Of a stretch of 64,000 bases of DNA, positions 1 through 64,000 are shown in pieces. How positions within the stretch are numbered: position 1 is the stretch's first letter; each line of letters starts with the position of its first letter. A program made the translations under genes and the position numbers. This DNA comes from Macrocystis pyrifera (Eukaryota > Sar > Phaeophyceae > Laminariales > Laminariaceae), in assembly GCA_031763025.1 (NCBI GenBank), contig JASSKH010000007.1, forward strand, positions 1,597,276-1,661,275. The letters run 5' to 3'. The notes under the pieces were generated by a model that was not told the DNA's origin, searched no databases, and saw nothing but the letters and a program-made list of their open reading frames with translations.

Positions 1-450
1 TCCACCTTCGACTCTCTGGTCGAGTGTTCTTTTGTCGTGGTTCTCTCCACTTGATTTCCCTTTTTCTACCCACGGCAGAAAAAGCGGAAATACGACGTCT
101 GGCGGGACTTGAACCCCGGACTTCTTTAGTTCGAAATATAAAGGATAGACCACTGAGCTACTCAGTAAGCATATAAAGGATAGACCACTGAGCTACTCAG
201 TCAGCATATAAAGGATAGACCATGAGCTACTCAGTCAGCTAGTAGCTCAGTGGTGTATCCTTTATATTTCGAACAAAAGAAGTCCGGGGTTCGAATCCCG
301 CCAGACGTCGTATTTCCGCTTTTTCTGCCGTGGGTAGAAAAAGGGAAATCAAGTGGGGAGAACCACGATAAAAGAACACTCGATCAGAGAGTCGAAAGTG
401 GAGCGAACCATTTGAGTAAAAAGAACGCACGACTAGGGAGGGGGACAATA
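1..450. repeat. Head-to-head tRNA-like SINE pair (large palindrome)
   Basis: Bases 1-165 and about 239-405 are near-perfect inverted copies of each other. The plus-strand arm starts with an A-box-like TAGCTCAGTGGT and, about 50 bases on, has a perfect B-box GGTTCGAATCC. That is the spacing of an internal pol III promoter. The acceptor and D stems of a real tRNA cannot be formed, so this is a tRNA-derived SINE rather than a tRNA gene. The centre (165-240) holds short direct repeats of the A-box half. Confidence 0.75.
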
Positions 451-540
451 TGAAGGAAAAACCAGGCGCTGATTAGGGGCTTGATCGACCCCGTAGGACG
501 TTATCGGCGGGAGGCCGTATCGAGCCCAAAGGTACTCCTT

Positions 541-628
541 TTGTTCGAAATATTTAGGTTAGACCACTGAGCTACTTAGTCAGCGCTGACTGAGTAGCTC
601 AGTGGTCTATCTTTTATAAACGAACTGG
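541..628. repeat. Palindromic A-box half of the tRNA-like SINE
   Basis: Two copies of the SINE 5' half (containing GAGTAGCTCAGTGGTCTAT) face away from each other around the perfect palindrome TCAGCGCTGA, with arms of about 42 bases. It lies directly upstream of the copia pol remnant. Confidence 0.7.
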
Positions 629-639
629 GTCAGAGGCAG

Positions 640-2827
640 ACGACGTGAGCACGCCGGATCGAGGTGGGGGGGGGGGGTGGTGGTGGATGAGCTGGACGAC
701 GGTCTGGCTTACTTGAACGACCTCGACGTGACGTGGGGTTTTGACCTGGACGCGTTTATGCAGGAGCGCGCACAGCACGCACCTGCCGGTGGCGAGGCCG
801 GCGGCGAAACACCCGAGACGATGGGTTTGTCTCAATGGGGCGCCGTGGACGCCTCCTCGGTCCCGGCAGGGACGGCCGGAAGCGACCCGGGCGCAGCATC
901 AGCCTCCGACACCGGCCAAGGGGACGGTGAGGATCCCCCCGCGGTCCTGTCGGGGAGGCCAGCACACGAGCTCAGCAGCTGGGGCCGGCTCCCTCCGACA
1001 GTACGGGGCCGGACCCGGGGTCAGAGCTAACCCCTGGAGGGTGAACCTGCTGTGCACCAGGTAGGGATGGGTGAAGGAGCCGCAGATGCGCTGCTTGCGG
1101 CAGCGTACGAGTCGTGGACGAAGCCTGGGAGTATGCTGAATCGTACGTCCTGGACGACGGAGGACGACGTGGCTTTGATGGCCGGAGGGCCTGCTGTGGA
1201 GAATAAAGGGGAGTTGAGCGTGTGCATGCCGAGTGGCTCCCCGGAAGACGTAGAACCGCCCCCGCAGTCCGTAGCAGATGTAGAGCGTTCTCAATACAAA
1301 GCGGCGTGGCACGAGGCCATGAAAATTGAGTTGGACGGTCACAAAACGACCGGTAGGTACGAAGCCGCGACACCGCCAAAAGGGCGGAAATCTGTAGGTG
1401 CGAAGTGGGTGTTTACCTACAAGACGGATAAGGATGGCCTGATAGTAAAGACAAAGACCAGACTTGTGGCCAAGGGTTTTAGCCAGGTGTGCAGGATGTA
1501 GATTATTTTCAAACGTTTGCACCAACTCCCTCGTCAGCGCCAGTTAAAAATCTGGCGGCTGTTGCAAAAGAACATGGTTCAAAGATTTTTCATCTAGACG
1601 TCGCACAAGCTTTTGTTCGTGCGAAACTTGACGTCGAGATATACATGAAACTACCCGGTGGGTGTGGTGACATGTCAGGAAAGATCGTCCGCCTGAACAG
1701 ATCACTGTATGGTCTAAAGCAGAGCGGACGGCAGTGGGCCGGATTATTGGTAGAGACCGTGGTAGAGTACGGAATGGAGCAGTGTAGGTCTGACCCGTGC
1801 GTGTTTCGCATGGTTGTGGACGGCAAGGTAGAACTGATCATGGCCGTTCATGTAGATGACATCGTGATCGTAGGATCGGATTAGACATGCAGAGATTTCC
1901 ATACCGCGCTAGTTACGAAATTCCCCACGAATAACCTCGGCGATGGTACACTGGTTGTGCTTGAAAACGCGACTGGGAATTGGGGACATTGGAGATTACG
2001 CAGAAGGCGTTCATTGAGAGCATGCTGAATCGTTTTGGGGTTATCTCATCCCCTGACATCCCCGCGACCCCCGGTGCAAAACTAGGTCAAAGAGAGGAGG
2101 GCGAAATTGGAGGAGACTGGCCGTACAGGGAGGCTGTGGACAGCTTGATGTGGCTGTCGAATATGACGAGGTCGGACATCTCGAATGTTGTCCGTGCTGT
2201 GGCGCGCCACAAGCCTACGGACATGCACCGCAAAGCAGTTTTGATTAATATGGCTTACCTCCACGAGACCAGGTTTATGGGATTGACTTTTGTGCGGGGC
2301 TCGGGATTGGATTTGACTGCGTATAGTGAGTCTGATTATGCTGGTAAGTCGAACGATAGGCGCTCGGTATCGGGGACGGTAATTGCCCTAGGGGGTGCGG
2401 CCGTCAGTTGGGCAAGTAGCACGCAGAGGTGTCTTACGTTGTCGACAGCAGAAGCAGAGTATGTCGCCCTGGGCGAAGGGGTGAAGGAAGCTTTGTTTGC
2501 GGGCGCGGTATTGTCGTTTGTCCAGAGCTAAGCGGATCATGTGTTCGGGTTTTCGAGGATGACCAGGGGGCCATAGCGTTGGCTGAGAACCCTCTTAGTT
2601 CTGCTCGGAGTAAGCATATCGACGTGTGTTTTCATGTAGTCAGAGAGCTACTTCGTGCTAAGAAGATCGGCATTCAGTTGTAGCTTCGGAAAAGCAGCAC
2701 GCGGATAATTTGACGAAATTTCCTTGCTGCGACCCCTTTTAAGTCTCACCGTAGGTTCTTGTTGAATCTGCCTTTGGAGAGTGAGCATTATTCGATGAGT
2801 ACCATGTTTGAGTTATGCGAGGAATAA
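640..2827 (+). pseudogene. Ty1/copia retrotransposon pol remnant (reverse transcriptase and RNase H)
   Basis: Reading-frame pieces give, in order, a linker (677-1030), the copia RT start with KWVFTYKTDKDG (1052-1490), the RT core with FAPTPS, DVAQAFVRA, LYGLKQS and HVDDIVIVG (1489-1881), and RNase H with SESDYAGKSNDRRS and STAEAEYVAL (1980-2520). The C-terminal motif SEKQHADNLTKF follows near 2690-2725. Breaks are visible: a TG duplication near 1489, an in-frame TAG at 1882-1884, and frameshifts near 1975, 2515, 2685 and 2740. The last frame ends with a stop at 2825-2827. Integrase and gag are not recognisable and no LTR was found. It is a dead copy. Confidence 0.88.
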
Positions 2828-3037
2828 CTTGTCAGGTCGCCAACCCTGCGCTACTTTGAGGGGCATGGGGGAGTAGGGCACTGCTTGGCATTTTATTTTC
2901 TGGACATGGTCATCGTTTGGAATGCGGCCGTTGTTTCAATTGCAATGGTTTGGAGTATACGTGTTATACAGGGGGTTTTGACCCGGTCGCCGGGTTTCCT
3001 CCTGCGAGACCGTCGTTGGCTGTTCTTAGGTCCTAGC

Positions 3038-3092
3038 AAGTCAGCGCTGACTGAGTAGCTCAGTGGTCTATCCTTTATATTTCGCACAGCTA
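3038..3092 (+). repeat. A-box half of the tRNA-like SINE, downstream of copia pol
   Basis: This repeats the GTCAGCGCTGACTGAGTAGC start and the CTCAGTGGTCTATCCTTTAT stretch seen at 583-620, in the same orientation. The copia remnant therefore lies between two copies. Confidence 0.7.
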
Positions 3093-3337
3093 TAGCCCAG
3101 GCTGACATCGTAACTGGTTTAGGCTCGAAAAGGCCAAGGTATATCTTACTTTTTCTACTCTGTTTAGCTTTCAACTGAATTTTCGCCAACTTTGAACCAA
3201 TTAGAGAGGCCATACGTACATTGTTTTTTCTCTCCGTATGCGTCTGCCCTCCCTCGATTAAAATTCTTCTGTATTGACGTATAAGCTCTGTACTTGTACG
3301 TCGTGCGTAAAAGTACCTATTTAAACATGCATGCATC

Positions 3338-4786
<1,449 letters not shown>

Positions 4787-5345
4787 TGCGTACGCTGGTT
4801 TCATTTTTCTTCTTTGAGGTGTGCGATGTGCTTCAGTTATGAGTAGTAATAGTTGTGTGTTATCTATGGTCACAACAGTCTTTACAGCACCATGGTCACA
4901 CGGCATTTCGTCTGCAACACCCCGCGTCGAGGCGGTCTCAGGTTTGGTACGGCAAGATAATTTCGTGCCGAGCAGGCGGTTCCGCGAGGACAGTCTAGAA
5001 GCTTTAAAGCGTTCAATGGGGGGGGGGGCGCCAGAGTAAATACTCTTGGCGCTCCCGCCGTGGCGAAACAAACGAAGCATATTAATAGTGACTCTCTCAG
5101 GTCCAAGTGGAGCCCGTGGTACCTACACCCTCAAGAAAACAAAAAAAAAACAGATTTTGGAGGTTATGTGGCACGCTTAATGCTTTAGGCGCATTCTTGT
5201 TTTTTACCGGATTTTCATGGACATAGCACCGGTGGCGCGCGTTTTTTACTTGGTTTTAGAATGTACATGATTTTGGCTCAAACGGATCAGGTATGCCTGA
5301 TTTTGGCATTTGCATATATAGGTTCCCTGATACCCGAGGGGACAG

Positions 5346-7605
5346 CAGTTGTTGTTGTTGTTGTCTTCACATTCAATCGTCCTTTCTACCCAGCTTCATC
5401 AGTACACCCAGTGTCCGTCCTGATTCCTTACCCTAGATACATACTGATTCCGTGGTCACAGACTGTGAGACAGAGGAGGACCGAAAAATGAAAAAATAGT
5501 CGCAAATTCAAGTGTCAAGCAAGTGAAATGCCAGCGTACCGGGTACGAGAACACAACAACACAAGCAAGGCCAAAACAATAAGAACAAAAAGACAACAAA
5601 ACAAAAACAAAAAAAATGAAATGAAACAGAATGCAAACGACGCAAGGACTTCAGAAAGGCTGCCAGACGGAAATCATACATACCTAGGAAGGACAGATAT
5701 CTGCTGCGCGGACGAAGCAACACAAAAGAGAGGGAGCGACAGGCAAAAGTCTACAAGAGCTAGTCAAACCGATACCTAGCCATCCGATCTATCACTTCGT
5801 TTCTGCATTCGTCGACAGCTGTATCAGTACGGCTGCCCTTCCCCCCTCCCCCCCTCCCCCCCTCCCGTTGTGGCCGTTCTTGGCGTCCTCAGCTGCGTGG
5901 CGTAGCCGGCTCCTCTGTGCCTCGTCCCTGTGCCACTTCGCCATGAAACAGTCCGCCGCTTCGACGATCCCCCGGTACCACTTCCCGCTCTTCTTAGCCG
6001 CCCTCGGCCATAACACCGTTTCTACTCCGAACAGCAGAGGGGAGCTTTCCGTGGACCCCTCGGTGGCTTGGAAAACCTGAGGTCGTCTGCTAGACATTGG
6101 GCCCAGTTCTTTTCCGGTCGGGTTCTCCCCACCAGCCACCGTCCCAAACATCACCCGGCGGGTCAGCCGCTCATTGGTCGCCCGCTGTACGGCCGCCGCA
6201 AAGAGGAGGCACCTTTTGCGGATGGTCGTCTCAACGCTCTCGCATCGTTTTTTTTTTTAGGGCCTTGGCGTACGACATGAGGTGGTCAGTGCGTTGCCGG
6301 CGTTGGAAGCCAATGATCCGTAGGAGGAGTTTGTGGTGTGCCGTTCGGAGCTCAGCGCAGTGCTCCTGACCAAGAGTCCACGTCACGCACCCGTACAGCA
6401 GGGTCTCCATCACCTCGACCTTTAGCATGCGCACTTTTAGAGTGAACGGGGCATCCTCCATATCATACGGTTCCCGTTCGAACCGATTGTAGCATACCCA
6501 TGCGAGTCGGACCCGTCGTGTGATCTCTGGCTTAATGTCAGCGCTTGCGACGACAAGACCGCCCAGATACAAAAACTGCATCGTCTGTCTATATCTCCGT
6601 CCCGCTGCTTCGATGACGAGCGGTGAGGTCTGGGGTGCCTGATTCGGTGTCCGCAGCAGCACGGTCTCCGTTTTCTTGTCGGATACGGTGAGGCCTGCTG
6701 CTTCGAAAACGGTCACAATGACGGTCATCATCTTTGCAAGGCCTTCCGCCGACTTAAGACACAATGCCTGCATCGTCCGCGTACAGCATACCCCATACTG
6801 CCTTCCGTACGCAAGTTAGTGGGTCAACCTTCACCCCGTCCTCGCCGAGGTCCTCCTCGAGGTGAACCAAGTCCCTCAAAATATCTGGGTCTTCACTGAA
6901 GCGTACCAGCACGGCGTGTATCACTGTGACAGCAGCGAAGAAGACATTGAACAGAAGTGGTGACACGACACATCCTTGCCGCAGCCCCTGAGTGACGTCG
7001 AACCATTCCGAGCGCTCGCCGTCATCCGTACGCACGCGGGCTCGCATGCCTTCGTGAAACTGGCGGATAACGGTTAGCATCTTCCCTGGTACGCCGAAGC
7101 GTGCGAGCACCACCCACAGCAGCTCACGGTCGACGGAGTCATATCCTTGCTGCAGGTCGATGAAGCAAAAGTACAGGGGGATTTTTCTAGCTCGTCCGAG
7201 TTCTTGCAGTCGGCGCACGACGAACAGCATGTCGACCTTTGATCGTGCTGGGCGAAAGCCGCACTGTTCCTCGGGGAGTATCCCTTCGGCCTCGCAGAAG
7301 TTACTGAGGCGGGACGCGACCATTTTCAGCAAAACTTTGCCTGAACGGGCAACAAGCGAAATCCCCCGGTAATTGCTGCAATCAGAGCTATCCTTCTTTT
7401 TATGAAGGACCTTAATGGTGGCATCTTTCCATTGCTGGGGGACGTTACCCGTTCTCCACACGTTGACAAGTAAGTTGTGAAAGTACCGGATGAATTCGGG
7501 GTGGTCGATTTTCAGTAACTCGGCCGGAAGGGAGTCTGGTCCCACCGCTTTCCAGTTTGGCATACCCCGAAATACCGCCGTCATACCATCCATGCAGTAG
7601 GACAA
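5346..7605 (-). mobile_element. LINE (non-LTR retrotransposon), 5'-truncated, frameshifted
   Basis: On the minus strand the reverse transcriptase runs 7605-6755. It shows [46 protein letters not shown] and the catalytic [10 protein letters not shown]. It continues in a second frame (6773-6231: KVRMLKVEVMETLLYGCVTW) and a third (6154-5792: ATEGSTESSPLLFGV, GKWYRGIVEAA). Both later pieces align with the intact frame of the LINE copy at 42728-43533, so two frameshifts separate them; one coincides with a T-run at 6249-6260. The 3' UTR ends in a short AAC tail (reverse-complement TTG repeats at 5346-5362). No endonuclease domain is present. Confidence 0.88.
5792..7605 (-). pseudogene. LINE reverse transcriptase, broken by two frameshifts
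   Basis: This is the coding part of the LINE above: fingers and palm with YADD, thumb, and a C-terminal domain of about 250 residues. Its first frame has lost the N-terminal end, and endonuclease residues are absent. A C-run (5838-5866) lies at the end of the frame. The family is clearly non-LTR RT; I do not assign a clade. Confidence 0.85.
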
Positions 7606-7728
7606 AAACTACTTGTATTAATACTAGTTGTGGGAAGATTTCGAGGAACAGCAGGAAGTTCAAAAATTGTCCAGCAGCAGCAAAGCAGCGAGGGATTTCT
7701 TGCCCGCAGGTTGACTGATTCGGCTCAC

Positions 7729-7989
7729 CTCCTTCACCTTCCCGCCACCAAGCTCTTCGATCTTCTCTACGACGACATCTCTGAGCATACCAGGCACGCC
7801 CACCCCCCCCTGCCCTGCTGTTGCATCATGCTGCGACTCTCTTGCGGAACTTGCTCTCGGCCGCACCGTACCCGCATGATTCAAGGACGGTCTCACGCAC
7901 GGCAACTGCGCCGGGCACGGGCAAAGGAACCCATCTCCACACAGAAACAGCGAGAGAAGCACTGCTGCAACATTTCGTCTCCACAACAT
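7729..7989 (-). CDS. Possible first exon of a plastid-targeted protein
   Basis: From the ATG at 7989 the exon encodes a short basic start (MLWRRN), a hydrophobic stretch (VAAVLLSLFLC), then GDGF with Phe at the likely signal-peptidase site. A Ser/Arg/Ala-rich region follows, and then EKIEELGGGKVKE. Phe at +1 after a signal peptide is the known mark of bipartite plastid presequences in algae with secondary plastids. The exon ends at a good donor (GTGAGC after GTGAAGGAG). An in-frame ATG also exists at 8097. No downstream exon was found: the LINE (5346-7605) starts 124 bases further on, so the gene may be interrupted by it or have a very long intron. The mature protein is not identified. Confidence 0.4.
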
Positions 7990-8109
7990 GATGCTGCACC
8001 GTGTCCTTGGCCGCAGTCTCGCCATCCTTGTTGTGCCTGAAAGGGATTCCAGGTGGTGAAAAGGGGGTTTCATATCATGAGCGAAGGCCTTCGCCAATAG
8101 GGTGTGTGA

Positions 8110-9270
8110 TTCTTGTTATGTTAGGCAGGATTCTGGCCCAAAATCCGACGACTTGGGTCATCAGATTTTCAAATCAACTACTTAATCAGTCGAACTCACA
8201 GCTGACGTATTTCAAAGTTTATAAAAGCGAAAAATGGCATGCTCTCTAAATTCAATATGTTATCCACGACAGCAAACAGCAGCAGAACGATCGACGAGTT
8301 GGATGGTGGCGATTCCGACGGTACACCGCTAAAAACCCCACGGCAACCCATGGTAATCTCCACTAGACGCCACGGCAACCCATAGGCAACCCATGACAAC
8401 CCCCACGGCACTTCATGACATCCCCTTTGCATCTGTTGAGGAGCATGCATGTATAGGTGTGATAGCCCACAGCATGCAGTTGCACTGCACGCGGATCCCA
8501 GTGAGATCCTGCACGCGAAGTTCAGGATTGGCCAAAAAGACAAGGCTATCCCGCCGCACGAGGTATTAGGTCGCAGAAGTGCCCAATAAGAACATACCTG
8601 GTAATGCTCAAATTTATGAGAACGCTAAGAAACTTGGGATATGAAAAACGGCTCAGTGGTGAACCCGGTTGTTTGAAGATGCCACCCCAATATTAAGAAC
8701 CTCAGGCTTGCCCAGATTAGTTGTGTCTTATTGGCGGAGCCATACTGTACTAACTCATCGCCACAACAGCATGCGCGGTCAAAGTACAGGCTCCAGTAAG
8801 TCGCCTGGTAATGACTATGAATAGGGCCCAGCCCTATCAAAACCGCACCGGTATTATAATATTAAAGCCCGATGAGCGTGTCTTCCGTATCACGCAGCTT
8901 GCAAAGATGAGTTTGAACCACACTCAATCTGCCGTACCCACCTGTACTTACAGGTGACGTTTTCACTTAGTTCCGTAAAAATAACGCAATACGTAATGCA
9001 AAAAAGGCTCAATTTTTCCGAAAAATAGAAAAATCACGAAGGTTTGAAGGTGGAGTTTCAACCACTCAATGGATCGGACACACAAGTCAAAACGCGCAAC
9101 AAGATATCAGGCAAGAAACATCCCACACGTCGGAAACATCATCGATTCCTACTTGATCTAGATATTTGAGGGCAGATATATATTTCCTGATCTCTGCGAT
9201 CTAGCTCATGTTGCGGGGTGTCGCGTGATCTGCCGTCCGTATAGGATGGCGGAGCGAAAGCAACGCATAA
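8110..9270. other. Non-coding stretch with repeat fragments
   Basis: No credible gene. Bases 8180-8232 are an inverted fragment of the 190-bp repeat found at 9284-9640. Bases 8335-8415 carry CCACGGCAACCCATGG-type units related, in reverse complement, to the minisatellite at 16620-17270. Confidence 0.5.
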
Positions 9271-9283
9271 ATAATGTTTTTAT

Positions 9284-9640
9284 AAATTTTGAAATACGTC
9301 AGCTGTGAGTGCGACTGATTAAACAGTTGACTATCAACTTTGCAAGCTGCGTAACACGGCTCGTCTATATTCCATTTTTTCCGAATTTTACAAGTATTGT
9401 GATAAACCGAACGCGCGTATTCTATATGTAATTCCTTGTCAAAGTTTTATAAAAGTATGAAATACGTCAGCTATGAGTTCGACTGATTAAGTAGTTGATA
9501 CTCAACTTGGCAAGATGTGTAATACGTCTCGTCTATATCCCATTTTTACTGAATTTTACGAATGTGATGGTAAGCCGAACGCGCATATTCTATATGTAAT
9601 TCCTTGTTAAGGATATAAGTCAGTGGCTCCCCTGGATGCT
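9284..9640 (+). repeat. Two tandem copies of a 190-bp repeat
   Basis: Copies at about 9284-9446 and 9447-9640 share GAAATACGTCAGCTGTGAG, GTCTCGTCTATATCCCATTT and ATTCTATATGTAATTCCTTG. The second ends in CAGTGGCTCCCC. A third copy in the same orientation is at 13517-13722, so the pair brackets the Helitron-like region. Confidence 0.8.
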
Positions 9641-10223
9641 GCCCGGGTCAACAGGACAAATTTAAATAATCGTTCTGCGCACTGATACTATATACCCCAA
9701 ATAAGGGAGAATGATATATATATGACGTTGCAATAATTGAAATGTTGTGATTTCCCATGAACTTCGCCCATACGAAAGAAGCAAGCGCCGAGTCTGCTTA
9801 CTTGAGTATCCCGCACAACAAAAAAAAGAGATGCTCCGCGTATCGCCCTAAACACAGCTCGAGCACGAACCCGCCATTGTATATCGTGCAGTGGGTTCTT
9901 ATGTTTTCCAGCGATTCACTTTTCACGCCAGCAGCCCTACTGCTCTACGGCATCAAAACAGAGAGCCGTGCCCTTCACCCGTGAGGGCGGGGTTCACATA
10001 CGCCCATGTTCCGTCGAACCGTGTTCGTGTACCTAAACAACGCGGTGGAAGAGCTCGAGCTAACGCGGCGACATAGGCAAAGTAGGCAAGCTGTTCTCGT
10101 TAGTGCATCCGGTGGAGGCGCGCTCACGGCAGAGCCGACATCACGCGCCCACTACCGAAGGTCGCTCCACATGCCCGAATGGACGGATTGGACAAGGCCG
10201 GACTGCGATAGACGCAGATCAGT

Positions 10224-12743
10224 CTACCGGAGCTGCCGCACACTCACCCCCCAACCGGGCGGAGGAATGAACGGTGGATAGGCCACGTGAGCGACGTCCC
10301 TCCTGAAGGTGACCAATAAGACATATCCACCTTGTTGCTGCTGTCGTCTAGCGAATGCACGCCAGCATTCTAAGAGGCCGTCCTCCACCGTGTTCGCTAG
10401 GCCATTTTCATCGTAGGGCAGGCCGTCGTCAACGCGGACTTCGCGTACTTGACGAGGAAGAGGCTGGTATGATACCACCGCGAACCCAGGAAGGGACGAT
10501 ACTACGACCGCTGATCCACATAACATGCAATCAGTGGTGGGCATCTTATCAGAACCATTGGAATACCTCGCGTGGCGGATAATATCGTCCACGCAAGAGC
10601 GGTGAAAGGTGTGTCCACAAGGCAGCTCGACCGTGCGGTTAGGTGACTCGTGTTCCTCAGTTGACATGAGTTGATTGCAAATAATACGGTCTGCGTATTT
10701 GGCAAGAGCAGCGTGTTTTTTCTAAACTTGTGCCGAGGTCTTCCCGGAGCTGATTGCGGCTGCTATGTCCATATACCCAAACCATGAGATGTGCGTGTAG
10801 AGTGAGCCTGAATTGCTCCTCCGTCATGCCAATGTTTGCTTGCACTTTCCCCAGGGCTCCACCGTCACCGTCAGAAGCGCCCACTCTCAGAACATGGTCG
10901 AAAACTGCTTGATTGAGTAGTTTCGCGAAAGAATGTTGCCGATGCAACAGGATCGTCCGCAACGGTTCTTAGCCTCGTCACATAATCGGGTATCTGTTCG
11001 AGGCATGTCGATGAAAGATCTATGTCATGGCCGCCGTAGTTCATGACGAGTGTAAGAATTGATCAGCTTAAAAAACGGCTCGCCTAGTTGTATCAGCATT
11101 GATATATCTTCAGTTCGTGTTTTGTTTTTCCCATGATCCGTCAACGTAGAATCAGGTGAGCTAGCTTGCAGAGTTCTCAAAAGCGTAAATATCTTGGCAT
11201 GTTCATTGAAGGCGGTGCGTGTACGTTTTCCCTGCTGCAGGTCTGTCGCCATCGACATGTGATCACTGCTCTTCACCTGTGCTATTTTTTCGGCCACATC
11301 AGCGGACATTTTCCCGCGTAGATTGAACTGCACATTGAATAGAGCTTCGTGCCTGAAAATGATGGTGGCACTACAGAAAAGAAGAACTGTCTTTCCGCCA
11401 GGACAAGTCGCGGCGGTTGAGCAAAATCCGGACCCATTTTACGAATGAAGCACTCATTTGACGAGTTGTGTCAAGTGGTCCTTAATAACTGGGAACAAGT
11501 GACCGAACGCCCCCATCCAGGCCTTATTATTGTGAAACTCAGAAATAATGTAGCCATGCGGAACTACAAGAGCATTTTCCGTCCTTTCAGGTGGCGGTCT
11601 TCCTTGAGACAGAGCAACTTGAGATGTTGCCACGGCATTGAGATCGAGGTCGTGCCCCAATCTTCGTAGCACACTCGGACGTTGTCGGGAAGACGTCAAC
11701 GACGGCATATGTGTCAATAATGCAGGCTCGTCCATCTTCTGCCGTAAGTTCCCTCCTCTACTTACTATCACATCGTCCGCCGGCGCGATATCGCCGTTGG
11801 CCTCGGCCATAGCAATGTCGTCTTCACGCCTGTCGTTCGTATACGACTCCGATGTTCTTCCTGTTAAGCTGTAAGGGTCTTCTGGTGTCAACACCGCCCT
11901 TAAAACTTCCTCAGGAACACTTTCGTCGACGGATAAGTATCGAGGTTAGGCTGACTGAATGCAGCTTCACGTGAGCTGAAACTCGCAGACCAGATTGTTT
12001 CCGTCCTTCATATATTTGATGAGGTCGCCCACGACGGTCTGTCGAGCTCCGAGTAAGCGCTTTAGCCGTGGGGACGCCGTTGGGTTGTGTTTTCCAGCGA
12101 GTAATATTGTGAACATATCCAATAAACCGGTCACAGCCATAGGCAACTCAGTCTCAACGGATGACGAATCGTTCGCATAGAAGCTGATGTCCCGCGAAGA
12201 GATCGTTGGGCGGAACCAGATATGTTTATGACCTTCCTTGATTCCAACGCGACAACATGTCCCCTGACGCGAACGGGAAAAAACTACTGTCGTATCCTGG
12301 AGATGGTCTGGTAAATTTTCAACCCAAAAGCCGTTCGCTAACGCAGCCTCTAGAATCTTATTTGACAACAGGGACATGCAACTTGCCCGGGTCTGATTCG
12401 TCGAACCTGTGCACACTGAGAACTAAACCATCGAGGACACCGTCAGCATCATGTGGACTATTGCGAAATTCCGACATTACTCGATCATGCCTTTGAAGAC
12501 AACCTGTCGCTTTGAGGAGATCCTAGTGAGGTAATCCACACGGCGTCAACATGTGTTGTTCCGTAACACGGGTCCACCCCTGTCGCATATACCGCAGGGA
12601 AACCTGTACGCAGAGAACGGGTTAATGTCATTGAGTGTTACCGTCAGATATGCGTTTCGGTTTAAATTACGACGAGAAAGAGCTACCTTTTGAGCTACGC
12701 TACAGCAGTAAACACAACTCACAGTGTGTTGTCCACAAAACAC
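10224..12743 (-). pseudogene. Helitron-like Rep N-terminal region with a RING-H2-like motif
   Basis: Minus-strand frames give, in order, a Cys-containing N-terminus (12743-12546: CGICDRGG), ALANGFWVENLPDHL (12416-11967) and EFHNNKAWMGAFGHLFPV (11894-11454). A middle piece follows (11333-11025), then MTEEQFRLTLHAHLMVWVYG (10962-10657) and ALAKYADRIICNQL. The WxGxFxxLFP and LHxHLxVW signatures are those of the Helitron helicase-like N domain (family knowledge). The frame running from ALAKYAD continues into PCGHTFHRSC and CMLCG, a RING-H2-like pattern lacking part of the first Cys pair. Stops and shifts separate the pieces. The rolling-circle tyrosine motif and the helicase are absent, so it is a truncated relic. 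Confidence 0.6.
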
Positions 12744-13330
12744 GCGTTCGTTAAAGGAATCGATGGCCCCTAAGAGAATTTCGGGTCGAAGCCGGCCCGT
12801 TAATTCGACGCTGTCTCTGCACCGTTGTTGACCTAGCGGGGTGTCGATAGCAGCAGTTGGCCGTGATGGTATAAAAACTGGACAGGATCATGCCGAACGA
12901 CGAACCCGCGCTCGCGAAGGACTGGGGCTTGTTGTACCTGTGCGGCTACAACAGCGCAAAGCAACGTTGCAGCTAAGTACTTAAGAAACAGAACGTCGCC
13001 AAGAACTCACCGACCAACACTTTATACAACTTCTGACGCTTTCAAGTCTGCCTTCAAGTCAGCCTCGTCTTTGAATTATGCAGCAAAGTGTCGGGAACAT
13101 TTTCGAAATTCAACAAACGCCCAGTCTACCTGTTGGCCGTTGTCAAAGCTGGAATCGTAGTCCTCCTACCGCATACCAGGTATCTAGCCTCCAGATGTTG
13201 TCGAAATATTTGGTTTACGTCGTAGATGCATCTACTAATCTCGACGGCGGCAAGCTCTCGGCCACTACTATTGCTGCAGCTTCTACCGCTGGCGCTGCTG
13301 CTACAAGCCGTGCGCTCATCAGGGTATGCT

Positions 13331-13353
13331 GTTGTGGGGGGGGGGGGGGGGGG
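13331..13353 (+). repeat. Poly-G run
   Basis: A homopolymer of G bases interrupting otherwise unique sequence. Confidence 0.8.
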
Positions 13354-13516
13354 GTCCTATCTAACGTACGAGGTATATCCTGGACGACAAGCACAACGCT
13401 TGGACTGGTAATATGACTTAGGGCAGGTGTACCTGTGCTCACCTCTGTCTACTATGATATGCGCCCGCCATCGCCTGGGAAACCATGATAGCCAAAATCT
13501 CTCGAACCATGCCTGT

Positions 13517-13722
13517 TTGTATAAAATTATGAAATACGTACGTCAGCTGTGAGTTCGACTGATTAAATAGTTGATACTCTAACTTTGACAGCTGCGTATT
13601 AATAGTACGTCTCGTCTACCGTATATCCCATTTTTACTGAATTTTACAAGTGTTATGATAAGCCGATCGCGCGTATTCTATGCTTTATTCCTTGTTAAGT
13701 ATATAGGCCAGTGGCTCCCCAC
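13517..13722 (+). repeat. Third copy of the 190-bp repeat
   Basis: Same order of motifs as 9447-9640, ending in the same CCAGTGGCTCCCC block. It is the right-hand bracket of the Helitron-like relic. Confidence 0.8.
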
Positions 13723-14347
13723 TGTTTGTATCACGTCTGTGTTGTCCTAAGAATCGGAGGTGGGGTACACGTCCTAAAAAACCACACCATCTCGTATGAT
13801 ACCATAGGTCAGACGCCTGTTGTTGCTGTTTGTTGCCGTTTGCTAATAAACCGCGTGCTGCATAGGATTGAACAAAAGGCGAGAGAGGCCCATGCTACGG
13901 GGAGGGCGTCGATAAAAAAAGAGAATATCTACAGCAGTAGTACCACATAACAGACGGTAGTATATGAGCGGTATCAACATAGGTTGATGTCCTGCCCTTT
14001 CGCATCTTTGTCTTAAGAGAAACGCCCGAAGTTCTCGTCTCAGCTGCGACCTGATCTGCAAGCGTTGGTCGGCGAGCATGGCTCGAGATGATTGCCGCCT
14101 ACCCTGGGAAAAAAATTACCAGGAGGTATACATTTCGATGGCCTAAGCGCTGACCACCACAAATGGATTACGTAGCGGCTTTTACACCAACGAACAATCA
14201 GAGGGCGCGGCTGGATTGGTTGGTAAGCACGGCAGCAGTAGTACAGCTGCTGCAGTAGTATTGATAGTAGCGAGCGCGATCATACAACCAACTGTTAGTT
14301 ATATGTAGTACATCTATCGTCTTTTCCACTCTCAGACTGAGTCTGTT

Positions 14348-14860
14348 GCGTTTTTTACATTGCATTCCTCTCCCGATGGTTTTCATGGAACGAGCTACGA
14401 CCCACACTTATTCCGCTGCTGTGCAAATAGCATATTACGTATCAACCATATCACTCTAATATTTGATCATTGCTTGCCCACATCCTCACATGCCCTGCCC
14501 CCGCACACTTTTATCCCAGTAGCGACATTTATCACATTCAAAGGCACTTGAATTTGCGATTATTTTTATTTGATTTGATTTTTTGGTCTTCCTCTGTCTC
14601 ACAGTCTGTGACCACGGAATCAGTATCTCTCTACGATAAGGAATCAGGACGGACACTGGGTGTACTGATGAAGCTGGGTAGAAAGGACGATTTAATGTGA
14701 AGACAACAACAACAAAGGTGTTTCCAAGGTCCGACCTCCCAAGTCTGCTCAACAACGCCGAGCCACCCACCCGCAGTCCCGCTAAGGAAAGAACCCAGAA
14801 AATTGACGGCAGCGCATCGAACCTCTGCCAACGCTCCAGGTGATGGAGTCGTCTTGTCAC
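14348..14860 (+). repeat. Duplicated segment, interrupted by a LINE stub
   Basis: Bases 14348-14430 recur in direct orientation at 16218-16300. Bases 14440-14544 and 14718-14850 recur in reverse complement at 16360-16605. The reverse copy lacks the 169-bp LINE stub that separates the two parts here. Confidence 0.8.
14545..14713 (+). mobile_element. LINE 3' stub (169 bp) with target-site duplication AAAGG
   Basis: It matches the 3' end of the LINE at 5346-5515 from CACTTGAATTTGCGA to the AAC tail. It is flanked by AAAGG at 14540-14544 and 14714-14718. The inverted duplicate near 16495 reads straight through (CACATTCGAGGTGTTTCC), which gives the pre-insertion site. Confidence 0.85.
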
Positions 14861-16215
14861 TTTTTGTTGCCTAGTCGGTGAGGTACACGATAAAAAGATG
14901 GTTTCCCTTTTCTTTTGGCTGACACCACGTCCGATGTTTGCACGTTATCGTCCAAAACGAAAGACAATACTTGTGCGTCACATCGTCCTGTATTTTGAAG
15001 CAAGAGAGCGGTTTACCAAATACAGGACTTTCGATCACCCGTAAGAAGGCGCGGCCGTCTCAGCTATCACCACCGCCCGTTGAGACCACCGTGCTTGTGG
15101 ACATTAACAGGTGGATGGAGAGAAGCCGCGTGTGAACTTCGTGGGTTACTTTGCTTCTTCATGCATGCTCGTGGTTTTCATGTCTGCTGATTCCAGCCCC
15201 TTGTCCGTGACAATCTAAATATTTTACAGACTATTTCCACGACATCCAGAGTTGACGATAACACAACTTCGAAATATAAGAAGTCAATACGTCCGTGTCG
15301 CGTAGGTCACCTGTATGATAAAGCGCCAATCGGTCGGCGGCCTGTACCAATGATTGACATTGTGTTTGTCACGGGTTGCCAAATTGTGGAATACCGGTCA
15401 ACAAACACGTAGTTTTGGAGCACCACTGCGAGCACCACAAGTCGCGGGCTATTCCCCTCCTCTATTCATGGCTGTGTGCTGTTTGTATAGGTCGTTCGTA
15501 TTTCTGTTGTCGGTCAGCCAGAACCTCCCAAATGAATGTGGAATCAACACGGGTACACGCATTTGGAAATCAACACGATCGACAGTGTGCACCTCCGCTA
15601 TCTTTGCTGTAAAACAAAAGTCAGTTGCCAGGCCTGAGGTTTGGACTCCTTGGTTGACAATTATGTCTTTTGAGTGATCCAGACGTTCGCAAGTATTCGA
15701 AATTAAGTAAGCCTGTCTTTGATGTAAACGCAAACAATTTTATACATTCAGGCGCTTTCTCAGCTCTGCGTTCTTGGGACCTTGTTCCCAATGTTTTGTT
15801 GTCGAAACGGTCATATCGGTAAGACCGCGTCAGCAGGTGTCAATGTCGCCAGCCAAGCCCATAAATTTGTCCGGCATTTGTTTGCGCGTTTATCGTTGCC
15901 GTTGTATCGCAGTGGTTTGGCAAATAAGAGACAGTATTTATGTTTGTGAGGACTGTTTATGCGGTATAAGAAGAACGGTCCACGATCAGTGCAGATGTGT
16001 TCATGCTTGCATGGGGTTTGAATGTAGCACGCGAATTGAGTCTATGTTGTCTACTCCGCTGGTCCTCAACCTACTCTAACCTGGTTTTGTTGTTGCTGCT
16101 TCATGACGACCGCAGTGACGGTTGTCGATGTCGTCATTCGCGCACGTTTAGTTTTTATAGTTTTGCGCGCGGGTCGTATTTCCGCATATCTCGGAGTTCA
16201 TTTGTTTCAGTCTGT
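14860..16215. other. No recognisable gene
   Basis: Only short frames without family signatures were seen, and no dispersed repeat of this window was identified inside it. Confidence 0.4.
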
Positions 16216-16217
16216 TG

Positions 16218-16605
16218 CGCTTTTAACGTTGTGTTCCTCTACAGATGATTTTCATGGAACGAGCTACGACCCACGTTTATTCCCCTGTGCAGATACAGGA
16301 CGCGGTGTCAAACAAAGAAGGAGGCAAACCGTCTTTTTGATGCCGTAACAAAGTGTAAAAGGCGACTCCATCACCTGGAGCGTTAGAAAGAGGTTCGATG
16401 CGCTGCCGTCAATTTCCTGGGTTCTTTCCTTAGCGGGACTGCGGGTGAGAGACTCGGCGTTGTTGAGCAAACTTGGGAGGTCGGACCTTGGAAACACCTC
16501 GAATGTGACAAATGCCGCGATTGGAATAAAAGTGTGCGGGGGCAGGACATGTGAGGATGTGGGCAAACAATGATCGAAGATTAGAGTGATATGGTTGGTA
16601 CATGA
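16218..16605. repeat. Partner copy of the 14.35-14.86 kb duplication (partly inverted)
   Basis: The first 80 bases are a direct repeat of 14348-14430, including TTTTCATGGAACGAGCTACG. Bases 16360-16605 are the reverse complement of the rest, without the LINE stub. Confidence 0.8.
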
Positions 16606-16614
16606 TGCCGTGGA

Positions 16615-17275
16615 TTTTACCGTGGGAATCGCAATGGTCGTGGTCGTGGTCATCGCCATGGGGGTTGCCGTGGGGATCGCCATGGGGGTTGCCATGGGGA
16701 TCGCCATGGGGGTTGCCGTGGAGATCGCCATGGGAGTTGGCGTGGTCAAAGCCATGGGGATTGCCGTGGGGGTTGCCATGGAGATCGCCGTGGAGGTTGC
16801 CATGGAGATCGCCGTGGGGGTTGCCATGGGGATCGCCGTAGGGGTTGCCGTGGTATGGTGTGGAAGTGGCCCTAGACTACCGTGGGGGGTGCCGGGGGGG
16901 ATGACATGGAATGCGGTACGAGGACGCCGTACCATACCACGGCGTGTGCCGTAGGGGTGGCAGTAGGTGTCGCTATGGTATGCCGTAATGAGTGCCGTGG
17001 GAGGTGGAATGTGCGCGTGTTATGCCATGGGGATTGCCATGAGGGTTAGCGCGGTATGCCATGGACCTTGCCATGGCAGTCGTGCCCTGGTTTGCTGTAC
17101 AGTGGTACATGCCGCGGCACTTCAGGGGGAACCACGGTGTCGCGCGGTATGCCGTGGGTATGCCGTGGTATGCCATGGAGAGCCATGGCCGGCCAAAAAG
17201 TGCCGTGCTGTACCCTAGACACCACCATGGAGTGCCATAGACACAACAATGGCCCATACCACGGCATGCCACGAA
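16615..17275 (+). repeat. GCCATGGGG minisatellite
   Basis: Degenerate 12-18 bp units of the type GGGGTTGCCATGGGGATC run through 16630-16870, and looser GCCGTGGTATGCC-type units continue to 17275. A reading frame through the first part would give Met-Gly-Val-Ala repeats. No start or family context supports a protein. Confidence 0.85.
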
Positions 17276-17795
17276 AAAGGCAAACAATCTGTGTTGTTAC
17301 GGGATCAGGAGATCACCAGGAATCATGATCCAAAGGAATCCACGGGTTCAGTAAGATCCATCATCCATCTTTGTCGGGGCTGTTGTTTTTGTACTTCCTG
17401 CTAATAATTTCTGACGAAGAGTGTCGGTGTTTACGCAAGAAGAAAGAATAGGTGTGGGTTTCCCAAAAGCAGTCATGATGTGTTGCCGCATGACTACTGC
17501 CACTGCTGCCACAAGTCGCTACAGGGTTGCAGCTGCAACAGCATTTAGTCTCGCCACACGGGGATGCTGCAACAGCAACAGGGATTGCGTCACAGGGCTG
17601 TTGCGTTGTTGCCGCAAAAAAAAACGTCACCACATATTAATTACTGTCTGCCAAGGGTTGTCTCAAAGGTTTCATCATTTATAGTGTAGTTACACGCTTC
17701 CTTTTATCAGGTTTTCGGTCCTTTCTTGCCCCTGGGGTATCTAGGGATTGGGTTTAGAAGTGGTGTTACGATACTGCCCTGAATGAGGTTGAAAG

Positions 17796-18621
17796 TAGAG
17801 TTGCACCACGTTCTCAAAATTTGGAACCGGGTACCCGATCGGGTGGGGGGCGTTCCAGCCGGAACCGAAACCGGGTACCCGGGGCTCCGGCGGGTACCCG
17901 AGTACCCGGGTTACCAGACACTGTTTGCTCCCCTTTTAGCCTTTGAATGGGACACGGGTACCCAGGTACCCGAGTACCCGGGTACCCGGTTTACCGTACA
18001 CTATTTGCTCCCCTTTTTGCGTGTGAGCGGTGGCGTGGCGTAGTAAAGTGGACACGGGTACCCGGGTACCCAGGTACCCGGTTTACCATACACTTTTTGC
18101 TCCCCTTTTCGCGTTTGATCGGTGGCGTGGTAAGCGGACACGGGTACCCGGGTTACCGTACACTATTTACGTGGTGGTCGACCTCATTGCCGCAATCACA
18201 CCGGTCTCTCTACGAACAGCAACATCGAATGGTTGGGACTTCTCGTGATTGGTCTATCTTCTGTGGTTCATGGTAAAGAAGGGCCATCTACGCTGTGCTA
18301 GGGGTATCGTGTGCGTTTGTGTACTCGTGTGTAGCGTGTTGTGTGGACGCAGATACTGTAGGGGTATTCTCTATTGCCCGTCTGTAGTCTGCAGGCGCGG
18401 GCGGCGAGAGTCTGGGGGCACACAGCTGCTGCTGCAGTGTATGTATGAATCAAGGTATACCCCAGTCTTGGGGCCTCCGTATAGAACAATTGACGGGTAC
18501 CCGGGTACCCGGGGTACAAATACCCGCGATTCCGTGAGATGGACCGGGACGGTTCCGGTTCCGACCGTTCCGGGTACCCGCCATCGGGTCCCGGTTCTCA
18601 GTCAGGCGGGGTGTAATTCTA
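17796..18621. mobile_element. Non-autonomous hAT-type transposon in the TRIM 5' LTR
   Basis: The 826-bp insertion is flanked by an 8-bp duplication GTTGAAAG (17788-17795 and 18622-18629). Its ends are TAGAGTTGCACC and, in reverse complement, TAGAATTACACC (10 of 12). 8-bp target duplications and TAGNG-type short inverted ends are the signature of the hAT superfamily. Many GGGTACCCG units occur in tandem blocks of about 115 bp on the left and again before the right end, like the subterminal repeats of hAT elements. No transposase is present. The related LTR at 19382 and the copies at 24479 and 25652 provide empty sites. Confidence 0.88.
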
Positions 18622-18963
18622 GTTGAAAGCCCGGTAATTACCAGGGTTCAGGCACTGGGATCGTATTTGTAATACTTGGAAGGCGTATCTTAGGTGGAAA
18701 AACAGGGTTTTCCATAGGGGCCCGAGCTTGGTCTCAGTCTCCGCGTGCACGAAAGGAATTAAACTGCTCTTTTTCTATCTAAAAGCATCAAAGACACGTG
18801 AGTACCAACGAGTACCGACTTGATAGGCAAACCTATCTAGGGATACAAAGTGTCCCGCCTGGTTCATCTTGACAAGTGGCGTCGTCGGCTCAGGACTTTT
18901 AATACTGAAATCCAGCGTGCCGTTTACAGGGGTGGGTGTGGGGTTTTGAAGAACCGCATCTTC

Positions 18964-19294
18964 AGGGAGTGCCCGGTGGCTTGGTAGGTGTTCCACGTGC
19001 CTATCAAGATCAATTTCGTGGGTTCAAGTCTCACCGAGTGCATGCTCGTAGGGACTTTTTCTTGCATAAAAGAGATTGATTAGCGGAAAGCGCGAGAGCG
19101 TGAGTTAGCTACATTCGATGAAAATCGACGAGCGGTGGGAATGCTGAACCCTATGCGCGATAAAAAAATAAAGGCACGTACCGGGGGGGAGAAGGGAAGA
19201 CACCTGTGACCACGGCTTGTCCAGAAGGTCGTCGAGGGTAAAACCTCTTACGAATTAGGCTGGAAAGTGAAGGTGATGAGTAAAAAAAAAAATA
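18964..19294 (+). mobile_element. tRNA-derived SINE (family 2), copy with target duplication
   Basis: The 331-bp element starts AGGGAGTGCCCGGTGGC. It has A-box-like TGGCTTGGTAGG and B-box-like GGGTTCAAGTCTC, a body of about 240 bp and an A-rich end. It is flanked by ATCTTC (18958-18963 and 19295-19300), where the uninterrupted TRIM internal sequence reads CCGCATCTTCGACTCATG in reverse complement at about 26005. Other copies: 49962-50272 (minus strand) and 55495-55838. Confidence 0.87.
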
Positions 19295-19601
19295 ATCTTC
19301 GACTCATGTTCTAGTTCGTGAAATCAGAGTTTCCATGAATTTCCCGCAATTCTGCATATACGGCTCATCAGAGTGGGCTAGTGTTGCGATACTACCTTGA
19401 ATGAGGTTGAAGTCCCGGTAATAACCTGGGCTCAGGCACTGAGATCGTATTTGTAATACTTGGGAGGCGTATCTTAGGTGCAAAACCAGGGTTTTTTCAG
19501 AGGGGCACGAGCTGGGTCTCAGTCTCCGCGTGCATGAAAGGAATAAAGCTGCTCTTCTTCTATCTATAAGCAACCAAGACACGTGAGTACCAACGAGTAC
19601 C

Positions 19602-22600
19602 TGTGAAGTGGAGACCGAGGTAGGATAAGGGTAAGAGACGCAGGTGTATCTGGCTGCTGAGAAGCAGTGCTTCGCTTCTTCTGATTTAGATATTTATTGA
19701 TGGCGAGAGCTGAGGGGGTGCTCTGGTAGAGAAGTGAGAGGTAGGGGAGGAGGGACTCGACACCCAGATATACTCGTCCTACCCCACGCCAAAAGCTCTC
19801 ATAATTTCCACTCATCTGATGTACTCCTATGTAACTTTCCTATGGCTACCGATCTTTCTTTGCTAATATAAGAACTTCTCACTGTGGTCCTACCTCCGTT
19901 AAGGAACATTATTCTCGTCTAACGGGCTACCCGCCCTAAAGAGCATTCCTACAAGAACGTTACTCTCGACTAACGGCATATCCACCGGGTGAATCCATTC
20001 TTTGGGTTATTCTCGTATTCGTGAGACTACAACTGCCGACTATATTATCTATATCTACAGCACATGAGTACCATACCTCATTAGCCCACCCTGAATTGCC
20101 GTATATGCAGACCACAAGATGGTGGAGGGATGATAACAAAGATCATCCCAAACGACCAGGAAAAGGTGGTCGAAGATGCGGCTATTCGAAACAAAAGAAA
20201 TGAGGCTATAGATTTTCCCACGCCTCGTAATAAGACCCAAAGACAATGGAAATAATGGCCGTTGTTTGTATCCTATAGGCTGTGGGAGTGGGGCAAAAGT
20301 AGCAGAAATCAGATCAATTTCGGCAAGATGCGCCCCGTTTTTGTAGTAAAGGCGCAGCAAGAAGTGCATCATGCAGCTTGTTCTGTAGGGTAGAAGCAGC
20401 GCAAGGATGGTCCAATCTGAAGAGGGGTGCAGAGTTTTAAGCTGGTCCCAGAGAGCTACGTATAACCATATAAAATTCGCCCGCAGATATATTCCCAGAG
20501 AGCTGCGTGCAACCATAAAAGATTCGTCTGCGAATATTTGCGTTCCTATACGATGGATGCGTTACTCTATCTATACGATGGATGCGCTACTGTTACAGCG
20601 GGTGGCGCCAGGGAGGGAGGTTCATAGCGCTGTGACTGTCGTGACCAGCGCTATGGGGAGGATAATACGGCGCGAGACCACTGTCCTGATCAGGGTCACG
20701 CGTCGGGCCTATTCGATAGGCAGAGGGCAAGCTTTGGTAAGCATCCTCTGGGCGGATCTTATAGGGGCAGGGAGGATCCCCGGTGTGGGAACGCCTTCGG
20801 TCTCGGGTACAGAGCCAGTAACGAGGTTCCGGGACCACCCGGTGTCTACAAAACGCCACCAAGAGTTAAGAAAGAAAGTCAAAGCCAAGTGATCTGTGAT
20901 ACCTGTCCTATCGACCCCCAGCCCCTCGGGCCCTGCCTTGCCCGTCATGCCCGTCATCGTGTCTGTGGTGCTACATTGAGTGTTCACGCTGACTGCTTGC
21001 ATTTACCGCATTGCATCGATCCACGTTCTGCGTGACCCGATCATTCCTGCTTGAAGGCACTTCCTCGAACTCCCAAACAACAGGTGAGCCGGCCTCAGAG
21101 ATCTAACGAGCGCAAGTCCTTTTTAGGGTCTGAGAGCTGTACCCTGCTGTAACACTACTCCATCTATACGATGAATGTGCTTCTCCATCACATCGAGCCG
21201 GCCGACCTCCTCGGAACCTCCTGCTCCCGACTGGTACAGGTACCACTTACCACCCTTGGACACCCTTCCTTGGCCCTTCCCCGCCCCCATAGAAGCACTG
21301 CTTCCCAGCTGCCAGATACACCTGCGTCCCTTACCTTTACCCTACCTCGGTCTCCACTTCACATCTGACGTCGTCGCATTCAACGAATGTTCTGGCCAAG
21401 CTTGGGACTGCAGCGCTTCTTCTAGATCTTCTCACGGTCATGTGAGCCATCCCTATCCGGGAGGCATCTGGTTTTGAAGTCAACATTTTATTTTGTTCTG
21501 TTCCCTGTTTCTCGTTTTCTTTTGTTTTTCTTGCTCTCTCTTTTCTTTCTTTTTTATTTTCCGAAACCTGCGTTCCCGAGTGCGTCTATAGTGTAGAGCG
21601 CGACAAACTGCCTAGTGGCATAAGCAGACGCTCCTCCCCTCTTAGTATAGATGAGTAGACGCTTCTCCTCTCTTACCAGGCACCGTCAAATCGCACGTAC
21701 AAGTACGTACAAGCTCTCTTTGTTGTTCTCTTAGTAAGTACCTGGTATATAAATACTGGTGATATTAGCAGTATGATCGAGGTTTGTTTTTTCCGCTCCC
21801 TATACCCCGTCTCCGCCCGTGGAATGACGAGATCGATGACCTCCACGATACGTGACGCCACGTGGGTGACTGCACCTGGAGGCCCCCGAATGACCCAAAT
21901 GACTTCGTGCTCTTCGCACAAACCAAGGATCGTTTTCTTTTGAACCCCTTCGCCTCGATATGCCCGTCCTTTCACAGGCAATGCACGTAGTAAGTAGATG
22001 AAACTGCTCACTCATCCTCGCCCCCAGACATTTTGTCTGCACCTTCCGGTTTTACCAGTGTTGTGTGGGATTTGACCCTTACCACGACTACACAGAACCT
22101 GCTGCCGTACTGACAGGACACACGCAGCAGTTCCGACATTTTATACCGATATGCAGTATGTAGGAACAGTGGTGTGGCTAACCACGCCATCAATGTTATA
22201 GACATACGTAAGCAGCGTACAAACGGCTCGACTATAATTGCGAATTGTATCCGCTGGTATCCGTAGTGTTTGGGTCTTATCACGAGGTGTGGGGGAATCT
22301 ATAGCCTCATTTCTTTTGTTTCGAATAGCCGCATCTTCGACCACCTTTTCCTGGTCGTTTGGGATGATCTTTGTCATCATCCCTCTTTCATCTTGTGGTA
22401 TGCATATTCGATAATTCAGGGTGGGCTAATGTGATATGAGTAAAGTACTCATGGGCTATAGATGTAGGTAATATACTCGGCAATTGTAGTCTCACGAATA
22501 CGAGAATAATCCAAAGAATGGATTAACCCGGCGGATATTCCGTTAGTCGAGAGTAACGTTCTTGTAGGAGTGTTCTCTAGGGCAGGTACCCCGTTAGACG

Positions 22601-22914
22601 AGAATAATGTTCCTTAACGGAGGTAGAACCACAGTGATAAGTTCTTATATTAGCAAAGAAAGATCGGTACCCATAGGAAAGTTCTGTAGAAGTACCTCAG
22701 ATAAGTGGAAATTAGGAGAGCTTGTGGCGTGGGGTGGGACGAGTATATCTGGGTGTCGAGTCCCTCCTCCCCTACCTCTCACTTCTCTATCAGAGCACCT
22801 CCTCAGCTCTCGCCATCAGTAAAGATCTAAATCAGAAGAAGCGAAGCACTGCTTCCCAGCTGCCAGATACACCTGCGTCTCTTACCCTTTCCCTACCTCG
22901 GTCTCTACATCATA
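19602..22914. mobile_element. Palindromic LTR insertion: inverted LTR pair in the TRIM 3' LTR
   Basis: Bases 19602-20245 and 22270-22914 are inverted repeats of about 640 bp. Each arm is an LTR (19602-20080 minus, 22430-22914 plus) joined on its inner side to CAGGGTGGGCTAA, the same purine-rich block that precedes the TRIM 3' LTR. Both outer ends are therefore U5 ends. The insertion is flanked by TACC (19598-19601 and 22915-22918), while the intact TRIM LTR reads GAGTACCGACTT. A third, truncated LTR end (about 21285-21364, plus) is followed by TGACGTCGTCGCATTC, which resembles the TRIM primer-binding site. No pol-like frame was found inside. Confidence 0.75.
20246..21284. other. Unique middle of the palindromic insertion
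   Basis: A 161-residue frame (20407-20892, plus) has no recognisable motif. I see no gag, protease, RT or integrase signature. It could be non-coding filler of a non-autonomous element. Confidence 0.4.
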
Positions 22915-22999
22915 TACCAACTTAATAGGCAAACCTGTCCAGGGATATAAAGTGTCCCGCCTGCTTGATCTTAACAGTGGCATGAGGGGGGGAGCCCAA

Positions 23000-23880
23000 A
23001 GCAGTCATCCCCTTCATCCGCCGGGTAATACTTTGAAATTTACACGAGATACATACACTCCATAAGGGCCCATCTTATCGAGGACTTCTTTTTTTTTATT
23101 TGATTTTATTTATTCTAATTTAATTTGCATCCGATTGGCCGAAGAGTGAATCACCAAGCAGGCATCCCCAAGGCAAATAAAAAAAAATCTATTTCAGTGA
23201 AAGACCTTTTGGGACTTCTGTCGTGTTATTTTTTTAATTTAAATTTGGAACTTGAGGGTTGATCTGCCCTGATGTAGCATGTTCATGGTGGGTCAACCCC
23301 TCCGATGGAGTCTGGGGTGATTCTTGACCGCTTCGGTGACCACGACCTAGGCGATAAAACGCGAACCTCAACGAGAGGCGACCGGAGCAATAGCCACGCC
23401 CATGCCCACAGACCATAGCACATCGTACCCCGGCGGTGGCGCCTAAAGCAAAAACATGGCGGCCGCAAGCCCAATTTTTCGGCCTGTTCGATCGATCAAC
23501 CATCACTAAAACCGAGCAAACAAGTTAAAAAACAGAGGATACGCTCGAGACCTCGATAACTGCATCACCGTTGCTGTTCCGCGCGTGGCGCTTGAGGGCT
23601 CCATTCGCCCACCCCCAAGACACCCTGAGAGTGATAGCTTCCTATCCTGCGCCACCAAAAAGAAAAAGAGGCTGGCGGCGGCGCGCACGCGACAACGCAA
23701 GCCTTCGCTCTCGTCTACGCTCGTCGCTGTTTGTCACTTGGGCGTTGTGTGACGTGGTGCGTTTTTCCAAGTTGTTCCGATTTCTTTCTTGTTTGACAAT
23801 TAATACGCCGTTCCCCAATAGGACACAAACATGTTTTTTTGCGAAATCGAATTAAAATTCATCGAAATCGAAATTTTATT
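23000..23880. other. No recognisable gene; possible flank of another LTR element
   Basis: Short frames only. The stretch ends at TTGCAGTAGCCCACCCTGA (about 23906), the reverse complement of the purine-rich block joined to an LTR end, as in the other LTR elements here. Confidence 0.35.
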
Positions 23881-23889
23881 TCCAAATTA

Positions 23890-24130
23890 CGAAAGTTGTG
23901 CCCTTGCAGTAGCCCACCCTGAACAATCGTAGAAGATGCAGATCACATGACTATCCACAGGATAGAAAGTTCAACTTCCGGTATCGGAGAGGGGATCGAA
24001 GATGCGGGTACAATACTCGTATTCGAAACAAGAAATTGGTTACTACTATAGTTTATGCTGCCGTAAATGCTGTAGATCTACCCCACACCCCATAATGGAT
24101 CCAAGACGCATCTTGCAGGAGTTAAGCCCT
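23890..24130 (-). repeat. Diverged 3' internal region of an LTR element
   Basis: It resembles the inner arms of the palindromic insertion: TAGCCCACCCTGA, then ATGCAGATCACA, GAAGATGCGG and TATTCGAAACAAGAAAT in the same order as 20080-20215. No complete LTR was delimited. Confidence 0.5.
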
Positions 24131-24478
24131 TATTATTAACGGAAAGGGAAAGCTGTACTGAATATGCCCGCAACACAGGTCAATGACAAGCGGACTCAGA
24201 AAGGTAAAGGACTGAGAAATTTGTCACGGGTAGGTGTCGACGGTTTCCTCTGGGTACGACGCGCAGATTGATTGCAATGAGCGTTCATGGATATCGCGTA
24301 GCAGCGATGATGGCAGCAAAACAGACCGGGCACACCAATGACAGATCGTTTGAACATATCATTGTCTAGCCAGACACCTCTGCAACTACGAACCACGTTA
24401 ATGCATTACTGCAGCCTTGTTGATGTTGGACTGTTGGCCTTCGTGACTAGTGCTCTGTTGGCCTAAATGACGCGGGGA

Positions 24479-24775
24479 TGTTAAGGTCAAGGTCGGGACA
24501 ATTTGTATCCCTCGACAGGTTGGCCTATTAAGCAAACCCCTGGTTTTCCATCTAACATACGCCTCCCAAGTACTACAGATACGATCCCAATACCTGAACC
24601 CAGGTAATTACCGGGCTTTCAGCCTCATTCAAGGCAGTATCATAGCTCTAGTCCACTCTGATGAGCCGTACATGCAGAAATATGGAAAGATGATGGAAAC
24701 CCCGATTCCACGGACTAGAACATGAGTCGAAGATGCGGCTCCTCAACACCCACTCCCACACCTCTGAACGGCAAA
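24479..24775 (-). mobile_element. TRIM relic: internally deleted 3' LTR plus internal region
   Basis: TGTTAAGGTCAAGG to CATAGCT (about 24646) is the TRIM LTR with its middle missing (about 110 bp, including the polyadenylation signal). The conserved CTAGTCCACTCTGATGAGCC and GAAGATGCGGCTCCTC internal sequence follows, to about 24775. Confidence 0.7.
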
Positions 24776-25279
24776 GTAGCGAAGCCGGCGAGGTACGTCA
24801 AAAAAGAGAGAGAAAGGAAGACCTAACCGTAGGAGACTGGAAGAAATCGTCATGGAAAGTCATCGCCATGCCACCCACAACGGGGAGAGGGCGAAGTGGT
24901 GTCTATGGAAAAGCGAAAAGTGAACACCAAAGACAAGAAGAAAAATAAAACGGTATACGCCTAAAACCACCTGAACCCAGCCCACAACTCCGGAAACGTG
25001 TCCTGTGCCACAAATGAGTGGCCCGATTACCCAGACCAGCCCCGACACTGAGCGGGGGGGTAGGCAGGACAAAATACGCAAAAACCATCCCCGAACCAAC
25101 CTAAGAAAGACAATCCAGGAACAGGCCAAGCAGAAAAAACCCGACCGGAAAACTCGGAAAACGTCAAAAAGTAGAAAAGCACCGCCCAAAGTCCAGGAAA
25201 GCGGAAAGAAAAAATATCGAGTGCAGCCGAGAAGCGACACCCTTCGCGCAAGTGAGGCCGGGTTGGCACACCCCGCCTC

Positions 25280-25640
25280 CTCTCATCCTGCCGACGACGC
25301 TATATGTGAAGGTCTTAGTCCGTTGGGCTATTGGTAAAAGGTTAACCAATCGCCTACCCAATCTAAGCCTTACAACACTCTCCCCCCCTTGAACGGACTG
25401 GATATACGGGTCGACGTGCCACCAACACGCGGTTCCAATTTTTGGGGATCCAGAAGTATTTTTTCAGAATCTTGACATGAGAAAATTCACTTTTCTTTAA
25501 AAAGCGATTTCATGGTGGACGTGAGTTTCGAACTCACGACCAACGATCCACGTCCTGCCGACGACGCCATATGTGGTCTTAGTCCGTTGGGCTATTGGTA
25601 AAAGGTTATCCGATCGCCTACCCAATCTAGGCCTCACAAC
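25280..25640 (-). repeat. tRNA-like (pol III-type) repeat, two partial copies
   Basis: Two copies of TGCCGACGACGCNATATGTG followed by GTCTTAGTCCGTTGGGCTAT occur at about 25287-25385 and 25550-25640. On the minus strand the second has a perfect T-arm-like hairpin, GTGAG TTCGAAA CTCAC, then GTCCACCA. An acceptor partner is missing, so it is not called a tRNA gene. Confidence 0.5.
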
Positions 25641-25651
25641 ACTACGCCACT

Positions 25652-26817
25652 TGTTAAGATCAAGGTCGGGACAATTTGTATCCTTGAACAGGTTTGCCTA
25701 TTGAGCCAATACTCGTTGGTACTCACGTGTGCTGTTTGCGCAGAGATAGAAGAAGAACAGCTTTATTCCTTTCGTGCACGCGGAGACTGGGAGCCAAGCT
25801 CGTGGCTCGCTGGGAAAACCCCCGGTTTTCCATCTAAGATACGCCTCCCAAGTACTACAAAGACGATCCCAATACCTGAACCCAGGTAATTACCGGGCTG
25901 TCAGCCTCATTCACGGCAGTATCATAACACTAGCCCACTCTGATGAGCCGTATATACAGATTTATATAAAATTTATGGAAACCCCGATTCCACGAACTAG
26001 AACATGAGTCGAAGATGAGGCTCCTCCAAACCCACACCCACCCCTCTGAACGGCGAGCCTATTCGCATTTATGTGCCGCTGCTCATGCGCCCTGGGTCAT
26101 GCAGGCTTGTCGTTCCACAGCTTCCTGCCACCTAGGAACCGCGTGCACCCTACGTATGCAAATGTCTTGGACGGTAGAACTTGTTAGGCCGAGCGAGAAA
26201 GCTCGGAAGGTGTCTTGAACGAGGTCCGTTATCCGGGAGCTGCTCGGGCTTCGTCTTGGGGCTCCTGCCGAGACTTGTTCCTCTTGTTGGTCTGTTGTAC
26301 AAGGCGCTCGATCCCCATCGACGAGCCTGGGCGGTGGGGCACTGAGGGGCCCTAGGCCTCTGAAGCTCGGCCACCGTGAGGGGAAGCAGACCCTCCCACC
26401 TCTTGAGTCCCCATCGTGCAGAGTGCTGAGCAAACTTACTCTAGGAAAACAACTCTAGGAAAACAAACGGAAAATAAAGAGTGACCAAACTCGTGCCAGC
26501 GAAAAGGCGAAAGTGTCCTAAGCCGAAGATGCCACTTGTTAAGATCAAGATCGGGACACTTTGTATCCCCGGACAGGTTTGCTTATTTAGCCGGTACTCG
26601 TTGGTACTCACGTGTGTTCTTTGCTTAGAGATAGAAGAAGAGCAGCTTTATTCTTTTCGTGCACGCGGAGACTGAGACCCAAGCTCGTGCCTCGCTGGGA
26701 AAATCCCTGGTTATCCATCTACAATACGCCTCCTAAGTGCTACAAATACGATCATCCCAATACCTGAACCCAGATAATTACAGGGCTTTCAGCCTCATTC
26801 AAGGCAGTATCATAACA
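25652..26817 (-). mobile_element. Second TRIM-family element, both LTRs present
   Basis: On the minus strand the 5' LTR is 26817-26537 (281 bp) and the 3' LTR is 25929-25652 (278 bp). The 5' LTR is followed by TGGCATCTTCGGCTTAGGAC, matching 17 of 20 bases of the primer-binding candidate in the 17.8-kb copy. The 3' LTR is preceded by the same purine-rich block. The internal region is about 607 bp, longer than in the other copy. Frames within it (26083-26433, minus) show no known motif. No clear target duplication was found. Confidence 0.72.
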
Positions 26818-26819
26818 GG

Positions 26820-27960
26820 GACCACAGTTTCGTTACAGTAATATTAATAGTTGTAGCTGATGCTATAATTAACAGCGTCGACTCGTTCGTGGAGGTAAGC
26901 AGGATAACTTAAGCTTGTTGTGCTTAGCTTCACGAGGTATACAATGTAGTACACGCGGTGTTGACGTGAGTGCATTACACTGTAGATTTCAGCGAAACTA
27001 ACGGTGCAGGAGAAACGGTTGACTACAAAACATCGCGGTCCCGGTGCACGCGCCCAACACGGCGCGGCGCAAATGCATCTTGAGTGTGCAGAAACAAGAA
27101 GGTGAAACCTTCAACCCATTCCAAGCGTTCCCTTCTTGGATTTTTCTCGCCTTTGTTGGCACATTTACGATGTCAAAAGACGTCACTGATTCCCCCTTAC
27201 CTGGTACTCGTAGCTCTGTCTTCGTAGCTTTCCCCGGCCGAAATAGAGCAAAGCCACGGTAGGGATGGTGCCTAATTGTGGCTATTAATAGCATGAGGAG
27301 CTCAATATTTCACCCCGAGACAACAATTTGTTGGCGCAACCCGACCAACGTTTCGATGCGCTAGTCCTAAAACAAATATGCTACTACTGTATGTAGTAAA
27401 GGTATCATACTACCCGGTATACTACTAGGTGCTCATTTGAGGAGGCCAATCGGTCAGAAAATGTGGAGCCAAAAGTGTAACAGCTGCCGTGGGATGAAAC
27501 ATTCGCGCTACCTTATTGCACTACTAGAACCACGCCATTCAACTTATTGGTCAGAATAATATCGCTTGTTGTACGATGCCACAAACAAGCTTCGCGGACG
27601 TTCAGCAGCATTGTTCTTCTCTTGGTTTGTCCGATATCGTCCGATGAGACTAGCCCCTTAGCCGCTATTTCGTATTGTGGAGCAACTATGTACGCGTTTT
27701 GACAAACCCGCCTCTCTGACACACAGAGGAGACAGGGCACATATGTTCTGCGAAAATATCCATCTCATCCAAGCGTCGTGAGCACGAGAGTCGTTCCCAC
27801 TGCGCCCTCGCAGTCTATCTCTTCCCCGTCGCCGACGCTGGGCGCTCCACACAAAGCACAAAGTACCGGTACGAGATATAGAGACGCCACCAGTCATTTC
27901 AGACAACCTCGACGACTAAATTATGTCGAAGTGAAATGACCGCGTGTGTGTGCTAGGTAT
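26820..27960. other. No recognisable gene
   Basis: Only short frames without conserved motifs. The TATTAATAG palindrome occurs twice (about 26842 and 27283). Confidence 0.4.
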
Positions 27961-27964
27961 GACC

Positions 27965-28056
27965 CCCCCCCCCCCCCAGACCTTTCCCCTTTCTATGGTC
28001 ATATGACTACGGCCATGCACGATAATGAGTACACCCCCCCCCCCCCCCCCCCCCCG
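27965..28056 (+). repeat. Poly-C runs with the TATGGTCAT...GAGTAC repeat
   Basis: Two C-runs surround CTATGGTCATATGACTACGG and ATGAGTAC. The same block next to C- or G-runs occurs at about 60935-61013, 61233-61290 and, reversed, 62063-62120 and 62230-62290. Confidence 0.7.
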
Positions 28057-28231
28057 ACCTTTTCTAGCGCTTCGCTACTTTCCACATAGGGGGGCCCTTT
28101 CTAGAGAGAAAGACATTTCGTGCCCGCAATTTACCTACTGGTCAATTTGTTTTGAGAACCTCGCCTGGTCTATATATAGGAAAATTGCGGGGATTCAGTG
28201 TCTTTATTTCTACTTGATTGACTTGCTACAG

Positions 28232-31200
28232 CTAGGATCGATCGTCTCTGCTCGACGAGATCGACCTTTCCTTATTCCTTAGTGATCCTGAGATTGGTGG
28301 TAATTTTCCTGCCCGTTCCATTGGGTGCGCTCCTCGCTCCATTGTGTGCAATGTTGGTTCCAATGAGTGCGCTGTTTGTTCCCTTGAGTGCGCTGCTGGT
28401 TCCGGTGCGTGCGGCTCATGTGTTGTTTCGGTCAACTCAACAGGATTCACCCTGGAGTTTCGGTGGATCGCGTAGGGCTTTGTACGCAGCTTACTCGTTG
28501 TCTTTACGCTGTTGAAGGAAGAGACGGGGATGTCCGCCTGAATGCTTGTGGAGTTGCGAATTGTACTGGTCATGCTCTTCCTCCTTGAGAACGAGGAGGT
28601 GCGACGCTGGAGCATGGTTTGGAGGTCACCAAAGTAGTGCAGCTAGGTTGTAGACATCGCACACCAGGGGCAGCCAGCGGCGTTCGGAACGTAGGAGAAG
28701 GTAAAGAGCGGTCAGTTGTACGTGGTACGAAGCTACATGCAGTGCTGCCGGTAGCGAGTCATCGGCGTGGTGGTGCGCTGGTGTGCTAGCGACCTGCCCA
28801 GAATGTCAGTTTTAACCTGGAGGTATACTCTACCGCCTTGAGCCCCCACCAGCGTGCTTATCTCGGCTCAGCGTTCACTCAATACTGAGACCAAATCAAC
28901 GTTCGCTGTGCGAAGTATAGCTTTAAGAATACCAGGTACCATTTGTCTCACCGCTGGACAAGAGCTTTTATCGTGCATGTTAGCCCTCCAATGTATGTGC
29001 AAGAGTGCGATAGGGACAGGGGCACAAGCGCCATGATTCTTAAGCCCCTTTTCGACGCCAACCTTACTCGGAATCCTCAGGATCTTGATTGAAAGGCTCG
29101 AAGAAATCAACAACCAGACACAGGCTGGCCCTCACCGGAAAATGCACAGCTGACGACTGCAACGGCAAGTAGTCGAAAGAGTCGCGTTTGTAGGGCTACG
29201 GGCTACATATCGACTATATACGGGCAAGTTCACCTTGTAAACTTTGGGTCCGAACACCACAGACACGGTGAATACCGTTCCACCGACGGCCGCGAAGCTT
29301 CGTGCGCATATTGTCGCCATGAGGTGTTCACTAACCAGCAGGTACAGCACCAGGTTGACCAGCCCCAGAAGCGTTGTGTTGTACACCGACAAGCAGATCG
29401 ATTGGGACTGACTTGGTGACGCGACCGAATATCGCCGATTTCGGTGGAGTCGGCGTGGTTCGTGTGCCCGCCATAGTGGGTTTGGTGTGGTTGGTCATTG
29501 GGAAAGCGGGACAAGACACGGAAAAAGAACGGTTTATCGTCAGAGGGGGTACCGGTATGGAGGCGGCGTTCGATCGACATATTTAAGCAAGACGATGGTC
29601 GGCCACCAAAATTACGGAGAGCGGGTTACCGGTTGGCATGTTCCAGATCGCTGCTTTCCCACCGCCCTTCCTATTAAGGTTGGTGCTTCTCCGCAAAACT
29701 TGTCTAGTGCCGTGTCACTTAAGCCCTCAAGCAGGAATGCAGTACCCCGACTAAATCGTAGCGCGGTGCAGTGTCATAGTGGTCGGCCACCAAATTACGG
29801 AGAGCGGGTTACCGGTTGGCATGTTCCAGGTCGCTGCTTTCCCACCGCCCTTCCTATTAAGGTTGGTGTTTTCTCCGCAAAACTTGTTTAGCGCCGTGTC
29901 ACTTAAGCCCTCAAGCAGGAATGCAGTACTCCGACTAAATCGTAGCGCGGTGCAGTGTCATAGATGAGTGGAGTGCCCTACAGACTCTTCGAATAAGGCA
30001 TTCATAATGTTTAGAACATCACCCCATCACCACCAAAGATGTCGGGTGAAGGCACTTTAGTCCCTTCACAGACAGGACAGCCGTTAAGAGGCTCCTCATA
30101 CTGAAAACGGGTATAGCACCTAAACCTACGAAGGCCATGACGGGTAGAAACTATCAATAGATCAACCGACACTCGTTGATCACCACACCAAGTGTTTTAT
30201 CTTCGTCGCTTCAAAACAAAGACACAGCCAACGGTAAAGATACAGCCAACGTTAAGAACACAGCCAACGGCAGAGAAACGGCCAAGGATAAAGGCACAAC
30301 CGACAAAACTGAACAAACCAACCGTGCAGACACAGCCAACGACATATGCACAGCCAACGGGAATAACACAGGCAACGGCAAAGGCACAGCCAACGGTGAA
30401 GACACAGCGAGCGGTAAGGACGCAACCAACGATCACGAGGGCACATCGCACCTCGCCCACTCCGTCGGCACAGTTCCATGTTTTGGCGGCCATCACCACC
30501 CCGAAGGCGTTTAGCGCACCTTTGTAGACCCACAGTATTGTACTGAAGTACCGGGCCCCAGAAGCGCACACGGGGCTAAGCACCTCTGGGTCGTACGTCA
30601 TAGGGACCGTGTGGGTTGCAGGTGAAGTAGAGCGCGAAGCATTAGATACGTGGACTTGTCGAAAAAGGTGATGCGAAAGCCTGGGCTGCTGCTATAGTGG
30701 GCCACGAGCACCCTGAAGGGAAAATTATCTCACGATACTCTGCCAGGAGCGAGTTAGGCCATGATGGTCGATCAATTATAACAAGCGACGCCCGATGTGG
30801 AGCTCAAAACGATGTGCCGCAGTGCTGTGAAATTGTATTGGACAGAGACGGGCGTCTTCTCAGGAAAAAATAAAAAAAAGGGGCGTTGCCGTCATGAACA
30901 TGATTATTGGGGCATTTGAAACAACGACCCATTACTTCTGAAGTGTTCATGACTTCTAGCATGTCGTCGTATATATTAATGACATGGTCAAGGTTCCAAA
31001 GATTTCAATAGAGGTACTGCTTGCGTTACCCGGCGTAGTGCGAAGAAAAAATATGGTTGATCAATTCTTGGCGCTCGACATTTTACCGCCACTTGGTGGA
31101 ACCACCCTCTATTCGCGGCCGAACGAATCTCCCGACAAAGTAGTGTTACAGGTTTGGGAAAAATCCGCGTTGTTCCAACACAGCTGTTGCGTAGAATGTG

Positions 31201-34200
31201 ATTTTTTACCTCCAACTCTAATTTGGTCGAGTGTGAAAACGTGAATGTTGCGTGGATCAGCTGCCCGCGATAAAAGCTGCCGAGACTTATCTGCACCGGT
31301 TTACCATTTCCAGGATAATATAGCCTCCAGTGTTTTCGCACCGAGGAATAGGAAGCAGTGCAAGGAAGGGGGCGGCGGGGCGGGTTCACCTGCGTAACCG
31401 TACACCTCGAGAGTCATGGCCGTGTGTGGACCGTCCACAATCATCCACAGGGTTAAAACCACAACGTCCACAGCCACCAGCCTCAGCACCCACATCACCA
31501 AACTCCTACCGCAGTAGACAATGTTGAACAGGTTGGGCGGCGCACACATCGGCTTTCACATAAATAGTTCCGCAATCGGCGAAAATAAGATGTCGAAAAA
31601 AATGGAGTGGAGGCGTTGCACATCAGTTAGGTCGGCACTCGTAGACATATTACTTTGTTCATCTCGCTGATGGAAGCAGCATTTCAACCACTACGACGGA
31701 CCGTGGGCACGCCTTTCAAGTCAGCGGGGAAAAGGCGTCGGGAATCATGCACTGGATGGACGTTTTTAGTTACGGCGGCGCTCTCAGGTTGCAAATCCTT
31801 GAGTGAGGTACAACGGAACGTTGTCGCGTCTACCGACCACAACATCACGTTGCCATGAGTCAAATATTTTCGTACTGGAGCGTCAACTATTGCTACGAGT
31901 ACACCAGGAATTGTACAGCGACGCAGAGGGGGACAATTGGGTCTCGGTGTCACAGCATGTAACCCCCTTCCTTCGAAACAAATGGTGTTAGTGTTAATAG
32001 AGGGGGAGTCCCAGTCGAAGTACAGTAGTGCCCAGTTGAGTATGCTCTGCTGCTGCTTTAAACTTTAAAACCCTGCAAAACGTTCAAAGCGTGCATTCTA
32101 CATTCATTCACCTGTCCGAAATAGACATGCGAACCAGAGATACCGAGTTGAATAGCCGATGGACTCGGTACGTCTTCATGTATAAGCAGCTGATAGAGGA
32201 CAAAGTTCATCGACATATGAGGGACACGGATAGGACCAGGGAGGGGGTTAACAGGTCTGCTTGGATTTTGATGCATGACACCGCTACATGGCAAAGAGAA
32301 AGACCAAAGTTTGGCGTCGCAGTCCCCGGAAGATTATAGTACCAAGATTTTCATTTTTTCGGCTACGGCTTGTTCTCCAGCCACCTATGATATGTCGCGA
32401 GACACCGTTAAGCGCAGTATGGCGTACATCCGTGCCACACGGCCGCACGCCGTGTTTCTGCTCCCTCGTTCTTGGCTGTACGTCATTTTCGATCGCTGCT
32501 TCGAACCCTGTCAACGTGGCTGTGATGCTCACCTTACAGCGAATGTTAAGGCGGTGTGCATCAGGAACGGTCGCGTTTTGCAGATGAGGTTCGAAGGCTT
32601 CCCTAAAAACAGAGGCCCGGTGAGATTAAGCAAGATGCATCCCGTCAGGAACAGCTTGCACACGAACGGCTGACAGCGCTTAACGATGGCGTACTGCCGG
32701 AGCGAAGTCCAAAGTTGGGGTCGGAAAATGGAGATGGATGGGGATAAGGGCAGTGCTCCTGAGTATTCCAACTCGGGGTAGCGGTAAAGGGCATTCATCT
32801 TGAGCATACGAACTCGGGTTGGCGTAGAAACCAAATGGTCTAGAGTGCATCAGCTGGGTTCCTCTCAAGACAATGTTCACAGCATGACCACACACTCTGG
32901 CTAAAATCATGTGGTGAGGCTGCGATTGCATGTCACGCGCTCGAGTGGCGCCCTCTTCTAAGCGATTTGACCCCGCTCCCGACCATACTTTAGAGTCATG
33001 CTACATTACCAGCGTCGGGGTGCTGCCAACGTAGTGCTCGCACCCGGTATGTTGGGCTTGCGAACTTCCCTAGCCCTTTGGGAAGAAAGGGGAAAACCGT
33101 CGAAACGTAAAATGTGGCGATCACATCATTGATCACACGAAGACACATAAGGAGGGATGCTGGAGCAGGGGATTTTTACTTGTGGAGACATCAAACAACG
33201 TAGCACACAAGTAGGTGTGCCGATTGAGAGGTTGTCGACACCTTGCGGATTTCGCTACATTGTTCAACGTCTCCACAATGATGTTTTGACGTCTACATCG
33301 TGCAGGAGGGGGGGGGGGGGCGGCCACCCGTGAGGGTGCGCTGGGTGTCGTTGGGTACAGTATTATACATGAAAAAAATACGCAAGTACGAGTATACCAG
33401 TACAGAGCGAGTGCAACGGAGGGAGATATACGGCACGGGCGCAGCATCGTACCTGGTAGTAGTTATGATGCTGAACGCTCTTCCTAGACGAATATTGATA
33501 ACGCTGCGCTTGAGGCCCTTAAGGTGGGCTGTACTTTAACCAACCCCCAAAAGGGTATAGGCGTAAGACCGATGATAATGGGAACGATATCTAAAACGTT
33601 TGATTTTTCATGCTTTACGCCATTTCAGCGGCTGTGTCTCACAGCGAACTTAAAATGAGGCTTTCTGCTATCGGGGCTATTTTATTTCTTTTACGAGAGC
33701 TTTCCAGTGCTGTTGGTGATAATTCATACAGGGTTTGGCTTCGAAGGTTTTACGAGAGAGCAAGATTTCGACAAAATTCCTATTATTGGTCCAAAACCAA
33801 CAGACTTTCCAATCTCGTCAATAAATGGGTCAATCTTTGAGAGTGTTTCGAAATCTTGCTCCCTTGCATAACCTTCAATGCTGGACCCTGTGTGAACTAC
33901 TAACGTCATTGGAAAGCTCTCGCAAAAATGATGAAGTAGTCCCTATAGCAGAAAGTCTAATTTGAAGCTCCCGGCGAGATACAGCCGCTGAAATGGTGTA
34001 AAAGCAAATATTCAAACATGTGAGATCTCGTTCCCATCATCATCGGTCTATGTCAGCAGTAAAAAGCGTGTACAGGCACGGTATGCCTTGTCGACTTTTT
34101 TACAGCACTGCAACGAGAGCTGAGGAGGGGCTTGCGCACAATGAAGAGTGGCTCGACAAACACCAGATGCAAGAAAACTCGTACCTCACGATGCTGCGTT

Positions 34201-37200
34201 ATCCACAACAGATAAAAAGAAGCATAAAGAGCACCGAAGACGGAAGCCCCGGTCATAGCATATCCCAAGACCGAAGAGGCCGGGATGTAGCCTGATGTTT
34301 TTTACCAAAAGGACAAGTTGCGTGCAGAAGGGTAGAAATGGAGTTTTGGCCGCCGGGGAGCGGGGGGGAGGGCGATAGTTGTGTTATGTGGGGTAGAGTC
34401 AGCAATTGCGTTGCAGGGAAGGTTTGGCGCTGCAAACAGCTTTGAAAACAAATTACGCGCACGCGCAGCCCACGTCGTGGTGATCCTGCTGCTGCACTAC
34501 GAATTCCACGCGTTACGGCGACGAAGGGGGCGGCATTCTCTTTGGGACGTCGAGTCGCTCGGCATTGGTGCGTCAGTTGTCACAGAGCGCATGGATATTT
34601 TTGGCGATCCCGTGGTAAAAACTAAAAAAACAGTGAGCATCCTTCGCCGGAACACTTGCCGTGGCACTTTATTTCACAGCGACAACAACAAGAACAACAA
34701 GGAAACGCGTCGCTCGAAAATCTGCAAATACGAAACCTCTGCTTTTTTTCGACACCGCTCACTTACTGCATGGAACCCTGGTATCTGTCGGAAGGTCCAG
34801 GCCGCCTTCGCATTTGGTCCCTTCCTTCCATCCGTGCACCACCATCCGGTAGAGGTCTGAGGTACACTCTCCTACTTTAATGTCCAAGGATTCTATGACA
34901 CACTGATCGGACCCGACGACGTATGCCTAAAGTAGGCGCCACGTCACGACAAACGCGGAGGCGCACACGGTAGAGGAGGGAGTGCTTGACCATAAACCCC
35001 ACGTTGGGACGTTTGGCGAAAAGAACGATTGGACCCTACTCCGGAACGCGTTACGGTTGAGCTGCATCGAACTTTTTTTATCATACTGGATGGATCAGTA
35101 CGTTGAAGAATAACAAGTGTTTCCCGCCTGCTTGTCTCCTTCGTATACACGCATTGCCCATAACGCCGGGGCAATCAATGGAGGTGACCGGTACCCGGCC
35201 CCAGCACACTGTGGGCGCAAACAAATAGTTGTGGAGACATTGAACAGCGTAGCAGCCCAGTACGCGTACCGAATTCAGAGCTTGTCGATACCTCGCGAGG
35301 GTTGCCGCACTGTTCAATGCCTCCACAAGGATTGTTGTACGCCGACATTGTGCAAGGGGAGGATCCCAGCCACCTGAGAAAGGGGCAATACCGTATCGTA
35401 TACTAGAGTGACAGAGGAAAACGCACAAACAACACGACATATTGCGGACGGCACTAAAATGTTTCCACGATGAACTGCCCTCGCGACCGCGCCTCGGGTA
35501 TGCTCCTGCGTAATGGGGCGATCAGATGGCCCATCTAAGCCTGCCCTTTTTCATTTTCCCGCCGTACTGTTTCGTACCTCAAAAGGGCTCCCAGGGATGT
35601 TGAGACCGTGCCTTTGTACAAAGAACAGCTCCGTCCCTGACTCGTTCTGCGTGCGCATCTGTACCCGGTACGACCCGTCCCCAAGATCGTAAACCGCCTC
35701 CTGGACCTTGTGGGACATGGTACTTGTGGTCCAGGCATCAAAGGCGTCGCCCCCGTATCCAGTGAAAATCTCGTTACTGTAGAAATCTCTACTAGTGAAA
35801 GATATGTTGATCAAGGCGTGCATCTCTACGGTCGTCGGGAACGTCGTTAGGACTGTCAATCGGACGGGGAGGCACGGGAAGAGGGGGTTCCAGTGTTACG
35901 TAGGTGGCTGGCTCAGAAAAAGCATAAAGAGGGATGCATACGTTGCTCTTATTGTGAGGGGGGCAAGCAAGCCAGGATGAGTCATCATACTGAGGCTGGA
36001 AACACGTTTTCCTTGTAGCGGGTCTTCTAACTAGTTTGGTGCATACAGTCGAAAACGTTTCAGCACGGTGTAGCAGACTGAGGCTCGGCAACGTTTGAGC
36101 AATGGTTGTAATATTGCTGATGGGGTCTTCGTTATGCTAGGGCAATCCGCCGCCGCGTCGAACTTGACGTGGCCTGTAATTTTTCGGACTTACCGACGCT
36201 TGTTGGCGCATATGGTTCCCCTGACGTGGCCGTCATGTTCAAACTCGCCAAAACGCCGCCCGACTCTAGTTCTACCTGCGGCAAGATATGAAAAGCGGAA
36301 GAAAATCGAACGAAGTAAGTAAAACAACCACGGAGTACTAGAAGCAACCACGGCTACCATTTGGGGGATACCGATACTGAGTTGCTGTATTATCCCTGCC
36401 GTACGTTGACTCGCCTCGTCCCGTCTGGTGGGCTGCTGATCTCGCGAATACTGCCGCGAACAGGGTCCTGATTTTGCCGAGACACGGTAGAGTACAATCT
36501 GGCGAAGAAGACACTCGCAGGACGAAAAAACAATCTCGGCACACTTTCTCGGCGCATAAAACGTAGGCGATGAACTCACCACGACGGAGTGTATCCCGGT
36601 GACTGGCAGGCGTACCGAAAGGTGCGTTTCTGACTTCGACATGCTGTCCATCTGACCCCAAAAGACGATCGACGCCGGTATACCGAAGTACGGAAACGTC
36701 ACCGCGACTGTGCGTATCCTATGCACCGAAATATGTTAAGAACGTAGGGAGGGCAAAGGGAGAGGATACGTTGAGCCGTAATTGGCAGGGTATCGACGTG
36801 AATGCTCGCAAATACACGTTGCTATCGGCACCTGTGGCTTGCTCTCAAAGGGCTATCGTGTGCGCATGGGATGAACCATCGTTTGAACTTGGCAAGGAGC
36901 CATATGCAGTCCGGGAGACTGAAACGGATCCAGCCAGACACGAAACGCGTCTACCTTGCTTGTCGAAACCAGCACCCCTTTCGCGTTGACTTTTGGTCTT
37001 AACCACGGATTGACCAAACCGGACGCCGAACGCAGGTGGCTACATTGAGCGTCGATTTGAACGTTGAATTTCCATACGTACACACCGCAACGGGATGCCA
37101 TCTCCCAGGTCGCAACGTTCCCCTTCTTCGACAACGCCCACGACGACCAAATCCGACGTTGTGTTGACCTGCCGCAGCAACGACGTTTGCTGGATATGAA

Positions 37201-40029
37201 TCTTCGGGTAGAACGGGTATTGCTGCTTCCTGCTGTAGATCATTGCGCACAGCAGACTCTCTGTTTCTCTCCACGACAGCTCTATTTAAAAGAAATTACG
37301 TCTGTCTCATGATTGTGTCGCCCGGGTGACCATCTCACTCAGGCGCTTCAGCGATGCTGGGCCTGACATGAGTGTGGTCGTCCAACTAGAATAATCGGCC
37401 AGCAATAACACTACCCAGCGGTCAGACGAAAGGTACCCACGCGAAAATTCCTCGCGAGGCTCGTTTGTCGAACGTGATTCGCGCGAGGTCAGACGTGAAC
37501 CTGGTGTATTTACCAGTTGTGAATGAAAGGTATGGGAATCGTTCCTCTCTACAGTAGTAGCACATATACTCTAAGACAGCAGTTTGGAGTCGCACGTCCA
37601 TGTCGTCGTCCACTAATATGCAGACGCGGCTCCGCAGTGTCGATATACGCAAGGTCACTCGTCGGTCAAACAAACGACAGAACACAAGAAGGCATCAAGA
37701 TAAATGTCGATTCTGGAGAAAGACGCCACCAGCTATCAGTTTCCGTCGTGGTGTTAGTGTAAGTATCAGAATCGGTATCGGTGTCCGCGTCGGTGCCGGT
37801 ACCGGTGCCGGTACTGGTATTGGTATAGGGTTCGATATTGGTTTTGATTTCGGTGATAGTGTTTGTTTACTAGATGCCACCGGTGGCGCAGCGACTGCAC
37901 GATCAAGAGCACCTCACCACGAATGACATGGCTCTGCAACGGTGAAACACGTATGGTCACTCGGCACTCGAACCACATCTGATACAAAAACGAAGGCATC
38001 GTCAAGAGAACTGACGATTCTAGAGAAAAGCGTCACCAGCTAGTATTCCTTAGCTGTCACCGGCGGCACAGCACAGCGACTGCATGCGCAAGGCCGCCTC
38101 ACCACAGACGACGCCGGCGCACGGATGTCTACCCCGCAGGTGTAGTAGCTGTTCACAAAGGCAAACTTATAGTCCTCGTCGACGGCGTACCAAATGGACC
38201 CGTTCCCGGACGCTGCGCTGTAAAGTTCAAACCATCCGTACTGGTAGACGTTTTCCGAGGTCGATGCTTGAAGCGACGCCAGCTCGCTGTTCGGATCTCG
38301 CGAGCACAAAAAGGGATGCCCGAGCGTCACCGCTTGACCAAAATAGAACCAGCACCCTTCTGAGAACTGGCTGTATACTTCGCTCGACAAGAGGGAATTG
38401 GCCTCTGCGACCGTGAAGTCAGGGTCCACTCCACCGAGAATCCAAGCCCAGTCGCCCAAATTGGCGTCGAAGGATGCCACATTGAAGCGCACTGTCACGA
38501 CAGCTCCGATGTTGGTGCTGTTAACCTTCGGCGGTGACAACGGGATGGAGACACACAGCGATCAATTTTTCATTCCCTTAACGGCCTCCCAGCGGCCACG
38601 ACAAAATATTAATATCCTGTGAACTTGTTGGTATGCGTATGGTGGAGTGATGTGAGGCTACGGGCATGGGAGTAAAGAAAGGAGTGTCAAGTCTATACCA
38701 AGGCGTGAGCCAACTTAAATAGGCGAGGCGTTCAAGTTTGCAGTATGGCATTCGACACGTTTTTTGCTATTTAGCAAGGACAAGGTACTGTACTGCTGTA
38801 GTCGGATGTAGACCCCTGTCAGTTGTTGTTGTTGTTGTTGCTGTTTTCTTCACATTAAACCGTTCTTTCTACAGTGGAACACCGGCAGCGTGACGGGATG
38901 ACCCAATGGGTTTTCTTGGGACGAGGGACAGCAAAACGATTGATGGAATTATTGTAACATTAATACCAGGTGCGCTCTTGAATACCGACTCGTTCAAGTA
39001 CTCATCCGCCGGCACAAATACATCCGGCTGTGGGGGATAAAACCGCCGTTCAGTTGCAGGTGCACTCACGTTTCGGGGGCAAAGTACTTAAAATTAGAGT
39101 TGCACTTTTTTTGCAGGTGATGAAGGGATCAACGCACCTGCAATATGTCATAGTGTGGTTGGTACACTTGAAACTCCACGCAATCTGCAGCACTGCAGTT
39201 CTCGTCTCCAAGAATCAAGCACGCTACGTAAAACCCAGGGTCTCCCAGAAGTACCAACGCACTCCCCGCTTCCGACGCCATGCTGTTCGTTGTCGCATTG
39301 ACATCCTGCCCAAGCGTTGAAGTATACCACCACGTGGAGTTACTTGAAAGCTCAACGGTTGTTTGGCTGCTCCTGTTCTGGTTGTCGAAGGGATGCAAAG
39401 GATCGACGATATACGCGGTGTAGTTACAGACGTCGGAGCCCACGCCCATGTCATCGGGAAATATAGAGTATTCCTCGAGTAACGACGATGAACTGCCAGA
39501 AGACGACGACGAAGACCTGCGAAGACAAAAACATCGTATTCGTAAATGTTGGTGGTATGACATGGTGACATGGGCAGTAAAATCGGCGACCCACATAACT
39601 TGTCTATACGTATTAATAAAAGCACGAATAGGACACGAATCGTCGTATTGATATGCACCTATATTGGAATAGTGCTTCTCTCGCTCCCGTCCCTTATCCC
39701 TCGTCCGCAAGCAAAACCTCGTGTCGGCATGTCGGCACAACCAACACGTGCAGGTTCGTACGTTCGTACCTGTTGGTTTCGTTGACGGACCCGAACCTCA
39801 GCAAGTCAGTCCGCAAGTTATCGAAAAACACGATGACGCGATCACGAGGGTCAGCGGATCCAGTACCCCGGAAGGCCCACGATATATTCGTGAGCGACTC
39901 CGCGTGCCACGCTTCCAGCGAGATGAAGGTGCCATTGTAAACAATTGCCGCCGAGCTGGTGACGGCGGTGCCGGTCGCCGGCAATAGCTGCACCGACAGA
40001 TGACAAACCAAGATGATGCCGAACAACAT
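28232..40029 (-). CDS. Class C (GABA-B-like) GPCR with filamin repeat
   Basis: A multi-exon membrane receptor. Exons with matching phases: 36718-36580, 36275-36194, 35852-35578 (filamin repeat: GDGSYRVQM, IPGSPFE), 34926-34767 (Cys-rich pre-membrane stretch), 34291-34185 (TM1), 32693-32533 (KRCQPFVCKLFLTGC, TM2-3), 32189-32112 (YMKTYRVHRLF), 31505-31390 (TM4, VDVVVLTLWMIVD), 30585-30452 (YKGALNAFGVVMAAKTW), 29407-29234 (SVYNTTLLGL to FGPKVYK, TM6-7) and 28642-28232 (tail and stop). The YKG..FGV..A.KT and SVYN...FGPK patterns are diagnostic of class C 7TM. Upstream exons: 40029-39770 (signal peptide MLFGIILVCHLS), 39516-39138 (Ser-rich start, several N-glycosylation sites), about 39027-38967, about 38529-38103, and a piece ending at 37437. 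Joins between 39027 and 36718 are unsettled. Such receptors couple ligand binding outside the cell to G proteins; the ligand is unknown. Confidence 0.85.
28292..28425 (-). repeat. 21-bp coding minisatellite in the GPCR tail
   Basis: Five 21-bp units encode heptads of the type AHxxExx (AHSREQT, AHSLEPT, LHTMERG, AHPMERA and one degenerate) in the cytoplasmic tail. The open frame is kept. Confidence 0.75.
29597..29963 (+). repeat. 184-bp tandem duplication in a GPCR intron
   Basis: Two nearly identical copies (29597-29780 and 29781-29963) begin GGTCGGCCACCAAA and end GCGGTGCAGTGTCATAG. They lie between the TM5 and TM6-7 exons. Confidence 0.92.
30210..30440 (+). repeat. 18-bp-type minisatellite (ACAGCCAACGGTAAAG) in a GPCR intron
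   Basis: About a dozen degenerate units occur in the intron just downstream of the TM5 exon. Reading frames in both strands across it are repeat artefacts. Confidence 0.85.
33165..33335. mobile_element. Hairpin MITE, copy 1 (TGTGGAGACATT ends), GPCR intron
   Basis: Inverted arms TGTGGAGACATCAAACAACG and (reverse) TGTGGAGACGTTGAACAATG lie around about 60 bp. The flank TTTTGACGTCTACATCGTGC is shared with the copy at 35185. It lies between the TM1 and TM2-3 exons. Confidence 0.7.
33605..34012. mobile_element. Foldback element, arms about 180 bp, GPCR intron
   Basis: The left arm has ACGCCATTTCAGCGGCTGTG and GAGAGCTTTCC. It is matched in reverse complement by the right arm, ending CAGCCGCTGAAATGGTGTAA. 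The centre is near 33810. No reading frame. It could fold into a long hairpin in the receptor pre-mRNA. Confidence 0.75.
35185..35378. mobile_element. Hairpin MITE, copy 2, GPCR intron
   Basis: An imperfect palindrome of about 190 bp. The left arm is CAGCACACTGTGGGCGC then GTTGTGGAGACATTGAACAG; the right arm is its reverse complement with a few changes. Same family as 33165-33335. It lies between the filamin and pre-membrane exons. Confidence 0.75.
37745..37862 (+). repeat. 6-bp-type GGTNCC/GGTATC minisatellite, GPCR intron
   Basis: Repeated GTATCGGTGTCCGCGTCGGT-like hexamer units (GGTGCC, GGTACC, GGTATT) in an intron of the ectodomain part. Confidence 0.75.
38821..38874 (-). mobile_element. 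LINE 3' stub, GPCR intron or exon edge
   Basis: Reading on the minus strand it is GTAGAAAGAACGGTTTAATG, TGAAGAAAACAGC, then AAC repeats: the last 55 bp of the LINE family. Its GTAG start creates an in-frame stop just after the third ectodomain exon, so that exon must splice before it. Confidence 0.8.
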
Positions 40030-40109
40030 CTTACCGTACACCGGTAGTCGATATCTTTTGCACCCGAGGTCCCTGGTAGTGCCTTCTTGACACGCAGCGA
40101 TCACCGAGA

Positions 40110-41720
40110 GTAGGTAGATGGTCGGAGCGAAGTCAAACTTTGCTCTGAAAACATCAATCGTCGTACCCCATGGGCATTTCGTCTTATTTTTTCACAATCC
40201 GAGGATATCGCCGCCGGCTTCAACGCCGTACATGGTCTACCATATCACAAAACCCCTCGCAGAAGAAGAACTATACGGGCCGAAACCGCCTACAAGTAAG
40301 ATCGTCCTGCTGACCCCGGTACCATCCAGGGGGAGTCGCTATCTTGTGTATATCTTTGGCGAGGAATAGAAGGTGCGTACGGCCGACGTATCACCGATCT
40401 TGCAGCTGCAGTTTAGTGTTCACTATAACTATTAATAGTTACACCATCAGCCAATTTTGTCGAACCGACGAAAACACGGTGAAACTGAAAAAACGGAAGA
40501 AAACCCAGTTTGAAACGGGTTTCGCATGTCCCCTGTCCCCGGACCCCGGATGAAGCACGCCGTTGCCAGATGTACATAATAATTTATTCTGGGGTTCCCT
40601 GGTCTCTGATCTGATATGTGATGTCGGCAGTATGTTGTGTTGGTTGTTTTTTTGCGAAATAAACTGCGAAGGAAACAAAGCACCACCGACCAGCAGCAGC
40701 AGCAGCCACAGCGCAGTGACATCCAACCAGCAGAGAACGTGCTAGCAGTCGACGAATGCCGAGCGCCCTCAACCCTCAGCAGCAGGGAGGTACTAATCAG
40801 CGGTCAAGTTAGACCAAGCAGAGAACAACGCGAAAAGCCGTGGAACATCCTTGGGTACCCACAGAATCACCTGCCTTTGTTTTGCTCGCAGCAAGCAACC
40901 AGCAGCGCCAGTGCTAACGAAGATGGGATGCGCAAGCTCTCGGAACAACGCCGCCAACCTACCTGGTTCGCCGAAGAAAGCAGGGTGAGACACCTCTGTC
41001 GCGAGGCACAACGTGCTATATACCTGGTAATTTGAGGAGTTGCTACTACTCCCGCAGGTCCGTGCCACGTTCGTTCCTCGATGGGCGTGCAATAGTTGGG
41101 TACTGGTGCTGGATCCGACTTCCGATCCCACTGGAACGGCAGACCAGCCCAGCCCGGTTTCAAACGAGCTTGACCTGCTGACCTCACGATAAGTGTGCTT
41201 GCGTCACAGCAGACGAACCGAACAAGGCACCACGTACCACGGATCAGCTGTGCGTACACAACTAGTTCTCGCCAGCCGTTGCCTATCGTGCTGTACCCAT
41301 CGACCTGGTTCGCGCTGCTGGTATTTTATACTCTCTCAGTTTTTTTTTTTTTTTTTTCCGACGACACAAGCTGTTTTTTCCCAAACCCCTACCAGACACA
41401 ACAGAAGCGGCACACAGCAGACTTTCTCGTTCGATTCTGAAGAGCTCTCGGCTGCCTAGAGCTTTCCTACTGTGCGACTTTCGATCTACGAGGGGATCTG
41501 CAAATACAACCAGCGCTCGCTTGGGCATCGATCGGCGTTGGCGTTGCCGTCGGCATGGTGCTACATTTTTCTGTTGTACGAGAAAGAAACGTCTTTTTGC
41601 GAAATACCTGGTATGTCACTTTTAGGAATAACGGCTTCGAACATGAAGATTTACCTGGCCAATAATGAATGGTACTCGAATATGCTCAAACTTCAACTTG
41701 GATTTTGGGCAGAGTACCGT
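40110..41720. other. Upstream of the GPCR; no recognisable gene
   Basis: This should contain the receptor promoter, but no TATA box or other element can be assigned with confidence. It holds a short CAG run (40690-40705), a T-run (41340-41357) and the TATTAATAG palindrome (about 40430). Confidence 0.35.
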
Positions 41721-41726
41721 CCCGAT

Positions 41727-41872
41727 ACGTCAATGTGTGTGTGTGTCTTTCTACGTAGCGGTCGACATCCAGCACAACCAGTGTCCGTGCCGATTCTTCA
41801 ACCCTGTCACGAAATATACAGAGATATACAAGTTCTGTGGTCATAAAACTACGCCACAGAGAGATAAGGCAC
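41727..41872 (-). mobile_element. LINE 3' stub with (AC)n tail
   Basis: The reverse complement of the LINE end: GTGTGTGTGT run, then TCTTTCTACG, GTCGACATCCAGCACAACCA and GTGTCCGTGCCGATTCTTCA. It parallels 43998-44129. Confidence 0.8.
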
Positions 41873-42506
41873 TTCTGTTACCTGTAACTCACCTGGTACC
41901 TGGTATGCAGCAAGCAGAGTAAAAACAACGCAAGTCGTGCGTAAGCAGTGCACATTGCAAAATTTACTAAAAAAAATTACGTACGGAGTGGAGCTAAACG
42001 GGTGGCAGGTGGCAGGTGGAAGGACAGATCGGGGCTCTTTAGTCTATCGCGAGCAGTCGTCGACTGCCGAGGCTGTACAACAGTGTATTGACTGCTGAGA
42101 GGTGAATATTGGGGCGCGGGTCTGCGCTGACCGGTGACAGGTGAACAATGAGGCGCGGGTCTCGGACACCTGGTATTTATATTTCGGAAATTAATGTTGG
42201 TAACGGGTATGGTGGCAGCCGAGTTGGTGTCGCTGGCAGGACACGAATGCCTTGCCACTGGTGATCGCCAGTTTGATGACAACTTCGAACTCTGCAGGGG
42301 ATGAACAAGGGTGCGGGGTACCTACTGCTTTCAGTGTATATCACAGCTGTTCAGCAGCGGAGCTCCACGCGTATGAGAACTTCCATTCCGTGCCACAGAC
42401 ACATAGATGCTACGTACAAATGGCGGCTCTCAAGTTCCACCACCATCGATAGGGTACCTGTGCAGTACTCGTATCATATCGTAGAAAATACCCCATCGTA
42501 CCACTG

Positions 42507-42622
42507 CCTGTGTGTGTCTGTTCTTCCGTTCTTTCTACCCGTCGACATCTTTTGTAGCCCGACCAACTGTCCGTCCCTATTCTTGAATCGCTGTCGACTG
42601 CTGGTGCCCTGGGTACAGCGGT
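42507..42622 (-). mobile_element. LINE 3' stub
   Basis: TGTGTGTCTGTTC, then CCGTTCTTTCTACCCGTCGA and GTCCGTCCCTATTCTTGAAT, the diverged reverse complement of the LINE tail. Confidence 0.65.
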
Positions 42623-42727
42623 ACCTGTTACCTGTTACCTGTTGGGTTGGCACTCGGTATTGCATGCCTTGTACCTGCAGCTGAGAGTTGCCCTGCTACA
42701 TGCGAAATCGAGCGACGAATCCGTCTG

Positions 42728-43533
42728 ATGCGGGCATGCCTCAAACGGTATGGTCCGGAAAGTTTCTGTACGATAGGACGAACGCACCGCTTAGTCTGAA
42801 AGTCCGGATGCTGAAGGCCGAGGTGATTGAGACCTTGCTGTACGGTTGCGTGACGTGGACCCTCAATGCGGACCACTTCGCCAAGCTTCGATCAGCCCAC
42901 CACGAAGGCCTTCTGCGAGTCATTGGTTTCCAGCGCCGACTACGCACCGACCACACCACCCTCTCGTATGCGAAGGCGCTCAGGATAACTCGATGCGAAA
43001 GTATCGAAACGACCATCCGTAAACGGCGACTCTTCTTTGCGGGGGCTGTGGTGCGGCAACACGAGGGGCGATTGCCCAGTCGGTTGATGTTCGGGACGAT
43101 CGCTGGTGGGGGGAGCCCGAAACCAGGCGGGCAGCCCAAGACTTGGCCTAGGGCCATTGCTGAGGACCTTAGAGTGTTCAAAGCCACCGAGGGATCAACG
43201 GAAGACTCCCCCTTAGTCTTGGGAGTTGGGACCGCACTGTGGCCCACTGCAGCAAAACAGACGGGAAAGTGGTACCGGGGAATCCTCGAAGCAGCTGAAC
43301 AGTTCATGGGCAGGTGGCACGAGGCTGAGGCAAAGCTGAGTAGACAGCGCCGTGCATCCGCTGCAGGTAGTGTTAGAGGGAATGGGGGGAGGGGTAACAG
43401 CAGGAGGGGTAGAAGGAACACCGTACAAGTGTATGGGGGCAGGGGGGGGAACAGGAGGAGTAGAAGGGAAACCGCGGTAGAAGAGAGTAGCAGAGAGACC
43501 GCAGATAGGGTAGCAAGGTACCAGGCCGACTAA
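42728..43533 (+). pseudogene. LINE polyprotein C-terminal fragment, open frame
   Basis: The frame shows SLKVRMLKAEVIETLLYGCV, SAHHEGLLRVIGFQRR, KRRLFFAGAVVRQ and ATEGSTEDSPLVLGVGTALW, then a basic Gly/Arg-rich end and a stop at 43531-43533. It aligns with 6560-5792 (minus) and has no stop, so it is younger or less decayed than that copy. The RT catalytic core is missing. Confidence 0.85.
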
Positions 43534-44129
43534 TAGGTTGGACTTTTCTTTGCTACTCGTACCGCCAACTGCTGCGGCCGTTCGGTATGCATTTTGATTT
43601 TTTTTCCCTTCTTATCCTTATGAAAGAAGTACTACATAGTGGGTGGGTGACGAGCGTATTTTGGCCCACTCACTATTGCTCTTTTTACTTAGTTAAGTGC
43701 TCACCGGGATGCATAGTCCCCTTTTTCCTTCTCGTATCTTTCCCCTTGCACGTCCCTTTTGGCTCATGCTCGGGGTAAGTATGTATGTGTCTGAGCTTTG
43801 GCTTCCCATTTTATTTATTTGTTTGGGATTCTTCTCCTTTTCTTTTTCTTTTTCTTGTTCTTTTTCGGTTTGGTTTCTTCGTTGCTTCTCTTTCTTTATG
43901 GTGTGTTTTGGTTGCTGGCGTATGTATGTATGTTGTGTCGGCCGCACCTAGTGCGAAGGCATGGTATTGCGTAGGCTATTAATGCATTACGGTGTGTTAT
44001 CTCTGTGTCGTAGTCTGACCACAGAGCTCGTATCTTTCTAGGGTGAAGAATCAGCACGGACACTGGGCTTGCTGGATGTCGACGAGTAGAAGAACGGTTT
44101 AATGTGAAGAACACACACACACACACACA
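42728..44129 (+). mobile_element. LINE 3' half with (AC)n tail
   Basis: The C-terminal part of the LINE polyprotein is followed by a 3' UTR of about 570 bp ending CGGTTTAATGTGAAGAAC and an AC run (44108-44129). It is 5' truncated downstream of the YADD motif. This copy identifies the tail sequence shared by the isolated stubs in the window. Confidence 0.85.
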
Positions 44130-44266
44130 TGGCTTATGGTACAAATATTATGTTATAAGTTCGACAAGTTCGACCCGTTCGGCACCGGGTTTCAAGTGTC
44201 TGCCACGTCCCCTACGCGGGGGTACGATGGTTTGTTGCTATACTGAAGTATATACATATACCAGGT

Positions 44267-44566
44267 ATATTTTTGTTTCTTTTCTCTTTCGAATTGTCTT
44301 CGTTTTTGTTTTTGTTTTTTCTCTTTGTTTCGTTTTTGTTTCTCTAGGTCATGGAATGGGTATGTCGTGCCTGTCGTACGCGGTATGAGGACATGGCATT
44401 GCATTGCATACGTGGCAACGTAGTATCTCTGTGGCGTAGCTTTGTGACCACAGAACTTGTATCTCTCTAGGATTGAAGAATCGGCACGGACAATGGTTGG
44501 GCTGGATGTCGACGCGTAGAAAGAACGGTTTAATGTGAAGAAAACAACAACAACAACAACAACAAC
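44267..44566 (+). mobile_element. LINE 3' stub with (AAC)n tail
   Basis: A T-rich 3' UTR stretch, then GACATGGCATTGCATTGC, GACCACAGAACTTGTATCTC, GGCTGGATGTCGACGCGTAG, GTTTAATGTGAAG and AAC repeats. Similar to the adjacent LINE copy, but a separate insertion. Confidence 0.82.
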
Positions 44567-44839
44567 GGAAATACAACTCGAGTGACGCACAGCAGCAGTG
44601 CTGCTTGTCCAGAAGGTTCTCGAGTGTTTTGAAGTTTGAACTCATGTCATATGTACCAGGTACGAAATGGGAAGCTGGGAAGTAATTAATAATGGGGGTG
44701 CAAGCATCTATTCGTGGACGCGAGCCTGCTACACACCCACGAGCACTAGTATTATTATCGGGCGTAATTCTGTCAATAGCGTTTTTCTCGTTTTTTGCTG
44801 TGGTCGTTCGGGTGGAAACCCCGATTTTGGTACGTAACG

Positions 44840-45505
44840 TTGCGTGGGATGAGGCTCTTATGGGACCAGAAACCAGAAAACAAAACAGGATTTTCCCTTC
44901 ATGGCGTAGAAACCCCAGGGTAGTGCCGTCGGTAGACATGAGCCATTTCCGATCACTGCCCAAACATGAAAACCTGTGCTTTCAACACACGACACCCGCC
45001 GCCGTCGCCGATTTCTCGCCTCACAGGGCACGAGATGACGTCAAACCTTCGAGGCCCCACTGCTCTGAAAGGGCTCGCTACTCGCTACCAAGTTTGAGGG
45101 TCGTTAAAGCTCTGTAGCAGAATTTCTCGCTCAAGACATCGGGGCCTTTTCTGGCCGTTTTTTTCCAGACGGAGGTGGGACCTAGTTTCATCTAAAAAAA
45201 AACGGGCCAGAAATGGGTCAGGCTCTCACGTCTCGAGCGAGAATTCCGGCCACACAGCATCAACGACCCTCAAACTTGGTAGCGAGCACTCCCAGAGCAG
45301 TGGAGCATATATAGCCTCGAAGGTTTGGTGTCATCTCGTGCCCTGTGAGGCGAGGGATCATCGGCGGTGGTAGGTGTTATGTGTTGAAATCGAGGCATAC
45401 CAAATAATGTCTCCCATCGGCTGTGTGGGTTTCAACACGATAAAAAGGAAATCCCGTTTTGTTTTCTGTTTTCTGGTCCCATAAGAGTCAGCCTGAGGGT
45501 GCTTT
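44840..45505. mobile_element. Large foldback element, arms about 320 bp
   Basis: The left arm (44840-45170) contains TCTTATGGGACCAGAAACCA and CCTCACAGGGCACGAGATGA. It is matched in reverse by the right arm (45190-45500), containing TCATCTCGTGCCCTGTGAGG and TGGTCCCATAAGAG. No transposase frame. Confidence 0.8.
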
Positions 45506-45619
45506 GTGGACCCTGCCCTGCCGGCGGCTAATCATGCACCCGGGGTTAGTTCGGAGGGTTCAGGTCCCGGTAGGATCGGGCCTGCATCTGGACAGGCCCT
45601 GAACACAACCTTCTTGGTA

Positions 45620-45790
45620 AATACACTCGTGTAGCGCCGCTGTTGCTGCTGTCTGATTGGTCTAGGCTGGTCTTTCGGCCGGCCGTTTTTTTTTGGAGGA
45701 AAACGCCACCGAAGCACGCGGGGGAGCCGCGCGGCTGCCGCTGCCGACTTCTCCCCCACCAAAGGGGGCGTACTCGATATCATAGGGGGC
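45620..45790 (+). repeat. Diverged repeat shared with 46810-46945
   Basis: Both have a T-run, then GGAAAAACGYCACC/GC, AAGCACGCGG or AACACGCGG, GGAGCCGCG, CTGCCGACYTC and CCCAAAGGG in the same order. Confidence 0.55.
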
Positions 45791-46764
45791 GTCAGGGGTG
45801 GGGGCGAGTTGGGTCTGGGCCGATGTAGAGACTGCACGGGTTTATTTACAAGGTGTGTCGCATATAGCATATAGGGGTACTCGTGGGCGTGGGATCAGGG
45901 TGACAAGCGGGAGCAAAGGTCAGTAAAAGTGTCGACCTGTGACGTTATTCGACAGGCTCGTGTCTCCAAAACACCTGGAAGTTGCTGCCGTATGAGTGAC
46001 GACATAAACGTACCAGGTACCAGGTATCAGTTTCCTATTAATTGTAAAAAAGCGGAAGTGCCCTGCTGGCTGCTGGCTCAAGTTCGGGATGCAACCATGT
46101 TCTTCTGTCCCTGAACGCTGGAGGACGCGAAAGGGCCCGTCTTAACGCGAAACTTTTTTTATGATAGTCGAAAGGGAAAAAATGAGTTTGATTTGATTTG
46201 AACAGAATTCCGTGAAAAGAATTCCGTGAAAAAATTGCCTTTGGGTCCTATCGACGAATAGCGTGTTTTGCTGAAAAACTCAAATAACGCCCAAGGGTCA
46301 ATGAACACCCGAGAGCAACCAACGAGGCGAGCGACGGCCCTCCCCGGGGCGCCGCGGTCAGCGGCCGATTGTTTCTGACGGCACCGCCGAAGAGGCTATC
46401 GCTCTTGGGATGTCTTGGGTGGCTAGCGCAGCCCCGAAGCCCCACGCAGGCAGCAGCGACGGGGATACAGCGATCGAACTTCTGAGCGAAGTCGTGACCT
46501 GGTCGGTGCTCGCGTGGTTTGCGAGGTAAGGAAGGATGAAAAACTGGGTTTGCGACGGCCTTCTAATTTTTTTAGGCGCCGCGGATGGTCTACTCTGTGC
46601 TATTAATAGGGGTCGTCGGACCTCGCGCTGCGGCTGCTCGGGTGGCCCTGTCTCTCGAGAATGGTGGATCTCACCTGTGATGCAGTCGACGACACGGCTC
46701 AAGTTTGCGCGGCTTGCTTCGGTTTCAGGAACATGCCACGTCGAGTTGGACAAACTCCCCAACT

Positions 46765-47090
46765 TGAAGACTCGACCTGTGTGCAGCTGCATCCTGCACA
46801 AAAAACTGTGCAGGGTGCGGGTCTTATTGGTCATGGCGGGTCTTTTGGCAGCCCGGCGATTTTTTGGAAAAACGTCACGCAAACACGCGGCGGAGCCGCG
46901 TGACTGCCCCTGCCGACCTCGAGCCCCCCAAAGGGTTGGGATTTGGGTTAGGGGTAGGGGTAGGGGTAGGGGTAGGGTCAGGCCTGGGGTCGGGTTGGTC
47001 GGGGTCCACGTGCAAGGTTGAAATTGACGACACAGGTCCTGCACAAAGTTTAGTGCAGGGTGCAGCTGCACACAGCCCACGCCCAACTCG
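46765..47090. mobile_element. MITE-like inverted repeat containing a GGGGTA run
   Basis: Inverted arms CTGTGTGCAGCTGCATCC and TGCACAAAAAACTGTGCAGG (46776-46820) are matched in reverse near 47030-47080. Between them is GGGTTAGGGGTAGGGGTAGG (46940-46978). Confidence 0.6.
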
Positions 47091-48023
47091 AATAACACAA
47101 AGAGCAAAATAAGCCCCAAAAGACTTGCTGTCGAATTCGTTTTTTTTTTTTTTTTTCGAATCTCAAGTCGAGATGGCCTCTTGGTGATTCACTTTTCGAC
47201 CAATCAGACGCCAATCAAATCAAACGAAAAAAATATTTTGGCAAGAGTATCTAAAAAAAAGTTTCTCGTTAATACGGCTCCTAAGTTGTGAGTTGACGAA
47301 TTTAATGTTCGCTGAAAAACGATGAGCGGTGGGACTTTAGGAGTGACTGCACACTCCCGTTTTGGGGAAGTATTACTTGGAATTAGAGTCAAATACAGTA
47401 CAAAAAGGGTTACACCTACCTACGTGTAGGGGCTTCGTAACGGGCTACGTTAAAATACATGTTTTAGTACCGTCATATACTATTATATGATGCATTAGCA
47501 GTGGCCTGCCGTGCTTAACAAGGCGTGGCAATGCGCAGATGCGCAGGGGGGGAGAAGGGAAAACAAAGCGCCCACCTGGGGCCAATATTGTTTGTCCAGG
47601 AGGTCGCCCACTGGTCTCCAAAAGTCATGCGAGATATTTTGTTTTCTTCATCCCATTTACTATTAATACTAACTTGGCCCTCTTTTCTATCTCCCTCCTG
47701 GCCGTAACTCAGATCCGGCCGGGGTCACTTGGCAGGCTCTCCTCCCCACTATGCCATGCTGGGTAGTGAAAGGGATAATCAAGCACACAAAAATAACGCC
47801 AGGAAACCTGGAGACTTGCGCCAAACGCCGGTAGTATAGTATCAAATAATACTGGTAGAGATTGGAGAGAGTGTATGAAAAAGTTCAACTTGTTTTAAAG
47901 ATGACATCCATGCGGACTCCGAACTTTTGGCGGTTCGGTTTGTGTGTGTGAGCTGCGATGCCCCTGCTGTAACGCGCTCGTTCCGGATAAGGCGAGAGCA
48001 CTGTTTTTGTTTATTTGCACAGC

Positions 48024-48275
48024 TATGCCGTATCACACTAGGGTGATAAGATAACACACCCCCCTCGGACGATTTTTAAAGCTGGGTTTCTCGACAACGG
48101 GACGGGGAGGGCGTACTGAGTACGACGAGCGATGCGTCAAGAGATGCAACCTTCTCGACGAAACCTTGCCAAAAACAGCCACCGTTTTTTTATGTTTTCG
48201 AGGAAACCGGGTCTGAAATTTGTCCCAGGGGGTGTGTTATCTTATCATCCAGTGTGATACGGTATCTGCTCGGAA
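48024..48275. mobile_element. MITE with CCGTATCACACT inverted ends
   Basis: Left arm CCGTATCACACT, AGGGTGATAAGATAACACAC, CCCCC. The right arm is the reverse complement of CCGTATCACACT, GGATGATAAGATAACACACC, CCC. The arms are about 65 bp with an unrelated centre. No frame. Confidence 0.75.
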
Positions 48276-48479
48276 AATGGAAGACATATGCCAGGCACCT
48301 TTTTTATCTGTTCGGAGTGGAGTACCTGTAGTGTTGGACTCGTGGTGGTCAACTATGGGCTATGACAACATGGCAGTTCTTTTATCCGGTATATATATAG
48401 ATACAACTATAATTACGATTTTTGAGGTCGTTGTCACTTGCTAGCTCTTGGCAGACAGACCGTCAGCTCTTCGCAAACA

Positions 48480-48655
48480 GCCCTTCTTCTTTGAAACAGC
48501 CGAACAGCCAAAAAACAACACTTTCTTCCTTCTTTGAAACAGCCGAACAGCCAAACAACCTTTCTTCCTTCTTTGAAACAGCCGAACAGCCAAACAACCT
48601 TTCTTCTTCCTTCTTCGCCAAACAGCCAAACAACCTTTTCTTCTTTCTTCTTCCG
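48480..48655 (+). repeat. 37-bp minisatellite
   Basis: Four or so units of the type CTTCTTTGAAACAGCCGAAC followed by AGCCAAACAACCTTTCTTC. Confidence 0.85.
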
Positions 48656-48849
48656 CAAACTGCCAACCAATAATAGACAGCTCTTCGCACGGCGCCTAAA
48701 AGAGGCGTCTCGCCTTCGACGAACGGCATAGATAGGTGCAGCTGTCGGCGGCCAAGCTGCTGCTGTCGGTGGCGAACCTGCTGGTGCTGCAACCCCCGCC
48801 TCTACCTTCTCCACGCCCCCTAAGCTCACCTCCCCCTCGTCGAGAGGCG

Positions 48850-49110
48850 CGTGGTCCTTGCCCTCTGGCAAGAGAGCGGCAACGACAAAGACCGACCTGG
48901 TGCCGGCTGTTGTTTGCGACCAGTGCACGGACCAGCACTTGGTCAAGAACTCAAACGCCTGGTGGCAAAAACGTGGCCTTCGCCACCTGCAAGGATCTCA
49001 CGTGCGTGGTGGCGGAATCATCCTGACAGGGCAACCAACTGCGAGTTCTGTGCTCGCCCGATCAAGGAGGGGACTGTCTCGTACGTACTCCCTCGAGACT
49101 GCTGACAGTG
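48850..49110 (+). pseudogene. Cysteine-rich (zinc-binding-like) gene fragment
   Basis: Three successive frames give VVCDQCTDQHLVKNSNAWWQ, then VAFATCKDLTCVV, then NCEFCARPIKEGTVSYVL. The paired CxxC motifs suggest a zinc-binding protein. The frames are shifted against each other, so the fragment is broken or mis-spliced here. A donor-like GTGAGTG follows at about 49110. It may belong with the Cys-rich piece at 51649. I do not recognise the family. Confidence 0.35.
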
Positions 49111-49379
49111 GTGAGTGTCTTACGTCTATTGTGCATGCTGTATGTTGCCAGTACCTGGTACGTTTTTTTGGGGTTTTCAATTGCCTTTTTGCATACAATC
49201 CTACGTCAAAGCGTTTATATTTAATTTTTACTCATCCATGCTCGTTCTTTCCCCTTCGTGCGTTGCGTCGGCTCCTCTTACACACAGTGCACGCGAACGC
49301 GCACATACACAACTGTTTGCGGGACGTGCACGAAGGAACGGAGGATTCAGCTGTCGCCGTCACCGCTGCACGGAACGAC

Positions 49380-49959
49380 GTGAGTGCTGCTGCTACTGTG
49401 GTGCATTTTCGGTGCATGCACACGATTTCTGTGTGTACATGCTTGGGTGACCCCACGTACTCATTTTTTGCTCGTTTTCGGCTGCCGCTGCTGCTGCTGC
49501 TGCTGTCAGCGCCACGCCATGAGTGCTGCTGCTGCTGTGCACCTGCCTCTCCTGTGCACTCGCTGCTGCTGTAGTGCTGCTGCGTTGTTGCCGTGCTGTG
49601 CACCTGCTGCTCCTGTGCAATTGCTGCTGCTGTATGTAGTGCTGCTGCGTTGTTGCCGTGCATCATGCTGGAAGCGTACATATTTTCGGATCATCAATTC
49701 CGTAGGTTTTGCGATGGCGGCATACCAGGGTACATGCTTTTTTCCTTCCTTACTTTCATATCGTTGCTATGCTGCTGCTGCTGCTGCTGCTGCTGCCAAC
49801 GCTGCTGCTGCTGCTGCCAACGCTGCGGCGATTCGTTGCAGCTTCTGCTGCTGCTAATGCTGTGGCTGCTTCTGCTGCTGCTGCTGCTAATGCTGCCGCA
49901 ATATCCACTGAATGTTCGTACGTATGTACTCGGATTACTGACTTGGTCGTTTTTGTACT

Positions 49960-49995
<36 letters not shown>

Positions 49996-51145
49996 CATCA
50001 CTTTTACTTTCCAGCCCACTCGTAGGAGGTTTTTACCCTCGACGATCTTCTGGACAAGCCATGGTCACAGGTGTCGTCCCTCCTCCCCCCCGGTACGTGC
50101 CTTTAGTTTTTATCGCGCATAGGGTTCAGCATTCCCACTGCTCGTCGATTTTCATCGAATGTAGCCAACTCACGCTTTCGCGCTTTCCGCTTATCAATTT
50201 TTTATGCAAGAAAAAGTCCCTATGAGCATGCACTCGGTTAGACTCGAACTCACGAAATTGATCTTGACAGATGGTTCCTTTTGATACGTGAATTTTTTTT
50301 TTGTCGTTTGGCTCCTGCATTTTGCGTACGTACTGCAATTTCTCGTTTTTGGCTTGGTTATTTTCATATATATCGTTGCTATGCTGCTGCTGTGGTGCTG
50401 CTGCGTTGTTGCCGTACATCATGCTGCACTTGTGTGTGTACATATTTCGGTATTGTCAATGAAATTCCGTAGGTTTTGCGATTGCGGCATATGCTAGATG
50501 GGTGTATCTCAGGTTCGACCTGGGTCTGCAGCAAGCTTCTCTTTCGGTAAGGTGTAGCGTGGAGGACACGCCAGGTATAGGTGAGGCTCGGCACGGTCAG
50601 CCGAGCAGAAGTGATCATGAAGCATGACGCAAGTCATCTCACATGACAGTCATCAGCAATTACTTGGTGATGGAGGCTGGTAATTCCCCGCCTCAACTAT
50701 CATCAGATCTACGGAGATCTGCGGCCACTTTTAGTACAAGAGTCAATATCCACGATAACGGATGAACCACTGACTGTAGAGTAACGACCTGAGCAGGTAC
50801 ATACATTTTTTCTTCCTTATTTTCATATCGTTGCTATGCTGCTGCTGAGAACGCGGATTATTGTTTTTATTGGCCATTTTTCTACCCAAATGGTTTTTTT
50901 GATACAAAAAAAAAATATTTGGGTCGTTTTGCTCCTGCATTTTGCGTACATACTACTTTTTCTCGTATTTCGTATTGTTGCTATGCTGCTGCTGCGTTGT
51001 TGCCGTACAGCATGCGGAGGTGGGTCTATAGTGAGGTACCAAAAATACTTTTCGGACGGCCTCGGGGTACATACTTTTTTTCTCCCTTCTTTTCATATCG
51101 TTGCTATGCTGCTGCTGCCAACGCTGTGGCGATCCGTTGCTGCCT

Positions 51146-51176
<31 letters not shown>

Positions 51177-51520
51177 GCTTTTAGTGCTGCCGCAATAATC
51201 ACTGAATGTTTGTATGTACTCGGATAATTGTGTTTCCTGGTCGTTTTGTGGCGCTGCTGCGTTGTTGCCGTACATCATGCTGGACATGATTTGTGTGTCT
51301 ATTACACTTAAACTTGTGCGTGTGTACATATTTCTGTGTCGTCAATGATTTTTTTTGTGCTGCTGCTGCGTTGTTGCCGTACATCATGCTGGACGTGATT
51401 TGTGTGTGTACTACTGTACTACACTTGTGTGTCTACATATTTCTGTATCGTCAATGAAATTACGTACTTGCTGCTTCTGCTGCTGCTGCTGCCGTCGTAT
51501 AGCAAGCGATTACGTGCTGC
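49380..51520 (+). repeat. CTG-rich higher-order tandem repeat
   Basis: Blocks of (CTG)n alternate with recurring longer modules. One is TTTCATATCGTTGCTATGCTG (five or so times: about 49757, 50365, 50828, 50970, 51097). The other is GTTGTTGCCGTACATCATGC, followed by a TGTGTACATATTTC stretch (about 49655, 50405, 51260, 51370). A SINE (49962-50272) and a unique piece (50500-50770) interrupt the array. Confidence 0.85.
49962..50272 (-). mobile_element. tRNA-derived SINE (family 2), minus-strand copy
   Basis: The reverse complement of the SINE body at 18964 with a 31-base poly-T (poly-A tail). It is truncated just inside the A-box; the B-box region reads GAGTTCGAGTCTAACC. Confidence 0.85.
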
Positions 51521-51648
51521 TGTTGTGCCGCTGTAGAGTAGTACAAATAATGAACACTGCCCCCCCCCCCCCCCCCCGCTTCCCCCTCCCCCGCCATTCC
51601 CTGCACGCCACTCCCGCCCCGCGCACCCTATATGTTTACTTCGACCAG

Positions 51649-52151
51649 GTCCGTGGCAAGTGCTACAACTGCCGCCTGACGGACTCCACCATCAAAGACG
51701 GAGACATCATCATCAAGCGCAAAAAGACTCCCTTCCATTTCGCCTGCTCCAGGGCTTCGCGGAATTCCGAAGCAGTACACCAAGCAGATTGTCGCCATCT
51801 AGGACGAACGAAAGGAAACAAATTGTTTCCCACATTTCCCAAAATCACGATTATTTCTTCCTACACATATCCAACGGGTTCAACAGCGAACAGATCCACG
51901 TTCTGGGCCTCCCGCCTCGTTACTACAGCATCCTGGAAGACTATTTACATGTATATATCATGTCTCATCCAAACTCCTATGCTGGCTACATCGAAATCGC
52001 GGCCGCCCAGCAACTATACAACATTTCCATAACCGTTGTCGTTGCCGGCACTGCTGCTTTCTCTCCTGTCCCAAACCTTCTTTTAAACAACAGCCTGTAT
52101 GTTGTATATCATCCACATGCCAAGCACTGCTCCACTCTCTCCCCACACTGA
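51649..52151 (+). pseudogene. Cys-rich exon followed by an OTU-like C-terminal piece
   Basis: After an acceptor (CGACCAG at 51648) the frame reads GKCYNCRLT, DGDIIIKRKKTPFHFACSRA. In another frame (51790-52151) comes RYYSILEDYLHVYIMSHPNS, YAGYIEIAAAQQLYNISITV and YVVYHPHAKHCSTL. The order Tyr-Leu..Met, Gly-x-x-Glu-Ile-x-Ala and a late His resembles the second half of OTU-type cysteine proteases. The catalytic Asp-x-x-Cys part is not seen. Low confidence in function. Confidence 0.35.
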
Positions 52152-52404
52152 TGAAATATGTTATTCTTATTATTGTTAGACATATGTCATTCTTACTCTT
52201 GCGTCACCCGATCTTACGTTTCACATTACATTCGTAAATAAACGCTATCATTACATCCTTCACCGTTTTTTACACAAATACATTTAGTTTGGTTGGCTTT
52301 GGGCTATGTCGCCAATTAATTGCAGTTATATGTACACGAAACGACGGAATACCCACTCCGAAGGAAAGCCTTGTATATATATATATATATATGCAGTAGG
52401 CGCC

Positions 52405-52650
52405 CCCGGTGGTACGGTGGTTTAGACCTCGTGACTACTTAACGCCAAGGTCATGCTTTCGGGTCCAGCCAACAAGGCGGATTTTTTTTGCTTTGTGAAA
52501 AAACTTGCAGAAAGCGCCATGGAGAGGTTGCAAAAATTCGACGCGAGTCGACGAGGGGACAACAATGCTGAAATATTCCCGCGATGAAAACCAAGGCACC
52601 TACTATTAATAGCAGCGTAGTTAGGAAAGGGAAGGGAACGCCCGCTATGT
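52405..52650 (+). repeat. SINE-like repeat (family 3), copy 1
   Basis: It shares CGACGCGAGTCGACGA, ATGCTGAA and CGCTATGTGAC with 55020-55235 in the same order. An A-box-like GGTACGGTGGTTTAGA lies near its start. Confidence 0.5.
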
Positions 52651-52839
52651 GACGAGTGTTATTTTCCGTGTCGTGTTATGTCATCGCGGGACGAGGCCTC
52701 GAGCCTTGAGACCAAGAGATGTTAAAGTTCGGAGCGGCCGGTTGCAAAATGTACCAAATCATACCTGGGTTGCTTGGAGCGACCAAGTATGTGGCGAATG
52801 CATGGCTGATTGCACCTGGTGTGGTGGTTGTTGTTGTTC

Positions 52840-53248
52840 TTCTTCTTTCTTCCTCTCTTCCAACAACATGGCATCTTCAACTGCGTATGTCGTGTTTGTC
52901 GTATCCAGTACTACGATGAACATGGCATTGCATTGTCTACTCTTCTCATTACTGTATCGCAATGTATGTACAGTTGGGTATTGCGGGGGGCCATAGTTAA
53001 TAGGACCAAATACTGTTAGTAAAAATAGCTAAATATATAGATTTTTGATTGTACCGTGGGTCCTATTTACTATGGTCCCCCGTAATAGTAGTATCTGTGC
53101 TGCTGTGTCGTAGTTTTGTGACGACAGAGCTTGGACTGGTATCTCTGTAGGATTGAAGGATCAGCACGGACCCTGCTGCTAGGTGTGCTGGATGTCGAAA
53201 GAGCGGTTCAATGTTTAACGTGAAGAACACGCACATACACACACACCC
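52840..53248 (+). mobile_element. LINE 3' stub interrupted by a MITE
   Basis: GAACATGGCATTGCATTG through GTGTGCTGGATGTCGA and AACGTGAAGAACAC plus an AC-rich tail matches the LINE 3' UTR. A 105-bp MITE (52981-53085) sits inside it. Confidence 0.75.
52981..53085. mobile_element. TA-flanked MITE, copy 1
   Basis: 105 bp. Ends TTGCGGGGGGCCATAGTTAA and, in reverse, TTACGGGGGACCATAGTAAA. It is flanked by TA on both sides and has an AT-rich centre. Inserted in a LINE stub. Confidence 0.85.
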
Positions 53249-53372
53249 GTCGAACCCCAGTGCACCATCGTCCGTGCTTATTATTCTTCATCCTTGAGAG
53301 ATACCAGGTACCTATTACGAAAAAATAGTGTAAGACATGATATTGTATAAATATCGCTTGTTATAGCTACTA

Positions 53373-53475
53373 TTACGGGGGTCCATAGTTAATAGGACCT
53401 ATGGTACACATAAATATATATATTTCAATATTTTTACTAAGAATATTTGGTCCTATTTTCTATGGCCCCCCGCAA
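53373..53475. mobile_element. TA-flanked MITE, copy 2
   Basis: 103 bp. Ends TTACGGGGGTCCATAGTTAA and, in reverse, TTGCGGGGGGCCATAGAAAA, with TA flanks. Confidence 0.85.
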
Positions 53476-53669
53476 TAATGTATTATTACAATAATGATAC
53501 ATAAGTGCAACCCGAATTTGGTGCACACGGTGACAGTGACAAACTGTAATCGCGATGTTGCAATGGTGTGATGGTCGCCTCCGTGGAAGTGAAGTAAACA
53601 ACAAACAGCAGTGGTTTGCCTTATGCCGTGTACAAGTTATGCCGTATGATATAACACGGATGTTAGCAC

Positions 53670-54050
53670 ACCCCGGTGATGACTTTTTGACCTTTGGAAA
53701 CATGATCACCGGGAGTGCTTTTGTTGGGGGGTGTGGTATCTACTATTAATAATAGGGGGTACTATAATATCATCACTGGGGAGTGCCTTTATGGGGGGGT
53801 GTGGTATCTAGAGTATCCCCGGTGGTAACCACCATGCATGGGAGCCCCGCTGCTGGGGTGTGATAACGGGACGTCAGTTCCTAACGAGTGCGAGCAGACT
53901 CGGCCAGACGGCAGGGGGTGTGATAACGAGGGGGTGTGCCAGCGGTATCTTCGTTTTATATGTGGAGTGTTAACAGACCCCGGCAACAAGGGGGGGTGTT
54001 ACAGGAGGTGTACCGACAAGGGGGCGTGTAAACAAGGGGTGTGCTAGTGC
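53670..54050 (+). repeat. GGGGTGTG-rich direct repeats
   Basis: ATCACCGGGAGTGCTTTTGT and ATCACTGGGGAGTGCCTTTA, each followed by a G-run and TGTGGTATCTA, are diverged tandem copies. Further GGGGTGTGATAACG units follow to 54050. Confidence 0.6.
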
Positions 54051-54326
54051 ATGAGGCGTCTGAAGCCAGTTTTTTTTTTTCCATTTCCACGGACTGCCCA
54101 TGATAGTAAGGCCCTTGCTCATACCAGTAACCCGGGCATGACAGCAAGAACCCCCCCGCCTATATGCGATCTTGGACAATGATTACGTATACCAGTCCCA
54201 CGTTCGATGACGAAGCTCCCGAGGGTTGTACCTCAGGACTTGTCCCAGTAAGAAACTGGCTGCTGACATGTTGATGTGATGTTGAACGTTTTTTCTATCC
54301 CACACCAAGTACAAACAATATCACTA

Positions 54327-54431
54327 TTACGAAGGACCATAGTAAATAACACCTACGGCACACACACAAACCCATGTATTTCCCTATTTTTACTAACAAA
54401 ATTTGGTCCCGTTTACTATGGTCCTCCGTGA
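54327..54431. mobile_element. TA-flanked MITE, copy 3
   Basis: 105 bp. Ends TTACGAAGGACCATAGTAAA and, in reverse, TCACGGAGGACCATAGTAAA, flanked by TA. It is the most diverged of the three. Confidence 0.8.
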
Positions 54432-55019
54432 TACCGAATTCCGGTACCGTGGCAGTGCACGTTGTTTTGTAACGACAAATTCCGTGATTGGCCACAAAAC
54501 TACCGTACTTTACGCGTAGCGGTTACCGGTACCAAACGAAAAAGAGAAAAACTCAATCAACTCTGATTCAGGCTGATACAGATTTCCATACCGGTGCGTG
54601 CGTGTTGTGGTTGAACTTCCACCGGGTGTGATACGTTGGAGTTCGACATGTTTTCAGGCGTACGTTCGAAGGGGAGGGTGGTAATCAACGCACCCCCGGT
54701 GATGAAAGCGACGGTCGAAACGCAACTAAAATAATATACCCCCCCGGTGTGCTTTTGTCGGGAGGTGTTTATTTCAAGGGGAGGGGGTGTTGTCACCCGT
54801 GTTATACGGTACCTGGTACCAGGTATATCTTACCGGCATTGAACAACATGGCACACCCCCTCGAACAAATCTCCAAGCTGATAACGGAGAGGGTGCAAAC
54901 GCCGAGCGATGCGTCTACTAACGGCGCCATTTTCGTTCTGTGCTCCTCCCTTACTGTAGGACACGATTCGGAGAAACTCGTCTCGGTAATCAGTCCCGAG
55001 GCGTGTGCTATCTGAAGTG

Positions 55020-55235
55020 TTATACGGGAACCTCGTTGCTACTAAAAACGTTGATAGCTTGAGTTCGAATCCCGCCAAGGGCTTCTTACGCAGAAATTGA
55101 CGAGCAGATAGCGCCCACCAGGTAGATAACAGCGTGCGTATGCACGATTTTTTGACGCGAGTCGACGAAGGAAGATAATGCCGAACTAAATCTCGCGCGT
55201 TAAAAGTAAAGGCGCGCGCGCACCTGCTATGTGAC
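55020..55235 (+). repeat. SINE-like repeat (family 3), copy 2
   Basis: It has a B-box GAGTTCGAATCCC, then the GACGCGAGTCGACGA block and CTGCTATGTGACC shared with 52405-52650. Confidence 0.5.
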
Positions 55236-55494
55236 CCAACGGTTGATCTGAGTTAAGAAAGCGAGGGAGCTTGAGAAATACGAGTAGGGCGAAGATAATA
55301 GACGGGATGGGAAAAAAAGCAACACATATTTGCGCCTGGGTGGTTCCTATTCCAGTAATAGTCCATGGTCTCTGCAAGTGACTTAGGAGGTTCAGGTTGT
55401 GTGTTGATTGGAATTGTCCGTACAATCGGTTGTGGAGACTGCCTATTAGTTGGAATTGTCCTGACTGCAGTCGAGTATATAAACCGTATACCGG

Positions 55495-55838
55495 CGTCCC
55501 CGGTGGCTTGGTAGGTGGTCCGCGTGCCTGTCAAGATCAATTTCGTGGGTTTAAGCCCCACCGAGTGCATGTTCATTGGGACTTTTTCTTGCATAAAAAA
55601 TTGATAAGCGGAAAGCGCGAAAGCGTGAGTTGGCTACATTCGATGAAAATCGACGAGCAGTGGGAATGCTGAACCCATTGCGCGACAAAAAATAAAGGCA
55701 CGTACCGGGGGGGAGAAGGGACGACACCTGTGACCACGGCTTGTCCAGAAGATCGTCGAGGGTAAAACCTCCTACGAGTGGGCTGGGAAGTAAAAGTGAT
55801 GGATAAAATATATATATATATATATATAAAAAAAAAAC
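55495..55838 (+). mobile_element. tRNA-derived SINE (family 2), third copy
   Basis: A-box-like GGTGGCTTGGTAGG, B-box-like GGGTTTAAGCCCC, the same body as 18964-19294, and a tail of TA repeats plus poly-A. Confidence 0.85.
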
Positions 55839-56514
55839 GTTGCACATTGTTGATGTTTACGTGTCGTGTGTTGTTTTTTTTTGTTCGTGCTTTGTGCTCT
55901 TTCTTGCTCTCTCGAGCAGGGACAAAGCGGCCGGAACGCATCATCAGGCGCCGCACCATCTGGTTAACGTCGGTGAGTGACCAACCTATCCTCCTATCCT
56001 CCTATCGTATTCTGCGAATACCGCCGTACCGCCCCCGCCGCTGCGTGTGGTTAGGCACCGATTTTGAAATTGTTGATCAGAACGCACGACTCAGGAGCTG
56101 CCTGTGTCGCTATTAACAGCACTTTCTTACTCCTGCTGCCTGTGTAGCTTTTACCAAAACGTGTATTCGTATGTGTTCGTAGAACTAAAAAAAACATGAG
56201 CTGTGAGATCGAGGATTTCGTCGCAAGCCGTGTTTGCAAGCTGTGTGTGATACTACCGCTATACTACTGCTGTAGTCATTCTTCTATGGCAAGTACATAA
56301 TACGGGTTTTATATGGCTTCATGATCATGCAGGACATACATCCCGCATATGAAGACAAAGCATGAAGCTGCAGAATTCAAGAAGTGTATGTCTATATTTT
56401 ACGATTATTTGAAATAGATCATAGCAGTACCAGCGCCAGTATATGCGACCAGAGGGCGGTTTATAATTTATCAGTTCCGCGGAAAAGGGACGCACTATAA
56501 TGTAAAACTCTTCC

Positions 56515-56635
56515 GTGTGTGTGTTGTCTTCACATTAAACCTTTCTTTCAACCCAATCACATCAGTGCACCGAGCGTCCGTCCTTGTTCCTTATCCTAGT
56601 ACTAATTGTGTTGGTCACAGACTGACACACAGAAA
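56515..56635 (-). mobile_element. LINE 3' stub
   Basis: GTGTGTTGTCTTCACATTAA, ACCTTTCTTTCAACCC, GCGTCCGTCCTTGTTCC, then GGTCACAGACTG: the reverse complement of the LINE end, closest to the 5346 and 14545 copies. Confidence 0.8.
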
Positions 56636-56766
56636 AACTATTATTAATAGTAGTATTTGTATAATATACTTGTATATATGACGCATAAGCAGTGTACTTC
56701 GTACATCCCATAGAACGCGCGATCGGAATACCACATGTACTATTAATAGTACGTACTAGGTATGAA

Positions 56767-58013
56767 ATATACCTCCGTTCCCCTCGCTGCCTCCTCGGCA
56801 AGGCATGCTGCGAGGCATGCCCTATCAGGCTCATAGCGAGTGGGGTAGGTCTTTCTGGCGGGTGTAAGGCCGGACTCACCCTCAAGGAGTGACACCTTCT
56901 TGCTGCTGCGAGCGGCCGCGAGGCTTAGGCGGCAGTAGAGTTGGGTCGTAAGTGGTGCGTCAGGCACGGAGACCTACGATTCGCGCGTCTTTTTTGAGGC
57001 AGCAGCGGCAGAGCAGCAATGCTCTAACGGGATGTCCGTGCGCGGAGGCAGGCGCCACCACAGGCCAAACTACCACACAGTCTATTGCGCCGGTTGGAGG
57101 CTGGATTCGACGACGAAGGAGGAGGGAGACAGAGCGTCGACGAGAGGGAAAAAGACGGATTGCACTCACCCTGCGCGAGAATTTTTGTTTGTCAGATCGG
57201 ACCCGCAAGTGCGAGGAGTACTTGGTTTTTCGGTACGGGGGAGAAGGGGAATGGACTGGAGGGGAGTAGCAACGAGAGCACTTGCAAAAGAGCGGGCCGA
57301 TTGGGCTAAGGCGATGAGGCGGCCATGAAGAACGGCAGCAGGACGGCACGCGGAGACCCATGACCGGCCCGCATACCATCACGAGAGAAGCAGGCATCAT
57401 TTTTTTTTCTGTTTTTGTTATTCACGAGGCAGTAGCACTTTATTGATGTCACTGGTGTTTGTAGTGTTGGCGAGTTGTATACCCTTCATGGGGAATGACC
57501 CCCGCAATTTTCAGGGACGTGGTATCATATTAATAGCTGTGCTGCACCTTTTGTGTCCGACAGCCCGGGAAGAGATGGCGATCGTTGATATTTGTGTGGT
57601 GGTTTTAGGTTCGATTGCTCCTTTTTCACTGCATGTCCGCGAGTCGCCACTCTGACAGCACACCCCGGACAGCAGGCGTGTTCCTCTCTGTGTTCACGAC
57701 TACCGTGCGTTTCGTACGGTGCAGGCGGCATTCCAGACAGCAACCGCTGTAGTCAGCAGCCACGAGTTGGTTAGTTGTGGGAACGGGAGGAACTCTACGC
57801 TGTGGTTGAGAGGGTATACCCGCGATCATGTTAGTTCAGTTTGCACATTGATTTTATTTCGTGTGCGCCTTCTTCGTCTCGTGTATTTTTAGGCAGCCGA
57901 ATTTCGATTTAAAAAAAATTATTTTTCGGATCTTCCCAGGGCTCCAGCACCTTTGTGTGACCACGGACTCCTTCGTTTTGAGAGTTAATGTGAGAAAAAC
58001 AACAACAGCAGTA
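56767..58013 (+). mobile_element. Non-autonomous dispersed element, copy 2
   Basis: Aligned with 3338-4575 over its whole length with scattered substitutions and small indels. It ends GTTAATGTGAGAAAAACAAC and only a few AAC units. Sequence on both outer sides is unrelated to copy 1, so the limits are those of the element. Confidence 0.82.
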
Positions 58014-58019
58014 CATATT

Positions 58020-58525
58020 AATAGCAAATATGTAAGGAGACTGCACTTTCACCTCTTGACTGAAGGCAATTTTCCCTTTTTTTTCCCCCATGACTGAAGC
58101 CAAACTGTTAGGCTTTAGTGTGGATCACTCGATCCACACGCTTGACCGCTGAACGTTGTGCCTTAACCGACCGTCGCCTGGCATCGTAGCTTGCATATAG
58201 ACGAGTTGCGACGAACTTCTCGATCTCATCAACAGCTGATGATGTATCTTTTGCAACTTTTAAGTTTGAGTCAAAAGTTGTACTTGTAGTGTTCGAAGGG
58301 GTCTGAGATGGTAGCTCTTACCGACCGAGGCGGAGAATCACTCGGACTGCGGACACGCCCTTCGGTCAGCAACCCCGTTCACCCATACGCCTCCTGCGTC
58401 CTGCCACTTCCCACCAATTCTAGTTGTTTTTTTTCTCGTTCACGCCGCCCCCCGCCCCCCCCCCCCGCACCGTATCTCAATCGCCTCCCATGAAAAAAAC
58501 ACTTCGGATGGGGACTCTCCGCTCG
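58020..58525. other. Region upstream of the kinase exon
   Basis: It holds a C-run (58450-58467) and a T-run. The frame of the kinase exon stays open upstream to about 58430, but no ATG in that frame was found. A first exon or an upstream acceptor must exist here or further left. Confidence 0.35.
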
Positions 58526-58528
58526 CAG

Positions 58529-61500
58529 TGACGGATAGGGACATTCACGAGTCTTATGACTTTACCGGCCCTATACTGGGTAAGGGTTCTTTCGCCACCG
58601 TGCTTCGAGTGAGAGATCGCACCTCTGGGTCGGAGTACGCGGTGAAGCAGGTGCGAGGAAGCTTTTCGCGCATCCGACAGGTAGATCACGATCTACGCAC
58701 GTACTGCTGTAGATTCTCTGTATCTTTGCCGTTATGATTTGTTGTGCAAGAGTCGTATATATCCTACGTACAGATTTTACGCGGCACAAATGTGTGTAAG
58801 AGCTGTGCGATACAGATCCCACCAGGCAAACTTAATCTACCGCTGTACGTCGTGCAGGTCACGTAAAATGAGGGATCTACGGTATGTACCTGACAAACCA
58901 GAAAGATCTAGATGATGAAGAGAGATGGGGGTCTGATTTGTCTGACGTGTGAAACCTTTGATAACCGTTAAGCTCTACAGCAGTAAGGTAGGTACGTATT
59001 CCCGTGTAAGCCGCGCGTCCTGTATGGCTCCTCGACTGCCACCGCGCAGTCGTGTGGGAGACGCAAGTTGTTGGCGGATAGAAGTACGGGCTGTCAGAGG
59101 CAATACATAGCAGGAGTGACGCCCTTGCAGAGGTGTGCCATACGGAAACGCCTACCCAAGGAGGCGCGTAGTTTCCTGCACACACGCTCTGGTAGACCCG
59201 AACGAAGCGTAGACGCTTTTACCCTCTACAGCCTCGCTTCAGGCGAGGAGGAAGAGGAGCAGAGCTGGGGGACCTTTATAAATAGGATCGCGTACGCGAG
59301 GGGAAAGAGGAAAAGAGCTGGGGGGAACGTGTTCGAAAATCCAGTCTACGGGAGGCTTTTTTTCGCGCTTTTTCTCGCATCTTTGTCGCGGGGTGGATGG
59401 AGGGTGAGAATTTGTCGTAAACCGACGACGATGGTCGGGACACTCTCTTTTATCGGCATGGTTTTTTGCATACACGGCCGGTGCTGGTAGGCTCAGCGCG
59501 CACTCGGTGTCCCTTCGGGCGTGAATCGCGCGATGTAACCGGCGGAGCGGGTCGCTCTCAATGACGCAGGCAGCGTTTGCGGCGGTCTTTGTGCGCAGCG
59601 CGACGACAGTGCCGGGACAGGAATGCATTCTCCAGGGGAGGGAGAGTCCGCCTCCATCTCCTTTTGACTCCGCGATAACTATTCCTTTGACTCTGCGATA
59701 ATTATTCCACAGTTAATTCTGAGTAGATTTCCTGCCACAAAACGCGGGCACAGCAAAATGGGTTTCTAGAGGGCTTGACGCCTCTTTCTTCCCCCCTTTC
59801 GCCCGGCCTCCCTCCGCAGTGTGACCTGACTGCTGCCAGCAACGCGGAGTCCGCCATGGCGATGTGCGAGAAAGAATGCCGCATCATGATGTCGCTGTCG
59901 CACCCGAACATCGTCAGGCTGCAAGAGGTGAGAGAGCACAAGCGCTCGCCAGGTTGGCAGGCCGGCTGCCTAGGCGTCAGGGTCCACCCCAGACGCGTGT
60001 TGTATACGATAGGGCTTGCCTTTATAATGCGTTACACGTAGCACTTTTTGGCCCTAGTAGTTTTGATGGACGGAGCTCCTCGTCAACTGAGACTGAGCTA
60101 GCCGGTAATACAGGCATTATATGCACCAGGTATCCTTTTTGCGCCTGCACATTTTTGTTCGTTAGCACCTACCCCTGGAGGCCATGCATGATTTGTTCAT
60201 CGTGTTATATTATGAACAAGCCTACACGTTTTCTCAAAAGTCAGTTTTGGGTGGCTTACTATTAATAGTGCCTGAGTGATAGTACTCTTAATAATGACTT
60301 ACTAAAGTACTACTAATATTAAAGATGGCTCAACAGTACTAATGACTTACCAATAGCATTTTTTTACTTACCAACGGTACTAATGACTTAATAGTATTAA
60401 ATGACTTGCTAATAGCACTAATGACTTACTAGTAGTATTAATGACTTACTAATAGTGTTAATGACTTACTAGTGATGTTAATGCCTTACTAATAGTGTTA
60501 ATGATTTACTAATAGTGTTGATGACTTACTAATAGTGTTACTGACTTACTAATAGTGTTAATGACTTACTAGTAGTATTAGTGACTTACCAATAGTATTA
60601 ATGACTTAGCAAGAGCACTATTAATAATGACTTACTAACAGTACTAATGACTTACTAATAGTACTAATGACTTACTAATAGTATGGAGCTCTTCGAGTGA
60701 GGAGCCCCAGCGACATCAGTTGCAGCTATTATACCCCTATCTTCTGGTAACCTTAAGCTTGCCGCCACGCTATTCATAGTACGGGGGGCCATAGTAATAC
60801 ATAGTAATACATAGTAATCTGAGCCCACGATGGGCCCAAAAAACATGCATCCCCCTATGTTGACACACCATATTTGGTTATCATTACTACCAGCAGTGTG
60901 TATTACTGTCCCTCCCCGAGGAATTCTATGGTCTATGGTCTATGGTCATACGACTACGGCCATGCTTGAGATCGAGTACATCTCTCCTATCGAGTATCCC
61001 CCCCCCCCCAACAAATGTGACATGTAGGTTTGGTACACTCAATTGCCGCGAGAAAACGCTCGCTATCTCCTATCTCTAGATAGATGGTGGCCACAGGCGG
61101 CGAAACAGGAAGGGTATAAAATTAGCAAGAAGTTTCTATGTAATATATGGAAACAGTGAAATGAGGGCCCAAATGTTGGAGGTGTCTCCATCAGGAGTAG
61201 GAACGGTGCTCCGTCTCGAAAGAGATGCGTGGTCAATGGTCAAATGACTAATGCAAGCAACCAATGAGTACCCCCCCCTCCCCTCCCCGAAATGATGTCT
61301 ACCTGGTAATGCTGCTGCTGTTGCTGCTGTTGCTGTTGCTGTTGGCGCGCGCTTGGACCCGCGCGCGTGTGGCAGAGGTTTAACACCGGTAAACTATTTT
61401 TCGCGGTCGGTATAGAATTTGTGTTGGGCTTTGTTTCGATTGGGGGGAGAATCGAGCGTTCTCCGAGCTGTCGAACTGGCTGTGTTTGAGTGTATCATTT

Positions 61501-63404
61501 ACACGTCGTCCAAGGCTCGCGGCTTATGGCTTCCCCCGCGGAAGGCTTAGAGTCTCCGCTAGGTTTTTTTCCTAATTTAGCAGCGGCGGTAGTAGAAAAT
61601 ATAGGGCTTCGTTTCCTTTTTATAATATGAAACGAAAACTACATTTTTTTGTACAGGTGGTCTTGGTAGATGTCTTTACCCACTGCCGTTTGACGGGGAG
61701 GTAGGGATGTCCGCCCCGCGCGACAGGCTTGGTGATTTTGTCGACTCGCCGCCATTGATTGAACAGGGGTTTTCTCAGTTTCATGAGGCGGTCCTTTTTT
61801 CGTGCAGCCGTGGAGTGTGTTGACGTGTAACGACCTCTAGTCCGTTACCTCTGATGTTGTGACGGGCGGGTTTATCGCAGGTTTACCGGCCGCCTTTGGG
61901 AGACAAGTTCTACCTGGTTCTTGATCGACTGGAAGGGGGAAGCGTAGACGGATTGTGGAGGGAGCAGGGGAAGCTCGCCGAGGACCATGCGGCCCACATC
62001 ATCCTCCAGGTCATTTCTGCCGTTCGCTACTGCCATGACAGAGACATCGCGGTGAGACGGGAGGGGGCGTACTCATTCGTGTGCCTGCCCTACGCCTTTT
62101 GACCATTTACCACGCATCCCTTTCGAGACGGAGCACCGTTCCTACTCCTAGTAGAGACACCTCCAACAGTTGGACGCTCAGTACGTTTTGTCGACATATT
62201 ACGTAAAAACTTGATTCCCACCCTTCTCCCCTCAGGGGGGGGGGTACTCATTCATGTCATGCATGGCCGTAGTCGTATGACCATAGACCCTCGCATCCCT
62301 ACAATGCCGGGACGGAGTACGTCGGATTTTCACCGACCAGGCAGACATTGCTTGCACCAAGCGCGAAGCGCCGTGAGGTGTTGGGCGAGTCGCAAGAAGG
62401 GTGAGCTGCATCCTACTAAGAACCGCTTTTGAGGCGGATTTTCATGCATATGGATGACAGCGTCGATGAATTGATTTAATTTCTGGTGTAGCCACTTCCA
62501 GAGACAGCAATGGGTTTACTATGCGACTGCCTCGTGGGTGCCTTACCATATACACACTACTTGATACGATCATCCCCCTTGTTCGGGGTAAAGGTTCTCC
62601 CCGCACTAAAATTATCTACTAGTAACTCGACCGCCAGCCGTGGTAATCGCCAAAAAAAAAAAAAAAACGGTACTACCCTGGCTGTCTAGCTCACGCAGTG
62701 AGAGGCGTGTTTGACTGCGTCGTCGCCAAACGGCGCCAACCCAACCTATATATATATATATGTACCAGCTATATAATATAGGGGGGGGGAGGGGCGGGAA
62801 ACTAACCTCGTGGGAACGACCGATTGTGGTTTGTCTTCTCTACGGTCAGAGTGTGACTGGCCCGTAGAAAGCTCCGTCTGCTGGCAATACGGCACTGATC
62901 TGGGACAGGCAGGCTCACTTGACCGAGACGAGCTGCGATCACGTGCAGGCTTCCCACTCGAAGATATTAAGCAATGCTGGTGGCCTGAGCGTCCTAGGCC
63001 TACAAGACCCCACAGAGATGTTCACACCACTTGACAAGCGCGATGCTGGCGTTTTGAGACTCCACATGTACGTTCGCTGGTCTCCCAGGTTAACGAGCTA
63101 GTGCGTTCGACATCTTCATCGCGGTTACGCGTTGTGCTTGGCGCGTTCGTTTTTTTTGTATACCTCCGGCGACCAACCACGCCCCCGTACCCACCTACCG
63201 CCTCCTTGTACCGACCTGCCGGCCTCGTACATTTTTGTTTTCGTCTGTTTCCAGCATCGGGACCTTAAGATGGAGAACTGTCTCTTCGAGGATTCGTCGC
63301 TGGTACCCATCGTGAAGGTGATCGACTTCGGCCTCAGCACGGAGTTGAAGAACGGAATGACATCGCGGGCCTTTGTGGGCACCGTGCTATACACGGCTCC
63401 CGAG
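58529..63404 (+). CDS. Ser/Thr protein kinase, CAMK-like; 5' start unclear, 3' end beyond window
   Basis: Four exons in one phase: about 58529-58650, 59820-59927, 61881-62051 and 63255-63404, each bounded by AG and GT. In order they carry the glycine loop LGKGSFATV, the ATP-anchoring Lys in YAVKQ, the helix-C Glu in CEKECRIMMSLSHPNIVRL, and the hinge YLVLDRLEGG. Then come the catalytic HRDLKMEN, the metal-binding DFGLS and GTVLYTAPE. All residues needed for phosphotransfer up to APE are intact. The layout resembles calcium/calmodulin-dependent kinases, but the deciding C-terminal part is not in the window. Introns are 1169, 1953 and 1203 bp. The start is uncertain: an acceptor at 58527-58528 (CTCGCAG) implies an earlier exon, though the frame is open upstream. 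Confidence 0.85.
60255..60690 (+). repeat. 20-bp minisatellite (AATGACTTACTAATAGTRTT) in kinase intron 2
   Basis: About 18-20 degenerate units of AATGACTTACTAATAGTGTT and shortened forms. Confidence 0.9.
60935..61300. repeat. C-run repeats, kinase intron 2
   Basis: CTATGGTCATACGACTACGG, then GAGTA and a C-run (60940-61013). A related block, TGGTCAATGGTCAAATGACT then GAGTACCCCCCC, lies at 61233-61290. Bases 61175-61245 also recur in reverse complement at 62100-62175. Confidence 0.7.
61308..61345 (+). repeat. CTG/TTG microsatellite
   Basis: GCTGCTGCTGTTGCTGCTGT and similar units in kinase intron 2. Confidence 0.85.
62063..62310. repeat. Reverse copies of the C-run repeats, kinase intron 3
   Basis: GGGGGCGTACTCATT at 62063 and a G-run with TACTCATTCATG, then GGCCGTAGTCGTATGACCAT at 62230-62290. 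They form an inverted pair with 60935-61300 across the third coding exon. Confidence 0.7.
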
Positions 63405-64000
63405 GTGCGACTTGGCGGGGGGGGGGGGGGGAGGGGGGAATATAGTCGAACAGAATCCCAACCCCTCTAGTTTTGTTTCGCATATTGCTTGTACCCGCGT
63501 TTTGGGCGCTATTTACTCGGAGGCAGAGTTCGGAAAACTAATTGTAGAGGGGTTGCTGCTGTACCTAGAGGTTGTGACCCTTTCTTGCTACTGCATTTCG
63601 CAGAAACCTAGAGCTGACTCTAATTTCGAGTTGTTTTGTCCCCTCAAAGGGAGTGCAGTCTTTAAGGCCGACGTGAAGGGCTTAGTGAGACTCGAGACGG
63701 GACTACTAAACTGACGATAGAAAGTGAGTATGCTTACAGCGACGGCCACTTCGTGATGAGGGAATGGTATTTCACAACATAGTGTCCGAGTGTTGCGGCA
63801 CGGGCTGCTGGATGCTCACGCTTAAATGGGTTGATGACACCAAACTTACCGACCATTGCGTTGGTCGCTGTCTTAAAACACCTAAGGGGGTACCTTAACT
63901 ACTTACCGCTTACCGCACAGTAGAATTTTGTTTGGTTTGGTTTGTCTCCAGAATGTGGCTGCACTTTGCCCTGAGAGGGCTGTAAGGTACCCTACCCCTT
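63405..64000 (+). other. Kinase intron 4 (start), no exon seen
   Basis: Frames here show no kinase C-lobe motifs. A possible acceptor (TTTGTCTCCAG, ending about 63952) precedes AATGTGGCTGCACTTTGC, which does not look like kinase subdomain IX. Confidence 0.4.
63417..63436 (+). repeat. Poly-G run after the kinase exon
   Basis: A G-run a few bases inside the intron after the APE-encoding exon. No further kinase exon was found to the window end. Confidence 0.7.

Follow-up and report, generated by a model that had tools for sequence, protein, structure and literature searches.

Class C receptors are usually pictured as flytraps closing around a small molecule. GPR158 is described as a member without a flytrap (PMC8611064, excerpts). 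In mGlyR/GPR158 and GPR179, a class C 7TM domain is combined with a Cache plus EGF-like ectodomain, and class C receptors with diverse ectodomains are reported from filastereans and holomycotans (PMC12716839, excerpts). Diatom class C receptors, as presented in excerpts of PMC3727952, branch basal to the GABA-B receptors and have variable N-termini; seven of them have a ligand-binding domain and others do not, and a figure legend of that paper names 5-nucleotide-C and Cache 1 domains. Filamin repeats, which the original prediction for the locus studied here called usually intracellular, need a more qualified description, as extracellular cases exist. Plant GEX2 carries extracellular filamin repeats and acts in gamete adhesion (PMC4160995, excerpts), and an Acanthamoeba filamin-repeat protein has a signal peptide and a transmembrane part (PMC10880599, excerpts).

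We analysed a stretch of 64,000 nucleotides from the kelp Macrocystis pyrifera (the window). On balance, we think that a single gene here, gene A, encodes a cell-surface, G-protein-coupled class C receptor that would work by the mechanism proposed below. An older copy of like build, paralogue B, is present in the same genome. Gene A occupies the minus strand from 40029 to 28232 (C221:1625507-1637304, minus strand, as computed from the place of the window). In the spliced model, 15 exons separated by 14 GT-AG introns form a single open frame of 983 amino acids, which begins with ATG at 40029 and ends with a TAG finishing at 28232, so that the outer limits given in the original prediction are exact to the single base. 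The protein comprises a signal-like start, an ectodomain of ~570 amino acids, a full-length class C 7TM domain and a basic tail, distributed over the exons as follows.

39770..40029, minus strand: exon 1, start codon, signal-peptide-like hydrophobic start and onset of membrane-distal domain 1 (gene model; hydropathy peak at residues 1-19; domain 1 kept in paralogue B)
39138..39516, minus strand: exon 2, membrane-distal domain 1, a Ser run and then a Cys-bearing core (gene model; tblastn against B, where exons 1 and 2 are one unbroken exon)
38133..38525, minus strand: exon 3, membrane-distal domain 2, 131 amino acids, of no known family (52.7% identity to paralogue B)
37086..37168, minus strand: exon 4, ectodomain, 83 bp (start set by homology to B, equal in length and phase)
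36580..36718, minus strand: exon 5, ectodomain, 139 bp in both A and B (gene model)
36194..36275, minus strand: exon 6, ectodomain, 82 bp in both A and B (gene model)
35578..35852, minus strand: exon 7, filamin-like repeat, 275 bp in both A and B (sub-threshold Pfam Filamin match, C-terminal half of the profile)
34767..34926, minus strand: exon 8, four-Cys stalk immediately preceding TM1 (C546, C558, C576 and C590 kept in paralogue B)
34185..34291, minus strand: exon 9, TM1 (gene model; Pfam 7tm_3)
32533..32693, minus strand: exon 10, TM2 and TM3, including the TM3 Cys C664 (gene model)
32112..32189, minus strand: exon 11, end of TM3 and intracellular loop 2 (MKTYRVHRLF), 78 bp (gene model)
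31390..31505, minus strand: exon 12, TM4 (gene model)
30452..30585, minus strand: exon 13, extracellular loop 2 with Cys C751, and TM5; terminates in GVGE (gene model)
29234..29407, minus strand: exon 14, TM6 and TM7; terminates in FGPKVYK (gene model)
28232..28642, minus strand: exon 15, cytoplasmic Ser/Arg-rich tail and stop codon; its opening LHYFGDL resembles LWWHGDL of B (gene model)

The model was built from splice sites and phase after a full reading of the minus strand from 40029 to 28232, and the 78-bp exon at 32189-32112, SCLYMKTYRVHRLFNS, was located by enumerating phase-compatible exons. An initial version had 16 exons and 1034 amino acids. It contained a 42-bp exon (38986..39027, minus strand), which is open in frame, and a longer exon starting at 37279; neither is matched in B, and the 42-bp candidate was rejected. 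The start of exon 4 was moved from 37279 to 37168 because an AG acceptor lies there, because this choice reproduces the 83-bp length and the phase seen in B, and because the version from 37279 has no match in B. Guided by paralogue B, the best-supported exons between 39027 and 36718 are 38525-38133, 37168-37086 and 36718-36580; the position 39027 named in the original prediction belongs to the rejected candidate. The initial whole-protein Pfam and PDB searches used the first model, in which the 7TM exons were the same as now, and both were repeated with the revised proteins.

It is virtually certain that protein A carries a class C 7TM domain. Its match to Pfam 7tm_3 spans residues 596-844 and takes in profile positions 4-251 of 251 (E 2.3e-39, 136 bits, cut-off 33.5), and paralogue B shows a full-length match as well (E 1e-37, 130.6 bits). 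The best solved relatives are GABA-B2 chains (hmmsearch 1.4e-28, ~280 residues), followed by GABA-B1 and mGlu receptors, which bears out the proposal of a GABA-B-like class C domain. Port et al. (PMC3727952, excerpts) name, as conserved across the class, two Cys, a Lys and an Arg where TM3 ends, an acid at TM6 and PK in TM7. A and B share the disulfide Cys of the TM3 top (C664) and of extracellular loop 2 (C751), the K685 and R688 that close TM3, and P843-K844 in TM7; they also share E789 at TM6, which aligns with the Asp that precedes TM6 in GABA-B2. Helices were assigned from the Pfam and PDB alignments. A plain hydropathy scan at a threshold of 1.4 speaks against the model in that it flagged only four of the seven, and it also picked out a hydrophobic segment in the ectodomain (first-model residues 170-191).

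Paralogue B lies on the same contig as A, ~269 kb apart and on the plus strand (C221:1906300-1924310); it too has 15 exons, and one of its introns is GC-AG. It was found by a 7tm_3 profile search of the genome (537,376,219 bases in 223 contigs), after which 40 kb around the match were examined. The only place this search listed is an exon of B; gene A itself was missed, just as exon 7 was missed by the genome search for filamin, and two receptor genes is therefore a lower bound for this genome. When protein A was compared with the B locus by tblastn, all 14 matches at E <= 0.01 were collinear on one strand, the weakest at 32.0 bits; this count applies to that threshold, since the wider comparison (to E 50) held many out-of-order chance matches. 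As a control, protein A was compared with 199,725 bp of the sequence between the two genes, where it had 86 matches at E <= 10, the best of 26.2 bits, and C221:1661276-1861000 held no further A-like match at E <= 1. Homologous junctions agree in phase in 13 of 13 cases, an agreement that is partly built in because the exon borders of B were chosen with A in view. Exons 4 to 15 can be compared directly, and eight of these 12 have the same length in A and B. The signal exon of B was not located at its locus, and the start of B at the ATG at C221:1906300 is assumed.

The two proteins are 44.6% identical over 902 aligned residues. Identity is highest in the 7TM domain (56.0%), followed by exon 3 (52.7%), exons 4-6 (46.5%) and the filamin-like exon (40.2%), and is lower in domain 1 (35.1%), the Cys exon (34.0%) and the tail (26.5%). 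Estimated divergence (dN 0.55, dS 2.23, pS 0.71, with dS near saturation) suggests that both sequences are under constraint.

These comparisons bear on whether the filamin-like and 7TM exons belong together. We hold with high confidence that they would be joined in a single mRNA, a prediction made from genomic sequence. The original prediction likewise placed both in one gene, and it gains support from the frame that stays open across 14 introns and from the collinear paralogue. The alternative is a pair of adjacent genes: exons 1-8 would encode a filamin-like protein that is secreted or crosses the membrane once, and exons 9-15 a short 7TM protein. The large introns of gene A would suit such a pair, but the junction of exons 8 and 9 has the same phase in A and B with no intervening stop, and the order and strand of the modules are kept in a copy ~269 kb distant at a dS of about 2.2. 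Separate mRNAs are thus unlikely given an old collinear copy in which order, strand, phases and, largely, exon lengths are preserved, and we consider the two-gene arrangement very improbable. That gene A is instead a pseudogene or an assembly artefact is harder still to credit: the window does hold transposon-derived sequence, but the frame is open over 15 exons and the paralogue differs by a dN well below dS.

Repeated or transposon-like sequence can be seen both inside and outside the gene. By eye, introns 7 and 9 contain two related short elements (about 35380-35230 and 33290-33170) with inverted-repeat ends, TTGTGGAG...CTCCACAA, which resemble small non-autonomous transposons. Intron 13 holds, at about 29600-29960 and again by eye, a direct repeat of ~180 bp in two near-identical units, which shows as a repeated peptide in the ORF at 29412-29891 (plus strand). 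Copia-type reverse transcriptase fragments lie at 1031-2531 (plus strand): RVT_2 matches 1031-1501 at E 1.2e-8, and 1965-2531, with no Pfam match, nonetheless reads like the same type of element. A further reverse transcriptase is found at 6231-7608 (minus strand; RVT_1 E 9.9e-23 at 6754-7608). The ORF at 42685-43533 (plus strand) has no Pfam match and is similar to the ORF at 6231-6815 (minus strand); the two seem to be copies of one element family. Adjacent ORFs at 10224-12422 (minus strand) carry DUF6570 (E 9.5e-10) and a RING finger, and are possibly part of a mobile element. Scans for tRNAs and Rfam families across the window returned nothing.

The ectodomain of A is very likely secreted, with a signal-like hydrophobic start at residues 1-19 by hydropathy. 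The filamin-like module is membrane-proximal only and is preceded by ~420 amino acids of unmatched ectodomain. For this distal part (about residues 23-445 of A and the equivalent in B), Pfam gave no family at E <= 10, and a PDB profile search to the same threshold returned two unrelated matches (E 0.8 and 4) and no flytrap; the original prediction, which saw no usual bilobed ligand-binding domain, agrees with our searches. Pfam at E <= 5 found no flytrap, Cache, EGF or NCD3G domain in whole proteins A and B. NCBIfam gave a single weak match (E 0.14) in one of the two copies, a self-blastp check of the ectodomain for internal repeats returned the self match alone, and AlphaFold produced a poor model of exon 3 (mean pLDDT 35). 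Eleven ectodomain Cys are conserved between A and B. Four of these (C546, C558, C576, C590) lie in exon 8, so that a Cys-containing stretch does sit just before the membrane, as had been proposed. The ectodomains contain 15 (A) and 14 (B) N-glycosylation sequons.

A filamin repeat had also been proposed before the membrane. A filamin-like module is indeed found there, but it scores below the Pfam cut-off in both copies, and a comparison with filamin-matching sequences of the same genome by hhalign is weak; hence the name "filamin-like". Taken alone, exon 7 of A matches PF00630 with E 0.0016 and 19.7 bits (profile 45-93 of 93), and its counterpart in B with E 0.085 and 14.1 bits (profile 53-93 of 93), the cut-off being 26.9 bits. 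Within whole protein A the match has E 0.058, and it is absent from the whole-protein results for B at E <= 5. When the exon is searched alone, Filamin is the sole Pfam family better than E 0.1 in A or B. A two-copy profile of exon 7 gave 16 weak matches in the PDB (E 0.041 to 10); filamins and gelation factor account for eight, among which are the top three, and the exon ends in a filamin-type GSPF motif in both copies. The two-copy exon 7 was also aligned with seven sequences taken from loci of this genome that match filamin; three were short, and the locus of one scored below the Pfam cut-off. The hhalign probability was 7.7% (E 0.0046). AlphaFold, given an alignment of two sequences, yielded a poor model of the exon (mean pLDDT 51), with which Foldseek found nothing at E <= 0.001 and no filamin among the best 50 of 1894 matches; neither this model nor that of exon 3 counts as support here. 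The CH domains and repeat array of an actin-crosslinking filamin are absent: the 983 amino acids contain one filamin-like stretch and no further Pfam domain outside 7tm_3 at E <= 5.

Elsewhere in the genome, open frames gave 14 filamin matches, of which nine, on C222, C143, C129 and C126, exceed the cut-off. When the 14 loci, ~3 kb apiece, were compared with the receptor, none matched it convincingly; tblastn returned four matches at E <= 1, the best (0.051) to the tail. Related frames with a filamin match are L026-L031 and L033 (contigs C222 and C143) and L039 (C208), seven of the eight being over the cut-off and L039 below it. In seven of these eight, L028 being the exception, the match is followed by an LGGSVQRGVFL-like stretch reminiscent of NXPE/PC-esterase proteins; Pfam found no NXPE/PC-esterase match in two frames of this type that were scanned. 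One more filamin-like frame, L035 1414-1632 (minus strand, contig C206), scores 25.9 bits, just under the cut-off, and weakly matches the Ig-like domain found at the N-terminus of GEX2 (E 0.022).

How might such a receptor work? We propose that the sequon-rich distal modules would bind an extracellular partner, which could be a cell-wall polymer, a surface glycoprotein or a diffusible signal. The filamin-like module and the four-Cys stalk would then serve as a rigid coupler, in the role that the Cys-rich domain has in mGlu receptors. Movement reaching the 7TM domain would loosen the contact between the TM3 Lys and the TM6 Glu, and the 7TM domain would in turn activate a heterotrimeric G protein. 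Judging from the residues retained, coupling to G proteins is likely, and the same genome contains exons for G-alpha (PF00503; 21 matches on 6 contigs). There is about an even chance that the putative ligand is a wall or surface glycan or a protein, and not a small amine. A bolder reading, and one we put forward only as a long shot, is that brown algae evolved a class C receptor class of their own, with distal modules that are carried on a filamin-like stalk braced by disulfides and sense the wall, an adjacent cell or a signal released by eggs. If true, kelps would have in these receptors their first molecular candidates for proteins that sense walls or gametes and act upstream of heterotrimeric G proteins.

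Three alternatives concern the parts of this receptor, and each bears on a different step. Exon 7 could be some other Ig-like or E-set beta-sandwich that resembles a filamin repeat, with the receptor otherwise as described. This deserves serious consideration, given that the profile is matched in its C-terminal part alone, that both copies fall short of the cut-off, that hhalign against the seven filamin-locus sequences is weak, and that Foldseek placed no filamin among its best 50 (with a poor model). Against it stand the absence of any other Pfam family under E 0.1 for the exon alone, the filamins and gelation factor that make up half of the PDB matches and all of the best three, and the GSPF motif closing the exon in both copies; we lean towards the module genuinely belonging to the filamin family. 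Further out, the distal 420 amino acids could be a highly diverged Venus-flytrap, in which case the receptor would be of the common class C type and the filamin-like module an addition inserted into it. The length is suitable for a flytrap and the sequence evolves fast (35-53% identity between the copies), but the Pfam and PDB searches described above found no flytrap, and the 7TM domain of the same proteins readily finds its relatives, so the missing match cannot be put down wholly to general divergence. We regard a hidden flytrap as rather unlikely. The signalling step is also open to a different account, in which the protein is a decoy or adhesion receptor whose signal bypasses G proteins, passing for instance via the basic tail. 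The Ser/Arg-rich tail would fit, yet no other part is less conserved. This account is unlikely, given that A and B keep the class C activation residues that we checked, that the 7TM domain is the best conserved part and that the genome has G-alpha genes. A class C receptor with a filamin-like stalk, coupled to G proteins, is our preferred description.

Going by titles, there was no filamin-bearing class C receptor among the open-licence papers listed, and, by title and the start of the abstract, no on-topic paper on filamin in Ectocarpus. InterPro may already record such an architecture in brown algae. Among viral contigs, 32 stretches fit the pattern of possible relatives and none was confirmed.

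Set beside the described systems, the kelp receptor is closest in its 7TM domain, among solved structures, to GABA-B2, with which it shares the Cys pair, the TM3 Lys/Arg, the TM6 acid and the TM7 PK. It differs from GABA-B2 in that no Venus-flytrap (ANF_receptor) is detected; its place is taken by distal modules with no match, followed by a filamin-like module and a stalk with four Cys. Unlike mGlu, CaSR and T1R receptors, it gives no NCD3G match (E <= 5), and its pre-membrane exon has four conserved Cys. Diatom class C receptors are comparable in being stramenopile members of the class, some of them without a ligand-binding domain; they differ in that no pre-membrane Cys-rich domain was found, and the word filamin is absent from the main text of that report (PMC3727952, excerpts). 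Like mGlyR/GPR158 and GPR179, the kelp receptor would be a flytrap-less class C protein, but those have Cache and EGF where it has filamin-like and four-Cys modules (PMC12716839, excerpts). GEX2 also presents filamin-type repeats outside the cell, on a single-pass protein with no 7TM domain (PMC4160995, excerpts). As flytrap-less class C receptors and extracellular filamin repeats are both already known, we view the kelp receptor as a variation on an established type, the new element being the combination of a filamin-like stalk, unmatched distal modules and a class C 7TM domain. Brown algae thereby gain two concrete receptor genes for testing, and a conserved pair joining the class C 7TM switch to a filamin-like stalk and a sensor of no known family would show that this switch can be driven by another kind of input module.
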